NCBI RefSeq assembly: GCF_900143015.1 | Contig: NZ_FSRT01000001.1 | Span: forward strand, 682,001 to 746,000 | Length of the DNA: 64,000 nucleotides | Reading direction: 5' to 3' | DNA from: Fibrobacter sp. UWB11 | Lineage (GTDB): Bacteria > Fibrobacterota > Fibrobacteria > Fibrobacterales > Fibrobacteraceae | In this document: piece after piece, positions 1-64,000 of the stretch | Layout of the letters: each line of letters begins with the position of its first letter | How positions within the stretch are numbered: position 1 is the stretch's first letter | Notes under the pieces: generated by a model | Told to the model about the DNA's origin: nothing | Seen by the model: the letters and a program-made list of their open reading frames with translations, nothing else | The model's database searches: none | Translations under genes and position numbers: made by a program

Positions 1-1231
1 GGCGTTTTGAAATTTCGATTTGATTCTGTGCGTCTTCCAAGTTGTTGACGCACGCCTCTATTTGCAGGCGGAATCCGCGTTCTGCAGTTTCTTTCATGAG
101 TTGTGTGCTGCGAAGTTCTGATTTTGCTTGAACTACGGCTTCCTTGGTCTGCATGCCGTTGAAAAGGTTCATCGACAAATTTAAAGAAACGTACTTGTTG
201 AGTTTGTCCCACTTCGGGGCATCCCATTCGGTAATCTTGTTCTGGTTATTGGCGTATTTGAGACCTCCGAGCAAGGCGATTGTCGGCTTGTAGCCGCCTT
301 CTTCGATTTCGATATTCTTTTCTCTCATTTTTTCGGTGGCTTCGAGCATCGCCAATTCCCTACGGCGCTTTTTCACGTTTGCCATAGCTGTATCCGGGTA
401 AGGGAGGTTTGCTTCGGGCATGCGAAGTTCACCGACGAACTGCACTTCGGAATCCCAATCCAGTCCCATCTTGTTGAGAAGAGCGTTCTTGGCGAGGATA
501 CGCAATTTCTTTGTCTTTTCGAGATTGGAACGCTGGCTTTCCAACTCAAGTTGTGCGCGAATCACATCGATTTCTTTACCAGATCCGCTTTGGAATTTCT
601 GCGTGGCGATATTCAGATTTTCTTCAGTCTGCTTGATGCCTTCTTCTGTGATGGCGATATTTGAATCCAGGAGGATCAAACTGTTGAAAAGGCTATCAAC
701 GGCGTAGCGGATGCTAGACTTCTTGTCTTCGAGATTGACTTCTTCCATGTGCTTGTAGGCCTTGGCGATATCGATGGCGGTACCGACCTTGCCTGCAGCG
801 TAGAGAATCTGGGTTACAGTGAGGCCCACGCTGGACTGCCAACGGTAACCTTGAGATTTCATGCCGTAAATAAGCCCGTCCATGCCTGGACCAATAACGT
901 TTTGGTCAAAAGCGTTTGCTTTGGGGTAGCCAGCATCGTCTTTTTTGCTAGCCATGTCTTTTGCGGCATCCGTAAAAACGGATGCTTTTTTTACATCGTC
1001 CAGTCCAAAAATACGGGTGACATTGGCGCTAAGGTCAATAGAGGGGTATGCGTTACCGTAGCCAGCATCAACTTGAGAAGATGCCTTGATGAGGTCTTCT
1101 TCAGCAGTTTTGACTTCCGGAGAGTTTTCAATGGCGGTCTGGACCGCTTCATCTCGGGTGTAGGTTTTTGCCGAGGCTGGTACAATCAGCCCTAGTGCGA
1201 GGGCAGAAAGGACTAAAAATTTCCTTGACAT
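1..1231 (-). CDS. TolC-family outer membrane efflux protein (C-terminus beyond left edge)
   Basis: Outer-membrane channel protein of the TolC type, which exports substrates with an inner-membrane pump and an adaptor. The first 410 codons are visible and stay open to the edge. The start at 1231 follows a good AGGAGA ribosome site. A signal peptide ending in PASA is clear, followed by long heptad-rich helices (for example TRDEAVQTAIENSPEVKTAE and the QKFQSGSGKEIDVIRAQLEL region) that are typical of the TolC coiled-coil barrel. The pump and adaptor genes would lie to the left and are not visible. A hairpin terminator separates it from ybaB upstream, so it probably has its own promoter. The family call rests on the repeat pattern of helices, not on a specific substrate motif. 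Confidence 0.85.
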   Translation of the reverse strand, partial: MSRKFLVLSALALGLIVPASAKTYTRDEAVQTAIENSPEVKTAEEDLIKASSQVDAGYGNAYPSIDLSANVTRIFGLDDVKKASVFTDAAKDMASKKDDAGYPKANAFDQNVIGPGMDGLIYGMKSQGYRWQSSVGLTVTQILYAAGKVGTAIDIAKAYKHMEEVNLEDKKSSIRYAVDSLFNSLILLDSNIAITEEGIKQTEENLNIATQKFQSGSGKEIDVIRAQLELESQRSNLEKTKKLRILAKNALLNKMGLDWDSEVQFVGELRMPEANLPYPDTAMANVKKRRRELAMLEATEKMREKNIEIEEGGYKPTIALLGGLKYANNQNKITEWDAPKWDKLNKYVSLNLSMNLFNGMQTKEAVVQAKSELRSTQLMKETAERGFRLQIEACVNNLEDAQNQIEISKR

Positions 1232-1264
1232 TCGTTCTCCTGAATATAATTAACGGGCCAAATG

Positions 1265-1303
1265 TAAAAAAAAAGCGCCCTATTTATAAGGGTGCTTTTT
1301 TTT
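1265..1303 (-). terminator. Rho-independent terminator after ybaB
   Basis: The stem AGCGCCCT / AGGGTGCT (1274-1281 with 1289-1296) has one G-T pair. It is flanked by an A run on the left and a T run on the right, so it can work in both directions. It ends the ybaB transcript ahead of the TolC-like gene. Confidence 0.7.
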
Positions 1304-1366
1304 GAATTTGATGAAGCGCAAATTTTGGGGATGAAATGCAGCAAAATTTGCGAAATTTGATGAAAA

Positions 1367-1675
1367 TTACATCAAACCGGGGATTTTCATGCCACCAGTG
1401 ATGTCGGAAATGCTAGACTGGGTGGCGTCATCTTTCTTCTTGACGGCGGAGTTGACTGCAGCCATGATGAGGTCTTCGAGAGCTTCGACATCGTCTTTAT
1501 CGACTGCGTCCGGATTGATTTTCACCATCGTGAGCACGCCTTTCCCGTTCATGGCGACCTTCACCATTCCGCCTCCGGCTTCGGCATCAAAGCTCTGTGC
1601 CTTGAGGTCGTTTTGGGCCTTAAGCATCTTGCTCTGCATTTTCTGAAGGTCCTTAAGCATTTTGCTCATATCCAT
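1367..1675 (-). CDS. ybaB: YbaB/EbfC nucleoid-associated protein
   Basis: Small DNA-binding protein of 102 residues, the normal length for YbaB/EbfC. It begins MDMSKMLKDLQKMQSKMLKA, the expected N-terminal helix, and has the GGGMVKVAMNGKG strand region and the LMAAVNSAVKKK helix of the family. It lies just downstream of dnaX, the order found in many bacteria (dnaX-ybaB-recR); recR is absent here, because a TolC-like gene follows. About 207 bp separate it from dnaX and hold a heptad repeat array, so co-transcription is possible but not certain. Confidence 0.93.
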   Translation of the reverse strand: MDMSKMLKDLQKMQSKMLKAQNDLKAQSFDAEAGGGMVKVAMNGKGVLTMVKINPDAVDKDDVEALEDLIMAAVNSAVKKKDDATQSSISDITGGMKIPGLM

Positions 1676-1816
1676 GAATATATCCTCGCTTTTTGAGTGT
1701 ATTAAAGGTTGTTTTTGTGCTCCAGAGGAAACACTAAAGTCGTTTATCGTTCGTAATTATAGAATTTTTTGCAACGATGAGGTATGGGGGGTAGAATGTG
1801 TTTAGTATACAGTGGC

Positions 1817-1883
1817 AAATGAAAAATGAAGAATTAAAAATTAACTACCATTTTTCATTTTTAATTTTTTCATTCTTAATTTC
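1817..1883. repeat. Paired heptad array, convergent arms
   Basis: Seven-base units AAATGAA, AAATGAA, GAATTAA, AAATTAA (1817-1844) are followed after a few bases by an inverted set CATTTTT, CATTTTT, AATTTTT, TCATTCT. The two sets can fold into one AT-rich hairpin. The right arm touches the dnaX stop codon. Confidence 0.75.
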
Positions 1884-3610
1884 TACGCGTCGCAATCCTC
1901 GTCATCGCATTGTGCAACCAAGGCAGCTTTCTTGATTTTCTTGGTAAAGACGAGTTCGGCGGCAAACATTTGCTTGAGCCTTGCTAGCCCCGGTTCCTTT
2001 TCCAAGTCGAGTTCGTAGGGGCTCATCTTGGCGGCGCGTTGTTCGGCAAGTTCTGTTTCGGTAAAGGCTCGAGTGCGGATCGAAAGCGCAATTTTTGTTT
2101 GCAGGCGGTCTTCCAAAATACGTGTGACGCGTTCGACGTAGTCTTGGCGTTCCATCATCTGGCGGTAGCCCCAGTTGTCTGCGTTTTCTGTGGTGCCCGC
2201 GTAAGTAAGCGCAATCGGGAACGGGTTCATTTCGGGGTCGCCCGTTTCGAGAGTCGTATTGGCGATGGCTGCTGAAAATACGTAGTCACCGTCATTGGCG
2301 ATGTTCGAAAGTATGGACGGCCAAGCGGCAGAAATCTCGTAACGTGAAAACGCCTGAACGCCACCCTGATCGTATCCGGCGAACGGATCGTCATAAGACG
2401 CCTGGACTTCTTCCTGGGCGTCTATCATGGCGCTGACTTCAGTTACTTTTTTTTTTACCGCGTCGTTTTCGGCGCTTTTAGGATCGTTAATCGCTGCAAG
2501 AGCTTTTCGCAAATCGACCAGTCGGTCGAGCCAAGCCATTCGGGCGAAAGTCGTCTCGACGAGGAGGCGAGGGTTCGTGCTGTAGCGGAGCGTACCCTGC
2601 AAGTCGATAAGCATCTTGCTTATGCGGAGAATGTCGCCGTTCGTAAGACTTTGTGCGCAGCTCTTGTACTTGGTGTAAAGTTCTTCGGTGATGTTGAGTG
2701 CATCTGGCGTGAATGCATCGAGGCGGGCGTAAAGCAAATTGCGGAGGAACTTGCCAAAGCCGTCGAGCAGCGGGATGAACTCGATACCGATTTTCACAGC
2801 GTCATCCACCATGCGGAAGCAACCCTTGATGTCGTGGTTTTCGATAGACTGGATGAGCGAGAAGAAAAGTTCTACAGGCGGGATGCCAAGGACAGAGCGG
2901 ACGGATTCCGCGGTCATCTCGTTCCCGGTAAATGCGTATGCCTGGTCAAAGTAGGTGAGACCGTCACGCATGGAACCGTCGGCCTTTTCGGCAAAGATGT
3001 CGAGGGCTTCGTCGGTGGCCTTGATGCCTTCCTGTTCGCAAATGTAGCGGAGGCGGCTGCGGATCTGGTCTACGGTCAGGCGCTTGAAGTCAAAACGCTG
3101 CACGCGGCTCAAAATCGTCTGCGGGACCTTGTTGACTTCGGTCGTTGCAAAAATGAAAATCACGTGGGCGGGCGGTTCTTCGAGCGTCTTGAGGAGAGCG
3201 TTGAAGGCGCCTGTCGAGAGCATGTGGACTTCGTCGATAATGAAAATTTTGTACTTGCCGATGACAGGCGGGTACTGCACTCGATCGATCACATCGCGGA
3301 TGTTATCGACGCTGGTGTTGGAAGCCGCATCTATTTCATAGACGTCCATCGGGTTTCCGCCGGCGATATCCTTGCAGCTGTCGCACTCGCCACACGGGTG
3401 TAGCGGGTCTGAGCCCTTGCAGTTGAGCGTGCGGGCGAGGATGCGGGCGCTAGTCGTCTTGCCCACACCACGGGTGCCGGTAAAAAGGAATGCATGATGG
3501 AGACGACCGCCCTGAATGGCGTTCTCAAGAGTCTTTGCGATATGTTCCTGACCGACCATATCGCTGAATGATTGCGGGCGCCACTTACGCGCCATTGCGA
3601 TGTATGCCAT
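1883..3610 (-). CDS. dnaX: DNA polymerase III subunits gamma/tau
   Basis: AAA+ clamp-loader subunit. I take the start at 3610 (MAYIAMARKWRPQSF), which matches the family N-terminus; the frame is open for 20 more codons upstream. Walker A GTRGVGKT is at residues 45-52, zinc-binding Cys at 64, 73, 76 and 79, Walker B IIDEVH at about 125-130, and sensor and arginine-finger segments (TTEVNK, LSRVQRFDF) follow. The protein is 575 residues, so it is a full tau-like form. An A10 run lies at codons 385-388 (2447-2456 on the plus strand), just past the clamp-loader core; slipping by one base in either direction meets a stop within two codons, giving a gamma-sized product of about 388-390 residues. Whether slippage happens cannot be seen from sequence alone. 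Confidence 0.97.
   Translation of the reverse strand: MAYIAMARKWRPQSFSDMVGQEHIAKTLENAIQGGRLHHAFLFTGTRGVGKTTSARILARTLNCKGSDPLHPCGECDSCKDIAGGNPMDVYEIDAASNTSVDNIRDVIDRVQYPPVIGKYKIFIIDEVHMLSTGAFNALLKTLEEPPAHVIFIFATTEVNKVPQTILSRVQRFDFKRLTVDQIRSRLRYICEQEGIKATDEALDIFAEKADGSMRDGLTYFDQAYAFTGNEMTAESVRSVLGIPPVELFFSLIQSIENHDIKGCFRMVDDAVKIGIEFIPLLDGFGKFLRNLLYARLDAFTPDALNITEELYTKYKSCAQSLTNGDILRISKMLIDLQGTLRYSTNPRLLVETTFARMAWLDRLVDLRKALAAINDPKSAENDAVKKKVTEVSAMIDAQEEVQASYDDPFAGYDQGGVQAFSRYEISAAWPSILSNIANDGDYVFSAAIANTTLETGDPEMNPFPIALTYAGTTENADNWGYRQMMERQDYVERVTRILEDRLQTKIALSIRTRAFTETELAEQRAAKMSPYELDLEKEPGLARLKQMFAAELVFTKKIKKAALVAQCDDEDCDA
2447..2456 (-). promoter_or_regulatory. Putative slippage site in dnaX (A10 in mRNA)
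   Basis: The coding strand reads GTA then nine more A, then GTAACTGAAG. With one extra A the frame becomes AAA AGT AAC TGA. With one A lost it becomes AAG TAA. Both ends fall just after the clamp-loader core. No ribosome-binding-like stimulator was seen upstream, so transcriptional slippage would be more likely than ribosomal frameshifting. Confidence 0.5.
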
Positions 3611-3767
3611 GGCTGGGAATATAGTATTTAGACGAGAGACGATAAATGCGTAAGGCGAATATTGCGGCAAAAAACTTGTTTTTTGACATAATTGAGCCTA
3701 GCATTTAGCACATGTGCAAAGACGAGAGAATGAGAAATGTTGCGTTTTGGGGGTATGGGGGATTATA

Positions 3768-3795
3768 GTAGAAAGTAGGCAGTAGACAGTAGGAA
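3768..3795 (+). repeat. Heptad array GTAGNNA x4
   Basis: Four contiguous units: GTAGAAA, GTAGGCA, GTAGACA, GTAGGAA. The period is exactly seven and the GTAG core is invariant. It faces an inverted array at 3903-3930. Confidence 0.7.
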
Positions 3796-3902
3796 GGATC
3801 CATGCTCGAAATAATGGACCCTATCGGTCGTTGCACTCCCTCCAGGGCGACATCTAAACAATAACTATTGACTAATAGCCAAAGCGATTTTTTCTGCAAT
3901 CC

Positions 3903-3930
3903 TGTTTACTAACCACTGTTTACTAATCAC
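3903..3930 (-). repeat. Heptad array (two 14-bp copies)
   Basis: TGTTTACTAACCAC is followed directly by TGTTTACTAATCAC, that is, four seven-base units. On the minus strand they read TAGTAAA, CAGTGGT, TAGTAAA, convergent with the array at 3768. Confidence 0.65.
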
Positions 3931-4013
3931 TTTTTTTCGTATTTTTAAAACGTAAATATTTAAAATTTGTCATATCGCTTTTTAAGCGGATGACTATGCA
4001 AACAGAGGTTCTT

Positions 4014-4397
4014 ATGAATTTTGATATGGCACTTTTGATTTTGTGCTGGCAAACAGCCTGCCTTTCGCATAACCACGAGAATGAACAGCTTTTGCCGGGG
4101 GCGACTTCGGCAACGGAAGCGGAAAGTGCCGAACTCGACAAGATTCATGACGAAGTGACTCCGAACGCCAGTTGGGACGAATTCAACAACCTTTATGCAG
4201 GTTACAAGTCGGCAAGTGACCGCACTAAGGCTTGCGTCAAGGCGCTTCAGTCGGCTTCAAACGATTTTAAAATTCAGGTGACGAACTGCATGGTCCGTAT
4301 TGCGAACGCATCTCGCGAAGATGACAATGAGAGCAACATGTCGCCCGAAGAATATGAATTTATCAAGAATGTACGTGAGCAGCTTGGACTGAATTAA
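4014..4397 (+). CDS. Hypothetical acidic protein, 127 residues
   Basis: I do not recognise this protein with certainty. The start at 4014 follows an AGAGGT ribosome site; an ATG 24 bases earlier is less well placed. The N-terminus (MNFDMALLILCWQTACLSHN) is hydrophobic with two Cys but is not a clear signal peptide. The rest is acidic and helical, and ends MSPEEYEFIKNVREQLGLN. That ending and the early acidic helices are loosely like TerB-type proteins, which is only a weak guess. It lies 24 bp before the next gene in the same direction, so the two may be co-transcribed. Confidence 0.65.
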   Translation: MNFDMALLILCWQTACLSHNHENEQLLPGATSATEAESAELDKIHDEVTPNASWDEFNNLYAGYKSASDRTKACVKALQSASNDFKIQVTNCMVRIANASREDDNESNMSPEEYEFIKNVREQLGLN

Positions 4398-4421
4398 GTC
4401 CAAACTGGGGGGAGTGTGTTT

Positions 4422-4763
4422 GTGGTTCATTCATTAAAAATCATCGTAGTTTCTGTGCTTGTTGGGAGCGTATATTGCGCTGCGCAACTTGCATTAAAAC
4501 CTGCAGTTGAAACGGATAATGTCCCTACAATTGAAGATCAGTACTTGATTTTTAAACCTGCTGAAAATGAGTTCCGCGATGAAACTCCGGAACAGGCGAA
4601 AACAATTCCGGCAGGGTTCCATAATCCAACGTTAGTCGTTAGCCCAGAAAGCCGGAAGAACATTGATGACAAAATGGAAAAAGTCGGGAAGGGCCTTTGC
4701 TATGCCTCGATTGCCACTTTTATCTTGAGCGGGGGCGGTGATACTCGGCTTTGTGGGTATTAA
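4422..4763 (+). CDS. Small exported or membrane hypothetical protein
   Basis: About 113 residues, not recognised. A GGGGGAG ribosome site favours the GTG start at 4422; a GTG at 4416 lies too close to it. The first 22 residues (LKIIVVSVLVGSVYCAAQ) look like a signal peptide or membrane anchor. A second hydrophobic stretch, CYASIATFILSGGG, is near the C-terminus. The middle is polar with many Pro and Glu. It follows the gene at 4014 closely and is followed by a strong terminator, so the pair probably forms a two-gene operon. Confidence 0.55.
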   Translation: MVHSLKIIVVSVLVGSVYCAAQLALKPAVETDNVPTIEDQYLIFKPAENEFRDETPEQAKTIPAGFHNPTLVVSPESRKNIDDKMEKVGKGLCYASIATFILSGGGDTRLCGY

Positions 4764-4780
4764 TTTTATTTATTTGTAAC

Positions 4781-4816
4781 AAAAAGACCCGCGCTTAAAC
4801 GCGGGCCTTTTACTTT
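4781..4816 (+). terminator. Bidirectional terminator
   Basis: The perfect stem CCCGCG / CGCGGG (4788-4805) has a CTTAAA loop, with A-rich and T-rich flanks. It sits between two convergent units, the small-gene pair and pheT. Confidence 0.8.
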
Positions 4817-4817
4817 T

Positions 4818-4853
4818 CTAGTAGCGAATAACTAGTTACTGCGGCTATGCCGC
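4818..4853 (+). repeat. Heptad array plus GCGGC hairpin
   Basis: Units CTAGTAG, CGAATAA, CTAGTTA run with a seven-base period and end in the small palindrome GCGGCTATGCCGC. The same palindrome accompanies the arrays near 31020 and, in altered form, 61463. Confidence 0.55.
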
Positions 4854-4854
4854 A

Positions 4855-7290
4855 TTAGCGAAGCACGATGTCGCCGTTGGCAACGAGCTTGTCGCGAAGC
4901 TTGTTGTGAGCCTTGTTGACTTCGTCGTCCGTGAGCGTGCGGTCCATAGCCTGGTAGGTGAGGCTGTAAACCATGTTCTTCTTGCCGGCTTCAATCTTTT
5001 CACCTTCGTAGATGCTCTTGAGAGTAATCTTTGCGAGGTTCTTCGGGTTGAGAGCCTTGATGCGGGCGAGCACGTCTTCGTGAGTCATCGACTTTGCAAC
5101 TTCGATAGAGATGTCGCGGGTCGAAGGCACCTGGCGGCTGAAGGCCTGGAACACAATCTTCTTGTGGCTTTCGTGTTCCATCTTGTCCATGTCGGCTTCC
5201 ATCACGTAGGTCTCGTAGCTGATTTCGTTAGCCTTGAGGCAGTTCGGGTGGAGTTCGCCCATTGTGCCAAGCACCGTGCCGTTGCAGACGATTTCGGCCT
5301 GCTTGCCCGGGTGGAGGAAAAGTTCCGGCTTTGCTGCGGCGCGGAATTCCACGACGAGACCGAGACGCTTGAAGAAGCTCTGGACAAAGCCCTTGAAGGC
5401 GGCAAAGTCAATCTGCTTCGGCTTGTCGTTGAGCGGATCGGTATCAAAGTTACCGGCGATGGTGAGGGCGACGAGGTTGGATTCGTCAAAGCCCGGATCG
5501 CGTTCGTCCTTGCGAGCGCGCTTGAACTGGCCCTTGGCTACTTCGAACAGACGAACAGAACCCGGACGGTTCTTTTCGTTTTCGGCAACGGCCTTGAGCA
5601 AGTTCGGGAGGAGGCTCGTCGGCACAGCACCGAGTTCTTCGGAAAGCGGGTTCAAGAGGAGAGCCGGCTTGCTACGACGGTCGTCACTTTCGGGGCCAAA
5701 GAGGGCTTCGGTGCGGGCCTTGCTCGTGAAGCGGAGGCTCAAGCATTCGTGGAGGCCCATGGCAGAAAGCGTCTTGCGGATCTTGCGGTTCAAAACTTCG
5801 ATAGCAGGGAGTTCGTTCGGCTGCATCGTGAACTTCGGCAAGCTGTACGGAATGTTGTCGAAGCCGATGAGGCGTGCAATTTCTTCGATGAGGTCGACTT
5901 CGCGTTCGAGGTCCGGGCGGAAGCTCGGGATCTTGAACGTGAGAGATTCGGCGTCCTTCTTCACGACTTCGAGAGCGATACCCGTGAGGAACTTTTCAAT
6001 CTGTTCGGCGGAAACTTCCATGCCGATGACCTTGGCTGCGCGAGCGACGCGGAGCGTGACTTGGTTGTTTTCTTTCTTGTGGTCTTCGCCGGTGTATTCG
6101 ACGGAACCCTTGAGGATGCGGCCACCAGCGACTTCCTGGATCATGGCGCAAGCGTACTTGCTGTATTCGTCCTGCGTAGCAAAGTCAATTTCGCGTTCGA
6201 AGCGGTAGCTGGAGTCCGTAGAAATGCAGAGGCGCTTGGCCTGCTTGCGGATAACGGTCGGGTTGAACCAGGCGCTTTCGAGGAACACGTTCGTCGTAGC
6301 GTCGACGATTTCGGATTCGACACCGCCCATAACGCCTGCGACGCAAGCCGGACGGTCACCGTCGCAAATCACGAGGTCGTTTTCGATGAGTTCGTGTGCG
6401 GTGTGGTCGATCGTTTCAATATGCTCGCCCTTGACGGCGCGACGGACCTTGATCTTGTTTCCGTGGAGCTGGTCCATATCAAAGCTGTGGAGCGGCTGAC
6501 CGACGTCCATCAAGATGAAGTTCGTGATGTCGACGACGTTGTTGATGCTGTTCATGCCGACAGCGTGCAAGAGTTTAGCAAGCCATGCCGGAGACTTTTC
6601 AACCTTCACGTCCTTGATGACGCGACCCACATAGCGGGAGCAACCGCAGCCCGGAACGACTTCGAGGCTGATAGCGGCGCTTGCATCTTCGGAATCTTCC
6701 TTGAAGTTGTAAGCGAGCGGCTTGAGCGGGCGGTTGAACTTGGCAGCGAGTTCGCGGGCGACACCGCGGTGGCTGAGTGCATCCGGGCGGTTTGGAGTGA
6801 CGTTCAATTCGTAGCAGACATCGTACATGCCGAGGCTTACGAACGGGGTACCTGCCGGGATGGAATCGTCGAGAACCATGATTCCACCGTGGTCGTCAGA
6901 AAGGCCGATTTCGTCTTCGGCGCAAATCATGCCGAAGCTTTCGACGCCGCGAATCTTGGATTTCTTCATCTTGAGCTTGGTGCCATCGGGGAGCGGGAGT
7001 TCTGCGCCAATCGGGGCGAGCACAACCGTCTGGCCTGCAGCGACGTTCGGGGCTCCGCAAACAACCTGGATGGTGTTCGTGCCGTCGTTCACGGTAGTGA
7101 TGTGCAAGTGATCGCTATCCGGGTGCGGATCGCAAGTGAGAACCTTTGCAACGAGCAACTTGTCATAGACCTTGCCCGGTTCTTCCATGCCTTCAACTTC
7201 GAGACCGATGGAGGTGAGCGCCTTTGCGACATCTTCCGCAGATTCCGGAAGGTCAACGTGACGTCTAAGCCAATTCAAAGAAACTTTCAT
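4855..7290 (-). CDS. pheT: Phenylalanyl-tRNA synthetase beta subunit
   Basis: Large subunit of the tetrameric enzyme that charges tRNA-Phe. It is 811 residues, normal for the long bacterial form. It starts MKVSLNWLRRHVDLPES; the EMAP-like tRNA-binding domain (about 40-150, with HPDSDHLHITTVNDG and VVCGAPN) is followed by B3/B4 (FILMDVGQPLHSFD), B5 (SFRPDLEREVDLIEEIARL) and the C-terminal anticodon-binding domain (about 715-811, RQVPSTRDISIEV). An AAAGGG site precedes the ATG. The catalytic alpha subunit gene pheS, usually directly upstream, is not in this window: the upstream neighbours are a lipoprotein and ispD. Confidence 0.98.
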   Translation of the reverse strand: MKVSLNWLRRHVDLPESAEDVAKALTSIGLEVEGMEEPGKVYDKLLVAKVLTCDPHPDSDHLHITTVNDGTNTIQVVCGAPNVAAGQTVVLAPIGAELPLPDGTKLKMKKSKIRGVESFGMICAEDEIGLSDDHGGIMVLDDSIPAGTPFVSLGMYDVCYELNVTPNRPDALSHRGVARELAAKFNRPLKPLAYNFKEDSEDASAAISLEVVPGCGCSRYVGRVIKDVKVEKSPAWLAKLLHAVGMNSINNVVDITNFILMDVGQPLHSFDMDQLHGNKIKVRRAVKGEHIETIDHTAHELIENDLVICDGDRPACVAGVMGGVESEIVDATTNVFLESAWFNPTVIRKQAKRLCISTDSSYRFEREIDFATQDEYSKYACAMIQEVAGGRILKGSVEYTGEDHKKENNQVTLRVARAAKVIGMEVSAEQIEKFLTGIALEVVKKDAESLTFKIPSFRPDLEREVDLIEEIARLIGFDNIPYSLPKFTMQPNELPAIEVLNRKIRKTLSAMGLHECLSLRFTSKARTEALFGPESDDRRSKPALLLNPLSEELGAVPTSLLPNLLKAVAENEKNRPGSVRLFEVAKGQFKRARKDERDPGFDESNLVALTIAGNFDTDPLNDKPKQIDFAAFKGFVQSFFKRLGLVVEFRAAAKPELFLHPGKQAEIVCNGTVLGTMGELHPNCLKANEISYETYVMEADMDKMEHESHKKIVFQAFSRQVPSTRDISIEVAKSMTHEDVLARIKALNPKNLAKITLKSIYEGEKIEAGKKNMVYSLTYQAMDRTLTDDEVNKAHNKLRDKLVANGDIVLR

Positions 7291-7412
7291 TTTATTACCC
7301 TTTGTGGCACGAAACTTGCGTAAGTCCCGGCGTTTTGCCTAGATGGTCCGCAAAATCCATGCCTGCTTAATTTTTCGGCGTAAATGTAGAAAATATTAGC
7401 TTGATAAATTGC

Positions 7413-7895
7413 TTAATATGTTTCGCAATAAGGAATATCGTCGAACTCAGCCGCTACTTCTTCTTTTTTGAATTGGTTGAATAGCAGGACTTCGTTTTTC
7501 GAGAACAATTCATCGTTATTGAGGAATGAAATGACGATTTTGCAGAAACCGTTTTGCGGAACGACAACGCCGTGTTTTTCAGCAAGGGTAAGTGTTGTTT
7601 CCGTAAAGCCACAAGAGTATCTATAAGACTCTAAATCTGCTTTTCCCGGTTGGATATATGCCGAAAAGAGATTGTCCTGTTCGCTAGTCCAAGTGGGCTT
7701 GACGATGATTTTTTCACCGCCGAGTTTGATTTGCTGCTGGTATCCGCCGCTACAGAAACCAACAGGTTGGCGGAACACGCCGATGACGCCTGATTTTTGC
7801 TCGAAAGTCTCTTTCTTGGATACAGAAAGGGATTGTGCGCATGAAGTCATAAGAACGCAGGCGCTTAGAATGCCAAGGAGTCTGAAATATTTCAT
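7413..7895 (-). CDS. Hypothetical lipoprotein, 160 residues
   Basis: Not recognised. It has a short charged start, a hydrophobic stretch and a lipobox ending LMTSC (Cys 19), so it should be a membrane-anchored lipoprotein. The mature part carries several Cys (FCSGGY, YSCGF, GFCKI, PYCETY) that could form disulfides in the periplasm, and it is mostly beta-like. It lies just downstream of ispD (15 bp gap) in the same direction and may share its transcript. Nothing suggests a role in the IspD pathway. Confidence 0.75.
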   Translation of the reverse strand: MKYFRLLGILSACVLMTSCAQSLSVSKKETFEQKSGVIGVFRQPVGFCSGGYQQQIKLGGEKIIVKPTWTSEQDNLFSAYIQPGKADLESYRYSCGFTETTLTLAEKHGVVVPQNGFCKIVISFLNNDELFSKNEVLLFNQFKKEEVAAEFDDIPYCETY

Positions 7896-7910
7896 TTTAC
7901 CTCGTAAAAA

Positions 7911-8642
7911 TTAAATGTGTTTTGCCCTGTTCGTGAAGATCTCGAAATCTTCGGGCGTGGTAAGTTTGTCGTTTGCAGATTCGCCTTTCACGATATAGAC
8001 GGGCTCGCCAAAAAATTCGAGAATGCTGGCTTCGTCGGTCGGCGTAAAGTCGAGCGGTTCTTTTGCGATGCGCGTATAGAGCTGCTTGAGCAAATCGATG
8101 CGGGCTGCTTGCGGAGTCTGGGCGAGCCAGACCTTGTTGCGGTCAATCGTACTTTCGATGCGGCCATCGCTTGCAATCTTGATGGTATCGATTGCAGGCT
8201 TTGCAACGAGACAGCTCCCTTGATTGACGAGTGTTTCGCAGACATCGCGAATGATTTTTTCGCTTATAAACGGGCGTGCGACATCGTGTACGAGAACGTA
8301 TTCGGCGCTACTGGTGAGCGCATTCACTCCGTTTTCTACGGACTGCCAGCGTTCTTTTCCGCCCAGAACGATTTTTAACTTTGTTCTAATATTCTCGGGA
8401 AAATTGCTTGTAGAAAACCAGGTCTCAATTTCTTTTTCGAAGAAATCTTTCCAGTCTGCAGGAACCGCCATGACGACTTCTGCAATCTCGTCCATCTTGA
8501 GGAATGTTTCGAGAGAATACTGGTAGACGGGTTTACTGCCCAGTTGCATCAACTGCTTGGGAATGTTGCCGCCCATGCGCTTGCCAAGCCCGCCAGCGGG
8601 GAGGACTGCTGCGAATTTACCGAAGTGTAATGTTTTTGCCAT
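7911..8642 (-). CDS. ispD: 2-C-methyl-D-erythritol 4-phosphate cytidylyltransferase
   Basis: Third enzyme of the MEP isoprenoid pathway; it joins CTP and methylerythritol phosphate to give CDP-ME in the cytoplasm. It is 243 residues, close to the family length. The nucleotide-binding start VLPAGGLGKRMGGNIPKQ (residues 13-30), the VHDVARPF segment and the KPAIDTIK loop are all present. There is no adjacent ispF, which is often linked or fused. The start lacks a clear ribosome site, although MAKTLHFGKFAAVLPAGG fits the family. Confidence 0.95.
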   Translation of the reverse strand: MAKTLHFGKFAAVLPAGGLGKRMGGNIPKQLMQLGSKPVYQYSLETFLKMDEIAEVVMAVPADWKDFFEKEIETWFSTSNFPENIRTKLKIVLGGKERWQSVENGVNALTSSAEYVLVHDVARPFISEKIIRDVCETLVNQGSCLVAKPAIDTIKIASDGRIESTIDRNKVWLAQTPQAARIDLLKQLYTRIAKEPLDFTPTDEASILEFFGEPVYIVKGESANDKLTTPEDFEIFTNRAKHI

Positions 8643-8760
8643 AATAAAAAAATAGAAAGATTTGTGATTGTAGTCACCATGCTAAAAAAGTAAGAACTAT
8701 AAAATTTTTCAAAAGGGAGAATGTTTTTACTTTTGGCCTCGGTGTATATGGGAGATCAAA

Positions 8761-9114
8761 ATGGATTTTGAAGAATTAAAGCCAAAGAATCGAACCAAGA
8801 TGGCTATAGTGGCATGTCTGGGGGGCTTTGTGGGTGTCCATAATTTTATGCTCGCGAACAGTGTTTCGGGGAGCATTAAAATCTATTTGACTTTAGTAGC
8901 CCTTATTGCTCCATCCCATGTTGGCCTCTGTATTGCTCTGGTTAACTTTGCTTGGGTCTTGTTTGATCTTTGGCAGATTTGTTTTGTGAAAACCCTGCCA
9001 GAGATCCGTTTTGAAGGTAGCCGGAAAAAAGCCGCATTGTTTGTATTTGCGTACTTGTCTCTTGCTACCGTACTTGCTTTTTTTGTCGCCCGAAACTACG
9101 GCGTATTATTTTAG
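8761..9114 (+). CDS. TM2-domain membrane protein
   Basis: Small inner-membrane protein of 117 residues. After a polar N-terminus comes GGFVGVHNFMLANSVSG, the turn between the two helices of a TM2 domain. It has about three hydrophobic segments (16-36, 41-75, 88-112), one more than a minimal TM2 protein. GGGAGATCAAA precedes the ATG. It ends one base before the stop of the convergent YbjQ gene. The function of TM2 proteins in bacteria is not settled, and the sequence adds no clue. Confidence 0.75.
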   Translation: MDFEELKPKNRTKMAIVACLGGFVGVHNFMLANSVSGSIKIYLTLVALIAPSHVGLCIALVNFAWVLFDLWQICFVKTLPEIRFEGSRKKAALFVFAYLSLATVLAFFVARNYGVLF

Positions 9115-9429
9115 TTATTTCTTGAAGCGGACTGCAGTGCCGTAAACGATAATTTCAGAGGCACTTGCCATCAGGCTGCTTGTGGCGAAACGTACATTTA
9201 CGATTGCATCTGCGCCTATCATTGTTGCCTCATTTATCATGCGCGCGGTAGCTTTTTGACGGGCCTCGTTCATCATTTCGCTGTATCCTGCGATTTCGCC
9301 ACCGATGATGGTCTTGAGTCCTGCGAAAATGTCGTGCACGACATTCTTTGAAAAAACGATACTCCCTTTGACGAGCTGAATCGTTTCGAGTTCCTTGCCG
9401 CTAATGTAGTCTGTGTTGACGATTATCAT
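9115..9429 (-). CDS. YbjQ family (UPF0145) protein
   Basis: Small cytoplasmic protein of 104 residues that forms a pentameric fold in known relatives; its role is uncertain. The family signature is clear: GLKTIIGGEIAGYSEMMNEA, then MIGADAIVNVRF and SEIIVYGTAV. I set the start at 9429 (MIIVNTDYISG), which follows a GAGGGT ribosome site; a TTG four codons upstream would include that site in the protein. It ends head to head with the TM2 gene with no spacer. Confidence 0.93.
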   Translation of the reverse strand: MIIVNTDYISGKELETIQLVKGSIVFSKNVVHDIFAGLKTIIGGEIAGYSEMMNEARQKATARMINEATMIGADAIVNVRFATSSLMASASEIIVYGTAVRFKK

Positions 9430-9489
9430 TGTTACCCTCAAAATAGTTGTTTATTACAATATATAAAAAATTGCAAATAAGAGAATATC

Positions 9490-9520
9490 GCAAAAACCCC
9501 TGCACTTGATGTGCAGGGGC
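9490..9520 (-). terminator. Terminator after the barrel protein gene
   Basis: A perfect nine-base stem CCCCTGCAC / GTGCAGGGG (9497-9519) is followed on the minus strand by a T run. It ends transcription from the gene at 9554-10267. Confidence 0.85.
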
Positions 9521-9553
9521 CTTGGGGGATTTGAGGAGGAGAGAATTGATGAA

Positions 9554-10267
9554 TTAGAAAACGAAGAACATACCGATGTGTGGGGTAACGTTTACTCCAG
9601 TGAATAGGTAAGAAAGTCTGCTTGTTTTTGACAATCGGCCAGGATCATTGTAATAAGCACCGATTCCATAAGCGTTTGTAGTGATGTCAATACCGCCGAT
9701 TACACCGATTGAATCGAATACGTGGTAGCCCACGACTAAATCGCCACCGATAACAGCGTCAACGTATATGGCACCTGGGTTGTATTTACGTGTATCTGTC
9801 CTGACGTCGCCTTCGATTAATTTCATGTCGAGCCCGCAAAGAAAATGCACTGCGACAATCAATTCGTTTGAAATCGGCGCCATGCCTATGCCTAGCTTTA
9901 AATTGAAGTCGAGTCCCTTTAAATCTGTTTTTTTACGGGTGATTTCATCTTTGAGGGAACCGTTCAAAAAGCCGATACCTAAACCGAATATGGACGAATA
10001 GCCATTTGCGTCTGTTCTATAGCGGGTCCAGCCGAATTGGTAGCTCACTGAACTCCAGTCGAAGTTTATGGCTTTTATCTTCCATGTTTCAGATTCGATG
10101 GGCAGATAAAAATTCATGCTTTGAAGGCTTTTGGTTGTCCTCATGGGCTTCTTTTCAGTAGCCTTGGTTGTTTGTGCGTCCAATGGTGTTGCGTCGATTT
10201 GCGCAAACAGCATTGAACTGCACATAATAATCGCGATAGCCACAATTTTGGAGAGCTTAGTAAGCAT
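9554..10267 (-). CDS. Predicted outer membrane beta-barrel protein
   Basis: 237 residues with a clear signal peptide (MLTKLSKIVAIAIIMCSSMLFAQ, cleavage near the A before Q). The mature part alternates hydrophobic and polar residues in short strands (YQFGWTRYR, FNLKLGIGM, GDLVVGYHVF) and ends in the aromatic FFVF, the pattern of an outer-membrane barrel. About eight strands are plausible. No specific family is recognised. AAGGAGTG precedes the start. It has its own terminator and is divergent from the gene at 10587. Confidence 0.8.
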   Translation of the reverse strand: MLTKLSKIVAIAIIMCSSMLFAQIDATPLDAQTTKATEKKPMRTTKSLQSMNFYLPIESETWKIKAINFDWSSVSYQFGWTRYRTDANGYSSIFGLGIGFLNGSLKDEITRKKTDLKGLDFNLKLGIGMAPISNELIVAVHFLCGLDMKLIEGDVRTDTRKYNPGAIYVDAVIGGDLVVGYHVFDSIGVIGGIDITTNAYGIGAYYNDPGRLSKTSRLSYLFTGVNVTPHIGMFFVF

Positions 10268-10586
10268 AATACACTCCTTGGCTGAAAATGTGGTTTTATC
10301 AATGCTCCGTCATTGAATATACCCAAAAGTTTTTAGAAATCTTAGAAAAATGTTACGAAAATACTCCAATTGAGAATGAACCCGTAAAAAATGCCGTTTT
10401 TTATGAAAAAAAGGCAATTGGGCTTTGGTAAAATTTTCTTGAGGAATAAAGTTTTGACTATGACAGTATTTGACATGAGGAAATTGTATATTGAATTTTG
10501 TAATTAATGCATGTATTTGTATATATGCATTAATTGGATGAAAAAAGGCATATTTGCTGTAAAAAGTCAAAAAAAAGGAGTTTCCT
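10268..10586. other. Intergenic region, AT-rich, with inverted repeats
   Basis: This 319-bp gap separates divergent genes. It contains a long stem (TGCC plus T run / A run plus GGCA, 10391-10415) and the operator-like palindrome at 10502-10535. No ORF is supported. Confidence 0.6.
10502..10535. promoter_or_regulatory. Operator-like inverted repeat
   Basis: The perfect 11-base arms AATTAATGCAT and ATGCATTAATT are separated by 12 bases, about 50 bp before the start at 10587. The geometry fits a dimeric repressor site. No regulator gene is adjacent. Confidence 0.5.
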
Positions 10587-11366
10587 ATGGCAATCATATT
10601 CGATGATTCGAAGTCCATTAACGATTATCTCAAGAAGCCGGAATCTCATCCAGAGTCGTTTGCTTCGCTATGCAAGCGTCAGGCGACCGGTCTAAAGCTT
10701 GTAAGCGACGAAATGGAACAGGACCGCAAAGAACAGGAGGAAATGGCGAAGCTAAGGAAAATGAGCTATGAGCGCAAGTACAAGTTGTTTTTCGAGAATA
10801 TCGACCTGATTATGCGTCACAGGGATGAAATCCTCTCTACACCGCGTTATGCAAACATCGATGCGCATTACGCGCTTGGGGGAGGCGGTTGTTATATCGG
10901 GCCGATTTCCACATCAAGGCGCTACAGTTTTGCAGGGACGCTCGTCAACATTAATCTCAAGCTGGGGGCGCTTCTGGAACTTTGGGATACCGATACATTC
11001 AGGGTGGGCTGTAAGTGCGGCGGCACGGCTGTAATCCGTTACTTTTCGGGTTCTCCGCTTTCGGGGGCGTCTGTCGCGGCTGCGGCTTGTCCCAAGTGCA
11101 AAGAGGTTCTGCATGGTATACGGAGCCGTAGTTTTGGGGATTATATGGGGACCATGCTCACAAAACTTGCAGAAAACACCGAGAAGGTCATAAAGGATAT
11201 CATTGCTAAGTGGACGCTTGCCGAGGCCGAATGTGTGAAAAAAAATGCTGAAGGGAAATTTTCGCGGTCGTGCCGCCCTGGTGGTGAAATTCGTGGCGAG
11301 GAGCCGGCGTGTAGCCTGGAAACAATGATCAATGAACTGAGGTTGAAGGAATTTGGGGCGGATTGA
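10587..11366 (+). CDS. Hypothetical protein with a zinc-ribbon-like centre
   Basis: 259 residues, not recognised. The start follows AAAAAAGGAG. Residues 30-75 are charged and helical (EMEQDRKEQEEMAKLRKM), probably coiled coil. A possible zinc site lies at about 140-170: GCKCGG, then about 26 residues, then CPKCKEV. A Gly-rich turn ALGGGGCYIGPIS precedes it. The C-terminus is helical with scattered Cys. It stands alone between a divergent barrel gene and a helicase gene. The zinc idea rests only on the spacing of the Cys pairs. Confidence 0.75.
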   Translation: MAIIFDDSKSINDYLKKPESHPESFASLCKRQATGLKLVSDEMEQDRKEQEEMAKLRKMSYERKYKLFFENIDLIMRHRDEILSTPRYANIDAHYALGGGGCYIGPISTSRRYSFAGTLVNINLKLGALLELWDTDTFRVGCKCGGTAVIRYFSGSPLSGASVAAAACPKCKEVLHGIRSRSFGDYMGTMLTKLAENTEKVIKDIIAKWTLAEAECVKKNAEGKFSRSCRPGGEIRGEEPACSLETMINELRLKEFGAD

Positions 11367-11444
11367 AATTTTACTTGACGGTTTATGTTTAAAAGACTAC
11401 TTTTTGAGCAGTAAAACAAATGTTCACTATACTGCGAGGCGCGG

Positions 11445-13835
11445 ATGGCTCTCTCCCAAGAAATTAATGCTCAGGTTATAGATTCCCTTGAGGGGGAACG
11501 CTCTCGCTTGGACAAGGAACAGCTTGATGCGGTAGAAACGACCGAGGGCTACGTGCGCGTTGTGGCGGGGGCTGGTTCGGGCAAGACGAAAACGCTTACG
11601 CATCGCTATTTGTATCTCGTGAAGGAAATGGGAATTTCGCCGTCGAACATTCTTTGCGTGACGTTCACGAATAAGGCTGCGAACGAAATGAAAAAGCGCA
11701 TTCGCTCGATTCTAGGCGGTGACGATAGCGGTTATATTTCGACGTTCCATGGTTTCTGCGTGCGTTTCTTGCGTGAAGAAATCCACGTGTTGAAATACCC
11801 GAAAGAATTTATGATTCTGGACGAGGATGACCAAAAATCGCTGTTGCGCAAGGCGTATGCGGATCTCGGTTTTTCGCTCAAGGATTTGAAAATCAGCAGT
11901 GTCCTTGATTTTATCGGGGGCCGCAAGGCAAATGATTTGGATTACGTTTCACTCTTTGCAGAACTGCCTTCGGAAAATGATGTCGATGAAGTGTCCAAAG
12001 ACCATTTGCTGGAGTTGTCGGATGAAGCTGATGACAAGTGGATGAAGGTTTATTACCGCTACCTATACGAGCAAAAGAAAAATTATGCTCTAGATTTTGA
12101 CGATTTGATTTTGGTGACTTTGTACATTCTTCAAAGTTTTCCGGAACAGTTGGACAAGTGGCGCAAACGCATGATGTACGTGATGGTCGATGAGTATCAG
12201 GACATTGACGGTCAACAGTTCATGCTTGCGGACTTGCTTTCGAGCTATCACAAAAATTTATTTGTGGTAGGGGACCCGGACCAGACGATTTATGGATGGC
12301 GAGGTGCCGATATCAATCGTATTCTTGAATTTGACAAAACTCATCAGGGAACAAAAACGATTTTATTGCAGAATAATTATCGTTCTACGCCGAGCATTTT
12401 GAAGGTGCCAGATGCGGTTATCAAGAACAACAAGTTTAGAATTGAGAAGGTCTTGAGGCCTGTGCGTGTTGGCGGAAAAACGCCTGTCTTTTACCATGCA
12501 AAGAATACGCGCGAAGAGGCGAAATGGATTGTAGAACGTATCCAGAATGCAGTGCAGAACTCTGTGAAAAATGGCGCGGGCGGTATGCGCTACAAAGATA
12601 TTGCGGTGCTTTATCGAATGCATTCGCAGTCGCGTTCTGTCGAAGAAGCTTTGATGGCCGAAAATATTCCGTACAAGGTTTATAGTGGTGTCGGATTTTA
12701 TCAGCGCAAAGAAATTAAGGACGTGATTTGTTATTTGCGCATGCTCGTGTATGCCGATGATTTGTCTTTTTTGCGGACTGTGAATACGCCCAAGCGCCAG
12801 TTCGGACCGCGTAAGGTTTCCATATTGCAGGCTTTTGCAGATGCGCGAGGCGTTGGACTTTACGAGGCGCTTTTGGAAATTGTATCGGAAGCGGGAATGT
12901 TGAATGATGTGGCTTGTGATATTTCGTCGCAGGCGGAATTGTCATCTGTAGGCAATGAACGCAATAAGATTGATTTTGACTGCAAGGGATTTTTGGCGCG
13001 GAGCAATGTCGTTGAGTATGTGAAATTGATTGAAAAGTATCGTTCGTGCTATAGGGACATGAGCGTTTCTGAAATTTTAGCGAAGATTTTGCGAGAGACG
13101 AAGTACGAAGAAATGTTGCGCCTGGATGGCGACGAAGATCGCTTGGACAATCTCGCAGAACTCAAACAGGGAATTCTGGAATTCGAGAATTACTACGAAG
13201 AAGATGCTTCGCTAGATGAGTATTTGCAGAATATCGTGCTGTTCACGAATGTTGATGAAGATGCCGAAGAAAAAGACCGCGTACAACTCATGACGATTCA
13301 TAACGCCAAAGGTTTGGAGTTCCCGTACGTTTTTGTGTGTGGCTTAAATGAAGGCTTTTTCCCAGTAAAGCGCGTGCAGAATAAGGTTCAGCTAGAAGAA
13401 GAACGCAGGCTTGCGTATGTGGCGTTTACGCGTGCTGAAAATGTGCTTTGTATAAGCGATGCCGAAGATGGTGTGGCGGGGGAGAGCGGAACGCGTTACC
13501 CGTCAAGGTTTTTGCTTGAAATGGATATGGGCGGGCTTGATATTGCTCGTGGATTTTCGGAAGATTTGCTCGAGGCCGCGAAGGCACACATATCAAATGT
13601 CGATCAGGAACGAGATTTCCTGAATGACGAGAGCTTGGGACTAGTCAAGAAAGCGCCTTCGGCAACTTTTGAAGTTGGCGATCGTGTTGTGCACAAGATT
13701 TTTGGCGTGGGTACAATTCGCGTTGTGGACGAAAAGAACTTCTGCTACGAGATTGCGTTTGACAAGTTTGCAACCCCGCGCAGCATACAGTTCGATTTTC
13801 CACTTCGTGGCTTGACTGCTGCACCTCGGTCATGA
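11445..13835 (+). CDS. UvrD/PcrA-type DNA helicase
   Basis: 3'-5' superfamily 1 helicase, probably for repair and replication restart. It is 796 residues, near the family norm. Motif I AGAGSGKTKT is at about residue 41, motif II VDEYQDIDGQ, motif III VVGDPDQTIYGWRGAD, motif IV LQNNYRS, motif V MTIHNAKGLEFPYVF and motif VI RRLAYVAFTRAE. The C-terminal segment FEVGDRVVHKIFGVGTI is the Tudor-like tail found in PcrA, which favours PcrA over Rep. The insertion near 480-510 is low in similarity. It converges with rluA and is followed by a hairpin overlapping its stop. Confidence 0.97.
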   Translation: MALSQEINAQVIDSLEGERSRLDKEQLDAVETTEGYVRVVAGAGSGKTKTLTHRYLYLVKEMGISPSNILCVTFTNKAANEMKKRIRSILGGDDSGYISTFHGFCVRFLREEIHVLKYPKEFMILDEDDQKSLLRKAYADLGFSLKDLKISSVLDFIGGRKANDLDYVSLFAELPSENDVDEVSKDHLLELSDEADDKWMKVYYRYLYEQKKNYALDFDDLILVTLYILQSFPEQLDKWRKRMMYVMVDEYQDIDGQQFMLADLLSSYHKNLFVVGDPDQTIYGWRGADINRILEFDKTHQGTKTILLQNNYRSTPSILKVPDAVIKNNKFRIEKVLRPVRVGGKTPVFYHAKNTREEAKWIVERIQNAVQNSVKNGAGGMRYKDIAVLYRMHSQSRSVEEALMAENIPYKVYSGVGFYQRKEIKDVICYLRMLVYADDLSFLRTVNTPKRQFGPRKVSILQAFADARGVGLYEALLEIVSEAGMLNDVACDISSQAELSSVGNERNKIDFDCKGFLARSNVVEYVKLIEKYRSCYRDMSVSEILAKILRETKYEEMLRLDGDEDRLDNLAELKQGILEFENYYEEDASLDEYLQNIVLFTNVDEDAEEKDRVQLMTIHNAKGLEFPYVFVCGLNEGFFPVKRVQNKVQLEEERRLAYVAFTRAENVLCISDAEDGVAGESGTRYPSRFLLEMDMGGLDIARGFSEDLLEAAKAHISNVDQERDFLNDESLGLVKKAPSATFEVGDRVVHKIFGVGTIRVVDEKNFCYEIAFDKFATPRSIQFDFPLRGLTAAPRS

Positions 13836-13855
13836 CAGAACATAAATGTTCTGTC
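13834..13855. terminator. Hairpin between convergent genes
   Basis: A perfect ten-base stem GACAGAACAT / ATGTTCTGTC overlaps the helicase stop codon. There is no T run after it, so intrinsic termination is unproven. Confidence 0.4.
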
Positions 13856-13893
13856 GCGACACTCGGTTTGCGTGTCATTCCGTTAGTACGGGC

Positions 13894-15027
13894 TTAACGT
13901 CTGCGACTTTTTTGAAAATTGTTCTCGGGGCGCTCGTAGTGAATCGGTTTTAACTGCTTGATGACGTCTCGAAGTTCTTTGGGCAGCGGACAATCGAATA
14001 CTTTGTGCTCACCTTTCCAATCGAATTCCAAACGGCAACTATGCAAGAATAAACGGTTCAGACCGAATTGCTTTTTTACTTCGCGGTTGAGCGCAAAATC
14101 GCCGTAGCGCGTGTCGCCCAAAAGCGGATGTCCGATGCTTGCAAAGTGCGCACGGATTTGGTGCATGCGGCCTGTTTCGAGTTTGATTTTTACAAGATCG
14201 TAGCCTTCGTAATGTTGCTTGACACGGTAATGCGTGATTGCCTTTTGTGCGTTATCGTCATCTTGACCGACGAGCATCTTGCTGCCCTTGGCGCTATCGG
14301 TGCGCAAAAGCGATTCGTTGATGGTACCGCGGTCTTTCTTGAGGTTGCCTTTGACAAGCGCAAAGTAGAATTTGTCTACGACGTGTTCGCGAATCATGCG
14401 CGTGAAGTCGCGGAGTGTATCACCATGGAGGGCCGCAATAATCATACCCGAAGTTTCTTGGTCAAGGCGGTGGGCAATCGTTGGCTTAAAGTCGAGACCT
14501 TCGTTTTTGCCCCATTCCCAAAGATATTCTACAAGGCTTTCTCCAGGGCGCGTGCCGCTTCCTGGCTGGCTTGCGAGTCCCGAGGGCTTGTTGACTACAA
14601 CGTAATCTTCGGTTTGCACGATAAGGTCGAGCTCGTGAGCGCCCCAATGCGCTTGTTTTTCTGCGCCAGTGCGTGCTTGACCCCAAGTGCTTTTTTTCTT
14701 GGCGAAACCTGTTGCGCTTTTTGCGTCGGGGTGTTGCTGGGTGTCCCCGTTCGAAGGGGTAGCGGGAGCCGCTTCGGCGGCGGAAGCGAGGGGAAGGCTT
14801 TCCCCCTTTTTATCGTCTTCACTAACGCTTTTGAAATTTTCGTAAATGTTCACCACGTCGCCTTCGACGAGCATCTGGTTTGCCTTGCCGACAACACCAT
14901 TTACACGGACTTTCTTTTTGCGGATGACGGCGAAGAACACCGAGAGGGATTCTTCGGGGAATGCCTTGCGGAGAAAACGGTCAAGGCGCATGTTGGCAAA
15001 GTTGCGATCAATTGTTCGTGTAATCAT
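13894..15027 (-). CDS. RluA-family 23S rRNA pseudouridine synthase
   Basis: Modifies uridines in 23S rRNA. It is 377 residues, about 50 longer than RluC/RluD. It has an N-terminal S4 domain (about 13-67, RLDRFLRKAF...VRVNGVVGKA) and a catalytic domain with AHRLDQETSG holding the catalytic Asp, plus GRMHQIRAHFASIGHPLLGD. Between them lies a low-complexity insert (about 72-125, ESLPLASAAEAAPATPSNGD). Its DNA holds three hairpins in a row (14745-14805) and looks like an inserted repeat. The start abuts a heptad array (15035-15062) and has no ordinary ribosome site. RluC versus RluD cannot be decided from sequence. Confidence 0.93.
   Translation of the reverse strand: MITRTIDRNFANMRLDRFLRKAFPEESLSVFFAVIRKKKVRVNGVVGKANQMLVEGDVVNIYENFKSVSEDDKKGESLPLASAAEAAPATPSNGDTQQHPDAKSATGFAKKKSTWGQARTGAEKQAHWGAHELDLIVQTEDYVVVNKPSGLASQPGSGTRPGESLVEYLWEWGKNEGLDFKPTIAHRLDQETSGMIIAALHGDTLRDFTRMIREHVVDKFYFALVKGNLKKDRGTINESLLRTDSAKGSKMLVGQDDDNAQKAITHYRVKQHYEGYDLVKIKLETGRMHQIRAHFASIGHPLLGDTRYGDFALNREVKKQFGLNRLFLHSCRLEFDWKGEHKVFDCPLPKELRDVIKQLKPIHYERPENNFQKSRRR
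14745..14805. repeat. Triple-hairpin insert within rluA-like gene
   Basis: Three consecutive stems: CCCC..GGGG (14745-14759), GCCGC-TTCG-GCGGC (14768-14781) and AGGGGAAG..TTTCCCCC (14790-14805). They code in frame for the linker between the S4 and catalytic domains. Confidence 0.6.
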
Positions 15028-15034
15028 TTTTTTT

Positions 15035-15062
15035 GTTACTAGTTAATAGTTAGTAGTTACTA
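15035..15062 (+). repeat. Heptad array GTTANTA x4
   Basis: Four exact-period units GTTACTA, GTTAATA, GTTAGTA, GTTACTA. It ends seven bases from the rluA start codon, in the place of the ribosome site. Confidence 0.85.
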
Positions 15063-15079
15063 GAATCGAAGCAATGTCT

Positions 15080-15149
15080 GTCATGCCCGATTTAGTCGGG
15101 CATCTCCCGTTATTAAGATTGGAGATTCCCGCTCGGAGGCGGGAACGAC
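15080..15149. repeat. Paired palindromic repeat (family A)
   Basis: The left half GTCATGCCCG..CGGGCATCTCC (15080-15107) and right half GGAGATTCCCG..CGGGAACGAC (15121-15149) are each palindromic and inverted to each other. A near copy is at 59086-59152. Confidence 0.85.
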
Positions 15150-15164
15150 ATAGTCCGTTTTTCA

Positions 15165-16838
15165 TTACTTGCATCTCCTGGCGTAATGAGCAAGGCGCAC
15201 ACCGTCGGCGGCGCTAGTGACGATTCCGCCAGCGTATCCGGCTCCTTCGCCAAGGACGAATAAACCCTTGGTATTCACGCTTTCGAGTGTTTCGTTATTG
15301 CGCGGAATGCGGAGTGGTGAACTGGTGCGCGTTTCTGGTGCGACAATTAGCCCTTGATCTATAAATCCTGGAATTTTGCGGTCGAAGTTTTGGAATCCTT
15401 CGGCAAGGCTCTTGCAAATGGTCTTGTCCATCCAATCCCACAAATTGCTTTGGACAAGTCCGCAGGGGTATGTGGATTTCGGGAGTGATTTGTCTTCTTG
15501 GTGGGCGAGGAAACTCTTTATTGTTTGTGCAGGTGCTGCGTAATTTTTTCCGCCGACGTTGTATGCATCGCTCTCGATTTTGCGCTGCAAGTCGAGACCA
15601 CCAAATAGTGAACCGCTTGATGGAATGTCAAAACCTTCGGCGCCTGCAGTAATCGGAACTGCGATGGCTCCGTTTGCGAACGCTCCGTTGCGGCGGCTGT
15701 AGCTCATGCCGTTTGTAGCGAGTGTTCCCGGTTCCGATGCGCATGGCACAAGAACTCCGCCGGGGCACATGCAAAAACTATAAGCGCTTGAGGTCTTGTT
15801 TAGTGTTGGCGTAGCGAGGAAATATTCGGCGGCACCGGTGATTTTTGTATCGACGTTTCCGAGTTGGCGCCTGTTGATGAGTGTCTGCGGATGTTCGACG
15901 CGAACGCCCATGGCGAAAGCTTTGCTTTCAAGCTGGACTCCGCGTGCATGGAGTAACTCATAAACGCCGCGTGCGGAATGCCCAACGGCGAGAACGAGTG
16001 CTTCGCAGGGCTGCCAATGAGAAATCGCGGTGCTTGCATTGGATTGCTTCGCGGAGTTTATCCCGGACATTGTTCCGGGGCTCGCAAAGACGTTCTTAAG
16101 CTTAATAGCTGTGATTCGCCCGTCATTAATTTCAATATCTTCAAGGGTTGTATTGAAATGGATGTGTCCACCGAGCTTGACGATTTCTGCACGAATTTTG
16201 CGCAACATCAAAACGAGTTTGTCTGTACCGATGTGCGGCTTTGCAAACGTGACGACGCTTTCGTCGACGCCAAATTGCACCATGTCCTTGAGAACTGTTT
16301 CACTGAACAAGTTGCGGCTTCGCGTGTTGAGCTTGCCGTCACTGAATGCGCCTGCACCGCCTTCGCCAAAAAGTACATTGCTGTAGGCGTTGAATTTACG
16401 GTCTACAAAGAATCGACGGATGTCGCGGAATCGTTCTTCGACTTGCTTCCCTTGTTCGTAAACGTCAACGGAAAAGCCTTTGCGCAATAGATGCAATGCT
16501 GCCCACAAGCCGCTTGGCCCTGCGCCGATGATATCAACGTGGCTTGCCATGGGAACCGTACTTTTGCCCGGTTCTGCATCAAGACTGCGAATTTCTCGTT
16601 CCGACTCGATGAGCCCGCGTGCGTTGTTGCCTGTGGCACGGATTTTCCGCTTCAAGTCAAAAATGACATTATATGACCAACGCAAATCCCCTTTACGTCT
16701 GGAGTCTAGCGAAAAACGCTCCACTTCGAGGTTGAAGATTTCTTCGGGGTTTACGCGGAGCGTTTTTGCGAGTGCAAGGCGAACTTCACCCTTTTTTTCG
16801 AGGGCTACGGCGAGTTCTCTGTAGCGATAAGTAAACAT
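15165..16838 (-). CDS. FAD-dependent dehydrogenase (COG2509-like)
   Basis: Predicted flavoprotein of 557 residues, similar in layout to a conserved family annotated as uncharacterised FAD-dependent dehydrogenases. The N-terminal 100 residues (RYRELAVALEKKG, DLKRKIRATG) precede the dinucleotide fold, which starts at about residue 102 with VDIIGAGPSGLWAALHLL. GEGGAGAFSDGKL, HIGTDKLVLMLRKIR and, near the end, FVLGEGAGYAGGIVTSAADG are typical. Residues about 250-262 (VFASPGTMSGINSA) come from a palindromic repeat inserted in frame. The substrate is unknown. It has its own region, bounded by repeat elements and a divergent gene. Confidence 0.9.
   Translation of the reverse strand: MFTYRYRELAVALEKKGEVRLALAKTLRVNPEEIFNLEVERFSLDSRRKGDLRWSYNVIFDLKRKIRATGNNARGLIESEREIRSLDAEPGKSTVPMASHVDIIGAGPSGLWAALHLLRKGFSVDVYEQGKQVEERFRDIRRFFVDRKFNAYSNVLFGEGGAGAFSDGKLNTRSRNLFSETVLKDMVQFGVDESVVTFAKPHIGTDKLVLMLRKIRAEIVKLGGHIHFNTTLEDIEINDGRITAIKLKNVFASPGTMSGINSAKQSNASTAISHWQPCEALVLAVGHSARGVYELLHARGVQLESKAFAMGVRVEHPQTLINRRQLGNVDTKITGAAEYFLATPTLNKTSSAYSFCMCPGGVLVPCASEPGTLATNGMSYSRRNGAFANGAIAVPITAGAEGFDIPSSGSLFGGLDLQRKIESDAYNVGGKNYAAPAQTIKSFLAHQEDKSLPKSTYPCGLVQSNLWDWMDKTICKSLAEGFQNFDRKIPGFIDQGLIVAPETRTSSPLRIPRNNETLESVNTKGLFVLGEGAGYAGGIVTSAADGVRLAHYARRCK
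16055..16083. repeat. Palindromic repeat (family B) inside the FAD gene
   Basis: The core AGTTTATCCCGGAC..TTGTTCCGGG is shared almost base for base with the intergenic copy at 21626-21653, yet lies in frame within a gene. Confidence 0.8.
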
Positions 16839-16885
16839 GTTCGTCGCTAAATTTAGAAATATGGCAAAAAAATATTTTTTTGGAC

Positions 16886-16915
16886 TTGAGATGGTGGTTT
16901 ACATTTTTTTATAAT
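16886..16915 (+). promoter_or_regulatory. Sigma-70-like promoter for the DUF1846 gene
   Basis: TTGAGA (16886) and TATAAT (16910) are separated by 18 bases, about 32 bases before the start codon at 16947. Confidence 0.5.
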
Positions 16916-16946
16916 TGTCTAAAACACAAAAAATGGTATTTGATAT

Positions 16947-18431
16947 ATGTTTAAAGTTGGTTTTGATAACGAAGCTTATCTAAAAACTCAATCTGAAAAA
17001 ATTCAAGAACGTATCTCTAAATTTGGCGGAAAACTCTATCTTGAATTTGGTGGAAAATTATTCGATGATCATCATGCAAGCCGAGTTTTGCCGGGTTTTG
17101 CTCCAGACTCCAAGATCCGCATGCTCGAAAAGCTCAAGGATAAGGCCGAAGTCATCATCGCCATTAATGCTGGCGACATCGAAAAGAACAAGGTTCGTGG
17201 CGACCTCGGGATTACTTACGATCAGGACGTTCTTCGCTTGATTGATGCTTTCCGCGGTTATGGCCTTTACGTGAGCAGCGTGGTATTGACTCGTTGGCAA
17301 GAACAGCCGAGTGCGGTCGCTTACCAGAAAAAGCTTGAAACGCTTGGCCTCAAGGTCTATCGTCATTACCCGATTGCCGGCTATCCGAGCAACATTCCGC
17401 TTGTCGTGAGCGATGATGGTTATGGCAAAAATGAATTTGTTGAGACTTCTCGCGAACTCGTTGTGGTGACTGCTCCGGGTCCGGGAAGTGGAAAGATGGC
17501 TGTCTGCCTTTCCCAAATTTATCATGAAAACAAGCGTGGCGTTAAGGCTGGTTACGCCAAGTTCGAAACGTTCCCGATTTGGAACATCCCGCTCAAGCAC
17601 CCGGTCAACCTCGCATATGAAGCTGCAACGGCCGACTTGAACGACGTGAACATGATTGACCCGTTCCACTTGGAAGCTTACGGCAAGACGACCATCAACT
17701 ACAATCGCGATGTCGAAATTTTCCCGGTGCTGAACGCTCTCTTTACGCGCATTCTCGGTGAATCTCCGTACAAGAGCCCGACGGATATGGGCGTGAACAT
17801 GGCTGGCAACTGCATCGTTGATGATGCTGCTGTTTGCGAAGCCGCCAATGCCGAAATCATCCGCCGTTACTACAACACGCTTTGCCAGGTCCGCAAGGGC
17901 AATGCCGAAAAGGATCAGGTCTACAAGCTTGAACTCGTGATGGAACAGGCTCACATCAGCGCCAAGGATCGCAAGGTCGCTGTTGCTGCAGTCGCAAAGG
18001 CCGAAGAAACGAATGGTCCGGCTGTTGCAATCGAATTGAACGACGGTACCATCATTACGGGCAAGACCTCTTCGCTTTTGGGCGCATCCTCAGCTGCATT
18101 GCTCGATGCTCTCAAGCATTTGGCTGGCATCCCGGACGAAGTTCGTTTGCTCTCTCCGATGGTGATTGAGCCGATTCAGAACCTCAAGACAAAGCAGCTC
18201 GGTCACAAGAACCCGCGCTTGCACATGGATGAAGTTTTGGTCGCTCTCTCCGTTTGCGCTCTCACGGATTACAACGCGAAGATTGCTCTCGAAAAGCTCC
18301 CGGAACTCCGCCATTGCGAAGTCCACTCTAGCGTGATCCTCTCGCAGGTTGATGTTGGTGTGTTCCGCCGCCTCGGTGTGAATCTGACATCGGAACCGAA
18401 TTATCAGACGAGCAAACTCTATCACGGGTAA
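16947..18431 (+). CDS. DUF1846 (UPF0371) family protein
   Basis: 494 residues, the family length. It opens MFKVGFDNEAYLKTQSEKI and has the family hallmarks GGKLYLEFGGKLFDDHHASRVLPGF, TAPGPGSGKMAVCLSQIYHE, NPVNLAYEAATADLNDVN-like and YNRDVEIFPVL. The GPGSGK stretch suggests nucleotide or phosphate binding. Relatives are known only as structures; their reaction is not established. Codons are strongly biased to the set used in pilMNOPQ and argJ, which suggests high expression. A good promoter is present. It has no operon partner. Confidence 0.95.
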   Translation: MFKVGFDNEAYLKTQSEKIQERISKFGGKLYLEFGGKLFDDHHASRVLPGFAPDSKIRMLEKLKDKAEVIIAINAGDIEKNKVRGDLGITYDQDVLRLIDAFRGYGLYVSSVVLTRWQEQPSAVAYQKKLETLGLKVYRHYPIAGYPSNIPLVVSDDGYGKNEFVETSRELVVVTAPGPGSGKMAVCLSQIYHENKRGVKAGYAKFETFPIWNIPLKHPVNLAYEAATADLNDVNMIDPFHLEAYGKTTINYNRDVEIFPVLNALFTRILGESPYKSPTDMGVNMAGNCIVDDAAVCEAANAEIIRRYYNTLCQVRKGNAEKDQVYKLELVMEQAHISAKDRKVAVAAVAKAEETNGPAVAIELNDGTIITGKTSSLLGASSAALLDALKHLAGIPDEVRLLSPMVIEPIQNLKTKQLGHKNPRLHMDEVLVALSVCALTDYNAKIALEKLPELRHCEVHSSVILSQVDVGVFRRLGVNLTSEPNYQTSKLYHG

Positions 18432-18432
18432 C

Positions 18433-18538
18433 AAAAATCGTCTAAGCTTCGCATAGCTGCGTTCTCGCCCCTCTCGTCGTACTATTTGTACGGCTTCGGG
18501 GTCTGCGGCCTGGCTCTGCTCGCTTATCCGATTTTTTT
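18433..18538 (+). repeat. Nested long hairpin after the DUF1846 gene
   Basis: Outer arms AAAATCG / CGATTTT enclose TAAGC / GCTTA, then CCCC / GGGG and CGTAC / GTACG around TATTT. It ends in a T run, so it may also act as the terminator. It looks like a dispersed palindromic element, not a simple terminator. Confidence 0.6.
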
Positions 18539-18541
18539 GCA

Positions 18542-18566
18542 GTCATCCCGGATTTATTCCGGGATC
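18542..18566. repeat. Palindromic repeat (family B, short)
   Basis: GTCATCCCGGA / TTCCGGGATC: the core of the family found again at 21550 and 16055. Confidence 0.7.
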
Positions 18567-18682
18567 GGCATACACGGTTCAAATAGCAGATACTTTTAGA
18601 AAAAGATTATCGAGAAATCGGTAGTCTTTTTCTTTTTGTTTGTATATTTAAAAAGTGATTTGATTATAAGGATGGGCTTTGA

Positions 18683-19075
18683 ATGGCTGATGATAAAGTT
18701 TATGATGATGTTGAAGTTCACGATATGAATGATTTGCATCGTGATAGACGGACTGTGAAACCGGGGGATGAACAGAATGGTTCTCCTGTTGTCTGGAAAG
18801 CACTTTCTGTAGTTATCGCAATGCTTGCTGTTCTTTACGACTTGTCTCCGGTTGATGCTGTGCCGGATGCTGTTCCTGTTTTTGGTTGGCTAGATGATGT
18901 CGGGTTTACGTTGATGGCTGCTCTCAATGCTTACCAGCATTTTTCAAAAGACCAGTCTTCAATGTGGGTTCGCATGGCTAAATACGTCAAGTGGATGATG
19001 GTGGCTTTAATTGTTCTTGCCGGAGTTGCTGTTGGCGGGCTTGTTGCAGCCATTATCGCTCTTGTGGTGCGTTAA
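18683..19075 (+). CDS. DUF1232/YkvA-type membrane protein
   Basis: 130 residues. The signature LYDLSPVDAVPDAVPVFGWLDDVG (about residues 53-76) defines DUF1232, whose members are small inner-membrane proteins of unknown role. A polar 35-residue tail precedes it. Two further hydrophobic segments follow (about 98-128). AAGGATGG lies before the ATG. A terminator follows. Confidence 0.88.
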   Translation: MADDKVYDDVEVHDMNDLHRDRRTVKPGDEQNGSPVVWKALSVVIAMLAVLYDLSPVDAVPDAVPVFGWLDDVGFTLMAALNAYQHFSKDQSSMWVRMAKYVKWMMVALIVLAGVAVGGLVAAIIALVVR

Positions 19076-19094
19076 GTTTACTGCTTTGCTGTTA

Positions 19095-19127
19095 TTTTTG
19101 AGGGCCGTTCTTGGACCCTCTTTTTTT
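19095..19127 (+). terminator. Terminator after the DUF1232 gene
   Basis: Stem GAGGG / CCCTC (19100-19120), extended by GG/CC pairs, is followed by seven T. Confidence 0.75.
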
Positions 19128-19177
19128 AACAAAAGAATAACTTATATTTAATTCAAATGTATGGGGAGGAGATGCTT

Positions 19178-20560
19178 ATGAAAATGTTTGCAAAGTTTGT
19201 GCCGTTTATGCTTGTGACAGCTATGTCTGTCTTTACCGCCTGTGGTGGCGATTCTGGCAGCAATGCTGATTCAGAAGAACCGGTGTCCAGCAGCAGTAAA
19301 AAGGACAGCTCGAAATCTAGCAGTAGCACGGCGAAGTCCTCTTCAAGTGCAAAGTCCTCGTCTGCGGACGATTGGGATGATGACGAAGAAATGTGCTTGC
19401 CACCAACGATATTTGGCTTGGCGGGTGAAGAGGGGTGTTCCGATCCGAGTATTTTGAGTTCCGTAAAGCCCGCTAAGCAGTGCAAAACGGAAAAGGATGA
19501 TAAGTGCGAATACGGCACGATGACCGACCCTCGTGATGGCAAAAAGTACAAGACGGTTGTCATTGGTGAACAGACTTGGATGGTGGATGACCTGAATTAC
19601 GAAATGGAAGGTTACAAAAAGGGCCGTTATAAGCAAACCGCTGCGATGCATGCTTGCCCTTACGGTTGGCATTTGCCGAGTGAATGCGAATACATGATTT
19701 TGATGGAGGCCATTGGAGGGTCTGACGTTGCGAGTAAAATGCTAAAGTCTACGACTGGCTGGAAAGATGGCCATAATGGTGTTGATGCTTTCGGCTTTTC
19801 GGCTCAGCAACTTTCTGATTTGGATGATGCTTATTTCTGGACGAGCAATTTTTATACCGACCTAGCTATAACCATGTGGGTTAGGGGTGATGAAGATGCT
19901 CATACGACTTGGTGGATTCGCCCTACATGTGAAAAATATCCGGTTCGTTGCGTTAAGGGGTATGGCCCTTCGGATGTGGGTGTCGAACGTAGCTCCTTCA
20001 AGGATTCTCGTGATGGTCAAACGTACAAGACGGTAAAAATCAATGAGCAGTGGTGGATGGCCGAGAATTTGAATTACGAGTCGGAAAATAGTTTTTGCTT
20101 CTATGATAACCCAAGCAAATGCGAAGAGTATGGTCGTCATTACACATGGGCGGCTGCGAAGAACGCTTGCCCTTCTGGCTGGCACTTGCCGGATACAACG
20201 GAATGGAATACGTTGATAAACCTTATGGGCGGTAAAGATGAAGCTGGCAAAATCCTCAAATCCACAAGTGGTTGGGAGCCTTGCAATCGGTATCGGACTG
20301 CAAGAAAGGGTGACGAAATTGTTAGGGTTGATACTATCCCAGTTGTGAACTTGGATAAATACGGATTTACGATTCTTCCTGCGGGTAATGCCCATACAGT
20401 CTTCGGTCTGGAGGGCATTTTGACGGAGTTTTGGACTTCCGTAGAACAGGGCGATTCTTTGGCAATCGACATGATAACCGCATATACGGATGATTCATTT
20501 GTGACGGCTAAATCAGATAAAAATTGGAAACTCTCGGTCCGGTGTGTAAAAGACAAATAA
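19178..20560 (+). CDS. Lipoprotein with two FISUMP domains
   Basis: 460 residues. The start at 19178 is seven bases after GGGGAGGAG; two earlier ATGs are worse placed. Lipobox VFTAC (Cys at about 19) is followed by a Ser-rich linker (SSSSKKDSSKSSSS) like those in Fibrobacter surface proteins. Two copies of the FISUMP domain follow (about 120-265 and 275-460), each with GxxYKTVxIxEQxWM, CPxGWHLP and PVRCVK. The first copy lacks the YTWAAA segment of the second. The domain is named for its abundance in Fibrobacter succinogenes; its function is unknown, but surface binding is plausible. It is 33 bp from a second FISUMP gene. Confidence 0.93.
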   Translation: MKMFAKFVPFMLVTAMSVFTACGGDSGSNADSEEPVSSSSKKDSSKSSSSTAKSSSSAKSSSADDWDDDEEMCLPPTIFGLAGEEGCSDPSILSSVKPAKQCKTEKDDKCEYGTMTDPRDGKKYKTVVIGEQTWMVDDLNYEMEGYKKGRYKQTAAMHACPYGWHLPSECEYMILMEAIGGSDVASKMLKSTTGWKDGHNGVDAFGFSAQQLSDLDDAYFWTSNFYTDLAITMWVRGDEDAHTTWWIRPTCEKYPVRCVKGYGPSDVGVERSSFKDSRDGQTYKTVKINEQWWMAENLNYESENSFCFYDNPSKCEEYGRHYTWAAAKNACPSGWHLPDTTEWNTLINLMGGKDEAGKILKSTSGWEPCNRYRTARKGDEIVRVDTIPVVNLDKYGFTILPAGNAHTVFGLEGILTEFWTSVEQGDSLAIDMITAYTDDSFVTAKSDKNWKLSVRCVKDK

Positions 20561-20593
20561 AAAGATCTTTAATTTATTCCTTGGAGGTTGTAG

Positions 20594-21403
20594 ATGAAAA
20601 AGTTATTCGCAATATGTGCCGTGTCTGTGTTCTTTCTTGTCGCTTGCGGTGGCGACAGTGGCAACAATGCCAATTCAGACGAACCTGAGTCCAGCAGTTC
20701 CGTCAAAAGCTCTAGTAGCAGTGCGAAATCAAGCAGTTCGGTGACTGTGGCGACTTCGTGCAAAACCGAAAAGAAAGACAATTGCGAATACGGTTCGCTG
20801 ACCGACGACCGCGATGGTCAGACTTACAAGACCGTGAAAATCGGCGAACAGATCTGGATGGCTGAGAACCTCAACTACGAAGAACGAAATAGTTACTGCT
20901 ATAATGATTCTGCAGAATACTGCGCCAAGTACGGTCGCCTTTACACCTGGGCTGCTGCGATGGATAGTGCGGAATCATGGAGCTCAAATGGCCGGTACTG
21001 TGGCTTCAATAAGACGTGCTCGTCGAAAAACCCAGTGCGCGGAATATGTCCTAAGGGCTGGCATCTGCCTTCCGATCAGGAATTCAAAACCCTGTTTGAG
21101 GCTGTTGGCGGCAAATCCACAGCTGGTACAGCTCTTAAGTCCACCAGTGGCTGGCATAATGAAGGTTCCGGCACCGATGCCTTCGGGTTCTCGGCACTCC
21201 CTGCCGGTGACAGGGAAACTTCTGGCAGGCGCGATGCTGATGTGGTTTTCAACAACGAGGGCAACGGCACGTACTTTTGGAGTTCTGCAGAGTTCGACAA
21301 GATCAATGCGCATGGCTTGTGCTTGAAAGACTATCATGGCGACGCGTATCTGGACTTGGTCCGCAAAAGTTACAGTTTTCCAGTCCGCTGCATCCAAGAT
21401 TAG
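20594..21403 (+). CDS. FISUMP-domain lipoprotein
   Basis: 269 residues, paralogous to the gene just upstream. Lipobox FLVAC is followed by GGDSGNNANS and a Ser-rich linker (about 30-50), almost the same layout as the neighbour, which points to tandem duplication. One full FISUMP domain spans about 65-269: DRDGQTYKTVKIGEQIWM, YGRLYTWAAAM, CPKGWHLPSDQEF, LKSTSGW, FGFSALPAG, YFWSSAE and FPVRCIQD. TTGGAGGT precedes the ATG. Co-transcription with the upstream gene is likely. Confidence 0.95.
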   Translation: MKKLFAICAVSVFFLVACGGDSGNNANSDEPESSSSVKSSSSSAKSSSSVTVATSCKTEKKDNCEYGSLTDDRDGQTYKTVKIGEQIWMAENLNYEERNSYCYNDSAEYCAKYGRLYTWAAAMDSAESWSSNGRYCGFNKTCSSKNPVRGICPKGWHLPSDQEFKTLFEAVGGKSTAGTALKSTSGWHNEGSGTDAFGFSALPAGDRETSGRRDADVVFNNEGNGTYFWSSAEFDKINAHGLCLKDYHGDAYLDLVRKSYSFPVRCIQD

Positions 21404-21503
21404 ACGCGAAAACGCCTGCTTAGGTTGGTGTGGTTCGGCTGGCTCACCAACCTATTGTCGAAGCATGCGGGCTACAGACGAGAGACTGGATTTGCAAAAA
21501 CGC

Positions 21504-21537
21504 AAAAAAGACCACGAGTTTATCGTGGTCTTTTTTC
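21504..21537 (+). terminator. Terminator after the FISUMP pair
   Basis: A run stem AAAAAAGACCACGA / TCGTGGTCTTTTTT with a short loop; strong and bidirectional. Confidence 0.85.
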
Positions 21538-21549
21538 TGTGTGCTAATC

Positions 21550-21660
21550 GTCATGCTGAAGCCCGTAAGGGCTGATGCATCCAGTAAAGTCTTGCTGTTG
21601 GACAATAACTGGATCCTTCGACTTAGTTTATCCCGGACTTGTTCCGGGACTCAGGATGAC
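21550..21660. repeat. Paired palindromic element (family B)
   Basis: Left half GTCATGCTGA..GATGCATCCAGT and right half ACTGGATCCTTCGA..TCAGGATGAC are inverted to each other; each carries its own hairpin (GCCCGTAAGGGC and CCCGGAC..GTTCCGGG). It is a BIME-like arrangement without a transposase. Confidence 0.8.
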
Positions 21661-21683
21661 ATGAAACGCTTTCGCATTGTGTG

Positions 21684-23570
21684 TTACTTCACAGAAGCCG
21701 TCAGCAGCTTTGTAATCGCAGCGACGTATTCAGCGGGGTTCGGGAGCGGAGAACCTTCGGCGAGCAAAGCCTGACCGTAGAGAGCCTTCGGCCAATCGCC
21801 AAGATCTTCCTTCGCTTCGGCCTTCTTCTTGAGCATTTCGCAAATCGGGTGCGTCGGGTTGATTTCCAAGATGCGCTTGGACTTCGGCAAGTTCTTCTGG
21901 CCCATGGCCTTCATCATGCGTTCCATCTGGGCGCTCATGGCATCTTCGCTAGTCACGAGGCAGCACGGGCTGTCCTTGAGACGGCTAGAAACGCGGACTT
22001 CCTTGATGTTTTCGTCCAAGACCTTCTGCAAGTTTTCGCAGAGACCCTTGAAAATGCCCTTGTTTTCTTCTTCGGCCTTCTTTTCTTCTTCGGTCTTTTC
22101 GAAGTCCACATCGCCACGGGAAATGTCGTGGAACTTCTTGTCGCCGAATTCCGTGAGGCTAGACATCATGAATTCATCGATGCCGTCGCTCATGAGCAAC
22201 ACTTCGTAGCCCTTGGCCTTGAATGCTTCAAGCATCGGGTTCGACTTAATGGCGTTCTTGTCGCCCACGAGGTAGTAGATTTCCTTCTGGCCTTCCGGCA
22301 TGCGCTTTACGTATTCGTCGAGGCTTACGAGAGCGTCGCCTTCAGTCTTGGTGCTTTCGAAACGGAGCAACTTCTTGAGTTCATCAAGATGTTCCCAGTT
22401 CATGTAGAAGCCTTCCTTAAGGACCATGCCGAGTTCACGCCACCAAGCGTTGTACTTAGCGACATCCTTGTCGGCCATGTTCTGCAAGGCGTCGAGCACC
22501 TTCTTGATCACGTGCTTGCGGATGTTCGTGATAATCTTGTTGTTCTGCAAGATTTCACGGGACACGTTCAGCGGCAAGTCTTCGGAATCGACTACACCGC
22601 GCACAAAGCGGAGCCACGGCGGCAGCAAGTCCTTGCAGTCGTCCATGATAAAGACTTTCTTCACATAGAGCTTCAGACCGTGCAATGCGTCGTTGTGCCA
22701 AATGTTGAACGGAGCCTTCGACGGAATGTAGACGAGGCTCCAGAATTCCTGGGAACCTTCAGCGTGGCTGTGGCTCCAGGCGGCCGGTTCGTCGGCTTCG
22801 TGGCTGATGACGTTGTAGAAATCCTTGTATTGTTCTTCGGTGACGTCCTTTTCGCTCTGGCGCCACAAAGCGGTCTTGTCGTTCAAACGTTCTTCCGGCT
22901 TTTCTTCGAGTTCGCCCTTGTCGTTCTTCGTTGCTTCCGGGTGGAAGTAAATGCCGTAGCTCACAAAGCCGCTGTACTTCTGCACGATGTCCTTGATTTT
23001 CCATTCGCTGGCGAAATCTTCGGCGTCTTCGTCGTCCTTCAGGTACAACGTAATCTTGGTGCCCACCTTGTCGAGCGGTGCTTCGGAGATTTCGAAATCG
23101 CCCGTGCCTTCGGATGCCCACAGGTAGCCCTGCTTTTCGCCGGCCTTGAGCGTAAGGACCTCGACCTTCTTCGCGACCATGAACACGGAGTAGAAACCCA
23201 CACCGAACTGGCCAATCAAATCAACGCTGCCCTTGTCGCCTTCCTTCAAATTCTTGATAAAGTTCTTGGTGCCGCTACGGGCGATGGTACCCAGGCAGTT
23301 GATCAAGTCTTCCTTGTTCATGCCGATACCGTTGTCTTCCACAACGATGCGCTTGCCTTCCTTGTTCACCGAGATGTCGATGCGGAGCTGCGTGCCCATC
23401 GGGAGCAGGTCGGCGTTTGAAAGCGAGAGGAAACGGCGCTTGTCAAGTGCGTCCGCCGCGTTCGAGACGAGTTCGCGGAGGAAGATTTCCTTGTTGCTGT
23501 AAAGGGAGTTGATCATCAAGTTCAGCATGTCGCGAACTTCAGTTTGGAATTCCATCTTCTCAGTTGCCAT
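21684..23570 (-). CDS. htpG: Molecular chaperone HtpG (Hsp90)
   Basis: Cytoplasmic ATP-dependent chaperone, 628 residues, the full bacterial length. The ATPase N-domain carries the Hsp90 hallmarks: LFLRELVSNAADALDKRR-type segment at about 29-46, EDNGIGMNKEDL at about 79-90 and FGVGFYSVFMV at about 120-130. The middle domain has GVVDSEDLPLNVSRE and the C-terminal dimerisation part ends with MLKKKAEAKEDLG. Gly and Asp residues that bind ATP are intact. It stands alone; the upstream region has a stem GAAACTT / AAGTTTC (23602-23620), but no recognisable heat-shock operator was found. Confidence 0.98.
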   Translation of the reverse strand: MATEKMEFQTEVRDMLNLMINSLYSNKEIFLRELVSNAADALDKRRFLSLSNADLLPMGTQLRIDISVNKEGKRIVVEDNGIGMNKEDLINCLGTIARSGTKNFIKNLKEGDKGSVDLIGQFGVGFYSVFMVAKKVEVLTLKAGEKQGYLWASEGTGDFEISEAPLDKVGTKITLYLKDDEDAEDFASEWKIKDIVQKYSGFVSYGIYFHPEATKNDKGELEEKPEERLNDKTALWRQSEKDVTEEQYKDFYNVISHEADEPAAWSHSHAEGSQEFWSLVYIPSKAPFNIWHNDALHGLKLYVKKVFIMDDCKDLLPPWLRFVRGVVDSEDLPLNVSREILQNNKIITNIRKHVIKKVLDALQNMADKDVAKYNAWWRELGMVLKEGFYMNWEHLDELKKLLRFESTKTEGDALVSLDEYVKRMPEGQKEIYYLVGDKNAIKSNPMLEAFKAKGYEVLLMSDGIDEFMMSSLTEFGDKKFHDISRGDVDFEKTEEEKKAEEENKGIFKGLCENLQKVLDENIKEVRVSSRLKDSPCCLVTSEDAMSAQMERMMKAMGQKNLPKSKRILEINPTHPICEMLKKKAEAKEDLGDWPKALYGQALLAEGSPLPNPAEYVAAITKLLTASVK

Positions 23571-23748
23571 GTTTTCTTGTCCTTTGTTAAATTTTGAAGC
23601 AGGAAACTTTTGAAAGTTTCAAAATGAAACGTTTTTGCGTGTTTCCGCTCTGTTTTCGCGGGAATATATGCAATAACCGTGCCAACACAAGACCGCTCGC
23701 GCTAATGCAAAATAACAACACCTTCAGAGCGTTCGCTCTCGCAAACAC

Positions 23749-23773
23749 GCCTCGTTAATACGAGGCGCTTTTT
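23749..23773 (+). terminator. Hairpin with T run between htpG and the GH5-GT2 gene
   Basis: Seven-base stem GCCTCGT / ACGAGGC with TAAT loop and a T run on the plus strand. Both flanking genes run on the minus strand, so it may only partly serve the GH5-GT2 transcript. Confidence 0.45.
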
Positions 23774-23827
23774 GCTCACACAAGACCGCTAGTGCAATCT
23801 CGTTTGATAGTAATGATGTCTCGATTT

Positions 23828-26800
23828 TTAAGACGATATTCTATGAGAAATGTTTCTCCAGATGTCGAATAGTGCTCCTCGGCCGATTTTCAGGTATTGC
23901 GGCAGAGTTGAAATGCGGTCGTAAAGCATCTGGATGTATTCGTCCTTTTTGCCGTTAAAATCGAGAATTTCGACGGTATAGACGCTTGGAATGTGCGGAT
24001 TATTAGAACGATGTTCTGCAACTACAGTTCCCTTGAGTTGCAGCGTGTAGCTCGTCGTTTGAATTTCAAAATTGATGGGTTCACCTAGGTACAAATCGTT
24101 CATGTTGTCTGTGTAAATGTCGACTCCGTGTTCAAGTAGTTTTGTGGTAATGCCACTTACGCGGCAGCCGTCTTCTTTAGTGACCTCAACCAATTCCGCG
24201 GCTCGAACTTTCACGTTTTCGCCATCTGCATCGCGTCCGAGAACAAGCATAATGCACATGATAAGGTAATACGAATTGATGAATAGCCAAAACAATATGG
24301 CGAGTACTCCGATGTATTCGTAAACAATGAACATGTAAGTCATTTGCGCAATTCCCAAAACGGTCAGTGTCAATAACACAATAAAGGGAATAAGGCTCTT
24401 TTTGTCGATAATTCTTTCGTTTGCTTTTTCTTTCTTGGTGACTTTGAATGTCGAAAGCGTGAGGCCAAGCGCTTCCTTAATGATGGGTATCAGCAAGAAT
24501 GGCATGACGGATGTTTCGTAAATGCCGCTCCAACGAGTTGAAATCATGTTGCGGCTAAGAACGCGCAGCGAAATAATCTGCATAATATGCATCGGTAGCC
24601 AGAATAAAATCAAGTCTAGCAAGGTGCATTTGAAAATGGGAATGCAAAAAACGGCAAACATCAAGGGTGATAGCAAATAAACTAGATGCTTGATGGGGGA
24701 AAACCAATATAAAACGGAACTCAGGTAGCTTAATTTTTGCGCAAAGTTCAATTTGCGATTTCGTAAAAACTTGAGCTGCTTGGCTGTTGCGATGACTCCG
24801 CGCCCCCAGCGGGTGCGCTGCTGGATGTGCTCTTTGAACGAGTTGGGTGCAATTCCCGAGGCGAGCGCTTCCGAAAGCCCAAGGCTTGCAAATCCAGATG
24901 ATTCGATCAGCATGCCGGTTGCAAAGTCTTCGGTGATGGTTTCCGTGTAAAAACCGCCGATTTTGTTTAGCGCCTTTCTTGAAAGAATTGTATTGGAGCC
25001 TCCGTAAATCACGCTGTTTGATGAAGTCTTTGCCGCTTCGATTACGCGGTAGAAAAAGTCTTGTTCGTTCGGAACAATTGTTTCTGCATACAAATTATGT
25101 TGGAAAACATCCGGTGTGTAAAAACTTTGCGGTGTTTGTACAATGCCGAGCGGAAATCGCTTTTCTTCGGGCAAAGTTTCGTTGATTTTTTCGGCATCGA
25201 TAAAGTAGGGGATGGTCTTGAGTAAAAACTTGCGGCGCGGAATCATGTCTGCATCTAAAGTCACTATGTAAGGCGATGTTGTTCGCTTTAAGGCTTCGTT
25301 CAGGTTCCCGGCTTTGGCGCCTTTGTTATCGGGGCGGTCAAAGTAATTTACGCCCAGTTCTTCGGCAAGCTTACGCATTTCGGGGCGACGATTGTCGTCG
25401 CACAGATAAATGTGAACTTTATCCTTATCGGGATATTCCATGTACTTGCAACCGATAATGGTCTTGCGCAAAAGCTCAACAGGTTCATTGTAAGTGGATA
25501 TGAAAATGTCGACATCCGGGAATTCTTCGGGCTTGATTTGCGGTAGCGGATATTTCCTCAAGTTGAGCATGTCGTTGTAATGAATCAATGATTCTATGAA
25601 TCCGAGAATTTCTACAGCGAGCAAAATGACGCTTCCTATTACGGCGATGTTTCCGAATGCAAATGGGATGGAACATGTCATTCGCCAGCAAAGGTAAATC
25701 AAGGTACAAATAGTTCCTATAATCAGTACGGCGTTTCTCCAAAAACTTGGCTTGCGTACTTTATCTTCGGTGTGCCCGTATTTGTATAATTGCGTATAGG
25801 TCTTGATTTGGTTTCTTTTTAATTTTTTTAGAACGATTTTTGTTACTGTTAATAATAAAACGATAATGAGCGCCGGTGCAGCAAATATAAGCCAAAGCAT
25901 GTAAGGCTGTGTTCGCGATATAATTTTGAATTTTGATGATATTCTGTTGTCTGGGGCGATGGAGTCGACATCTTCTTTGCGCATAATCGCTCGTGCGAGT
26001 TTCCCGTAATATGTCAAATCTTTTTCGGTCAGGTATTCTAATGCACGAGAATCCGAATTGACAATGGCGCAAGTTTCATCTTTGTTGGATAAACTCCAAA
26101 TTGTATAATTTAGATGTAATGAATCGACAAGGCTGTACCATTTTTTGACACTTTCCAAGTCAATATGCCCATTGCCATCTTCTTCGCAGAGACCGCTTTC
26201 GGTAATGAAAATGGGCGTACCTGAGGCTACGACTTTTCTAAGCTTTTGGCGAAAATCATCTTTGTGCGAGGCCGCGTAAAAATGGAACACGTACATGACA
26301 TTTTTAAATTCCAAAGGATCCTTGGCAGGGAATTGAATTTCTCGACTGTAGTTCGGTGTTCCGACAAGAATCAATGCATCGGGATTGTATCTGCGGATGA
26401 CGGGAATTATCAGATTTGAATATTCCTTGATGTCGTCCCAAGTGGTATTGCCGTTGGGTTCGTTGCAGATTTCGAAAATGACATTGGGAATATTGGCGTA
26501 TTTTTTTGCAATCTTGTTAAAAAAATCGATTGCTTCAGCAAGGTTTTCGTTGGGATTATTGTCTTGTAAAATGTGCCAGTCGATGATGACATACATGTCG
26601 TTTGCGATGGCGAATTCGACACCTTTTTCGAGAATTTTCAAATTTTTCTTTTTGTTACCGTTGCAGTAGTCGTAAGAATACATGGCGAGTCGAATCAAGT
26701 TGGTGTTCCACTCGGAACTGATTTGGCGGAAAAGACCTTGATTGACATATTTAGGGAACCAAGTGAGCCCGTGTGTGCTGAATCCCTTGAGAACGGCTAG

Positions 26801-26926
26801 ATTGCCTTTGTGGTCGTAGAGGTTTGAACCTACAACGTGGAGCTTTCCATGTGTGGATGGTCGGGCAACATTGGCGTTCGCAAAAACAGCAAATACGAAT
26901 AAAAACGCTAAAATAAATCTCGCCAT
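23828..26926 (-). CDS. GH5 glycosidase fused to GT2 cellulose-synthase-like transferase
   Basis: A single 1032-residue protein. The start at 26926 follows AAGGGGAA; the ORF is open for 20 more codons. After a signal-like N-terminus (1-19) comes a GH5 cellulase-type domain (about 25-335) with acid/base Glu 156 in ICNEPNG and nucleophile Glu 243 in FITESGL. A membrane helix (about 343-366) follows, then two more (about 398-445). The cytosolic GT2 domain (about 465-715) has DD 510-511, LDADM 557-561, QTPQ 597-600, TED 665-667 and QQRTRW 702-707, the cellulose-synthase set. About six more helices and a C-terminal PilZ-like region follow, but no RxxxR c-di-GMP motif is seen. The topology puts GH5 outside and GT2 inside, so the glycosidase could trim or transfer the glucan as it emerges. 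Product and linkage are unknown. Confidence 0.93.
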   Translation of the reverse strand: MARFILAFLFVFAVFANANVARPSTHGKLHVVGSNLYDHKGNLAVLKGFSTHGLTWFPKYVNQGLFRQISSEWNTNLIRLAMYSYDYCNGNKKKNLKILEKGVEFAIANDMYVIIDWHILQDNNPNENLAEAIDFFNKIAKKYANIPNVIFEICNEPNGNTTWDDIKEYSNLIIPVIRRYNPDALILVGTPNYSREIQFPAKDPLEFKNVMYVFHFYAASHKDDFRQKLRKVVASGTPIFITESGLCEEDGNGHIDLESVKKWYSLVDSLHLNYTIWSLSNKDETCAIVNSDSRALEYLTEKDLTYYGKLARAIMRKEDVDSIAPDNRISSKFKIISRTQPYMLWLIFAAPALIIVLLLTVTKIVLKKLKRNQIKTYTQLYKYGHTEDKVRKPSFWRNAVLIIGTICTLIYLCWRMTCSIPFAFGNIAVIGSVILLAVEILGFIESLIHYNDMLNLRKYPLPQIKPEEFPDVDIFISTYNEPVELLRKTIIGCKYMEYPDKDKVHIYLCDDNRRPEMRKLAEELGVNYFDRPDNKGAKAGNLNEALKRTTSPYIVTLDADMIPRRKFLLKTIPYFIDAEKINETLPEEKRFPLGIVQTPQSFYTPDVFQHNLYAETIVPNEQDFFYRVIEAAKTSSNSVIYGGSNTILSRKALNKIGGFYTETITEDFATGMLIESSGFASLGLSEALASGIAPNSFKEHIQQRTRWGRGVIATAKQLKFLRNRKLNFAQKLSYLSSVLYWFSPIKHLVYLLSPLMFAVFCIPIFKCTLLDLILFWLPMHIMQIISLRVLSRNMISTRWSGIYETSVMPFLLIPIIKEALGLTLSTFKVTKKEKANERIIDKKSLIPFIVLLTLTVLGIAQMTYMFIVYEYIGVLAILFWLFINSYYLIMCIMLVLGRDADGENVKVRAAELVEVTKEDGCRVSGITTKLLEHGVDIYTDNMNDLYLGEPINFEIQTTSYTLQLKGTVVAEHRSNNPHIPSVYTVEILDFNGKKDEYIQMLYDRISTLPQYLKIGRGALFDIWRNISHRISS

Positions 26927-26961
26927 AAAAATTCCCCTTCTTATAAAAATAAAGATAAGCA

Positions 26962-26995
26962 AAAAAAATAAAAATCGCACTCGCAAAGCGAGTGC
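26962..26995 (-). terminator. Terminator after uppP
   Basis: Stem GCACTCGC / GCGAGTGC (26977-26995) with a T run on the minus strand. It separates uppP from the GH5-GT2 gene, so that gene needs its own promoter. Confidence 0.8.
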
Positions 26996-27023
26996 TGCTG
27001 AAAAAAGGACTTTTTTTTATTTT

Positions 27024-27869
27024 TTACTTTATGAAAATCAGTCCCAAGATGCCGACTGCCCAGACGTACCAGGCGAAGTGCTGGAACTTGCCCTTCTGCA
27101 AGAAGGTCATGAGCCACTTGAGAGCGATGATGCCGAAGATGAAGGAAACGATCATGCCCACCAAAAGTTCCGGCGAGAAGTTGCCTGCGTCAACGCATTT
27201 CAAAGCCTTTTCAGGGTCGAGGAGTGCTTTTTCCGGGGTCATGCTCTGGCACTTGATCCACTTGATGCAGTCGAGAAGTGCTGCACCGCCAACTGCCGGG
27301 ATGCTCATGAGGAAGCTGAATTCGCCAGCGTATTTGCGGTTCACGCCCATGAACATCATGGCGCTAATCGTCGAGCCGCTACGGCTGATGCCCGGAATGC
27401 AGGCGATGCCTTGAACAACGCCAGTCACGAGAGCGCGCCACCAGTTCATCTTGACGCCTTCGTTTTCAGGATGCTTGGCGCCAGTCGGTCCCCATTGCGA
27501 TGTGAAAAGCAAAAGGCCGGTGAAAAGTTCTGCAACGCAAACAGCGCGCGGATTCACGAACAGCGATTCGAGAGCGTCTTTAAAGCCAAGGCCAATCATT
27601 GCCGTCGGGATGCTGGCAAGCACGATGAAGCCTGCTTCACGGAGCTGTTCCTTGTCGCGGCGGAGGCAACCGACGATGATGTCTACAATCTTTTTGCGGA
27701 ACACGACGAATATGGAAAGGAGCGTTCCGGCATGGAGCATGATGTCAAAGAACATGCCCGCTTCGTTCATGTTTAAAAGTTCGTGCCCAATCACAAGGTG
27801 ACCCGAGCTAGAGATGGGGAGAAATTCAGCGAGGCCCTGTAACAGACCGAGGATAATTGATTCAAACAT
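27024..27869 (-). CDS. uppP: Undecaprenyl-diphosphatase (BacA type)
   Basis: Recycles the lipid carrier for peptidoglycan and other wall polymers by removing a phosphate from undecaprenyl diphosphate at the inner membrane. I set the start at 27869 (MFESIILGLLQGLAEFLPIS), giving 281 residues; the ORF extends 22 codons further. The BacA signatures GLLQGLAEFLPISSSGHLV and GIACIPGISRSGSTI are both intact, including the catalytic SGS and the Arg. About eight hydrophobic helices. It is divergent from the deacetylase gene with only 36 bp between the starts. Confidence 0.97.
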   Translation of the reverse strand: MFESIILGLLQGLAEFLPISSSGHLVIGHELLNMNEAGMFFDIMLHAGTLLSIFVVFRKKIVDIIVGCLRRDKEQLREAGFIVLASIPTAMIGLGFKDALESLFVNPRAVCVAELFTGLLLFTSQWGPTGAKHPENEGVKMNWWRALVTGVVQGIACIPGISRSGSTISAMMFMGVNRKYAGEFSFLMSIPAVGGAALLDCIKWIKCQSMTPEKALLDPEKALKCVDAGNFSPELLVGMIVSFIFGIIALKWLMTFLQKGKFQHFAWYVWAVGILGLIFIK

Positions 27870-27905
27870 GTGGGGAAATATAGATTTTTTACTATCTTCC
27901 TTCGC

Positions 27906-28631
27906 ATGTCTCGCCAGTTTCTCCTTTGTTTTCATGATTTTTCGGTGTGGAATTTTCGCACGTCTCTTCCAATCCTTGAAGAACTCAAGGATCTTGCTGG
28001 AGCTCCTTTTAGTGTGCTGGTTATTCCTGATACGGAAAATGCTACGGACGAATCAATCGCTGAATTTCGTGAAACGCTTGCTCGTTTGAAATCCGAGGGC
28101 TTTGAACTTGCGTTGCATGGCTTTAAGCATAAAGCCGAATTCAGCCAGGGCCGCAGCTATGCGGGGCTTATTGGCATGAACATGACGTCTGGCGAAGCTG
28201 AATTTGCTGGGCTTTGCGAATATGAATCGAGCCGTCTTTTGCAGGCGGCGCTTGGTGCGTGGAAGAATTTATTCGCCGATGAAAACGGAAATGTTGAAAA
28301 GCCGGTTGCGTTTATTCCTCCGACTTGGTTTAGCAATAAGTTCTTGCCAAGACAAGTTCGTGCTGAAAAAATGTTGTATGAAGACCGCTTTTCGTTAACG
28401 ACCGCTGATGGTGTCCGTTATTCGTCTCCCGTGGCTAGTTTTGCGGGTATTCCGAAAGCTACAGAAAAAGCGGCATTTGTCTATGCCGAAGGAATATTGA
28501 AGTTTCCGTTCGGTGTTCCGCGCATTGCCGTTCATCCGGTGGATTTCCCGCGGTTGAACGACAAAATTCGCGACCTCGTGCGCTTGGCTCTTGGTTGCAA
28601 ACGAAAACTTTCGCTTTATTGTGATTTGTAA
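27906..28631 (+). CDS. DUF2334-type polysaccharide deacetylase
   Basis: 241 residues from the ATG at 27906 (MSRQFLLCFHDFSVWN), which matches the start of this family; the frame is open 12 codons upstream. Metal-ligand candidates are HD in LCFHDFS (about residue 9) and the HGFKH motif (about 61-65), equivalent to the HxxxH of NodB-type deacetylases. A late FIPPTWF segment and AVHPVDF fit too. No signal peptide is seen, so it is cytoplasmic or the real N-terminus differs. The substrate is unknown. It ends 3 bp from the convergent M23 gene. Confidence 0.85.
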   Translation: MSRQFLLCFHDFSVWNFRTSLPILEELKDLAGAPFSVLVIPDTENATDESIAEFRETLARLKSEGFELALHGFKHKAEFSQGRSYAGLIGMNMTSGEAEFAGLCEYESSRLLQAALGAWKNLFADENGNVEKPVAFIPPTWFSNKFLPRQVRAEKMLYEDRFSLTTADGVRYSSPVASFAGIPKATEKAAFVYAEGILKFPFGVPRIAVHPVDFPRLNDKIRDLVRLALGCKRKLSLYCDL

Positions 28632-28634
28632 TTT

Positions 28635-30647
28635 TTAGAATCCAGGAACGGTTATATCTTTTTTGGTCTTGCGCTTCGAATCGTCGGTGATTTCGATAGT
28701 GAGCGTTTCTCCAGCATCGGGTAGTGCTTCACCAAGAATGATGATTTCACGCGGTTCGGAGTCGTATTCTGCAGCAATCCACTTGTTGCCGTACTTGACT
28801 GTAATGGCGTTTCCGTCAGGGATTCCTGCATATCGAGAATAAAGCGGAATCTTGAGCGCTGCTTGGTAAGTGCCTCCGACGAGTGTTTCTGCCCAATAGG
28901 GGAATCCGAGCGAAATTCCGTCTTCGTCAGAAATGTTTGCCAAATCCCTAAGTTCATTTGTTGTTGCGCAACGGTTCTTGGAGCCTGTTTGCTTTTCGAA
29001 GTAGAACCATCTGCGTGTTGTTTCGCCGAGCCAGTAAAGCGGGGCCGGGTTGTCTTCGTTTTCTATGCAGACGTTCCACTTGCTGTAGAACTGCAGGCCC
29101 TTCGGATGGAATTCGTAAAAGTCAACGCTGTCGGTTTGGTTGCGCGTGATGGCGAGAACGCGTTGCGAAGTGTCTCCAACAACGGGGATTCCCGAAATCT
29201 TTTGTGAAATTTTCACGTTGCCGACTTTCGTATACCAGTTGATGCTGTTTTTGTATTTCCCGTAAGGGTAGACGGCGATAAGTTCATTTACGCTGCGACC
29301 TGTGCCGGTCGAGGCTGCATCGGCGCTATACCGGATGTATCTTGTTTCGGGGAATGTCTCGACGATTTTTCCGATGGGGAGGGGCTTGCTGTGATCGAAA
29401 ATCTTGCAGAGGTCGTTGTTGATAATTTGTTCGTCCTTGTTCAAGGCGGCAAACTTGTATCCAGATTCGCAACGGAAAATGTCAAGCATGCTCTTGCTCA
29501 AGAACGTGTAAAGCGGAGTATTCTGATTCTTGGTTAATACAAACTTGCCGTTATTCTTGCAAGACTTATGGAAGTTGAATTCGCGTCTGACAACGTGACC
29601 GCTAAAGTCTTCGACTTCAAGTCTGTAGGTGGATATGGGGCCAATCTTAGCGTCAATGTAGTGCCAGTCACCTGCGGTATCTGCTTCCTCTGCCCAGAGC
29701 AGCTCGTTACGGATGTCAATCATCTTCTTGTAGCTGAGTTCATCCATGACTTTGCTGTAAATCTTGTCGTCGTAACGCCACAGTTCGACTCTGCGGACTG
29801 CCATCGGATTTTCTTTGGGTTCGCGGCTGTAGTCGGCAATCTTGATTGCTATGGACAAGTTAAATTCATTCTTGACGGGCGTTTCTGCGCATCCGTTGCG
29901 GAGGGCTTCGTCTGTCGTAAGTGCAAGTTCGTTACCTTGCCAAACTGCGATTCCAAAAATTTGCGGAGCAATTGTATCGAGGCATTTGACGCCCAATTGG
30001 CAAGGTGAAGTTACGTCATCCTTGTTCAAACGGACTTCGAGGTGCAGGTGCGGGTTGCCGATGCCTGTACTTCCCGAGAATGTAAGCGTATCGCCTTTGC
30101 GGAATCTTGTGTTTGGCTTAATCGAAACATCGTTACTCTTGGTAGCGTATTGTTTTTGACGAACTAAGTTGTCTACTTCAGGAGTAAAGCTGCTCTGGTG
30201 CGCGAACACCCATGTCTTTCCGCTTTGTCCTTCGTAGAACATCACTTTACCGTAACCGAACGGAGATACCTTGATTTCTTTGATGAATCCGTTTTCGGGT
30301 GCGTAGATCGGCCAACCTTCTTCCATTTGCGTGGAGTAGTCGATACCTGCATGGTAACGCGTACCGCGGTTCTCTCCGAATGACGATGTTAAGTAAGCGT
30401 CTCGTTGGAATGGATCGTAAGAGAATGGTTCAACGTAATTTTCGGAAATGAGCTCGGCGGGAGGAGCAGTCCTTTCGGAAAAATCGGTCTTGTCGAGTTT
30501 AGCGCCTCTTTGTTCGGCAATGCAATCTTCGTAAGCGAATGCGTCCATTTTTTTTGCATCGCATACAATGTTTGTATTTGCTCCGGCAAAGCATAAGGCA
30601 CTAGCGGAGGAGAGTAAAACGAAAGAGAATTTTGTAAGCCTGGCCAT
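28635..30647 (-). CDS. M23-family peptidase with long C-terminal region
   Basis: 670 residues with a signal peptide (FVLLSSASALCFAGA). The M23 LytM-like domain spans about 85-220: SFGENRGTRYHAGIDYSTQ holds the first His and Asp zinc ligands, and GNPHLHLEVRL holds the HxH. Between them lie FAHQSSF and a long loop. The domain should cut or bind peptidoglycan cross-bridges in the periplasm; all zinc ligands are present, so it is probably active. The following 450 residues are beta-rich (YRLEVEDFSGHVVRREF, TLTIEITDDSKR) and match no family I know. The long tail may bind the wall or a partner. Confidence 0.9.
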   Translation of the reverse strand: MARLTKFSFVLLSSASALCFAGANTNIVCDAKKMDAFAYEDCIAEQRGAKLDKTDFSERTAPPAELISENYVEPFSYDPFQRDAYLTSSFGENRGTRYHAGIDYSTQMEEGWPIYAPENGFIKEIKVSPFGYGKVMFYEGQSGKTWVFAHQSSFTPEVDNLVRQKQYATKSNDVSIKPNTRFRKGDTLTFSGSTGIGNPHLHLEVRLNKDDVTSPCQLGVKCLDTIAPQIFGIAVWQGNELALTTDEALRNGCAETPVKNEFNLSIAIKIADYSREPKENPMAVRRVELWRYDDKIYSKVMDELSYKKMIDIRNELLWAEEADTAGDWHYIDAKIGPISTYRLEVEDFSGHVVRREFNFHKSCKNNGKFVLTKNQNTPLYTFLSKSMLDIFRCESGYKFAALNKDEQIINNDLCKIFDHSKPLPIGKIVETFPETRYIRYSADAASTGTGRSVNELIAVYPYGKYKNSINWYTKVGNVKISQKISGIPVVGDTSQRVLAITRNQTDSVDFYEFHPKGLQFYSKWNVCIENEDNPAPLYWLGETTRRWFYFEKQTGSKNRCATTNELRDLANISDEDGISLGFPYWAETLVGGTYQAALKIPLYSRYAGIPDGNAITVKYGNKWIAAEYDSEPREIIILGEALPDAGETLTIEITDDSKRKTKKDITVPGF

Positions 30648-30773
30648 AATGTTAAATAAAATACAAAAATGTTATTTTATAGTAACGATTCTTTTCTGTT
30701 TTAATGCGCGTTTTTGCGAGCAAGACGAGATCGCTATAAATTTATATTATGACTAGTGCGATAGGTTGTAAAA

Positions 30774-30804
30774 TAAAAAAGACTCGCTTTGTGCGAGTCT
30801 TTTT
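30774..30804 (-). terminator. Terminator after tRNA-Ala
   Basis: Stem GACTCGC / GCGAGTC (30781-30799) flanked by A and T runs, just 3' of the tRNA. Confidence 0.8.
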
Positions 30805-30806
30805 AG

Positions 30807-30879
30807 TGGAGCTAAGGAGAGTCGAACTCCTGACCTCCTGCATGCCATGCAGGCGCTCTACCAACTGAGCTATAACCCC
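30807..30879 (-). tRNA. tRNA-Ala (anticodon GGC)
   Basis: The minus strand folds as a 73-base tRNA: acceptor GGGGTTA / TAGCTCC with two wobble pairs, D arm GCTCAGTTGGTAGAGC, anticodon stem CCTGC / GCAGG with loop ATGGCAT, and T loop TTCGACT. The anticodon GGC reads GCC/GCU Ala codons. The discriminator is A and CCA is not encoded. Confidence 0.97.
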
Positions 30880-30952
30880 GAGGACGCGCACAAATATAGA
30901 ATGAATAGATGTACGTGTCAAGGGCGTATGTCGAAAAAAATGAATTTTTTTC

Positions 30953-30987
30953 TAGGTATTAGGTTACAGGAGTTAGGGGTTAGGAAA
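30953..30987 (+). repeat. Heptad array TAGGNNN x5
   Basis: Units TAGGTAT, TAGGTTA, CAGGAGT, TAGGGGT, TAGGAAA at exact seven-base steps. It is inverted relative to the array at 31040; the 50-base spacer carries the palindrome GCGGCTATGCCGC (31019-31031). Confidence 0.8.
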
Positions 30988-31039
30988 AGTATCACGCGCT
31001 TCGCGCATCTATAATGTGCGGCTATGCCGCGATTATTAT

Positions 31040-31074
31040 CCTATAACCTAACACCTAATACCTATTGCCTAATT
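31040..31074 (-). repeat. Heptad array CCTANNN x5
   Basis: Units CCTATAA, CCTAACA, CCTAATA, CCTATTG, CCTAATT, the reverse complement of TAGGNNN-type units. The last unit overlaps the stop codon of the cyclophilin gene. Confidence 0.85.
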
Positions 31075-31621
31075 AAGCCTTTTCGATTGTCACGGATTCG
31101 ATGATGACGTCATCGTACGGACGGTCCATGCGGTCGGTCTGTACGCCGGCGATTTCGTCGAGAACTTCGAAACCTTCGTAGAGCTGGCCGAAAACGGAGT
31201 AGCCGTCAGCCGGGCCCGGGCCGCACTGGTCGTGGTCAAGGAAGTGCACGTTGTTGCCGTGAACGATGAAGAACTGGCTACCGATGCTGTGCGGCATGGC
31301 TGTCTTTGCCCAGCTGAGAGCGCCACGGACGTGGGTGAGGCGGCTGTCGTACTTGTCGCCGATGGTAGAACCCGGACCCTGTGCAGCGTGGCCGCCGGTG
31401 CCATTTTTACGGGTGAAGTCACCACCCTGGATCATGAAGTCCTTGATGATGCGGTGGAACGGAGCGCCGTCGTACTTGCCTTGCTTTGCAAGTTCGATGA
31501 AGTTCGTGGCGCATTCACCGACGATTTCTTCGAAAAGACGGAGTTTCATTGTGCCGTGGTTGGTCTTCATGATGGCGATGGTTTCGCCTGCCTGCGGTTT
31601 GTCTAACTGATTAAATGCCAT
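31073..31621 (-). CDS. Cyclophilin-type peptidyl-prolyl isomerase
   Basis: 182 residues, no signal peptide, so cytoplasmic. It speeds proline isomerisation during folding. The core is typical: MKTNHGTMKLRLFEE, APFHRIIKDFMIQGGDF (with the catalytic Arg), GGHAAQGPGS, GSQFFIVH and FLDHDQ, and FGQLYEGFEVLDEI. A GGAGCCCC site precedes the start. It lies alone between a heptad array on its 3' side and the divergent pyr operon on its 5' side. Confidence 0.96.
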   Translation of the reverse strand: MAFNQLDKPQAGETIAIMKTNHGTMKLRLFEEIVGECATNFIELAKQGKYDGAPFHRIIKDFMIQGGDFTRKNGTGGHAAQGPGSTIGDKYDSRLTHVRGALSWAKTAMPHSIGSQFFIVHGNNVHFLDHDQCGPGPADGYSVFGQLYEGFEVLDEIAGVQTDRMDRPYDDVIIESVTIEKA

Positions 31622-31874
31622 TTGGGGCTCCTGTAACTAGTGTTTTTGCCTATATATATAAAATTAAGGGGATGTTTTACAGCTCGCTGAGGCAAATAGT
31701 CCCTAAAAAAACTACATTCACCTAAAAATACGGCTTTGTCGTACATGAAGACGTGATTCGTCATTCTGAGCGGAGCATCCGCGAAGTCGGGATGGCGCCA
31801 TAGCATCATGTCCAAATAACATGGCCAGGAAATTATAGACTGAAGACTAACGACTAATAACTAACGACTGTTTT
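31622..31874. other. Divergent intergenic region before pyrR
   Basis: The 253 bp hold a degenerate palindromic element (31760-31794, GTCATTCTGA..GGGATG) and a heptad array directly before pyrR. No antiterminator/terminator pair or PyrR-binding loop could be recognised. Confidence 0.5.
31838..31872 (-). repeat. Heptad array GACTNNN x5
   Basis: GACTGAA, GACTAAC, GACTAAT, AACTAAC, GACTGTT. It ends two bases before the pyrR ATG and takes the place of a ribosome site. Confidence 0.8.
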
Positions 31875-32432
31875 ATGAACGATAACTGCAAAAAAGTAAG
31901 CGAGCTTCTTTCTGCCCAGACGATGGAATTCGCCCTGGACGAGATGGCGGCTAAAATCGCTAAGATGCATCCGTCTGCCGACAACATGATTGTCCTTGGC
32001 ATGGCTAGCCGCGGTATTCCGCTGGCAAAAAAACTCACTGAACGCCTGACACAGAAATTTGGTAAGCCTATCGAAATGGGTAGCCTTGATGCTACTTATT
32101 ATCGTGACGACTTCCACTACCGCAAAAAGGTCGCCACTGAAATGCGCTTTACAGAGATGCCTGCATCGGTAGAAGGCAAGACTGTTATTCTCGTGGATGA
32201 CGTGCTTTATACGGGCCGTTCGGCACTTGCTGCCATGCGTTCCATCTTGGATCTTGGGCGCCCAGCTGCTATCCGTCTTTGCGTGCTCGTTGATCGCGGT
32301 CACCGCGAACTCCCGATTGCGCCTGACTGTGTTGGGCTGACGGTCGAGACTGCTAAAAATCAGGAAGTCCGTGTGGCTATCGATCCCATTGATAAAGAAA
32401 ATTCCGTTTATCTCGTAGAAGTGGAGGCGTAA
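31875..32432 (+). CDS. pyrR: PyrR bifunctional protein (regulator / uracil phosphoribosyltransferase)
   Basis: 185 residues. PyrR binds pyrimidine mRNA leaders when UMP is high and can also make UMP from uracil and PRPP. The PRPP-binding motif VILVDDVLYTGRSALAA (about 95-111), the early GMASRGIPLAKKL segment, DATYYRDDF and the late LCVLVDRGHRELPI are all typical. It is the first gene of pyrR-pyrB-pyrC', one base from pyrB. No ribosome site is visible, because a heptad array abuts the ATG. No PyrR target loop is seen in the leader, so its regulatory role here is uncertain. Confidence 0.95.
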   Translation: MNDNCKKVSELLSAQTMEFALDEMAAKIAKMHPSADNMIVLGMASRGIPLAKKLTERLTQKFGKPIEMGSLDATYYRDDFHYRKKVATEMRFTEMPASVEGKTVILVDDVLYTGRSALAAMRSILDLGRPAAIRLCVLVDRGHRELPIAPDCVGLTVETAKNQEVRVAIDPIDKENSVYLVEVEA

Positions 32433-32433
32433 C

Positions 32434-33375
32434 GTGAGCGCTTTGGAAATTAAACATCTGTTTGGACTCCGTGGAGTGTCCAAGCACGATATCCGCCTGA
32501 TTCTGGACCATGCAAAACAGTTCCGCGAAATCCTCGAACGCCCGGTCAAGAAGGTTCCGAGCCTCCGGGGCATGACTGTCGTGAACTTGTTCTTCGAAAA
32601 CAGCACCCGTACGCGTACAAGCTTTGAACTTGCTGAAAAGCGCCTCTCTGCGGATACGGTGAACTTCGCAAGTTCCAATTCCAGCGTCAAGAAGGGCGAA
32701 ACGCTCGTCGATACGCTTCGCAACATCGAAGCGATGAAGATTGACATCGTGGTTGTTCGTCACAAGGGTACTGGCGTACCGAAGTTCCTCGCCGAACACA
32801 GCAATGCGATTATCGTGAATGCTGGCGATGGTGCGCATGAACACCCGACGCAGGCTCTCCTCGACATGTTGACCATCGAAGAAAAGTTGGGCACGCTCGA
32901 AGGCAAGAATGTGACAATTATCGGTGATATCCGCCATAGCCGTGTGGCTCGCAGTAACCTCTGGGGCATGTCCACGATGGGTGCTCATGTAACGCTCTGC
33001 GGACCTTCGACCTTGGTGCCGCGTAACACGGACCTCATGAACCACGTAACGTGGGAACCGGACGTGAAGAAGGCTGTTGCAAATGCCGACGCCATTATCG
33101 CTCTCCGTTTGCAGAAAGAACGCATGGACGATGCTCTCCTCCCGAGTATGCGTGAATACCGCAATACGTTTGGCATTACGGATGAACTTTTGGAATGTGC
33201 CAAGGACAAGGTCATCATCATGCATCCGGGTCCAATCAACCGTGGTGTGGAACTCGATTCCGATATTGCCGATGGCGAACATTCTGTTATTCTTGATCAG
33301 GTGACCAACGGCGTTGCAGTCCGTATGGCCGTTCTCTTCCTTTTGGCTGGAGGTCGCAACAATGAAAATGCGTAA
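32434..33375 (+). CDS. pyrB: Aspartate carbamoyltransferase catalytic chain
   Basis: Makes carbamoyl aspartate from carbamoyl phosphate and aspartate, the first committed step of pyrimidine synthesis. 313 residues, GTG start one base after the pyrR stop, with GTGGAGG overlapping the end of pyrR. The carbamoyl phosphate loop FFENSTRTRTSFELAEKR (about 50-67), DAGDGAHEHPTQALLD-type segment (about 130-143) and MHPGPINRGVE are intact. No pyrI regulatory gene is adjacent. The partner downstream is a dihydroorotase-like protein without metal ligands, the arrangement known for class A aspartate carbamoyltransferases. Confidence 0.98.
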   Translation: MSALEIKHLFGLRGVSKHDIRLILDHAKQFREILERPVKKVPSLRGMTVVNLFFENSTRTRTSFELAEKRLSADTVNFASSNSSVKKGETLVDTLRNIEAMKIDIVVVRHKGTGVPKFLAEHSNAIIVNAGDGAHEHPTQALLDMLTIEEKLGTLEGKNVTIIGDIRHSRVARSNLWGMSTMGAHVTLCGPSTLVPRNTDLMNHVTWEPDVKKAVANADAIIALRLQKERMDDALLPSMREYRNTFGITDELLECAKDKVIIMHPGPINRGVELDSDIADGEHSVILDQVTNGVAVRMAVLFLLAGGRNNENA

Positions 33376-34621
33376 GCCTTGTAATGGTCGTCTTTCGAAT
33401 GTTGTTCTGAAAAATGCAAAGTTCTGGAACGGCAAGTCCTTTGAATTGCGCGATAGCGTTAGCCTGAATGTCTGCGAAGGTGCTGCAACAAGTGAATTTG
33501 ATTGCAAGGGCGCCCTTGTGATACCGGCTCTCTTTGGGCTCGGTATTGATTTTATGGAACCGCTCCGCGACGATGTCTATACGTTTGCCGATGGCTTTGA
33601 TGCCTTGCGCAAGGGCGGTTTTTACGGTGGCCTTTATGAAAGTGCCGCAAACCCGATTGACGATGCTGACAAGTTCACTGCAATGGTGAACCGCTTCAAG
33701 TCCGAAGAACGCGGCGAAGAAGCATTTGATATCAAGTTCCTTGGCGCCTATAGCAAGGGCTTTGGTACCGATAGTTTGGCCGAAATGGTCGAACTTGCCG
33801 AAGCCGGTGTTGCTGGCTTTGGCGATGGCAACGGTGTGATTCCTCATTCCCGCTTCCTTCGCTTGGCAATGGAATACGGCAAGATGACGGGCAAGCGTTT
33901 CTTCTTCCAGCCGATGGACAAGACGCTCCGTCACAGCGGCTGCGTTCACGAAGGTGCTTATTCCGACATGCTCGGCATGAAGGGTATTCCTCGCATTGCC
34001 GAAACGATTGCTGTTTACACGGTTCTCGAAACGGCTCGATTCTTGCAGGTGCCGGTTCACTTTAAGCAAGTCACTTGCGGTGAAACTTTAGACCTTATTC
34101 GTAATGCTCGCAAGATGGGTATTGATGTTACCTGCGATGTTGGTCTTTACCACTTGCTGTTCGATGATTCTTGTCTCGAAACGCTCGATTCCGCTTACCA
34201 CATCTTGCCGCCAATCCGTTCGGCTGCCGATCGCGATGCTCTGTGGCAGGGAATTGTCGACGGAACGGTCAATGCCGTTAGCGTAAATCATACTCCGGTA
34301 CTCCGTCAAGACAAAGTAGTGAACTTCGAAGATTCCGTGCCGGGCGCACTTTCTCTGGAAGTTGCTCTTCCTGCAATTTGGAATAAACTTGTTGCGAAGG
34401 TGGGCGAGGCTCGCGCTATTGAACTTCTTTCAACGGCACCGGCTAGCTTGGTTGGCTCTGCCTCTAATGCTAACAACGTTGTTGTGCTTGCTCCGAACGA
34501 ACCGCATGTGGTCGTCGAAAGCGATTTTGCCGGTCACGTTTGCAATTCACCGTTGTTGGGCAAGGAATTGCCGTCGTCGATTCTTGCAACCTACATCAAC
34601 GGTGTCTTGACTGAGCTGTAA
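33362..34621 (+). CDS. Dihydroorotase-like protein, probably non-catalytic (PyrC'/PyrX type)
   Basis: 419 residues. The ATG at 33362 lies inside the end of pyrB and follows GGAGGT. The fold is dihydroorotase-like along its length, but the metal ligands are gone. The family HxH near the start (usually LIDxHxHxREPG) reads GLGIDFMEPLRDD; the DHAP metal site reads NHTPV; the histidine pair in the middle is not kept (HFKQVTCGETLD). In Pseudomonas such a protein is an inactive partner needed for the aspartate carbamoyltransferase holoenzyme, and the same is inferred here. An active dihydroorotase must then lie elsewhere. A different amidohydrolase activity is possible but unlikely with these losses. 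Confidence 0.85.
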   Translation: MKMRKPCNGRLSNVVLKNAKFWNGKSFELRDSVSLNVCEGAATSEFDCKGALVIPALFGLGIDFMEPLRDDVYTFADGFDALRKGGFYGGLYESAANPIDDADKFTAMVNRFKSEERGEEAFDIKFLGAYSKGFGTDSLAEMVELAEAGVAGFGDGNGVIPHSRFLRLAMEYGKMTGKRFFFQPMDKTLRHSGCVHEGAYSDMLGMKGIPRIAETIAVYTVLETARFLQVPVHFKQVTCGETLDLIRNARKMGIDVTCDVGLYHLLFDDSCLETLDSAYHILPPIRSAADRDALWQGIVDGTVNAVSVNHTPVLRQDKVVNFEDSVPGALSLEVALPAIWNKLVAKVGEARAIELLSTAPASLVGSASNANNVVVLAPNEPHVVVESDFAGHVCNSPLLGKELPSSILATYINGVLTEL

Positions 34622-34635
34622 TATGGTATAATCCG

Positions 34636-35667
34636 ATGGCTAGTGTTCTTCAAGAAGCCTGGGCAATTTTTCAGAGCTATATCCTTCCGGCTCTTCCGTT
34701 TGTCGCGCTTGTGCTGATTGAAATTCATCTCATGTATAACCGTCGTGAAAATGAGGTGATGTTTGGCACAGACTCGTTCAACGAGAAGATCAAGGCGTTC
34801 GAGTTTACGCCCAAGGAAGTGCGTACTTTGGAAAAATTGGTGCGTTCATCTAAGTTCGAAAACAAGGATGCCGTGCTGAATTCCTCAGGACTTTTTGAAA
34901 CCGCAGTCTCGGAGTTTTACCGTATCCGCAATGTTTTTTCTGTTCGCGATGAAACGCTTGATGCTATTTCTTGCTTACGGCGAAAGATGGACTTTACTGG
35001 AGCGAATCCTTTGTCCATAGTTTGCTCGTCAAGACAGTTCAATGTAGGGGATCGCGTGGACCTGGAATTCGAGAACGGTTTGTTGGTTAAGCGTTCTCAG
35101 ATTCTAGAGCGTTCAGAAAAGACATGGAGCGTGTCGATTGAAGGCTCCGTGTCGCTTGCGAAATCGATTTCCGGCTCGCGTGCGCTTGTCCGCTGGACTC
35201 GTATGAATGACGCTGTTTATTCAGTAAGGCTTTCCGTTTTTTCTGCCTCTCCAAATAAGGTTGTTTTTCTCCATAGCGATAAGCTTGAAAAAGAACAGTT
35301 GCGTAAATGGGTTCGTCAAGTTGTCGATTTCCCGGTGACGGCAACGTTCCCGAACGGAGAGGTGCACTCGGGCGTGCTTTATGACTTGTCTGCTGGTGGT
35401 ATTTTGCTTGGACTTACCGAAGATTGCAAGCCGGACCAGCAGTTTTCGATTTCGTTCGAGCTTCCGACGTTTGGTGTACAGAATGTGGATGTTAAGGTTT
35501 TGAACAATTTGGGGCATCGAAATCCTGATTTTCCACTATATAATTCCATTTCGGCGGTGTTTACTGGATCGTATGCTTGGACCCAAGAACACGTCTTGCA
35601 GTACATTTTTGAGGCTACTCGCAAATCAAAAGCGAAAAAAATGGGCCAAAATGATGTTTTAACTTAA
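34636..35667 (+). CDS. PilZ-domain protein with N-terminal membrane anchor
   Basis: 343 residues. A hydrophobic segment at about 15-32 (YILPALPFVALVLIEIHLM) anchors it. A middle region (about 120-210) resembles the N-terminal part of YcgR-like proteins. The PilZ domain at about 220-330 has RKWVRQVVDFP (RxxxR) and DLSAGGILL (DxSxxG), the two parts of a c-di-GMP site, so binding is likely. It lies 14 bp after pyrC', but the next gene, pilM, has its own promoter. Its place next to the pilus operon suggests a role in pilus or surface motility control; this is inferred. Confidence 0.87.
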   Translation: MASVLQEAWAIFQSYILPALPFVALVLIEIHLMYNRRENEVMFGTDSFNEKIKAFEFTPKEVRTLEKLVRSSKFENKDAVLNSSGLFETAVSEFYRIRNVFSVRDETLDAISCLRRKMDFTGANPLSIVCSSRQFNVGDRVDLEFENGLLVKRSQILERSEKTWSVSIEGSVSLAKSISGSRALVRWTRMNDAVYSVRLSVFSASPNKVVFLHSDKLEKEQLRKWVRQVVDFPVTATFPNGEVHSGVLYDLSAGGILLGLTEDCKPDQQFSISFELPTFGVQNVDVKVLNNLGHRNPDFPLYNSISAVFTGSYAWTQEHVLQYIFEATRKSKAKKMGQNDVLT

Positions 35668-35696
35668 ATTAATGTGATTTAGAGTTGATTTTTCGC

Positions 35697-35725
35697 TTGA
35701 CATTCGCTGTTTATGAAAGTAAAAT
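35697..35725 (+). promoter_or_regulatory. Sigma-70-like promoter of pilMNOPQ
   Basis: TTGACA (35697) and TAAAAT (35720) are 17 bases apart, about 30 bases before the pilM start. It is the best promoter match in the window. Confidence 0.65.
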
Positions 35726-35758
35726 TTACATAGGTAATGTTTCCTATCGGAGTTTATT

Positions 35759-36907
35759 TTGGCTTTAGGGTTGATTGCTAGAATTCGCGGTGAACGCGAA
35801 ACTGTTGGCATTGATGTTGGCCACTACAGCATCAAGTACGTTAAGGTCTATCATGATGCTAACGGTAAAAGGATTGTGCGTGAAGTGGATTTGGAACCCG
35901 TTCCGGCGGGCTCCATCATCAATGGTCTTATCCAAAGACGTGATTCCGACGATCTGGCCGCAGATAATGGCGGAAAGAAGGAGAAGGACGGCTTCGACAA
36001 GTTGGGCGAGGCTTTTTCCAGATTGATGCTTCGCCACCAGATTGATGAAAATGTGGATGTTGTGGCTTCGGTGAACTGTGGTGCCGGTGAAGGTGGCGTC
36101 CTTGTGGACCGTCTCACGATCAAGGTTCCGAAAAACGGCAACGAAGATGCAATTATCGTTCAGACTGCACAGTCCCGTCCGCCGTTCGATGACCAAGAAA
36201 ACGTTCTGGACTACGAGGTTGTGTCTCGCGAAGGCGATGAAGTCAAGGTGAACGTGGTTGCTGCAAAGAGCGCCATGCTTGATTCCTGGGCGCAGTTCTT
36301 TACCCGCAAGGGCATTAAGCTTTCTGCTTTGGATGTCGATATCTTTGGCTTGCTGAATGCGTTTGTCATGACTGCATCTGACGAAGACCGCAAAAAGACT
36401 ACGGCAATCTTCAATATTGGCGATAGCAAGATGAGTGTGGGCTTTATTCAAGATGGCGCCTTCCACTCCGTGCGATCCATGAATGGTGGTTCGCTGAATG
36501 TTATTATTAACAAACTATCTTCCAGCCTCGATATTTCTGCGGAAAAGTGCCATGAAATGTTCGAGAAGAACGACTTGAAGGTTATTGACGACGTTGCAAT
36601 CTCGGTTCTTGAAGATGCTATGGATGTTGCGTTCGAAGAACTCATGTCGCAAATTACATTTGGTATCCGCTACCATTCTTCTGCCGAAGATGCTCGTCCG
36701 CTCGAAAGAATCTTGATTGGTGGCGGTGGTGCTACTGTTCCTGGCTTGTTGGAATACATTGCAGAAAAGACCGGAATTGAAACAGGCTCTGTCAACCCCT
36801 TCCGTTCTGTGGAATGTGATTCTAGCGTGGTCGATAAGGACGGCATGTCGATTGCCTTGTCTAACATTTACGCCCCGGCTTTGGGACTTGCAATGAGGAA
36901 GTTCTAA
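35759..36907 (+). CDS. pilM: Type IV pilus assembly protein PilM
   Basis: Actin-like ATPase-fold protein that sits at the cytoplasmic face and links the PilN/PilO pair. 382 residues, with a TTG start six bases after CGGAG. VGIDVGHYSIKYVKV (about 16-30), FNIGDSKMSVGF and RILIGGGGATVPGLLEYI show the actin-like fold. A charged loop (RRDSDDLAADNGGKKEKDG, about 60-80) is extra. It overlaps pilN by one base (TAATG), the first of four tight junctions that define the operon. No PilB, PilC or PilT genes are in the window. Confidence 0.93.
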   Translation: MALGLIARIRGERETVGIDVGHYSIKYVKVYHDANGKRIVREVDLEPVPAGSIINGLIQRRDSDDLAADNGGKKEKDGFDKLGEAFSRLMLRHQIDENVDVVASVNCGAGEGGVLVDRLTIKVPKNGNEDAIIVQTAQSRPPFDDQENVLDYEVVSREGDEVKVNVVAAKSAMLDSWAQFFTRKGIKLSALDVDIFGLLNAFVMTASDEDRKKTTAIFNIGDSKMSVGFIQDGAFHSVRSMNGGSLNVIINKLSSSLDISAEKCHEMFEKNDLKVIDDVAISVLEDAMDVAFEELMSQITFGIRYHSSAEDARPLERILIGGGGATVPGLLEYIAEKTGIETGSVNPFRSVECDSSVVDKDGMSIALSNIYAPALGLAMRKF

Positions 36908-37518
36908 TGGCTACTAAGAAGAATAAAGGTGCCAATAAGGCGCTAGCGATTACGATCAACCTTTTGCCGGGCGAACACCGCAAAACGCAAAAGGATTTGA
37001 CTTGGCTTACCGACCGCCGTATTGTGTGGCCTACCATTATATTTATTGTTTTTATTTTTGCTGCGTTGTTCACTTATGCATACACGTTGCAGGAAATGGC
37101 AAGCATAGAAGCGGAACTCCAATCCGTACGTGCTGCTGTTGAACGTGAACGTCCGTTGCTCAAGAAAATCAGCGTTCTCGAAAAGAACCAGTCTATTATT
37201 AATACCAAGATTAATGCTCTCAAGTCAATCCAGATTAGCAAAAAGCGCTGGGTGGTACTGTTTGAGAATATTTCCTCGGTGTTACCCCCGAACATGTGGC
37301 TTTTGAGTTTGTCCCAAGTGGGCGAATTCAACCTCGAAATGAGGGGCACGACGTTTGACTTCTCCGAAGTGGCTGAATACATGGTCAAGCTCGAGAAACA
37401 AGTCAGCATAAACAAAGTCTCGCTTGTATCTATCTCTACAACAAAAGTAGATGGCGACGAGGCCTACAACTTTACACTCAAGGTCGAACTCAAGAAAGAC
37501 CTTGGAGAGGAGGGTTGA
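36907..37518 (+). CDS. pilN: Type IV pilus assembly protein PilN
   Basis: Bitopic inner-membrane protein of 203 residues. The cytoplasmic N-terminus has ITINLLPGEHRK, the INLLP motif by which PilN binds PilM. One membrane helix at about 37-58 (IVWPTIIFIVFIFAALFTYA) is followed by a coiled coil (about 60-100) and a ferredoxin-like periplasmic domain (about 110-200). It pairs with PilO. Start overlaps the pilM stop; the pilO start follows after one base. Confidence 0.92.
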   Translation: MATKKNKGANKALAITINLLPGEHRKTQKDLTWLTDRRIVWPTIIFIVFIFAALFTYAYTLQEMASIEAELQSVRAAVERERPLLKKISVLEKNQSIINTKINALKSIQISKKRWVVLFENISSVLPPNMWLLSLSQVGEFNLEMRGTTFDFSEVAEYMVKLEKQVSINKVSLVSISTTKVDGDEAYNFTLKVELKKDLGEEG

Positions 37519-37519
37519 T

Positions 37520-38125
37520 ATGGGCAACTTTAATATTGACTTTAAAGACAAGAAAAATGTATACTGCATTGCGTTGATTGTCGCTATTCTGTTGTTGGTT
37601 TATTCTGTCTATACGTATATATGGGATCCGTTCACGATTGAATATGCAAGTCTTGAAGATCAGAGAAATTCTGCACAAACAGAATTGAACAAGATTAACG
37701 CTAAGAGACATCGCGTCGCAGAACTCGAAATGCAGCTTGCTCAGGCCGAGAAAGATTTCCAGAAATTAAAGGAAATGTTCCCGGAAGAAGAAAAAGTTCC
37801 TCTGCGTTTGCAGGATCTTTATTCTGTGCTGCGTAGCTCTGGTGTGCAGATCCAGAAGTTCAATCCGGAAGGCCGTTCCGAAAGAGAACACTACATTGAA
37901 AACCGCTATTCGATTGCGGTTAATTCCGGTTATCATATGCTCGGTTACTTGTTTGCTGAAATTGCAAACTTCAACTATCCGACTGCAATTACGAACCTGA
38001 AACTTTCTCGCTACTCTGGCATTGCTGCCGAAGTGCAGAAGGCTGAAACTCACGGTTGGACTCCGATTACCATGTCGGTGAACTTCAACTTGACCACTTA
38101 TACATCCAAGAAGGTTGGCAAATAA
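37520..38125 (+). CDS. pilO: Type IV pilus assembly protein PilO
   Basis: 201 residues. I use the ATG at 37520 (MGNFNIDFKDKKNVYC) after GAGAGGAGGG; the frame extends 23 codons into pilN. One helix at about 15-35 (CIALIVAILLLVYSVYTYIW), then a coiled coil (LEDQRNSAQTELNKINAKRH, about 45-90), then a periplasmic domain with GYHMLGYLFAEIANFNYP, as in PilO. It forms the inner-membrane platform with PilN and PilP. Stop and pilP start overlap (TAATG). Confidence 0.92.
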   Translation: MGNFNIDFKDKKNVYCIALIVAILLLVYSVYTYIWDPFTIEYASLEDQRNSAQTELNKINAKRHRVAELEMQLAQAEKDFQKLKEMFPEEEKVPLRLQDLYSVLRSSGVQIQKFNPEGRSEREHYIENRYSIAVNSGYHMLGYLFAEIANFNYPTAITNLKLSRYSGIAAEVQKAETHGWTPITMSVNFNLTTYTSKKVGK

Positions 38126-39864
38126 TGAAATGCAAGTTCCTTCTTATGCTGTTATCGAGTGCCGTAGCCTTGCAGGCTGCGCTCATTAAGGATGTCCGCT
38201 TTAATTGCACAAAGACTTGCCAGATGGAATTCCAGTTCGCATCTGACAAGAATTTGCCGACATTCTTCCAAAAGTACGATAATGCTTCAAAAACTTTGAC
38301 CGTCGGCTTCTCCGAATCGGATTTTGCCCTTGGTATCGGTAATTACGATATCGATGCTTCATCGCCGTTTGTTCATTCCATGAGCGTTTCCAAGGAAGTC
38401 TATCGTGGCATGAACTTCTTGATGATTCGCATGCCAGTGGGTGCATCCATCAATTCGGACAAGAATGCGATTTCTTTGGATAAGTCTAGCTTCTTCTTGA
38501 AGTTCGCTTCGAAGAATGGCAAACCTTGGACGCTTTCGAAGCTCTTTGCAAGCAAGAAGGCTGCCGCAGCAAAGGCCGCCCGTGAAGAAGAAAAGCGCTT
38601 GGCTGCCGAACGCAAGGCTGCTGAAAAACAAGCTGCTCTCGATCGCAAGGCCGCCGAAAAGCAAGCCGAACTCGACCGTAAGGCCGCTCGTGAAGAAGAA
38701 AAACGCATGGCCGCTGAACGTAAAGCCGCAGAAAAGGCCGCTCGCGAAAATCTTGCTCAGGCTGCCGCTCCGGCAAGTGCATCTGCTTTGCTCCCGGGAC
38801 TTAAGGAAATGACGGTCCTTATCGGTTCTGGCATGGAACAGTTTCGCTTGGTGGCAAGTAATCCTTTGGAGATTGCTCAAGTCTCTAATCCGAATGGCGC
38901 CTTTGTAATAACTGTTGCTACAAAGGGACCGGATAAGTCTCCTGTGTTCAAGGTGAGTACTGGTGCTCTTGTGAGGTCTGTATTTTGGGATGCTAATGGC
39001 TTGAATATCCAGCTCTCGCCGGGTGCTCGCCCTGTTATCTTGGTGCAGGATGGCGCTTTGATTTTGCAGACTTCCGAAAATGCAATCCGTCGCGATGGCT
39101 TTGTGTTCTGGAGTGCACGTCCAAATGGCATTTACGTTCGTGACTGGATGAAGTCTCCGGATCCGGTTCCGGAATTCTCGGATTTCGTTAAGTCTTACGA
39201 AAAGGATAGCAAGAAGGTTGTTGCCAGTGCACAGACATTCCATTTGCGCCCTGTTGTCCGCGAATTGATTGTCGTTGCCGATGAAACGGAATTCTATGCA
39301 GCACCGAGCGAAAAGTCTCAGGTTATGCAGCGTGTCGTATTTGGCGATCGCCTTGTGAACATGGATTTGACGGGTCTTTACCGCAAAGTTCAATTGGGCA
39401 ACAAGATTGGATACGTGAATCGCCGTGCCGTAAGCTTTACGGATGAACTTTCTGCCGTGCAGATGGAACGCTTAAGGAAGGTGGACCAAGAACGCGGTGA
39501 AACACTCACGCAGGGAATGAAACCTGTCGGAAGTGCTCTTGATGAACTTTATGAAGACCGTGTGACTTACAGTTCTTTTGGTCGTCGCGATCCGTTTGTT
39601 GAAATCAAGGGCTTGGTCGAAGAAGGTATCAATATCGACCAGGTTGAATTGGTGGGTATTATTTGGGAAGCCGAGGAGCCGGTGGCCATTCTCGTCGAAA
39701 CCAAGAATCCGGGCGTGTCTTATACGATTAAGGAAGGCGATAAGATCATGAACGGAAAAGTTCTTAAAATTACACAAACTGATGTGCTCTTCTTGATTCA
39801 AGAATTCGGGGTGAGCCGTCGCTACTCTATGGGTCTTCCCGATAAATTTGGGGGTCAAAAGTGA
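38125..39864 (+). CDS. pilP: Long PilP-like protein with AMIN-like, SH3-like and PilP domains
   Basis: 579 residues, over three times a usual PilP. A signal peptide (MKCKFLLMLLSSAVALQAA) without a lipobox Cys leads into a beta domain (about 20-130) resembling AMIN, then an Ala/Lys/Glu-rich repeat (KAAREEEKR, AAERKAAEKQ; about 140-210), a second beta domain (about 220-345), an SH3-like domain (about 370-435, ETEFYAAPSEKSQVMQRVV) and a C-terminal PilP core (about 470-575) with RRDPFVEI and VELVGIIWE. PilP links the inner platform to the secretin. The AMIN-like part usually belongs to PilQ, which lacks it here. The pilQ start overlaps its stop. Confidence 0.85.
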   Translation: MKCKFLLMLLSSAVALQAALIKDVRFNCTKTCQMEFQFASDKNLPTFFQKYDNASKTLTVGFSESDFALGIGNYDIDASSPFVHSMSVSKEVYRGMNFLMIRMPVGASINSDKNAISLDKSSFFLKFASKNGKPWTLSKLFASKKAAAAKAAREEEKRLAAERKAAEKQAALDRKAAEKQAELDRKAAREEEKRMAAERKAAEKAARENLAQAAAPASASALLPGLKEMTVLIGSGMEQFRLVASNPLEIAQVSNPNGAFVITVATKGPDKSPVFKVSTGALVRSVFWDANGLNIQLSPGARPVILVQDGALILQTSENAIRRDGFVFWSARPNGIYVRDWMKSPDPVPEFSDFVKSYEKDSKKVVASAQTFHLRPVVRELIVVADETEFYAAPSEKSQVMQRVVFGDRLVNMDLTGLYRKVQLGNKIGYVNRRAVSFTDELSAVQMERLRKVDQERGETLTQGMKPVGSALDELYEDRVTYSSFGRRDPFVEIKGLVEEGINIDQVELVGIIWEAEEPVAILVETKNPGVSYTIKEGDKIMNGKVLKITQTDVLFLIQEFGVSRRYSMGLPDKFGGQK

Positions 39865-41327
39865 AAAAGCTGACTAAAATTCTGACGATTCTTATCATGG
39901 TAGCAAGTTTTGCTACCGCGTGGGCGGCTCCTGCTGAGGGCTCGGTTGCTCCGAATAAGAAGTTATATGACTTTAACTTCGTCAACATGGATTACGAAGC
40001 GATTTTCCGCTCTGTTTCCGTGATTGCTGGCGTGGATATTTTGATCGCTCCCGATGTCAAGGGAAAGATTAGCTTGCGCGTGACCAAAAAGACCTGGCAA
40101 GAAACTTTGGACATTATTTGTAGCATGAATGACCTCACGTGGGTGATTCAGGACAAGTACATTTCAATTCAGCGCCAGAGTACTTATCAGGCAAAGCAGA
40201 AAAAAATTGCTGACGAAGAAGCTCAGGCCGAACAGACCGCTCCTCTTATTCGTAAGAATTTCCAGGTGCATCACGCCAAGGCTGATGAACTCGTCAAGGT
40301 TCTTGAAAACATGAAGTCTAACCGTGGTAAGATTTCTGTTGTGGAACGTACGAACTCCATCATCGTTTACGATACCGAAAGCAAAATCGAGCAGATGGGT
40401 AACGCTTTGACCGAACTTGACGTCGAAACGCTCCAGATCATGATTACTGCAAAGCTCGTGGTCGTGAACAGCGAACTTGCTCGCGAACTCGGTGTTGACT
40501 GGACCGCTACGATGGGTTCTGGTTCGCTTACGCCGGGGACTGCCGCTGCTGCAACGGGTGCTACCGCCGGTTCTAGCCGAATCAGTGGTGCTATCCAGTC
40601 TTTCCCGAACAGAGCATCGCCGGCTGTGGGTAATCCGAGTACCGCCATTACGGCAAGCCTCTTGGACAACAATCTCCAGATTGCAATTTCGAACTTGATG
40701 GGTGATGCTTCTACGGAAGTGCTTGCTTCTCCGCAGGTTTCTACGCTCGATAACACTGAAGCTCTCGTGTTTATGGGTGACAAGGTTTCCATCCGCGTGA
40801 TTGACGATAGCGGTGAATCTTCGACTAAGATGGTTGAAACGGGTATCAAACTTACCGTTACTCCGCACGTCTCTGGCGACAATCGCATTTTGCTCGACCT
40901 CCATCCGGAAAACAACTCCTATGGTTATGACGAAAAGGGCGAAGTCGTGATTTCGACCCAGGAAGCAAAGACCAAGGTTGTTGTGGCTGATGGTGAAACG
41001 GTCGTGATTGGTGGCCTTACCCGTAACGAAAACACTGAAAGCGAAAGCGGTATCCCGTTCCTCAAGGATATTCCGCTGCTTGGTAACCTCTTCAAGTATA
41101 GCCGCAAGTCTATTACGAAGAAGGACCTCGTGATCTTTGTGACGCCGAGAATCATTCGCAATTACATCGGCAATGTCGATATTTCCGAAAAGTCTGAAAT
41201 GACTTCTAGCGTTGCTGCTCCGGAACTTAAGCCGGTCGAACAGGCTGAAGAAGCTCCGATTGCAACAGGTGAAACCCCGGACGCTCCGGTTCCGGAAAAT
41301 TCACACGATGACAGCTGGAATCAGTAA
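39861..41327 (+). CDS. pilQ: Type IV pilus secretin PilQ (short form)
   Basis: Outer-membrane secretin that forms the exit pore. 488 residues, shorter than many PilQ proteins (about 700), because the N-terminal AMIN domains are missing. GTG start overlaps the pilP stop. Signal peptide ends TAWAA. N0-like domain (about 36-105, DFNFVNMDYEAIFRSVSVI), one N1 (KNH) domain (about 125-185) and the secretin core (about 190-430) with VASPQVSTLDN-like LASPQVSTLDNTEA, and VVIGGLTRNENTESESGIPF. A 40-residue Pro/Glu-rich tail follows. Last gene of the operon. Confidence 0.95.
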   Translation: MKKLTKILTILIMVASFATAWAAPAEGSVAPNKKLYDFNFVNMDYEAIFRSVSVIAGVDILIAPDVKGKISLRVTKKTWQETLDIICSMNDLTWVIQDKYISIQRQSTYQAKQKKIADEEAQAEQTAPLIRKNFQVHHAKADELVKVLENMKSNRGKISVVERTNSIIVYDTESKIEQMGNALTELDVETLQIMITAKLVVVNSELARELGVDWTATMGSGSLTPGTAAAATGATAGSSRISGAIQSFPNRASPAVGNPSTAITASLLDNNLQIAISNLMGDASTEVLASPQVSTLDNTEALVFMGDKVSIRVIDDSGESSTKMVETGIKLTVTPHVSGDNRILLDLHPENNSYGYDEKGEVVISTQEAKTKVVVADGETVVIGGLTRNENTESESGIPFLKDIPLLGNLFKYSRKSITKKDLVIFVTPRIIRNYIGNVDISEKSEMTSSVAAPELKPVEQAEEAPIATGETPDAPVPENSHDDSWNQ

Positions 41328-41336
41328 TTAGCATGC

Positions 41337-41365
41337 GCCGGACTTACGTCCGGCCTTTCTTTTTA
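41337..41365 (+). terminator. Terminator of the pilMNOPQ operon
   Basis: Seven-base stem GCCGGAC / GTCCGGC with TTAC loop, then a T-rich stretch. Confidence 0.85.
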
Positions 41366-41373
41366 TAAGTGAG

Positions 41374-41403
41374 AAAACCCTGGCTATGCCAGGGCTTTTT
41401 TTA
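41374..41403 (+). terminator. Second hairpin, copy of the one at 46034
   Basis: AAAACCCTGGC-TAT-GCCAGGG with a T run. The same hairpin recurs after the giant gene, so the two copies flank it. Confidence 0.8.
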
Positions 41404-41527
41404 TGCTTGATTGAAAAAAAACAACAGAACTTCAAATTATTCACTTTACAAAAAAATGGCTTTTTTTTACCTTTTCGTAAGATTTTTATAAACTTTAGGG
41501 CAGCTTTTGCCTTTGGAAGGAGTTGAA

Positions 41528-44500
41528 ATGAATAAGGTTATGGGTCGTTCCTTGGCGCTATTGCTTTGCGCTGGGTCGCTTGCAAATATAGCAGCTAAGA
41601 ATGATTATACTGTTATAAATGAAGAAGATCGATGGAATTATATCTACAATAATCTTGATCGAAAAAAAATGCCTTTAGATACGATTGAACCGATTTCTGT
41701 GAAAATTACAGGTTCAAAAGATGTTTATGGTTATCCTACTGGCGAAATCTATTACAATGACAACTTCAGGTGCGGTACCGAATTGTATCGTAACTTTCCG
41801 TCGTTTGTTTCGGGTGTAATTGGACAAGGTTATGGAACTCCTACTGGAACGTTTGCTTCGAATACGTTTACTTATTTGATAGCGAAAAACAGTTCCGGTG
41901 ACTTTGATTACGGTTGGTATGCTGGTGATAGCAAATTTACCACTTCATGGGCTTCAAAAGCTAGTACTAGCAATTATAATGGATCGTATAATATTGCATT
42001 TTTGGGCGATTGTGGCTCGCACAAGATTGACCCTACAATCAAGGATGTCATAAAGGCTGCTGAAGCTACGGGATATTCTCGCGCGCGCCTAACCATTGAC
42101 CTTTTGAACTATATTACTAGAGATGAATCGTTGGACCAACTAAAGTCCATGTGGGTTTCCAATAATGAAGATTGGAATAATTACCATTTAGGTAGAGCTT
42201 TCTATTATCTGTATCTTTCTAAAGCTACAACGTATGGCGGATTTGATTGCGTCAGCACAAATTGTCCGGCCTCAAAAACGGATGTTTATGATTTGTATGG
42301 TAATAGTTCCAATACCACTCATAGGTCGTATGAGTTTAATTTTAGATCTAATGAACCCCAATTTACATATGTTGATGTAGCTTATGAAACTAGACGATAT
42401 ACCTATTCCAAGGAACAAGGAAAGTATGTGCCTGGAAAATGGGAAAGTTATAATCAAACTTTTTGTAGAGAGTATATTGGCTATGATTTAGGATCGGGAC
42501 CAGAGACTTCTTCTTCTTGTGATAAATATGACGATGTTACTATCAAAGTGACTGGAAGTAATTTTGGTAAAACTGCAGAACAGAAATTTTTCGAGCATGA
42601 TTCTTTGGATGAATTCCGAGTACGTTGGAGAACTTTGATTGCTGAGGGACAAACGAATAAGGGTGCCCATGATATGCAGGTGTGGGATACCACATATTCG
42701 GACATTTTGAAGTTTGTACGTAAATATTATGTCTCGATAGGCGGTAATCAGGCTGAAGGTAGTGTAGATTTTAATGGCGGTTTTTATAACGCTGGAACCA
42801 AGTTTGATAAAATTGTGGCCGTTCCTAAAGCAGGGTATGTTTTTGATAGATGGAATATATCTGCGGATAATGGAGGTGGTGTTCTCAGTTACAATAGAGC
42901 GCTGACCGATTTTGTTGTTCGCGGTGATTCTACGTTGTATGCTATATTTGCCAAGAAAACAGACGAAAATACGCACGTTGTGACATTTACTGATTTTGAT
43001 GGCATTGTTTTAGGACGAGATACCGTCTTAACAGGTCACCCTGCTATTGCTCCAAACGCACCTTCTCGTAAGGGACTTACTTTTAAAGGATGGGATAAGG
43101 CTTTTAATAAAGTGACAGAAGATATTACGGTGAAGGCTGTTTACGAGTCAATGAAACTTACGCATAGATTTAGTTTAGCTGGCTTTAAAACAGCTGAAAG
43201 TGCAGATGATGTCACGCTTAATACGCCGAATAATTGCTTTGTTGTTTCTAATGGTCATTTCAATGAAAGTGGGATGCCCCTTGACTATAGAGTTGATGTG
43301 ACTGTTAAAAATACTGGTGCCTGTGCTCAAAATGAACAGGTCAATGTATGGTTTAATGCTGGTGATTTGAAAAAGCTTGATATTGTTGTTGGTGGAGTGG
43401 AAAAATTTGACGTTTCTGCTTTGAGTTTAGGAAATTCCATTAGCAAGGTTGAATTCTGGTTCAAGAGATTTGAAGTCCAGTTCATGGTGGTCAATTTGAA
43501 TGGTAATCTTGGCTATAGCACGATGAAAAAAGAATATGTGCCCGAAGGAATGTCTGCAACTCCGCCTCCACCAGACGAAGTTCCTGCGCAAAGAGGTTTT
43601 GTATTCTCAGAATGGGGTACCGATTATTCTAAAATTGTGAAAAATACGACTGTCGCGGCTCAGTATAGGGAACTTAAATCTTTCTGGGTGCACTTTAGAG
43701 ATTATGATGAATCGGTTATATTGGATTCCTTGTATTATCAAGGAGATAAAGTTGTCATTCCGGAGAAGCCTGAACACAGTGGCTTGACATTCAAGGGCTG
43801 GGATAATATGCCCGATGTCTTTGAATATGACAAAGTAACTGAGATTACGGCAACTTACGAAGCCAAGAGTAATCCTGAGTTCGATTTCACTGTAGCTGAT
43901 TACAAGACTGCAAAGACTGTTTCTGACCTCGATGTGCAGGGGCCAAACAAGTGCTTTGTCTTGCAAGAAAAGTCATTTATGCAATATGATAAGGAAAAAG
44001 ATTATGCCGAAGGCAAAGAAGATGCCTTGCAGTATCATTTGGCTGTAAACTTCAAAATCGAAGATTCTGATGAGTGTTCTAATGATAGCTTAGTTAATAT
44101 TTGGAAGTTTAATATCCAAAATAAAGTAGCGTCTACGGTAAAGGTGAATGGCGTGGAAGATGTTATTTGGAATGCAGGCAGTAGTATGGGCTATTTGCAC
44201 TTCAACTATACCTGGTTCCGTATACGGTTCCTTGGTGATGATAGAGTTGTTTCGAGTGATGGAACTGTAATAAAGGAAAATACGATTTTGAAAACGGAAC
44301 TTGTCGGACAGGGATTATCGGCAACGCCTCCAGAAGATACAAAGCTTAGATGTAAAATCTTCAAGCAATGGGATCGTAAATATACTGAAATCAAAAGTAG
44401 TTACAATGTTTATGGGGAGTATGAGAATACTCCTTCTAAGAAGGTTACTTTTAAGGATTTCGATGGATCTGTATTACAGGATTCTGTGTATTGCGATGAT

Positions 44501-45970
44501 GAAATCGTTGTTGCCCCCAAAGATCCTGTGCATAAAGGCTTAATTTTCAAGGGCTGGGATCAAAAGGTCGAAGAAATCGAAAGCTCGACTTCTGTTACGG
44601 CTACTTACGAAGTCGAGAAAGCTCCTGAATACAGTTTTACTGTGACAAATTACGAAAAGGCCGTAAAGGCGACTGATGCCAATGTCAAGACTCCGAACAA
44701 TTGCTTTGTTGTTGCAACACAAGCGTTTAAGGATTTGTCGGATGGCTATGATTACACTGAAGGTAATAAAGACCCTTGGCGTTATATATTGGAAGTTGAA
44801 GTTGATGTTGCTGATACAGGTTCTTGTGCTAATGATAGTCTTGCCAATATCTGGAGATTCTATAGTAAGACGGATCACAACCTTGACGTGATGGTAAATA
44901 CGCTGAAGGCTAAAGATTTGTTCATTCAGATTCTTACTATAGAAAAAATTGGAGTGAAGTTCCAGTATTTATGGTATCCGGTGGTGTTTGCTGACTATGA
45001 TGGGAAAGTCCTGAAAACGGAAATTGTCGGCGAAAAACAGGCTGCAACTCCGCCGAAAGACCCTACACGTTCGCTTTACAAGTTCAAGGGCTGGAAGTTT
45101 ATTGATGAGGGCGTTGGGTATGAATGTATTTCGTCTAACATGTTGGGCCGAGGAGCTTCAATAAATAATCAGATTACGTTTGTAGCGGATTACGAAAAAC
45201 TCCCGACGGTTGTAGTGACGTTCTTGGATTTCAATGGCACCCTCGTTGGCAAAGAGGAAATTTTGAAGGGCGCTTCTGAGACTTCTGTAAAGCCTCCTGT
45301 GCATGCTGGTCTCACATTCGTTGGCTGGAGCAAAGATTTGAATCTGATTACTAAAAATGATTCTGTTTATGCAGTTTACAAGGTTGCTGCAACTCCGGAC
45401 TTTGTTTATACCATTTCGGGTTTAGAGGTGGGCAAGTCTTCGAAAGATCTTAAGATAAAAACGCCGAACAGTTGCTTTAAGGCTTCTGTCAAGGAACTTT
45501 ATTTGGATAACAAAAAATATGAAGGAAAGTTGGAGGCTGGCAAGTATGTTATGTATATGAATCTTGCTGTCTCTGATACTGACAAATGCGCTGATGATAG
45601 TTTGGTGAATATATGGAAAACGCTTTCACAGAAAAATATCAATGATATACTTGTCATTAATGGAAATCCGGCATATTTCTCTGGAGAAAAACTTAATGGC
45701 GAGATTGTCTATAGCTTTGAATTGAAAAAATCGGATAAGGAATCTATTCCTGGTGTGAAAATGGCTCCTCAGTTCAAGCTGGCAACCATCGGTCGCAATA
45801 TCCAGGTGATGAATGCCCGCAAGGGGAGTGCTTACGCAGTGCTCGATATGCAAGGAAACGTTATTACGTCAGGAACGGTTGATTCTGCCAACTTCAATGT
45901 GACTATGTCTCGCTCTGGAGCGTATGTCGTGCGTGTTGGAAGTGTTGCTCAGCTTGTTCGTGTGAAGTAA
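41528..45970 (+). CDS. Giant secreted protein with InlB-type repeats and a novel Cys module
   Basis: 1480 residues from the ATG at 41528, five bases after AAGGAG. Signal peptide MNKVMGRSLALLLCAGSLANIAA. Residues about 25-400 match nothing I know. Then InlB B-type repeats (for example GLTFKGWDKAFNKVTEDI, GLIFKGWDQKVEEI, GLTFVGWSKDLNLI) alternate with four copies of a 100-130-residue module (starting near 43190, 43890, 44630, 45410) with PNxCF and, 50 residues on, CxxDSLVNIW. The last 70 residues (NARKGSAYAVLDMQGNVI, YVVRVGSVAQLVRVK) resemble a type IX secretion tail. Codons are far less biased and AT-richer than in pilQ or argJ, suggesting low expression or later acquisition. It is probably a surface or adhesion protein; that is inferred. 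Confidence 0.87.
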   Translation: MNKVMGRSLALLLCAGSLANIAAKNDYTVINEEDRWNYIYNNLDRKKMPLDTIEPISVKITGSKDVYGYPTGEIYYNDNFRCGTELYRNFPSFVSGVIGQGYGTPTGTFASNTFTYLIAKNSSGDFDYGWYAGDSKFTTSWASKASTSNYNGSYNIAFLGDCGSHKIDPTIKDVIKAAEATGYSRARLTIDLLNYITRDESLDQLKSMWVSNNEDWNNYHLGRAFYYLYLSKATTYGGFDCVSTNCPASKTDVYDLYGNSSNTTHRSYEFNFRSNEPQFTYVDVAYETRRYTYSKEQGKYVPGKWESYNQTFCREYIGYDLGSGPETSSSCDKYDDVTIKVTGSNFGKTAEQKFFEHDSLDEFRVRWRTLIAEGQTNKGAHDMQVWDTTYSDILKFVRKYYVSIGGNQAEGSVDFNGGFYNAGTKFDKIVAVPKAGYVFDRWNISADNGGGVLSYNRALTDFVVRGDSTLYAIFAKKTDENTHVVTFTDFDGIVLGRDTVLTGHPAIAPNAPSRKGLTFKGWDKAFNKVTEDITVKAVYESMKLTHRFSLAGFKTAESADDVTLNTPNNCFVVSNGHFNESGMPLDYRVDVTVKNTGACAQNEQVNVWFNAGDLKKLDIVVGGVEKFDVSALSLGNSISKVEFWFKRFEVQFMVVNLNGNLGYSTMKKEYVPEGMSATPPPPDEVPAQRGFVFSEWGTDYSKIVKNTTVAAQYRELKSFWVHFRDYDESVILDSLYYQGDKVVIPEKPEHSGLTFKGWDNMPDVFEYDKVTEITATYEAKSNPEFDFTVADYKTAKTVSDLDVQGPNKCFVLQEKSFMQYDKEKDYAEGKEDALQYHLAVNFKIEDSDECSNDSLVNIWKFNIQNKVASTVKVNGVEDVIWNAGSSMGYLHFNYTWFRIRFLGDDRVVSSDGTVIKENTILKTELVGQGLSATPPEDTKLRCKIFKQWDRKYTEIKSSYNVYGEYENTPSKKVTFKDFDGSVLQDSVYCDDEIVVAPKDPVHKGLIFKGWDQKVEEIESSTSVTATYEVEKAPEYSFTVTNYEKAVKATDANVKTPNNCFVVATQAFKDLSDGYDYTEGNKDPWRYILEVEVDVADTGSCANDSLANIWRFYSKTDHNLDVMVNTLKAKDLFIQILTIEKIGVKFQYLWYPVVFADYDGKVLKTEIVGEKQAATPPKDPTRSLYKFKGWKFIDEGVGYECISSNMLGRGASINNQITFVADYEKLPTVVVTFLDFNGTLVGKEEILKGASETSVKPPVHAGLTFVGWSKDLNLITKNDSVYAVYKVAATPDFVYTISGLEVGKSSKDLKIKTPNSCFKASVKELYLDNKKYEGKLEAGKYVMYMNLAVSDTDKCADDSLVNIWKTLSQKNINDILVINGNPAYFSGEKLNGEIVYSFELKKSDKESIPGVKMAPQFKLATIGRNIQVMNARKGSAYAVLDMQGNVITSGTVDSANFNVTMSRSGAYVVRVGSVAQLVRVK

Positions 45971-45977
45971 GATAATG

Positions 45978-46011
45978 GCGGGCGTGCTTTTTAAGCACGT
46001 TCGCAAATTTT
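45978..46011 (+). terminator. Terminator of the giant gene
   Basis: Twelve-base stem GCGGGCGTGCTT / AAGCACGTTCGC, with two G-T pairs, then a T-rich stretch, eight bases past the stop. Confidence 0.8.
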
Positions 46012-46033
46012 AAAAACGTGAAAATTAAAAATG

Positions 46034-46063
46034 CGAAAACCCTGGCTCTGCCAGGGCTTTTAC
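46034..46063. terminator. Hairpin copy flanking the giant gene
   Basis: AAAACCCTGGC-TCT-GCCAGGG, the same as at 41374 except in the loop. It may also serve holA on the minus strand. Confidence 0.65.
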
Positions 46064-46122
46064 GTTTTTGTGGCCTCGGAATTGAGTCCGGGAGGAGCGC
46101 TAAATTTGAGGGAATAAAGAAC

Positions 46123-47091
46123 CTATCGCACGACGAGAGCGGCGAGGGCGAGTTCCTGGCTCATGCGGGTCGGGCACTTGCCACTTTTCATTTCGTAATT
46201 AAGGTCGGCGAGGCGACGGAGTACGCGGATCAGGAGTGGCTTGCGCCAACGACGGCAGCACTCTGCGGCTTGACCTTTCTTGACGAACATGTAGTAGTTC
46301 TTTCCGATTTTCTTGGCAGCCTCTTCGGGCGAAATGCCCTTGGCCGTAAGCGAGGCATAGTTCAAGAGCGAGAGCGCGTAGCTGTAAAGCGTGTTCGAAA
46401 TGCGGATGGCGTCAACGCCGCTGTTCAAAAGTTCGTTCAGCTTCTGAACGTACGCTTTTGCATCTTGCATCCCGAAGAAACCTTCAATTTCGTAGGTGGG
46501 GATATCACGCTGCGAAACGACCATCGTTTTCACGAGGTCGATGGTTATCTTTTTGCAGTCGGGGGCGTAAAGCAGAATCTTTTCGACTTCTTCACTGACG
46601 AGCTTGGTGTCGTTGCCGAGCGCTTCGGCGAGGTACTGCGATGCTGCAGGCTCGATTGCCTTGTTGAAATGCGTCGGGACAACAGCCGAAATCCAGTCTG
46701 CCATTTCGTATTGCTTCGGCACGTCGTACTTTTCGACTTTGCAGACCTTCGAAAGCGCCTTGTAAAGTTCGCTACTGGCGAGGAGCGTTTCGAAGTCAAA
46801 GAGCACTTTGCCGCTTGCCGCATGGGGGAGCCATTTGGCGATTGCTTTGCAATCGTCGGCCTTCATGGCTTCTGCCTTACGCACGACGATGACCTGTTCC
46901 GGCGAGAACATCGACACGGAATCGCACGCTTCGATGATGACATCGGAGATGGAGGCGATGTTTGTATCGGTGGCGTAAAGCACCTGCTTGGCCATCGGAT
47001 CAGAGATCCGGTCGCCAAGAGTTTCGGACAGGAATTTATCGATTCGCTTGTCCTTGCTGAACTGGTCTTTGCCGATGAGCGTTACGAACAT
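46123..47091 (-). CDS. holA: DNA polymerase III delta subunit
   Basis: Opens the sliding clamp in the clamp loader, with DnaX. 322 residues. The family is weakly conserved, but the shape fits: MFVTLIGKDQFSKDKRIDKF at the start, EQVIVVRKAEAM (about 65-76), a long central AAA-like region with LVSEEVEKILLYAP, DIPTYEIEGFF in the hinge, and a helical collar domain (about 230-322). It lies 3 bp after greA on the same strand, so they are co-transcribed. It works with the dnaX product located 43 kb away. Confidence 0.88.
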   Translation of the reverse strand: MFVTLIGKDQFSKDKRIDKFLSETLGDRISDPMAKQVLYATDTNIASISDVIIEACDSVSMFSPEQVIVVRKAEAMKADDCKAIAKWLPHAASGKVLFDFETLLASSELYKALSKVCKVEKYDVPKQYEMADWISAVVPTHFNKAIEPAASQYLAEALGNDTKLVSEEVEKILLYAPDCKKITIDLVKTMVVSQRDIPTYEIEGFFGMQDAKAYVQKLNELLNSGVDAIRISNTLYSYALSLLNYASLTAKGISPEEAAKKIGKNYYMFVKKGQAAECCRRWRKPLLIRVLRRLADLNYEMKSGKCPTRMSQELALAALVVR

Positions 47092-47094
47092 GGT

Positions 47095-47562
47095 TTACTT
47101 GAAATCGATGATTTCGAACTGGTTCTTGCCCTTCGGGGTCACAACTTCGACGACATCGCCGCGCTTTTTGCCCATGAGGGCTGCGCCAATCGGGCTCTTG
47201 AAGCTGATTTTGCCATTGAGGGCATCGGCTTCTTCTGGAGAGACGAGCTGATAGACGATATCACGCTTGGTCTTCAAGTTCTTGGCGGTAACGGTTGCGC
47301 CGAACTTGATGGTATCGGAATTCGTATCAAAAGCAATCACCTGGGCACGGGCGAGCTGGTCCTGAAGCTTCGGCATTTCGATGTTGTCGATAGCGGCGAG
47401 GCGCTCCTTGGCGGCATGATATTCTGCGTTTTCACTCAAATCGCCTTGTGCACGGGCATCAACTAATTCTTGAAGTACGCGGGGACGTTCAACATTTTTT
47501 AAATTTTCAAGGTCCTTAACGAGCTTGTCGTAAGCCTCTTGTGTAAACATGATCTTTTCCAT
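47095..47562 (-). CDS. greA: Transcription elongation factor GreA
   Basis: Rescues stalled RNA polymerase by stimulating cleavage of the transcript. 155 residues. Coiled-coil N-domain with the acidic tip GDLSENAEYHAAKE (about 40-53), where the Asp and Glu act at the active site, and a C-terminal FKBP-like domain with SPIGAALMGKKRGDVV. MEKIMFTQEAYDKL is the usual start; M5 is an alternative. First gene of the greA-holA pair, divergent from argJ by 74 bp. Confidence 0.97.
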   Translation of the reverse strand: MEKIMFTQEAYDKLVKDLENLKNVERPRVLQELVDARAQGDLSENAEYHAAKERLAAIDNIEMPKLQDQLARAQVIAFDTNSDTIKFGATVTAKNLKTKRDIVYQLVSPEEADALNGKISFKSPIGAALMGKKRGDVVEVVTPKGKNQFEIIDFK

Positions 47563-47636
47563 GCTCTACAAGGTAAAAATTTTAACGGGCGTTGCGAGCC
47601 CAGAATCGCAAAGAAAGCTTCTTTTTAGGAGATACT

Positions 47637-48854
47637 ATGTACACTGTGTTGGAAAAAGGCGGCGTTTGCTCCCCCAAGGGCTTTACCGCATCTGGAATTT
47701 GCGCCGGAATCAAGGCCAGCGGCAATGCCGATATGGCTCTTCTCAAGAGCGAAAAGGCTGCCCGCTGCTTCGCCGTTTTTACCACCAATAAGGTGAAGGC
47801 CGCTCCGGTCCTTTATGACAAGGCCGCTTTGGAACATGCCCATTTTGCATCTGCTGTGATCGTGAACAGCGGTAACGCTAACGCTTGCACGGGCGAAAAG
47901 GGTTATGCCGATGCTGAACGCATGGCTGTGCTTACCGAAGAAGCTCTCAAGCTCACGCCGAAGAGCGTGCTTGTTTGCAGCACGGGCGTGATTGGCCACT
48001 TGATGCCGATGGACAAGATCGAAGCCGGTATCCCGAAGCTCGTGGAAAAGCTCCATGCTGATGCATCCGAAGAATTTGGAAAAGCAATCCTCACGACCGA
48101 CCTTGCCCTCAAATCCCACGCCGTGGAAATCAAGACCGAAAAGGGTGTTGTGACAATCGGTGGCGCTTGCAAGGGTTCTGGCATGATCCACCCGAACATG
48201 GCTACGATGCTCGCTTTCATCACGACTGACCTTGCTTTGCCGATTGACTTCTTTGCTGAATTCCGTGCCAACATTGCAGACTCCTTCAACGCAATTACGG
48301 TTGATGGTGACACCAGCACGAACGACACTTGCATCATGCTCGCTAACGGCATGAGCGGCATCAAGTACGAAGACCTCTCCCTCAGCGAACAGGGCGAATT
48401 CCGTGCTGCTTTGACGCTCGTGATGCAGAGCCTCGCCAAGGATATTGTCCGCGACGGTGAAGGTGCAACGAAGCTCATCGAACTCCGCATTGAAAAGGCT
48501 GAAAGCCACGAAGAAGCTCTCCGCATGGCTCGCTTCATTGGTACGTCGAACCTCGCCAAGTGCGCTATGTTCGGTGAAGACCCGAACTGGGGTCGTATCC
48601 TTAGCAGTGCTGGTTCTAGCGGCTGCAACATGGTCGCAGAACACACGGACCTCTACTTCGGTGAAGTGAAGGTTCTCGAAGGTGGCCGTCCGGTACAGCT
48701 GGATGAAAAGCAGACGGCTGCACTACATGCCGTGGTTCGTCAGCGTGAATACAAAGTAACGCTCGTGTTGAACATCGGCCAGGCTTCTGCAAGCGCATTC
48801 ACTTGCGACTTGAGCTACGGCTATGTGAAAATCAACGCCGAATATACCACGTAA
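47637..48854 (+). CDS. argJ: Bifunctional ornithine acetyltransferase / N-acetylglutamate synthase
   Basis: Transfers the acetyl group from N-acetylornithine to glutamate in the cyclic arginine pathway. 405 residues from the ATG at 47637, which follows TAGGAGAT; the frame is open 15 codons upstream. The self-cleavage site is in HPNMATMLAFITTD: cleavage before Thr gives alpha and beta chains, with Thr as nucleophile. ACKGSGM just before it, VNSGNANACTG and EDPNWGRI are other hallmarks. Whether it makes N-acetylglutamate too cannot be told. No other arg genes are adjacent. Confidence 0.97.
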   Translation: MYTVLEKGGVCSPKGFTASGICAGIKASGNADMALLKSEKAARCFAVFTTNKVKAAPVLYDKAALEHAHFASAVIVNSGNANACTGEKGYADAERMAVLTEEALKLTPKSVLVCSTGVIGHLMPMDKIEAGIPKLVEKLHADASEEFGKAILTTDLALKSHAVEIKTEKGVVTIGGACKGSGMIHPNMATMLAFITTDLALPIDFFAEFRANIADSFNAITVDGDTSTNDTCIMLANGMSGIKYEDLSLSEQGEFRAALTLVMQSLAKDIVRDGEGATKLIELRIEKAESHEEALRMARFIGTSNLAKCAMFGEDPNWGRILSSAGSSGCNMVAEHTDLYFGEVKVLEGGRPVQLDEKQTAALHAVVRQREYKVTLVLNIGQASASAFTCDLSYGYVKINAEYTT

Positions 48855-48857
48855 TTA

Positions 48858-48885
48858 GTTACTAGTTAATAGTTACTAGTTAATA
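48858..48885 (+). repeat. Heptad array GTTANTA x4
   Basis: GTTACTA, GTTAATA, GTTACTA, GTTAATA; it starts three bases after the argJ stop. The units are the same as at 15035. Confidence 0.85.
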
Positions 48886-48890
48886 GAGTT

Positions 48891-48918
48891 GTCATTCCCG
48901 ACTTGATCGGGAATCTCC
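48891..48918. repeat. Palindromic repeat (family A, single half)
   Basis: GTCATTCCCG..CGGGAATCTCC: the left half only; a different hairpin (terminator at 48927) takes the place of the right half. Confidence 0.8.
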
Positions 48919-48926
48919 TTTTTTAG

Positions 48927-48958
48927 AACTTCTCGGATATGCTCCGGGAAGTTTTTTG
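48927..48958 (+). terminator. Terminator downstream of argJ
   Basis: AACTTC-CGG / CCG-GAAGTT stem with a T run after it. Confidence 0.7.
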
Positions 48959-48969
48959 TTTTATATTTA

Positions 48970-50211
48970 ATGTATATGGTTAGGAACGTGTTTCTTGTAA
49001 TTCTTTGTTTTTGCATGTTTGTTCTTGCTCAGGGGGCTGATTATGAGCAGGACGTTTTTTTAAGTGTTAAAATTGATCCTGTCGATATGTTTGATGAATG
49101 GAAGGCTCGTGACAATCTTTTGCATGCTTTGAAAGAAGGTGATGTTGCTAAAGCTGATGCGGCCCTTGAATTTTTGTCTCAAGCAAAGGTTCCGGAATCG
49201 GCAATTGATAGCCTTGAACTTCTTCAAGTCAATTTTATATTGGGACGTTATGACTTGGCTGTACCGCAGTTTGCGAATATGCTTAAGAAGGCTGGGAAAC
49301 GTGTCCGCTATTCTTTTGCCGATGATGATTTGAAGACCTACTTGAAAAAGGAAACTCGTTTTGCGGCTCATTATAACGATCGTCCTGGAGACCGAGATCA
49401 TCGGCAACGAGTAGATAAGGCTGAATCCTATTTGAAAAGTGCGATGCAGGCCGATATAAAACAGGAATACAAAGACCTCGCACAGATCCTTATAGAAACG
49501 CTTCCTTTTTGGATGATTTATGATAAGGATTACTTTACGTATTCTTGGGATCATTCTTTAAAAGGATATGGAATCTCCAAGGATGTTGATTTAGCGAATG
49601 TGATAAAAGTTCGTGCAAGTTCATACAGGGATTATCGTGGCGTAGACGTAGATACGACTAGGATTGAACGTGCTTTGGAAAAAATGAATGAGTTCTGTGA
49701 AAAGTATCCGGATTCAGAATATTTTAGTTGGATAAAAAAGAATGTTAAGGATTTTGATGAGTACTTGAAAGGCTATAAAAAATTCAGAAATTATCATGAG
49801 GAAAAGTTATATACAGGTGGCCTTGGTTTTGAAGTCTTTGGTGATGCGCTGAATTGGACCTTTATGTTAGGTGTTCCGATACAGTATTCTAGATACATCA
49901 TTACCCCGTATTATTACAGAAATAAGGATTTGAGAGGTGGGTTCGTTTCTATGGGGTATGATGCTTATGAAAACAAACGATTTAAATTTCAGCCGTATTT
50001 TAGTCTAGGAACTTCGATTGGGCCGGGCGTTCAGGCTGATTATCGTTTTTGGTTGGAATCTGCTCCTGATTCAAAATTTCATATAGCGAGTTATTTGTCA
50101 TTGAAACTTCGGTATATGTTGGGCTATACGTTTGACTATAGAAACGATAGCCGTAAGGATTGGGTCTTGTACAACTTTATTTTTGTGGGTTTAGGTTTCC
50201 ACTTCTGGTAA
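48970..50211 (+). CDS. Exported protein with TPR-like N-half and barrel-like C-half
   Basis: 413 residues, not recognised. Signal peptide VRNVFLVILCFCMFVLAQ. Residues about 40-260 are helical, with repeats of the TPR kind (LLHALKEGDVAKADAALEFL, LLQVNFILGRYDLAVPQF). From about 280 on, amphipathic strands (GGLGFEVFGDALNWTFMLGV, ASYLSLKLRYMLGYTF) and the end FVGLGFHFW suggest an outer-membrane barrel of about eight strands. The start has no clear ribosome site; M1 and M3 are both possible. Codon use is AT-rich like the giant gene. Confidence 0.78.
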   Translation: MYMVRNVFLVILCFCMFVLAQGADYEQDVFLSVKIDPVDMFDEWKARDNLLHALKEGDVAKADAALEFLSQAKVPESAIDSLELLQVNFILGRYDLAVPQFANMLKKAGKRVRYSFADDDLKTYLKKETRFAAHYNDRPGDRDHRQRVDKAESYLKSAMQADIKQEYKDLAQILIETLPFWMIYDKDYFTYSWDHSLKGYGISKDVDLANVIKVRASSYRDYRGVDVDTTRIERALEKMNEFCEKYPDSEYFSWIKKNVKDFDEYLKGYKKFRNYHEEKLYTGGLGFEVFGDALNWTFMLGVPIQYSRYIITPYYYRNKDLRGGFVSMGYDAYENKRFKFQPYFSLGTSIGPGVQADYRFWLESAPDSKFHIASYLSLKLRYMLGYTFDYRNDSRKDWVLYNFIFVGLGFHFW

Positions 50212-50241
50212 GGTGGTTCTTGCTGTGAACGGCTTTTTTGA

Positions 50242-50275
50242 GAAAATCCTGCTTATGGCGGGATTTTCTTGTATT
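50242..50275 (+). terminator. Terminator of the gene at 48970
   Basis: Eleven-base stem GAAAATCCTGC / GCGGGATTTTC with a short loop and a T-rich tail. Confidence 0.8.
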
Positions 50276-50300
50276 TTTATTCGAAACACAAGGATGGAAT

Positions 50301-51476
50301 ATGGATAATTTCAATTTTTATAGCCCCACGGAATTTGTATTTGGTAAAGACCGCGAAAACGAATGCGGTGAACTCGTTAAGAAGTATGGCGGCACGAAGG
50401 TGCTGATTCATTACGGTGGGGGCTCTGCGGTGCGTTCCGGTTTAATTGACCGCGTTAAGGCGTCGCTCAATGCTGCGGGCGTTTCATTTGTGGAGCTCGG
50501 TGGCGTGAAGCCGAATCCGCGTGATACCTTGATTTACAAGGGCATCGAAATGGTGCGTGCAAACGATGTTGATTTCATCCTTGCTGTGGGCGGTGGCTCC
50601 GTCATTGATAGCTCGAAGGGCATTGCCGTAGGAGCTCTTTACGATGGCGATTTTTGGGACTTTTATGCGAAAAAGTTGCCGGTCACGAAGGCTCTCCCGA
50701 TTGGCGTGGTGCAGACGATTGCTGCCGCCGGTTCCGAAGGCAGTGGCGATTCCGTCGTGACCAAGGAAGAGGGAATGCTTAAGCGTGATATCGGTGCTGA
50801 TGTGATTCGCCCGAGATTTGCGGTGCAGAATCCGGCTTTGCTCTGCACGTTGCCTGCTTACCAGACGGCTTGCGGCATTACCGACATCATGGCTCATGTG
50901 TTTGAACGCTACTTCACGAATACTTTGGAAGTCGAGACGACAGACCGCCTTTGCGAAGCGTTGCTCATCACGATGCTTAAGGAAGGCCCGCGCGCCATGG
51001 CCGAACCCGACAATTACGAGGTTCGTGCGAACATCATGTGGGCGGGTACGGTAGCCCACAATGGCCTTGTGGGCTGCGGGCGCAGTCAAGATTGGAATAG
51101 CCACGCGATTGAACATGAACTCTCGGGACTCTATGACTGCGCCCATGGCGCGGGGCTAGCAGTTATTATGCCGGCGTGGATGGAGTACGTGGTTGACCAT
51201 AACGTGATGCGTTTTGCGCAAATGGCAACACGTGTATTTGGCTGCCAGATGAATTTTGAAAATCCGAAAGCGACTGCGCTCGAAGGCATTAAGGCATTCC
51301 GTCGATTCTTGCATTCCATCGGCATGCCGATTAACTTTGCCGAACTTGGCGCAAAAGAAGAAGATATCCCGACGCTTGTCGAAAAGCTGAATCCAGGTGA
51401 TGGCTGGGGCTTTGTGCCGCTCAAGGCAAAGGACGTGACTGCTATTTATACGATTGCTGCTCACGCTACATTATAG
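50301..51476 (+). CDS. Iron-type (group III) alcohol dehydrogenase
   Basis: 391 residues from the ATG at 50301 after AAGGATGGA; the frame is open 21 codons upstream. NAD(P)-binding GGGSVIDSSKGIA (about 96-108) and metal ligands Asp in CGITDIMAHVFE (about 194-205) and His in HAIEHELSGLYDCAHGAGL (about 258-276) are all present. The sequence is closest in pattern to butanol dehydrogenases of the BdhA/YqhD type, which reduce aldehydes with NADPH. The physiological substrate is unknown. No partner gene is adjacent; an odd set of hairpins follows it. Confidence 0.93.
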   Translation: MDNFNFYSPTEFVFGKDRENECGELVKKYGGTKVLIHYGGGSAVRSGLIDRVKASLNAAGVSFVELGGVKPNPRDTLIYKGIEMVRANDVDFILAVGGGSVIDSSKGIAVGALYDGDFWDFYAKKLPVTKALPIGVVQTIAAAGSEGSGDSVVTKEEGMLKRDIGADVIRPRFAVQNPALLCTLPAYQTACGITDIMAHVFERYFTNTLEVETTDRLCEALLITMLKEGPRAMAEPDNYEVRANIMWAGTVAHNGLVGCGRSQDWNSHAIEHELSGLYDCAHGAGLAVIMPAWMEYVVDHNVMRFAQMATRVFGCQMNFENPKATALEGIKAFRRFLHSIGMPINFAELGAKEEDIPTLVEKLNPGDGWGFVPLKAKDVTAIYTIAAHATL

Positions 51477-51840
51477 TTTTTCGATCCGATAAACTCCAGA
51501 TAAGCTCTAAAATCAGAAAATGTGCTACTAAATGACGAAAAATCGTAATTTAGTAGCATGATTTTTAGATAAACTAATTTAAAATAGCCGAAATATGAGT
51601 TTGTCTGTTTGTTTTATGCTTCCAAAAATGTGAAATCAGCTAATTTAGTAGCATGAAAAATGGACTTATAGTCAAATTTTATTTGGATAAAGTAAAAATG
51701 CTACTAAAACGAGAAAAATCTGATTTTAGTAGCATGAAATTGAAAAAAATAGCATCATGAACAGTTTGCTCTTGTTCTTGTGCTGCTTATTTTGCTCTTT
51801 TTTGCAATCTGTTCTAGGATAGTTTATATTTAGGACAAGT
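51477..51840. other. Intergenic region with three similar palindromes
   Basis: The 364 bp are AT-rich without an ORF. They contain the three TGCTACTAAA..TTTAGTAGCA hairpins listed next. Confidence 0.65.
51523..51734. repeat. Three spaced 36-base inverted-repeat units
   Basis: Unit 1 (51523-51558): arms TGCTACTAAAT / ATTTAGTAGCA plus inner CGA / TCG. Unit 2 (51617-51653): right arm intact, left arm decayed (TGCTTCCAAAAAT). Unit 3 (51699-51734): arms TGCTACTAAAA / TTTTAGTAGCA. The loops differ and the gaps are 58 and 45 bases, so this is not a CRISPR array. Confidence 0.75.
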
Positions 51841-52707
51841 ATGATATCTAGAACGTTTGTAAAGTTATTTGCTTTTTTGTTGGGTGCATTTTCGCTTTCG
51901 TACTCTTGCGATGGCCGCTCTGCGTGCGAAGGCGGTTGTGCCATTTTCCTCAATGTCCTCGATTTGAGAAATAATCCGCAGATGGAGGAATTGTTTGCTT
52001 CCATTGACGATTCCCTATATGCGAGAAAAATCAATAACGGGTTTCAAAAGTTAGAACTGGCTGGGTTGTGCGGGTGCGATCCCGGTGGAATTTTTCTGGA
52101 GTCCCGTCATAAGGATTTGATGGATTCCGGTTGGGCCCTAAACTGGTGCGGAAATCCTGATTCTATTGTTATTTTCAACGATTATAGTGAGGGAATGTAT
52201 AAATCTGTGGTGCGGAGTAATTCGGTCTTGTCGCATAATATAAGCGCGCTGAAAAAGTTCATCAAGGATAACGGTTGCCCTGCTGATTCCGTCTATGAAA
52301 TTTTGCCGGACGATTTGAAAACTGAAAATGCGAAAAAAGGTATTTATGTTACCGATTTGAATATTCGTGATAGAGATATTGTTGTTCCCGCTTACGTACA
52401 GGTCTTGAAATCGTATCATTCAAACGGTAAACTTGCGAATAAAATTCATTTTAAGAAAGGTAAACGTGATGGTGCCGATATTTGGTATTATCCAATTGGA
52501 AAGAAATTTAAGGTGACGAACTATAAAGATGGTTTGCGTCATGGAAATGAAATACAATACGATGAGTTCGGTCGCAAAAAATACGAGGAACCCTATAGGA
52601 ATGGGAATTTACACGGCATAAAAAAGTATTACGATGAAAAAGGGCGAATTCGGACTAAACAGAAATATGAGGATGGAGAGGAAATATCTTTGGAGAGGAT
52701 AAAATAA
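51841..52707 (+). CDS. Exported YwqK-like protein with toxin_YwqK/MORN-type repeats
   Basis: 288 residues. N-terminal hydrophobic stretch (LFAFLLGAFSLSYSC) ends in a possible lipobox Cys, followed by several more Cys. The first 190 residues match no family I know. The last 100 carry repeats of the YwqK antitoxin / MORN_2 kind: YHSNGKLANKIHFKKGKRDG, YKDGLRHGNEIQYDEFGRK, YRNGNLHGIKKYYDEKGRI. AGGACAAGT precedes the ATG. Such repeats also make up the N-half of the FISUMP protein 100 bp downstream on the other strand. Role unknown. Confidence 0.82.
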   Translation: MISRTFVKLFAFLLGAFSLSYSCDGRSACEGGCAIFLNVLDLRNNPQMEELFASIDDSLYARKINNGFQKLELAGLCGCDPGGIFLESRHKDLMDSGWALNWCGNPDSIVIFNDYSEGMYKSVVRSNSVLSHNISALKKFIKDNGCPADSVYEILPDDLKTENAKKGIYVTDLNIRDRDIVVPAYVQVLKSYHSNGKLANKIHFKKGKRDGADIWYYPIGKKFKVTNYKDGLRHGNEIQYDEFGRKKYEEPYRNGNLHGIKKYYDEKGRIRTKQKYEDGEEISLERIK

Positions 52708-52733
52708 AAACTCCTCGGATGTGAGGAGCTTTG
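52705..52733 (+). terminator. Terminator of the YwqK-like gene
   Basis: CTCCTC / GAGGAG stem with a GGATGT loop and a weak T run. Confidence 0.7.
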
Positions 52734-52749
52734 CGTTGTATGAATTGTT

Positions 52750-52792
52750 ACTGGATCCTTCGAGTTCGCCTAACGGCTTCGCTCAGGATGAC
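52750..52792. repeat. Palindromic repeat (family B)
   Basis: ACTGGATCCTTCGA..TCAGGATGAC around a GCCTAACGGC loop region. Same ends as the right half at 21608-21660. Confidence 0.8.
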
Positions 52793-52803
52793 ACGTTGAC
52801 AAA

Positions 52804-53721
52804 CTAGTTTTTCAAGCAGCGGAGACTTGCGCCGAATTCAGGATTGAACTTCTCGAACTTGGCGATATCCTTGTCGTGGAAGAACACGAGAACTTCGCCT
52901 TCGCTTGTCCAGAAGTATGCCTTCTTGCCGGCTTCGTCAAACTTGCGATCCTTTATAGGTACGTCGCTCTTGGCAAAATGAGCACCGCCTGCCTTGGCAC
53001 CGAATCCGAGTTCATCTTTACCGTTTCCGAAAATCGGAGATTCCGGCTTGATGGGATCCCAGCCGTAGCCTGCCTTGAGAGCGACTCCTGGCTTTTTGCC
53101 TGCTACCTTCAGCAGCTTTAACCATTCAGCCTTGCTCGGCATGTGGAATCCTTCGAGACATGCTTTTTGAGCGTTCTGAAAATCATAGAGACGTCCCCAG
53201 TGATTGCATTGCGCACAAATTGCACCGGATGCCGTGGCGAAGTTCATGTTCTCTGCTGTCCAAAGTTGGTCGCCAATGACAATCCATTCGTAGGAGATTC
53301 CATCGCGCGGATCCTTATAGCTGCCGCTTGTGGCGGGGGAGCCGTCTTCATTGTAAGTCTCGCCGAATGAAATTTGTTTATTTTGCTTGTATTCGGACTT
53401 GGAGGCTACTTTCCCGTTCTTGTGGTAGCGGATAACGGTTCCTTCGATGTAACCGTTTGCGTATGGAAGTTCCGTCTGGAGAGTGCCGTCCTTGTAGTAT
53501 TCCTTGGTGACTCCTTCGCGGCGGTCATTTACGTAGTTGGATTCTCGCTTGAGTGTTCCATCGTCGTAGTATTCTTTTTCGAGGCCTTCCTTCTTGTCGT
53601 TCACGTAGGTGGCTTCGAATCGCGTGTTCCCGTTCGGGTATTTTTCAATACGAACGTCGTCGCAGGCGGTGAACGCTATCGAACTTGCAGCGATGAAGAG
53701 AATGAATGGTAGGTGTTTCAT
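52804..53721 (-). CDS. Lipoprotein joining YwqK-type repeats to a FISUMP domain
   Basis: 305 residues; GGAG before the ATG. Lipobox AFTAC. Residues about 22-130 are four to five YwqK/MORN_2 repeats (YPNGNTRFEATYVNDKKEG, YYDDGTLKRESNYVNDRREG, YYKDGTLQTELPYANGYIEG). Residues about 138-305 are a FISUMP domain (DPRDGISYEWIVIGDQLW, WGRLYDFQNAQKACLEGFHM, GFGAKAGG, SLRCLKN), with FHMP in place of WHLP. The fusion ties two families found side by side in this region. It probably faces the outside of the cell; function unknown. Confidence 0.92.
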   Translation of the reverse strand: MKHLPFILFIAASSIAFTACDDVRIEKYPNGNTRFEATYVNDKKEGLEKEYYDDGTLKRESNYVNDRREGVTKEYYKDGTLQTELPYANGYIEGTVIRYHKNGKVASKSEYKQNKQISFGETYNEDGSPATSGSYKDPRDGISYEWIVIGDQLWTAENMNFATASGAICAQCNHWGRLYDFQNAQKACLEGFHMPSKAEWLKLLKVAGKKPGVALKAGYGWDPIKPESPIFGNGKDELGFGAKAGGAHFAKSDVPIKDRKFDEAGKKAYFWTSEGEVLVFFHDKDIAKFEKFNPEFGASLRCLKN

Positions 53722-53730
53722 GCGTACTCC

Positions 53731-54849
53731 TTATAGTGTGATTTTTCCCGCCGTAGCGAGAAGCCCAATCATGTATAACATCCCATCATAATAGCGCCAA
53801 AAACGGTAGGGCACAGAGAGCGCGGCCAGTCGTCTTACGAATGGCGTGATGCGCGGGTCATCAAATGGTAATACTTGCGTTGCTGCTGCATTCATGGCGA
53901 TTAGGCCTGGTGTCGCATTTCGTCCTTGGTGCGGGTAAGGCCCTCCGTCGACAGCGTAGTCCGAAAGGTACGGATTGCAGTTCTGGAAGAAATGCAAAAT
54001 GCGTTCGCAAATTTCTTTTTCGCTTTCGTGCCCACGGAAAATGGAATAGTCCAGACTTAAGTTGAGGGCAACGCGCCAAGCATCACCGCTAAAGTTGTTG
54101 CTTTCGGGGAACCAGGGCATCGCTTTAGGGGTTCCGTCGTATTCGGCGTAATCTGGGCAAAGTCCTGTGGTGGGGTGTGCTGCCTTTTGCAAAAATTCAA
54201 TGCTTGCCTGTGCGACTTCGAGCCAAGATTCATCGCCTGTTGCTTCGGCAAACATGCGGTAGAACGCCATCGTGTGGTAGCTCGGGTCGGTAAAGTCGTT
54301 TCCGAGAACGGGAGAAAACTTGATTATTTTTCGTTCGGGATCGATAATTGGGCCGACGAGCTCGTTGACCGGTTTGTACTTGATGTCGGTGATGAGCTCT
54401 TTGGCGTCGTTGAGTAGATCTTCGCGATTAAAGCGCTTTGCGGCAATAAGGAGTGCTGCTGCAAAATATTCTTCGCTATCTGGAGCTGCACCGGGGTCCA
54501 TCATGGAAAAGTCGGTCGTGTTGACCTGCCATGAAAAATATCCTTTGTGCGGACCATCGTTGTTACGGACAAATCTCTTTGAAAAGTTCCAAAGTTTGTC
54601 GAACGTGGATTCGTGGTCTGTCAGTGCCGCGATGAACATGCCGTAGCTCATGCCTTCCGAGCGGATGTCATCGTGTCCGATGTCGATGATGTATGCCATG
54701 TCGTCGGAAGCTTCAAAATAGATTCGCTCGTCTATCGGGTCGCCCTCAAATAGCTTGCTATAGGCATTCTGAATAAGCTGGTCCGCGAAATTGGGACCAT
54801 ATCCGGCTTCGACAAATAAATCACGCGTAGGGTAGCGTTGCAACATCAT
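53731..54849 (-). CDS. GH8 reducing-end xylose-releasing exo-oligoxylanase-like enzyme
   Basis: 372 residues, no signal peptide, so cytoplasmic. The pattern fits GH8: DDIRSEGMSYGMFIAAL (about 60-76, with the catalytic Glu), NTTDFSMMDPGAAPDSEEYFAAALLIA (about 112-138, with the Asp-rich loop of GH8), and FPESNNFSGDAWRVALN (about 225-245). This combination is the one seen in reducing-end xylose-releasing enzymes, which cut short xylo-oligosaccharides, in contrast with secreted endo-xylanases or cellulases. The ATG at 54849 is preferred to a TTG at 54861. It ends 9 bp after the start of the FISUMP gene on the same strand, so the two may be co-transcribed. Confidence 0.87.
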   Translation of the reverse strand: MMLQRYPTRDLFVEAGYGPNFADQLIQNAYSKLFEGDPIDERIYFEASDDMAYIIDIGHDDIRSEGMSYGMFIAALTDHESTFDKLWNFSKRFVRNNDGPHKGYFSWQVNTTDFSMMDPGAAPDSEEYFAAALLIAAKRFNREDLLNDAKELITDIKYKPVNELVGPIIDPERKIIKFSPVLGNDFTDPSYHTMAFYRMFAEATGDESWLEVAQASIEFLQKAAHPTTGLCPDYAEYDGTPKAMPWFPESNNFSGDAWRVALNLSLDYSIFRGHESEKEICERILHFFQNCNPYLSDYAVDGGPYPHQGRNATPGLIAMNAAATQVLPFDDPRITPFVRRLAALSVPYRFWRYYDGMLYMIGLLATAGKITL

Positions 54850-54925
54850 TCTCAGTTCCAAAAAATTCTAAATCAGTTATATATTTTAAAATAAATAAAT
54901 TCGTATCTTAATTGTGGAGGTACAC

Positions 54926-55792
54926 ATGGCAGATATATTGATTTTGGGTTATGGTCCGGCTGGAATTTCGGCGGCTCTTTATGGTCTTCGCGCTGGCCTT
55001 CAGGTTCAACTGGTTGGAAAGGATGTGGGCGCTCTTGCAAAGGCTCATAAAATTGAAAATTATTTTGGTTTGGAAAAATCTCTGACGGGTGAAGAACTTG
55101 CCGAAGTTGGCAAAAAGCAGGCTGTTGCGCTTGGAGCCGAAATTGTGAATGATGAGGTGACCGACCTCATGTTTGATGGCTTTGGATTTGTGGCTACGGG
55201 CTTGAACGGGACGTATCGTGGCAAGGTTTGCGTGATGGCTACGGGTGCTGCCCGCAAAAAGACTCCGATTCCGGGTATGGCTGAAATGGAAGGTCACGGT
55301 GTCAGCTATTGCGCTGTGTGCGATGCGTTCTTTTATCGTAAAAAAGATGTGGCTGTGCTTGGCTCGGGCGAGTATGCTTTGCACGAAGCGACTGAACTTT
55401 TGTCTGTAGTCAACAGCGTGACGCTTTTGACGAATGGTGCTGAACTTACGGCAACGTTCCCCGAAAGTGTGAAGATTGAAACCCGCAAGATTTCTAGTCT
55501 CAAGGGCGCTGGACAATTTGAAGGCGTAAAGTTTGATGATGGCCTTGAAGCTGATTTTGACGGTATGTTCGTGGCCATGGGCAGTGCTAATGCAACGGAT
55601 CTAGCTTTGAAGGCTGGCGCTGCGTTCGATGCCGGAAAGCTCGTGCTCGATAAGGATTTCCAGACAACAGTTCCGGGACTCTTTGCTGCGGGTGACTGCA
55701 CGGGTGGCACGCTCCAGGTGGCTGTAGCCGTTGGCGAAGGTGCGATTGCGGGCCTTGCTGCAATTAAATATTTGAGAGAACATAGAGAATAG
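54926..55792 (+). CDS. Thioredoxin-reductase-like flavoprotein
   Basis: 288 residues from the ATG at 54926, with GGAGG placed well before it. FAD-binding LILGYGPAGISAALYGLRAG (start), ATGAARK, the redox pair CAVCDAFF (about 133-140), NAD(P)-binding VLGSGEYALHEATELL and FAAGDCTGGTLQVAVAVGEG are in the order of thioredoxin reductase. Helix and loop lengths are slightly short (usual 310-320), with gaps in the NAD domain. The partner thioredoxin is unknown. It is followed after 5 bp by a radical SAM gene, so the pair is one transcript. Confidence 0.92.
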   Translation: MADILILGYGPAGISAALYGLRAGLQVQLVGKDVGALAKAHKIENYFGLEKSLTGEELAEVGKKQAVALGAEIVNDEVTDLMFDGFGFVATGLNGTYRGKVCVMATGAARKKTPIPGMAEMEGHGVSYCAVCDAFFYRKKDVAVLGSGEYALHEATELLSVVNSVTLLTNGAELTATFPESVKIETRKISSLKGAGQFEGVKFDDGLEADFDGMFVAMGSANATDLALKAGAAFDAGKLVLDKDFQTTVPGLFAAGDCTGGTLQVAVAVGEGAIAGLAAIKYLREHRE

Positions 55793-55797
55793 TTAGT

Positions 55798-56745
55798 GTG
55801 CGGAAAATGCGCCGCGTTACTTTACTCACAAATCCTGACGTTTGCAATTTGCATTGTCCGCTGTGTTTTTTGAACCAGCGGGCTTTGCTTAATTGTGACG
55901 CGCGGAGTGCTGAGAATGGTAACGGAGGGCGATCTTTTAATTGTAATAAGGAACGCCGCGCGTTTGGCCTAGGCGAGATGACTTTCGAGATTGCTCAGGC
56001 ATCGATAGAAAAGTATGCCGCAGAACGTGATGCTTCAGGAAAGCGCTTGCTGCGAGAAGTAATCCCTTCGACGATGGGGGAACCTCTACTTTATTCGCAT
56101 TTTGACGAACTGCTAGAGTTGTGTAGGGCGCTTGAGATTCCGCTGAACCTCACGACGAATGGGACTTTCCCTGGAAAGTGGGGAAGTGACGCTGCGATGG
56201 AATTGCTGTTGCGTTCGTGCAGCGACATCAAGGTAAGCTATTTGGCGTCGGAACAGTTCGATGGTTGGAAAGCGAACGTTGAAAAGCTGGTGAAAGTGCG
56301 CGATGGACTGCGAGAAAATACGAGATGCGCGACGGTCTCGTTGCAAGTGACTCTGCACAAGAAGAATTTGCAGGACGTGCCGGAGTTGGTGTCGTGGGCT
56401 TCTGCGATTGGAATTGACCGAATCAAGTGGAATAAAGTGGTGGTTTTGAGTACCGCTTCGCAAGAACTCCGTGAAATGTATATGCCAGACGATGCGTTGC
56501 TGGAATCGTTGCGTAAAGAGTTACGGTCAGGTGCGCTTTCGGCTTCGAATGTGAAGCATGAGGGGAGTCTTTTTTTTAATAATAGCGCAGACATTTGTGC
56601 TGTTGGCGGCAAGTGCGAATCATGTCCGTTTGCAGATGAAGTGTGGGTTTGGCCTGATGGCCATGAGGACCATTGCCCAAATCCGGAACGGAGATATGTC
56701 ATTCCCGGCTTGACCGGGAATCTCCCTCTTGGTAATGAGATGTAG
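55798..56745 (+). CDS. Radical SAM protein with C-terminal Cys cluster
   Basis: 315 residues. CNLHCPLC (about 15-22) is the CxxxCxxC cluster site. STMGEPLLYSHF and NLTTNGTF follow, as in this superfamily. Near the end CAVGGKCESCPF and HCPNPE give four to five more Cys, in the manner of an auxiliary (SPASM-like) cluster, so it may modify a protein or peptide. No peptide substrate gene is adjacent. The GTG at 55798 and ATG at 55807 are both possible. The last 15 residues (VIPGLTGNLPLGNEM) are coded by a palindromic repeat that replaced the original end. Confidence 0.88.
   Translation: MRKMRRVTLLTNPDVCNLHCPLCFLNQRALLNCDARSAENGNGGRSFNCNKERRAFGLGEMTFEIAQASIEKYAAERDASGKRLLREVIPSTMGEPLLYSHFDELLELCRALEIPLNLTTNGTFPGKWGSDAAMELLLRSCSDIKVSYLASEQFDGWKANVEKLVKVRDGLRENTRCATVSLQVTLHKKNLQDVPELVSWASAIGIDRIKWNKVVVLSTASQELREMYMPDDALLESLRKELRSGALSASNVKHEGSLFFNNSADICAVGGKCESCPFADEVWVWPDGHEDHCPNPERRYVIPGLTGNLPLGNEM
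56698..56725. repeat. Palindromic repeat (family A) inside the radical SAM gene
   Basis: GTCATTCCCGG..CCGGGAATCTCC forms the 3' end of the coding region (VIPGLTGNL). Confidence 0.85.
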
Positions 56746-57340
56746 GAATAGCGAGATAAGACAAAACCCTCACTTTGTTTCGCATTTTGCCCTTCGGGTT
56801 TTGGCTTGCGCCAAAATCTCAAATTTGTTCATTGTTCACTTCGTTCACGGAACAAATTTGTCGAACTCACTTCGTGAGTTCTTCATCTCGCAGAATTTCA
56901 GATATAAAAAGAAAACCACCCTTGTGGGTAGTTCTCTTTTTATCGGAATAGCGAGATAAGATAAAATCCTCACTTGCGTTTCGGATTTTACCCTTCGGGT
57001 TACGCCTTGCGGCGTAATCTCTAAATCGCCCGTAGTTCGCTTCGCTCTCTGGGCGATTTAGTCGAACTCACTTCGTGAGTTCTCATTAGCGTATTTCAAA
57101 TATAAAAAGAAAACCACCCTAGCGGGTGGTTTTTCTTTTTATCGGAATAGCGAGATAAGACAAAACCCTCACTTCGTTTCGCATTTTGCCCTTCGGGTTA
57201 CGCCTTGCGGCGTAATCTCTAAATCGCCTGTAGTTCGCTTCGCTCTCGGGGCGATTTAGTCGAACTCACTTCGTGAGTTCTCATTAGCGTATTTCAGATA
57301 TAAAAAGAAAACCACCCTAGCGGGTGGTTTTTCTTTTTAT
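56744..57340 (-). repeat. Three tandem ~199-bp units after tRNA-Pro
   Basis: Units start with CGGAATAGCGAGAT at 56744 (first base changed), 56944 and 57143; the tRNA carries the same 14 bases at 57341. On the minus strand each unit is a terminator hairpin, a series of stems, then the last 14 bases of tRNA-Pro. The stems GAACTCAC / GTGAGTTC and CCC-TTC-GGG are kept in all; TTACGCC / GGCGTAA in two units becomes TTTTGGC / GCCAAAA in the third; AAATCGCC / GGCGATTT becomes AAATTTGTTC / GAACAAATTT. These paired changes point to conserved RNA structure. Confidence 0.9.
57303..57339 (-). terminator. Terminator directly after tRNA-Pro
   Basis: ACCACCC / GGGTGGT stem with a T run on the minus strand; repeated in each unit of the array, at 57104-57140 and 56905-56943. 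In the leftmost unit the pairing needs a G-T on the minus strand, consistent with that strand being the RNA. Confidence 0.8.
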
Positions 57341-57413
57341 CGGAATAGCGAGATTCGAACTCACGACCTCTTGCTCCCGAAGCAAGCGCTCTACCAGGCT
57401 GAGCTATATTCCG
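57340..57413 (-). tRNA. tRNA-Pro (anticodon CGG)
   Basis: Acceptor CGGAATA / TATTCCG, D arm GCTCAGCCTGGTAGAGC, anticodon stem CTTGC / GCAAG with loop TTCGGGA, T arm GTGAG-TTCGAAT-CTCGC. The anticodon CGG reads CCG. The discriminator is A and CCA is not encoded. Confidence 0.97.
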
Positions 57414-57514
57414 TTTTGTTTTTGTCTTGGCGATTCGTCGTTGACGCGCACAATTATAGTTAATTTCGATTGAGTTTTAAAGGGGTGAGTGCGAAAAAAG
57501 TGAAATTTTTTTGA

Positions 57515-57970
57515 TTATTTCTTCTTTTTTGCAGGTTGTGGGTGGGGCTTGCCGATTTTCATAATGCTGGAGCCCGCGTTGTCGGGTTCAACTTTGTAAA
57601 ATACAACGCGATTTTTCCATTCAGAGCGCACTTTACGGTCTATGATGCGCTTGACGTTGCCGTATTCCGGATTGCCGCCCCCGTGAATCACGCGCAGAAC
57701 GCTCAGGCCTGCGATGAGGAGGTCGTCGATGCGACGTTCAACGGCTTCGGCTGCTTCTTCGGAGGTAAGTCCATGAAGGTCAATTTCGTCTTCGGGGTTC
57801 GGGAGTTCCCAAGCTGCAGGATTGCGGCGCATTTTCTTGCCGCGTGTGGCTCGCTGCGGTCTAGATTCGGCTTCTGTTTCGGCCTGAATTTCGGCAAGTT
57901 CGTCCTTGTCTTGCATGGGGTGGTTCTTGATCCACTCTAATTGGAATTCTTCTTCGGCGTTTAAAGGCAT
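57515..57970 (-). CDS. Smr-domain protein
   Basis: 151 residues. The Smr (small MutS-related) domain spans about 60-145: IDLHGLTSEEAAEAVERRID with the DLHGLT motif, and LRVIHGGGNPEYGNVKRII with the IHGGG loop in place of the usual HGKG. Smr domains nick or cleave nucleic acids, or act on stalled ribosomes. The N-terminal 55 residues are charged (PQRATRGKKMRRN). The C-terminus is Lys-rich. It precedes tRNA-Pro on the plus map, 101 bp away. Confidence 0.92.
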   Translation of the reverse strand: MPLNAEEEFQLEWIKNHPMQDKDELAEIQAETEAESRPQRATRGKKMRRNPAAWELPNPEDEIDLHGLTSEEAAEAVERRIDDLLIAGLSVLRVIHGGGNPEYGNVKRIIDRKVRSEWKNRVVFYKVEPDNAGSSIMKIGKPHPQPAKKKK

Positions 57971-58025
57971 TGTAAATCTCTTTTTGTGCTAAATATAAAA
58001 AAGCTTCATGCAAACTGTGTAAGGC

Positions 58026-58125
58026 GATCCCGTCCCCATTCGCGGATCATGACTACTAAGCAGCAAAGCTGCAAGTAGTCAAAGAGAACGGAGTCCGGGA
58101 TGACAGATCGGGGTGACATTGCGTT
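58026..58125. repeat. Palindromic cluster between smr and the acyltransferase gene
   Basis: GACTACT-AA-GCAGC-AAA-GCTGC-AA-GTAGTC (58049-58078) forms a long hairpin; GAGTCCGGGATGAC (about 58091) matches the end of family B. Confidence 0.65.
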
Positions 58126-58136
58126 TGGCATTGTTT

Positions 58137-59090
58137 TTAGAGTGTTGCTGTGAAATTCCCGTGGTAATTCCAGCTCCATTGTTCGGGGTGCTCGGCAATC
58201 CATGTTTCGACTTCGCGTGCGATTCCCGTGACGAGCGCGCTTTCTGATGGCGCGGCATTTTCTGCAATCCCGATGTTTTCATCATACTTTGGCGGGTAGT
58301 AGCTTTCAAAGCGGATTACGATGCGCTTCTTTTCGCTCCATGTGCGGAATGTGACGATTCCTGCTCCCATTTCGTTTATTTTTTGCGGGAGGCGCAAATA
58401 GAGCGTGCTGGGGCGGCCGAATAACGAGACCGTGTTCCCTTTGGTGTGCTTGCCTTGGTCGATGACCATCGCGAGAATTCCTTTTGTGTGGAATAGCTCG
58501 CGGATAAGGCGTCCTGTTTCGTCGGGATGGTATTCGGTCAAGTGCGGATCGCTGCGGAGTTCTTTGAGGACTTCGCGAAATGCTGGGTCGCCGACGGAAT
58601 CTGTGATGAGGTGAACGTGTTTGCTGTAGCGGCAAAGTGCGCGGTGCATCAGTTCGAATGCACCTTGGTGGATGCTGATACCTGCGATGGGGGCGTTTTG
58701 TTTGGCGCAATCTGCGATGGCGTTGCGGATGATATGCTCGTTCTCGTACACGATTCGGTTTTCAATGCTTTTGAAACGTGCGAGTCCGCGGTAGGATTCT
58801 AGTGCATTCCAGAAGATGCCTCGGAATGTGTCGCGTGCATTTATCTTTGCAATCGCATTGGGGGGCGGGCTTTTTTTATTGTGCGGCATCTTGTTTGTGT
58901 TGTTGCTTTCTCTTGCCTCGTATTCCTTTGCGGCTGCCAAGTGCTTTTCAACGCGCCCGTAGGCGCGCTTCTTGTGCAATGCTTTGTAGACGGGGAATGT
59001 AATCGCAAAAAGTGCCGAATAGAATATGTTCGGCAACCATAATAAGTCGTATAGAAAAGTTTTATATAAAGTTTTTCTCACTAATGTCAT
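58137..59090 (-). CDS. LpxL/HtrB-type lipid A acyltransferase
   Basis: Adds secondary acyl chains to lipid A at the inner membrane. 317 residues. An N-terminal hydrophobic segment (LLWLPNIFYSALFAITFPVY) anchors it; the catalytic HX4E is HQGAFE (about 148-153); the IDQGKH segment (about 215-220) and FGRPSTLYLRLP follow, as in the family. The ATG at 59090 lies inside a palindromic repeat, and a GTG at 59081 is an alternative. Chain length and position specificity cannot be told. Confidence 0.88.
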   Translation of the reverse strand: MTLVRKTLYKTFLYDLLWLPNIFYSALFAITFPVYKALHKKRAYGRVEKHLAAAKEYEARESNNTNKMPHNKKSPPPNAIAKINARDTFRGIFWNALESYRGLARFKSIENRIVYENEHIIRNAIADCAKQNAPIAGISIHQGAFELMHRALCRYSKHVHLITDSVGDPAFREVLKELRSDPHLTEYHPDETGRLIRELFHTKGILAMVIDQGKHTKGNTVSLFGRPSTLYLRLPQKINEMGAGIVTFRTWSEKKRIVIRFESYYPPKYDENIGIAENAAPSESALVTGIAREVETWIAEHPEQWSWNYHGNFTATL

Positions 59091-59152
59091 GCCCGATTTA
59101 GTCGGGCATCTCCTTTGCAGAAATGGAGATTCCCGCTTTCGCGGGAATGACA
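59086..59152. repeat. Paired palindromic repeat (family A)
   Basis: GTCATGCCCG..CGGGCATCTCC then GGAGATTCCCG..CGGGAATGACA, the same arrangement as at 15080. It supplies the apparent start codon of the acyltransferase gene. Confidence 0.85.
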
Positions 59153-59165
59153 GGCTGACGCCTGG

Positions 59166-60503
59166 TTATTCTTCTTCAAATTCCAGGATGTTTCTGCCGA
59201 GTTCGCGGTCAAAGACGCTCTGCTTGAGGCCTTCGCCTGCGTAGCTAATGGTCGGCGAAATCTCGTACAACTTCTTTTCGTCGATTTTCACATGTGCCTT
59301 GCGGAGCCAATCACGGTGGAGCTTGCCAATCATGATGCGGGCTGTCTTCGGAGAATCGTTTCCTTCGGCATTCTTGACGGGGCTGAATTCTTCTTCGCGC
59401 ACAACGCCGAACGGGAGCATAGAACCGAGCTGCGGGAATGCATCAAAGAGGAATTGTTCGAACTTGAAGCACTTTTCGATGCCACAAACGGTTTTGCGGG
59501 CGGTGTGCCACGGGAGTTTACTCGTCTGCAACTTGCGAAGTCCGCTGATTTTAAACAAGTGAATAGCGATGTTGCCGCCATCGAACGTGAGACTGCCATC
59601 TGTATTCGTCATGTCGCGGTAGTTTTCTGGAAGGTCGCTGTATTCGACAACGCCCGGCTTCTTGTTCTGGAATGCAAAAATGCCGACTTTTTCGTTCGGG
59701 CCAGCTTTGTGCACAACCTTCGAGGCGCTGAGAATGGTGCCTTTTTCGGCGAGTGCGCCAATGAATGCCGGGTCGCAAATGCGGCAGAGGGCGTTATCGA
59801 CGCTGTAGAGGAATACGTATTGCACGCCACGTTCCACAAGCCAAGCGAGAGTCCCGCTCTGGGCAAGTGCGCGGAAACAACCGCCGTTTCCATCAGGCAC
59901 GAGTGCCAAATGGTCTTCCCCGTCGCGGACAGCCTTGCCGTCAGCGGTGAGGGCACAAATCGTTCCTTGCTGGAAGAATCGGATGTCTTCGCGGTTCAGG
60001 CCAAAGAAATTGTTTTCGCTGAAAAAGTTGACGGTCGCTTCGTGGTTGAGCGGGCTCGTCATGATGCACCACGGAATGGCGTGGCCAACACGGGCACCCA
60101 AGTTGCGCAAACGTTCGGCCTGCAACTGGAACAAACTCTTGTGGCTCGGAAGGCCAATGTCGAACATGCCCTTCGGACCATCGAAACCGAGGCGGGAGCC
60201 TTGTCCGCCGGCAACGAGGAATGCTGCTACTTTGCCCTTGCTCAAAAGAATTTCGCCGGTCTCTTTCCAGAAATCGTAACGGAGATCGTCTGTTGCGAGT
60301 TTCCACGGCATTGGAGTGAGGTCTGCAGAAACGTTGTCACTCAAATTTGCGGTTGATTTTTCGGCATGCAAGGCTTTCAATTCTTGCCAATCCTGGCTTA
60401 TAATATCGCGTTCGAGATTGGCACGGGCTTCACCCGTCAATGTTTCAAGATGGGCCGCTAATTCTTGCTGACCCGCTGCATTCAAAGTTTCGATGATATT
60501 CAT
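59166..60503 (-). CDS. UDP-sugar pyrophosphorylase (UDPGP type, UAP1-like)
   Basis: Makes a UDP-sugar from UTP and a sugar 1-phosphate. 445 residues from the ATG at 60503 (MNIIETLNAAGQQELAAHLE); the frame is open for 46 more codons. LVAGGQGSRLGFDGPKGMFD (about 93-112) is the nucleotide loop of the eukaryote-like UDPGP family; SLFQLQAERL, HLALVPDGNGGCFRAL and NVDN-like YSVDNALC follow. The sequence is closer in pattern to UDP-N-acetylglucosamine pyrophosphorylase of eukaryotes than to bacterial GlmU or GalU. Substrate preference cannot be proved here. The start lacks a ribosome site. Confidence 0.9.
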   Translation of the reverse strand: MNIIETLNAAGQQELAAHLETLTGEARANLERDIISQDWQELKALHAEKSTANLSDNVSADLTPMPWKLATDDLRYDFWKETGEILLSKGKVAAFLVAGGQGSRLGFDGPKGMFDIGLPSHKSLFQLQAERLRNLGARVGHAIPWCIMTSPLNHEATVNFFSENNFFGLNREDIRFFQQGTICALTADGKAVRDGEDHLALVPDGNGGCFRALAQSGTLAWLVERGVQYVFLYSVDNALCRICDPAFIGALAEKGTILSASKVVHKAGPNEKVGIFAFQNKKPGVVEYSDLPENYRDMTNTDGSLTFDGGNIAIHLFKISGLRKLQTSKLPWHTARKTVCGIEKCFKFEQFLFDAFPQLGSMLPFGVVREEEFSPVKNAEGNDSPKTARIMIGKLHRDWLRKAHVKIDEKKLYEISPTISYAGEGLKQSVFDRELGRNILEFEEE

Positions 60504-60613
60504 GCGGTGAAATATAGAATGTTGCTTGGACTTATTATGATGGCTTGTCGTTTTTTGAATCCGCATACAGATACTTTTTATGCTAAATTTTATATGTAAA
60601 AAAGGAGAATTCC

Positions 60614-61378
60614 GTGAAAAAAATAATTGGTCTTTGTGCATCGCTTGTTTCTTTCATGAACTTGACCGCCTGTGATAATGTGTTATTGGATCCTCGTGAC
60701 AATCATGTGTACCGGACGGTAACCATTGGGAACCAAACTTGGATGGCTCAGAACCTGAATTACAGGTTTGTGACGCCTGAGGGAGATTCTGCTAGCTATT
60801 GCTACCATGGCATTCCTGACAGCTGCACCAAGTATGGACGTTTTTATACGCGAGACGCTGCCATGGACTTAATGGGGCTGCTTCCTGGTAATACGCCCTT
60901 CAAATGCAATGGTTCTGGTGCTTGTGGCGTGTCGGGAAGAGTTCGTGGTGTATGTCCGGAAGGCTGGCATTTACCTAGCAAGGCAGAGTGGGATACTCTG
61001 ATAGCCAATGTGGGTGGACCGGAAATGGCCGCGAAAAAGCTTCGGTCTACAAGTGGATGGAATGACAATAGTAAAGAGGCTTGTGGCAACGGCACGGACG
61101 ATTATTTGTTTACTGTTGTGCCTGCCGGCCTTGGGTTTATTAATCATTGGGATGATGTTTATGATGGAACGGTAAGATCCCAATATTCCACGGCTCAAGG
61201 GATGTATGCCTTCTTCTGGAGTTCAACGGATAACGATGAGGAATACAAAACGTATTTTTGGGGAGCGAGCGCGTGCGAAAAAGATAATCTTACGTCTCCG
61301 GAGTCCATTGGCGGAATGCAACAGAGTGCCTTCCGTTTCTCATTGGCATTCTCGGTCCGCTGCATAAAGGATTATTAA
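60614..61378 (+). CDS. FISUMP-domain lipoprotein without Ser linker
   Basis: 254 residues; AAAGGAGAA before the ATG. Lipobox NLTAC (Cys 20). Unlike the copies at 19178 and 20594, no Ser-rich linker follows; the domain starts at once (DPRDNHVYRTVTIGNQTWM). CYHGIPDSCTKYGRFYT, CPEGWHLPSKAEW, LRSTSGW, FTVVPAG, FFWSSTD and FSVRCIKD mark the full domain. It is divergent from the pyrophosphorylase and followed by a terminator. Confidence 0.95.
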   Translation: MKKIIGLCASLVSFMNLTACDNVLLDPRDNHVYRTVTIGNQTWMAQNLNYRFVTPEGDSASYCYHGIPDSCTKYGRFYTRDAAMDLMGLLPGNTPFKCNGSGACGVSGRVRGVCPEGWHLPSKAEWDTLIANVGGPEMAAKKLRSTSGWNDNSKEACGNGTDDYLFTVVPAGLGFINHWDDVYDGTVRSQYSTAQGMYAFFWSSTDNDEEYKTYFWGASACEKDNLTSPESIGGMQQSAFRFSLAFSVRCIKDY

Positions 61379-61400
61379 GACCCGAATTGTTTTCAACGCA

Positions 61401-61436
61401 AAAAAAATGGCCCCGACGAGTGCGGGGCTTTCTTTG
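61401..61436 (+). terminator. Bidirectional terminator after the fourth FISUMP gene
   Basis: GCCCCG / CGGGGC stem (61410-61428), with A and T rich flanks. Confidence 0.8.
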
Positions 61437-61464
61437 TAACTATTGATTGATAACGAGTAACTGC
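61437..61464 (-). repeat. Heptad array TAACNNN-type x4
   Basis: TAACTAT, TGATTGA, TAACGAG, TAACTGC, 14 bases from the mraY stop; on the minus strand the units are CAGTTAC..TAGTTAC. mraY is thus bounded by arrays at both ends. Confidence 0.6.
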
Positions 61465-61478
61465 AGCTCTGCCGCAAA

Positions 61479-62627
61479 TTACCTTATTCCGAAGAATACG
61501 ACCATGCTGAAGATGAGCGCGAAAATGCTCACCAAGTGCATGCGCCACACAATCTTGGAATTCATGAGCGGCTTACTCGGGAAGCGTCCGTCCCATTTCT
61601 TTTGGTAGTGGTGGTGGAGCGGTGCGCAAAGGAATATGCGCTTACCAGTGCCCGTTGCTTTCTTGGTAATCTTGAACCAGGTAATCTGCATCAACACGGA
61701 GCAAGCTTCGGCGATGATGATAATGCAAACGATGGGGAGGAAAAGCCCTGCTTGCACGAGAATGAACATGATGCCGATGGCGGCTCCGAAACCCACGGAA
61801 CCGGCGTCACCCATGTAGATTTCTGCCGGAGGGCTGTTGAACCACAGATAAGCTAGCAATGCGCCTGCAATGGAGGTCGCCAGCGGGAAGAGTTCGTCGC
61901 AACCGGGGAGATACGGGACGCTCAGGTACTGACTGAAGATAAAGTTCCCGCTCACGTAGGCCACAAGTCCGACGAATACCATGCTTGTGAGAATGGGGAC
62001 GGAAACGAGGCTGTCGAGGCCGTCCGTGAAGTTCGTTCCGTTGGCGGATGCCGCGATGACGAACGTCATGAAGGCAACGAAAATCCAGTTGGGAAGGTGA
62101 ATCTGGAATACATCAATCGGGCAGAACGGAATGGTCAAATCGCCTTTGAGTTCGGGGATGAACTTGTAGCAGAAAACGGCAACGACAAAACTGAACAAAA
62201 AGTAAAGGAAGAGTCTGAGCGAACTGGAAATGCCATCGGCCTTGTCCATGTATTCGGCTGCTTTGAGCTTTCCCTGGTTCACGAGGCGCTTGGCACGGAC
62301 CTTGGCCATGTCGTCAGTAGCGCCCACGGCACTGAACAATGCTAAAATGACAAGCGTTGAAATGGTGTAGCCATTCATCTGGCATACAAGCAGCGATACG
62401 ATTTCTACAACAATAACGAGAAGGAGACCGCCCATGATGGGAGGGGATTTTGTCTTGCCGTCTTTATCGAAGTCGCTAGTGGCATCGAGTCTTTGCAGAA
62501 AGCGGATATACTTGGGCATAAAGAATAGCACCAAGATAATGGAGAGCATGGCGGCGGCACCCGCACGGAACAGACGACCATCGAAAAGGTCAATGTGTGT
62601 TGTTTGATAGAGCCAATGACAAAGCAT
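61479..62627 (-). CDS. mraY: Phospho-N-acetylmuramoyl-pentapeptide transferase
   Basis: Makes lipid I by moving phospho-MurNAc-pentapeptide to undecaprenyl phosphate. 382 residues with about ten membrane helices. SPPIMGG replaces the usual TPTMGG; SAVGATDDMAKV, NGTNFTDGLDSL, PAEIYMGDAGSVGFG and APLHHHYQKKW carry the catalytic Asp residues and His cluster. The gene stands alone; mur and fts genes that normally surround it are absent. No ribosome site is visible: a heptad array ends four bases before the ATG. Confidence 0.96.
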   Translation of the reverse strand: MLCHWLYQTTHIDLFDGRLFRAGAAAMLSIILVLFFMPKYIRFLQRLDATSDFDKDGKTKSPPIMGGLLLVIVVEIVSLLVCQMNGYTISTLVILALFSAVGATDDMAKVRAKRLVNQGKLKAAEYMDKADGISSSLRLFLYFLFSFVVAVFCYKFIPELKGDLTIPFCPIDVFQIHLPNWIFVAFMTFVIAASANGTNFTDGLDSLVSVPILTSMVFVGLVAYVSGNFIFSQYLSVPYLPGCDELFPLATSIAGALLAYLWFNSPPAEIYMGDAGSVGFGAAIGIMFILVQAGLFLPIVCIIIIAEACSVLMQITWFKITKKATGTGKRIFLCAPLHHHYQKKWDGRFPSKPLMNSKIVWRMHLVSIFALIFSMVVFFGIR

Positions 62628-62631
62628 TTTT

Positions 62632-62666
62632 TTAGAGCTTAGAACCTAGATTTTAGAACTTAGAAG
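62632..62666 (+). repeat. Heptad array TTAGANN x5
   Basis: TTAGAGC, TTAGAAC, CTAGATT, TTAGAAC, TTAGAAG. It begins four bases from the mraY start codon. Confidence 0.85.
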
Positions 62667-62667
62667 T

Positions 62668-62720
62668 GTCATCCTGAGTGTCCCTGGCCCTGTAGGGGGA
62701 CTGGGGATAGTCGAAGGATC
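62668..62720. repeat. Palindromic repeat (family B)
   Basis: GTCATCCTGA..TCGAAGGATC, reverse of the copy at 52750, with an imperfect inner hairpin (CCCTGGCC..). Confidence 0.75.
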
Positions 62721-62830
62721 TAAAAAATGAGAAAAACATGAATAGGGGCACAAAGCAAGATGGACTGCGTAAAAATAAAATATTGTAGTTATATTGGCTA
62801 GGAATTGTAAAAAATTCTACATTTAGTTAT

Positions 62831-63205
62831 ATGAGTGAAATGGATATCGAATGTCCGCATTGCGGAACGAAATTTAAGGTCCAGATAGACGGGGACTTCT
62901 CGAACATGATGGTGTTCCCGTGCGCTAGGTGCCAAACTCCCTTGATGTGCTATCATGGGGAGGTTTCTGAGCTTGACCGCGAAGAGTTTACGAAGTTGCG
63001 CCAAAGACTTTCGAAGGTCTTGGATGTCGTAATGCGTCAGGACGGTACTGTGGGCGAGGTGGCAAATACACTCAAGAAACTCGTGGAAGTTTCGAATAAT
63101 CGTGCTGCGGATCGTGAACATCCGGCGATTACGGATGATGAGCTTGACGCCCTGCAAAAAGACCTTGCGGACCTTGATGTGGATGCTTTCTTGAGTAAAC
63201 TGTAA
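62831..63205 (+). CDS. Small zinc-ribbon protein
   Basis: 124 residues. CPHCGTKFKVQIDG (about 8-21) and CARCQTPLMC (about 32-41) give a treble-clef or ribbon-like zinc site, like the MJ0042-type finger. The rest is acidic and helical (EFTKLRQRLSKVLDVVM, DELDALQKDLADLDVDAFL). The following LysE gene starts 3 bp after its stop, so they are co-transcribed. The function is unknown; regulatory or scaffolding roles are guesses. Confidence 0.8.
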   Translation: MSEMDIECPHCGTKFKVQIDGDFSNMMVFPCARCQTPLMCYHGEVSELDREEFTKLRQRLSKVLDVVMRQDGTVGEVANTLKKLVEVSNNRAADREHPAITDDELDALQKDLADLDVDAFLSKL

Positions 63206-63208
63206 AAC

Positions 63209-63877
63209 ATGCTTGAATTTTTCATCGCTGCGCTTGTTATCGGTATCGCTCCGGGACCAGATAATTTATTTGTACTAGCGCAAAGCGCTACTTATGGAGC
63301 GCGTCTCGGTATATGTATTATTCTTGGACTTTGCACGGGAATTGCAATACATACTTGCCTTTTAGTGGCTGGCGTATCGGCTCTTATTGCAGCGAGCCCA
63401 ACGGCGTTTTTTGTAATCCAGTGCCTTGGGGCTGCTTATTTGCTCTATCTCGCGTACAAGAGTTTTGGTGTGAGAGTCGGTGTTGTTCAGATGAGTGGAG
63501 ATTCCCGGTCGGAGCCGGGAATGACAAATGCAGATTCGAAGGATGCGGTAAAGTCTAGCAATGGCGGCGTTCCTTCTGCACGTAGCCTTTACTTGCGCGG
63601 TGTGATAATGAATCTCACGAACCCGAAGGTGATTCTTTTTGTACTTTCGCTGATTCCGCCGGCAGTACGCTTGGAACGCCCGATCCACCCGAGCTTGCAA
63701 ATGGCAATCTTTGGTGCGGAATTTATCGTAGCGACGATGATTGTGTTCGGAAGTATCGCTCTTTTGGCCGGTTCGGTCAAAAAGTATCTTTTGACATCGC
63801 CAAAGGCGAACCGCAATCTGAACTGGTTCAGCGGTTGCGTGTTTGTTTTCTTGGCTATCGCACTTTTTGCGCTATAA
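63209..63877 (+). CDS. LysE/RhtB-family amino acid exporter
   Basis: 222 residues, five to six membrane helices. FIAALVIGIAPGPDNLFVLAQS at the start is the family signature; GLCTGIAIHTCLLVAGVSAL and VIMNLTNPKVILFVLSLIPP (about 131-150) are the other landmarks. Substrates in this family are basic or neutral amino acids; it cannot be assigned here. Residues about 97-106 (GDSRSEPGMT), in the loop between helices three and four, come from a palindromic repeat inserted in frame. A strong terminator follows. Confidence 0.93.
   Translation: MLEFFIAALVIGIAPGPDNLFVLAQSATYGARLGICIILGLCTGIAIHTCLLVAGVSALIAASPTAFFVIQCLGAAYLLYLAYKSFGVRVGVVQMSGDSRSEPGMTNADSKDAVKSSNGGVPSARSLYLRGVIMNLTNPKVILFVLSLIPPAVRLERPIHPSLQMAIFGAEFIVATMIVFGSIALLAGSVKKYLLTSPKANRNLNWFSGCVFVFLAIALFAL
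63497..63526. repeat. Palindromic repeat (family A) inside the LysE gene
   Basis: GGAGATTCCCGG..CCGGGAATGACA, the right half of family A; it lies in frame in a cytoplasmic or periplasmic loop. Confidence 0.85.
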
Positions 63878-63910
63878 AAAAACGCGCGAAATGAAATTCG
63901 CGCGCTTTTC
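63876..63910. terminator. Bidirectional terminator between convergent genes
   Basis: CGCGCGAA / TTCGCGCG stem (63883-63904) with A run left and T-rich right side. Confidence 0.85.
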
Positions 63911-63924
63911 AAAGATTTTATTGC

Positions 63925-64000
63925 TTACTTTTCTGTAACGTTGTTTTGAAGCTGTTCCTGAATGAGCTTCAAGAGTTTTGTAATCGTCTCTTCGGGGCTT
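63925..64000 (-). CDS. C-terminal end of an unknown gene
   Basis: The minus strand is open from the edge to a TAA at 63925-63927, giving the last 24 residues (ETITKLLKLIQEQLQNNV, then TEK). They look helical and charged. The distance to the terminator fits a real 3' end. No family can be named. Confidence 0.5.
   Translation of the reverse strand, partial: SPEETITKLLKLIQEQLQNNVTEK

Follow-up and report, generated by a model that had tools for sequence, protein, structure and literature searches.

A GH5 endoglucanase domain fused to a BcsA-like GT2 synthase in Fibrobacter and other gut bacteria

The need of cellulose synthases for a cellulase has long been a puzzle, with BcsZ, CcsZ and plant KORRIGAN as examples. 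In the stretch of DNA analysed here (the window, 64,000 nucleotides from Fibrobacter sp. UWB11), a single gene joins a GH5 endoglucanase domain to a GT2 synthase, which raises the question of whether this hydrolase works on the product of the enzyme to which it is tethered.

Architecture of the fusion protein

The gene is one uninterrupted open reading frame of 1032 aa on the minus strand (window 23828–26926), with its ATG at 26926 and its stop codon at 23830–23828. The single polypeptide originally predicted is thus upheld, as the frame has no internal stop, and the strand, which had been left unstated, is the minus strand. The flanking genes are uppP and htpG and, given the terminator-like hairpins on either side (Table 1), the gene is probably its own transcription unit. 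The encoded protein consists, in order, of a signal peptide, a GH5 endoglucanase domain (residues 24–317), a membrane helix, a BcsA-like GT2 synthase and a PilZ-fold tail. An AlphaFold2 model built from 71 homologues reached a mean pLDDT of 88.5 and a pTM of only 0.71, which leaves the orientation of the GH5 domain relative to the channel uncertain.

Table 1 Features of the fusion gene and of unfused GH5–GT2 gene pairs. Residue numbers refer to the 1032-aa protein; coordinates are those of the window unless a locus is named.
Feature	Coordinates	Strand	Evidence
GH5-TM-GT2-PilZ-like fusion gene	23828..26926	-	1032 aa; ORF, Pfam, homologues
Likely ribosome-binding site GAAGGGG, 7 nt before ATG	26934..26940	-	Read from sequence
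Terminator-like hairpin, between uppP and fusion gene	26977..26995	-	Pattern match only
Terminator-like palindrome, between fusion gene and htpG	23748..23767	+	Pattern match only
Signal peptide, residues 1-19, MARFILAFLFVFAVFANAN	26870..26926	-	Hydrophobic segment; homologue N-termini similar
GH5 (Cel5A/GH5_2-like) endoglucanase domain, residues 24-317	25976..26857	-	Pfam, structure comparison
Glu156, acid/base	26459..26461	-	Invariant, 79/79 fused homologues
Glu243, nucleophile	26198..26200	-	Invariant, 79/79 fused homologues
Ser244, beside nucleophile	26195..26197	-	Cys/Ser in 87/87 fused, aromatic in 24/24 free GH5 relatives
Added membrane helix, 341-369, leaves GH5 outside	25820..25906	-	AlphaFold2 helix; hydropathy
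Membrane helix, 395-418	25673..25744	-	AlphaFold2 model; hydropathy
Membrane helix, 426-454	25565..25651	-	AlphaFold2 model; hydropathy
Cytosolic GT2 catalytic domain, 472-720; DD, DxD, QTPQ, TED, QQRTRW	24767..25513	-	Pfam, alignment, structure
C-side channel membrane helices, 743-896	24239..24700	-	AlphaFold2 model, structure comparison, hydropathy
FKVTKK (827-832), BcsA gating-loop motif FxVTxK	24431..24448	-	Motif comparison
PilZ-fold tail, 905-992, without RxxxR or DxSxxG	23951..24214	-	AlphaFold2 model, motif checks
GH5 + PilZ-less GT2 gene pairs (Lachnospiraceae, Erysipelotrichaceae)	L138:5822-8643, L139:7383-10238, L187:1237-3862, L188:7296-9954, L189:6003-8667

Pfam places Cellulase (PF00150) at residues 38–282 (E 5.6e-59), and the nearest solved structures for residues 24–317 are Cel5A-type endoglucanases, the model matching Bacillus Cel5A (PDB 1A3H, 6GJF) with a target TM-score of 0.95 and an rmsd of 1.5–2.2. 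The (beta/alpha)8 fold, the two catalytic Glu and the Cel5A subsite residues are all present, which identifies the domain as GH5, while the GH5_2-like subfamily call rests on similarity and not on CAZy. The exported domain with catalytic Glu156 and Glu243 that had been predicted is confirmed by the Pfam match and by the invariance of both residues in 79 fused homologues. W277, K282 and E284, which we take to be substrate-contact residues from their role in Cel5A, are likewise retained. The Bacillus enzymes share this fold and the same catalytic residues, but they are secreted free and carry an aromatic residue after the nucleophile, a position at which the 87 fused GH5 domains have Cys (73) or Ser (14), compared with Trp, Tyr or Phe in each of the 24 free relatives. 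The fused copies are further set apart by Thr55 and Glu248. The retained contact residues, taken together with these fusion-specific substitutions, suggest that the domain is probably active but retuned; the change may favour transfer, slow the cutting or widen the cleft.

A GH5 domain that is catalytically weak and serves to guide or bind the chain, like BcsB or CcsB, would be in line with the fused-only Cys/Ser at 244 and with the lack of any BcsB in the genome; such a reading is nevertheless very improbable, as both Glu and all the other active-site positions tested vary little or not at all, a conservation that mere binding would not need.

For the synthase half, Pfam GT2 families match residues 470–760 and Cellulose_synt matches 654–802, and BcsA is the nearest solved structure for residues 398–955 (TM-score 0.67–0.76). 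The predicted GT2 core with DD, DxD, QTPQ, TED and QQRTRW was found and is essentially invariant in 79 fused homologues (C509-D510-D511, D558xD560, Q597xPQ600, T665-E666-D667 and the QQRTRW core), the DD, DxD and TED motifs and the QxxRW residues being invariant across the 79 aligned copies. These features, with FxVTxK and the channel fold, are those of the BcsA class, although the TIGR03030 (BcsA/CelA) score of 370.5 bits lies below the curated cut-off of 699.1. Compared with BcsA and its partners BcsB/BcsZ (PDB 4P00, 9B8V), the protein shares the GT2 core, channel helices, FxVTxK gating loop and PilZ fold, but it lacks BcsB, none being found in the host genome, as well as the c-di-GMP motifs, and has a fused GH5 where BcsA has a separate GH8.

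Three hydrophobic segments separate GH5 from GT2 in 70/79 fused proteins, compared with at most two before the GT2 domain in unfused relatives. Because the extra helix (residues 341–369) makes the number of crossings odd, the GH5 domain would lie outside the membrane and the GT2 domain inside, and the GH5 side would correspond to the periplasm in Fibrobacter and Treponema and to the cell surface in Bacillota.

Distribution and origin of the fused gene

A search for the same GH5–TM–GT2 order and its phyletic range, suggested in the original prediction, recovered about 100 fused loci with the same domain order, which also rules out an assembly chimera, and homologues from four phyla. The homologue set analysed here comes from one scan of genome contigs and comprises the best 80 of 468 relatives; in nearly all of these, a single reading frame spans GH5 and GT2. 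These 80 derive from Bacillota (71), Fibrobacterota (6), Spirochaetota (2) and Actinomycetota (1), and for 55 of them a tag in the record title points to a herbivore gut or a rumen project; many of the remaining genomes presumably come from rumen isolates or from binned rumen metagenomes. The Bacillota with the fused architecture are mainly Lachnospiraceae, Erysipelotrichaceae and Oscillospiraceae; outside that phylum it was found in Fibrobacter, two Treponema and an Atopobiaceae. Within Fibrobacterota it is confined to the genus Fibrobacter (about 22/80 species genomes), and it was found in 2/195 genomes of Treponemataceae and about 15/273 of Erysipelotrichaceae. This patchy distribution and the different genomic sites within Fibrobacter point to horizontal transfer and loss; searches of viral contigs and plasmids found no fused copies.

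Breaks between the domains in relatives, which the original prediction had named as evidence that would count against it, are isolated (L057, L012 and L013), and nearly all copies are intact. In L057, from one MAG, a stop codon (1405–1415) in the segment linking GH5 to the membrane helix yields two ORFs and may be real or an error, while the single-copy frame breaks in L012:10001–13107 (Treponema JC4) and L013:1231–4270 (a Fibrobacter MAG) may be draft-assembly errors or decaying genes. Additionally, a close relative of the window's genome, whose fusion (L088) is 98% identical, carries part of a second version of the gene (L163:6388–7722, minus strand); this remnant is truncated at its 5' end, is about 85% identical to the copy in L164 and appears to be the trace of a second acquisition. 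At L022:8764–9765 (minus strand), a free GH5 gene, 44% identical to the window's GH5, lies beside a fused gene in divergent orientation.

Separate trees of the two halves each contain one fused clade (support 100 for GT2 and 95 for GH5), the GT2 clade being confirmed with wider sampling, and L057, with its stop codons between the domains, is alone in looking unfused within these clades. Branch order agrees between the trees, with L082 outside and Fibrobacter and Treponema forming one supported subclade within Bacillota. The congruence of both halves argues for a single fusion in Bacillota, from which the gene was later transferred into Fibrobacter, Treponema and an Atopobiaceae.

The nearest free GT2s, about 50–53% identical over the core, lie in clusters with CotH, MBOAT and AlgX-like genes that resemble clostridial ccsZABHI (PMC7710045); one such cluster, L141, includes a separate GH5 so divergent that it gives no match to the fused one. 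In a tree built without C. difficile CcsA itself, the fused GT2 is nested among Bacillota synthases from ccs-like clusters, and the synthase half appears to derive from clostridial CcsA-like synthases of O-acetylation operons, some of which have a separate GH5. For the GH5 half, the nearest free relatives in the tree are Lachnospiraceae cellulases, which, judging from their family, would be secreted. Descent from a CcsZ-type GH5 was ruled out, as CcsZ-type matches are far weaker than Cel5A-type ones and the tree places the domain beside the Lachnospiraceae enzymes; since CcsZ belongs to GH5_25 (PMC9693552), the fused GH5 is best explained as a replacement from the degradative repertoire, not a captured CcsZ.

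The clostridial system is akin to the fusion in that a GT2–PilZ synthase is served by a GH5 outside the membrane (PMC7710045), which bears out the originally predicted link to the endoglucanases of cellulose synthase operons. CcsZ, however, is a separate GH5_25 protein (PMC9693552) whose operon also contains CcsB and genes for acetylation, whereas the fusion carries a Cel5A-type GH5 in cis and has no operon: around the fused gene, a CcsA-type operon (CcsB, MBOAT, DHHW and a separate CcsZ) is not present. Across the homologue loci we found no conserved neighbours or partner gene, and this, together with the lack of BcsB, makes it likely that the fusion is self-sufficient.

The PilZ tail and c-di-GMP control

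The C-terminal tail (residues about 905–992) forms a six-stranded barrel in the AlphaFold2 model and, as predicted for this PilZ-like tail, has no RxxxR; DxSxxG is absent too. Both c-di-GMP motifs stand at the expected position in 31/40 unfused relatives, compared with 0/79 fused proteins. A supported separate clade (L138, L139 and L187–L189) has a Cel5A-type GH5 gene directly upstream of, or overlapping, the GT2 gene, and here the motifs are kept in 0/5, the PilZ domain missing altogether. The c-di-GMP switch was hence lost in two separate lineages with a Cel5A-type GH5 ahead of the synthase, which is a tendency and not a rule. A strict coupling of GH5 to motif loss is broken by L140 and L196, in which a GH5 elsewhere in the cluster is linked to a synthase that has kept the motifs, and by L181, L184, L192 and L195, which have lost them with no GH5 seen nearby. 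In L196 (5624–8966, minus strand; Treponemataceae), the GH5 gene lies directly downstream of the PilZ-bearing GT2; L184 (6269–8926, plus strand) is a related GT2 whose N-terminal extension is of another kind, with many hydrophobic segments.

The host genome yields 28 GGDEF matches but only one protein recognised as PilZ by Pfam (window 34636–35667, plus strand), indicating that a c-di-GMP pathway exists in this organism, although it probably does not act on the fused synthase. The functional coupling of GH5 and synthase that was originally proposed is backed by the conserved fusion, by the lineages with adjacent GH5 and GT2 genes and by the GH5 of the clostridial operons.

Proposed function of the tethered hydrolase

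From sequence and structural modelling, we consider it probable (roughly 0.6) that the protein is a self-contained beta-glucan synthase that works independently of c-di-GMP, and that its tethered endoglucanase cuts the chain, or transfers it, as it emerges. The GT2 domain would polymerise glucose from UDP-glucose at the cytosolic face, and the chain would cross the membrane by the channel, as it does in BcsA. On the outer face, the GH5 domain would cut the chain or transfer pieces of it. In place of the long cellulose of biofilms, whose synthesis answers to c-di-GMP, such a protein would release a soluble or short glucan containing beta-1,4 bonds, independently of that signal. Its GH5 in cis would take over from CcsZ, the separate GH5 of operons of the ancestral type, and the physiological role would be that of a soluble periplasmic or surface glucan.

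Mixed-linkage glucan can be cut by GH5_2 enzymes, and a polymer that is a mixed-linkage (1,3;1,4) or other beta-glucan, edited or released by the GH5 domain, is a possible though less probable reading. RiGT2, a BcsB-independent BcsA-like synthase of the Gram-positive type with the same motif set, makes (1,3;1,4)-beta-glucan, so the linkage cannot be read from the sequence; its activity is unaffected by c-di-GMP and, unlike the fusion, it has no GH domain and retains RxxxR and NxSxxG (PMC10374906). The replacement of BcsA QTPH by QTPQ and of HxKAG by GxKAG would also be compatible with a different linkage, but QTPQ, and in some cases GAKAG, occurs in unfused clostridial relatives and is not specific, and the GH5 domain keeps the Cel5A cellulose-subsite residues.

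GH5 is a retaining glycoside hydrolase family, which would suit a domain that acts mainly by transglycosylation, rejoining the chain or making it cyclic as it emerges. The fused-only Cys/Ser in place of an aromatic residue beside the nucleophile would suit such a role too, as would the differing Thr55 and Glu248. Such a role has been proposed for the GH17 domain of the pseudomonad Orphan/NdvB proteins, for which cyclic beta-1,3-glucan is the proposed product; here too an exported GH is joined through TM helices to a BcsA-like GT2 without c-di-GMP motifs, in the same domain order and encoded alone, without gene partners (PMC10237404). These proteins differ from the fusion in having GH17 and not GH5, QSPQ, FFRTPK and GFKGG and not QTPQ, FKVTKK and GAKAG, and no PilZ domain where the fusion has a degenerate PilZ fold. 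We regard a mainly transglycosylating GH5 as unlikely, because the hydrolase residues are all kept, the closest free kin are ordinary endoglucanases and no sequence feature is specific to cyclisation.

As another alternative, the GH5 domain might act on dietary plant cellulose and use the fusion merely as an anchor, with no role on the synthase product. The hosts are fibre-associated gut bacteria and the domain is close to secreted dietary cellulases, but Pfam found no CBM in the fusion protein, a single fusion has been kept over four phyla with both active sites intact, GH5 is repeatedly coupled with such synthases, and in Fibrobacter an inner-membrane tether would place the domain in the periplasm, away from the fibre. 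This explanation therefore seems highly unlikely.

The principle of an exported GH joined by TM helices to a BcsA-like GT2 is already known with GH17 (PMC10237404), as is GH5 in trans (CcsZ). GT2 domains attached to GH domains have been counted (PMC4928363), but a GH5–GT2 fusion protein is not described there, and a search of the open-licence literature yielded no prior description of the fusion, its gut-bacterial spread or its c-di-GMP motif loss. The fusion is well supported as a family, and its mechanism is what we infer. More tentatively, these proteins might constitute a family of single-chain, c-di-GMP-free glucan factories, in which a dietary-type cellulase and a clostridial synthase were fused once and traded among herbivore-gut bacteria, the retuned GH5 (Cys/Ser) metering or transglycosylating its own nascent chain to give beta-glucan oligosaccharides of a new class, secreted or periplasmic, in the rumen.

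F. succinogenes S85 excretes cellodextrins, which have been attributed to cellobiose/cellodextrin phosphorylase (PMC3079729), and we claim no link to the fusion gene. The proposed function would imply that fibre-digesting gut bacteria make and cut their own beta-glucan, a polymer that could serve as food for neighbours or be mistaken for plant fibre in assays. Synthase and hydrolase are here parts of one molecule and always present 1:1, and nature supplies both split and unfused relatives as comparisons, so that point mutations in one gene can be used to test what the hydrolase does. Elsewhere in the window, two tandem lipoprotein genes (19157–21403, plus strand) encode a pair that, we presume, resembles the Fibrobacter FISUMP paralogous-domain proteins.
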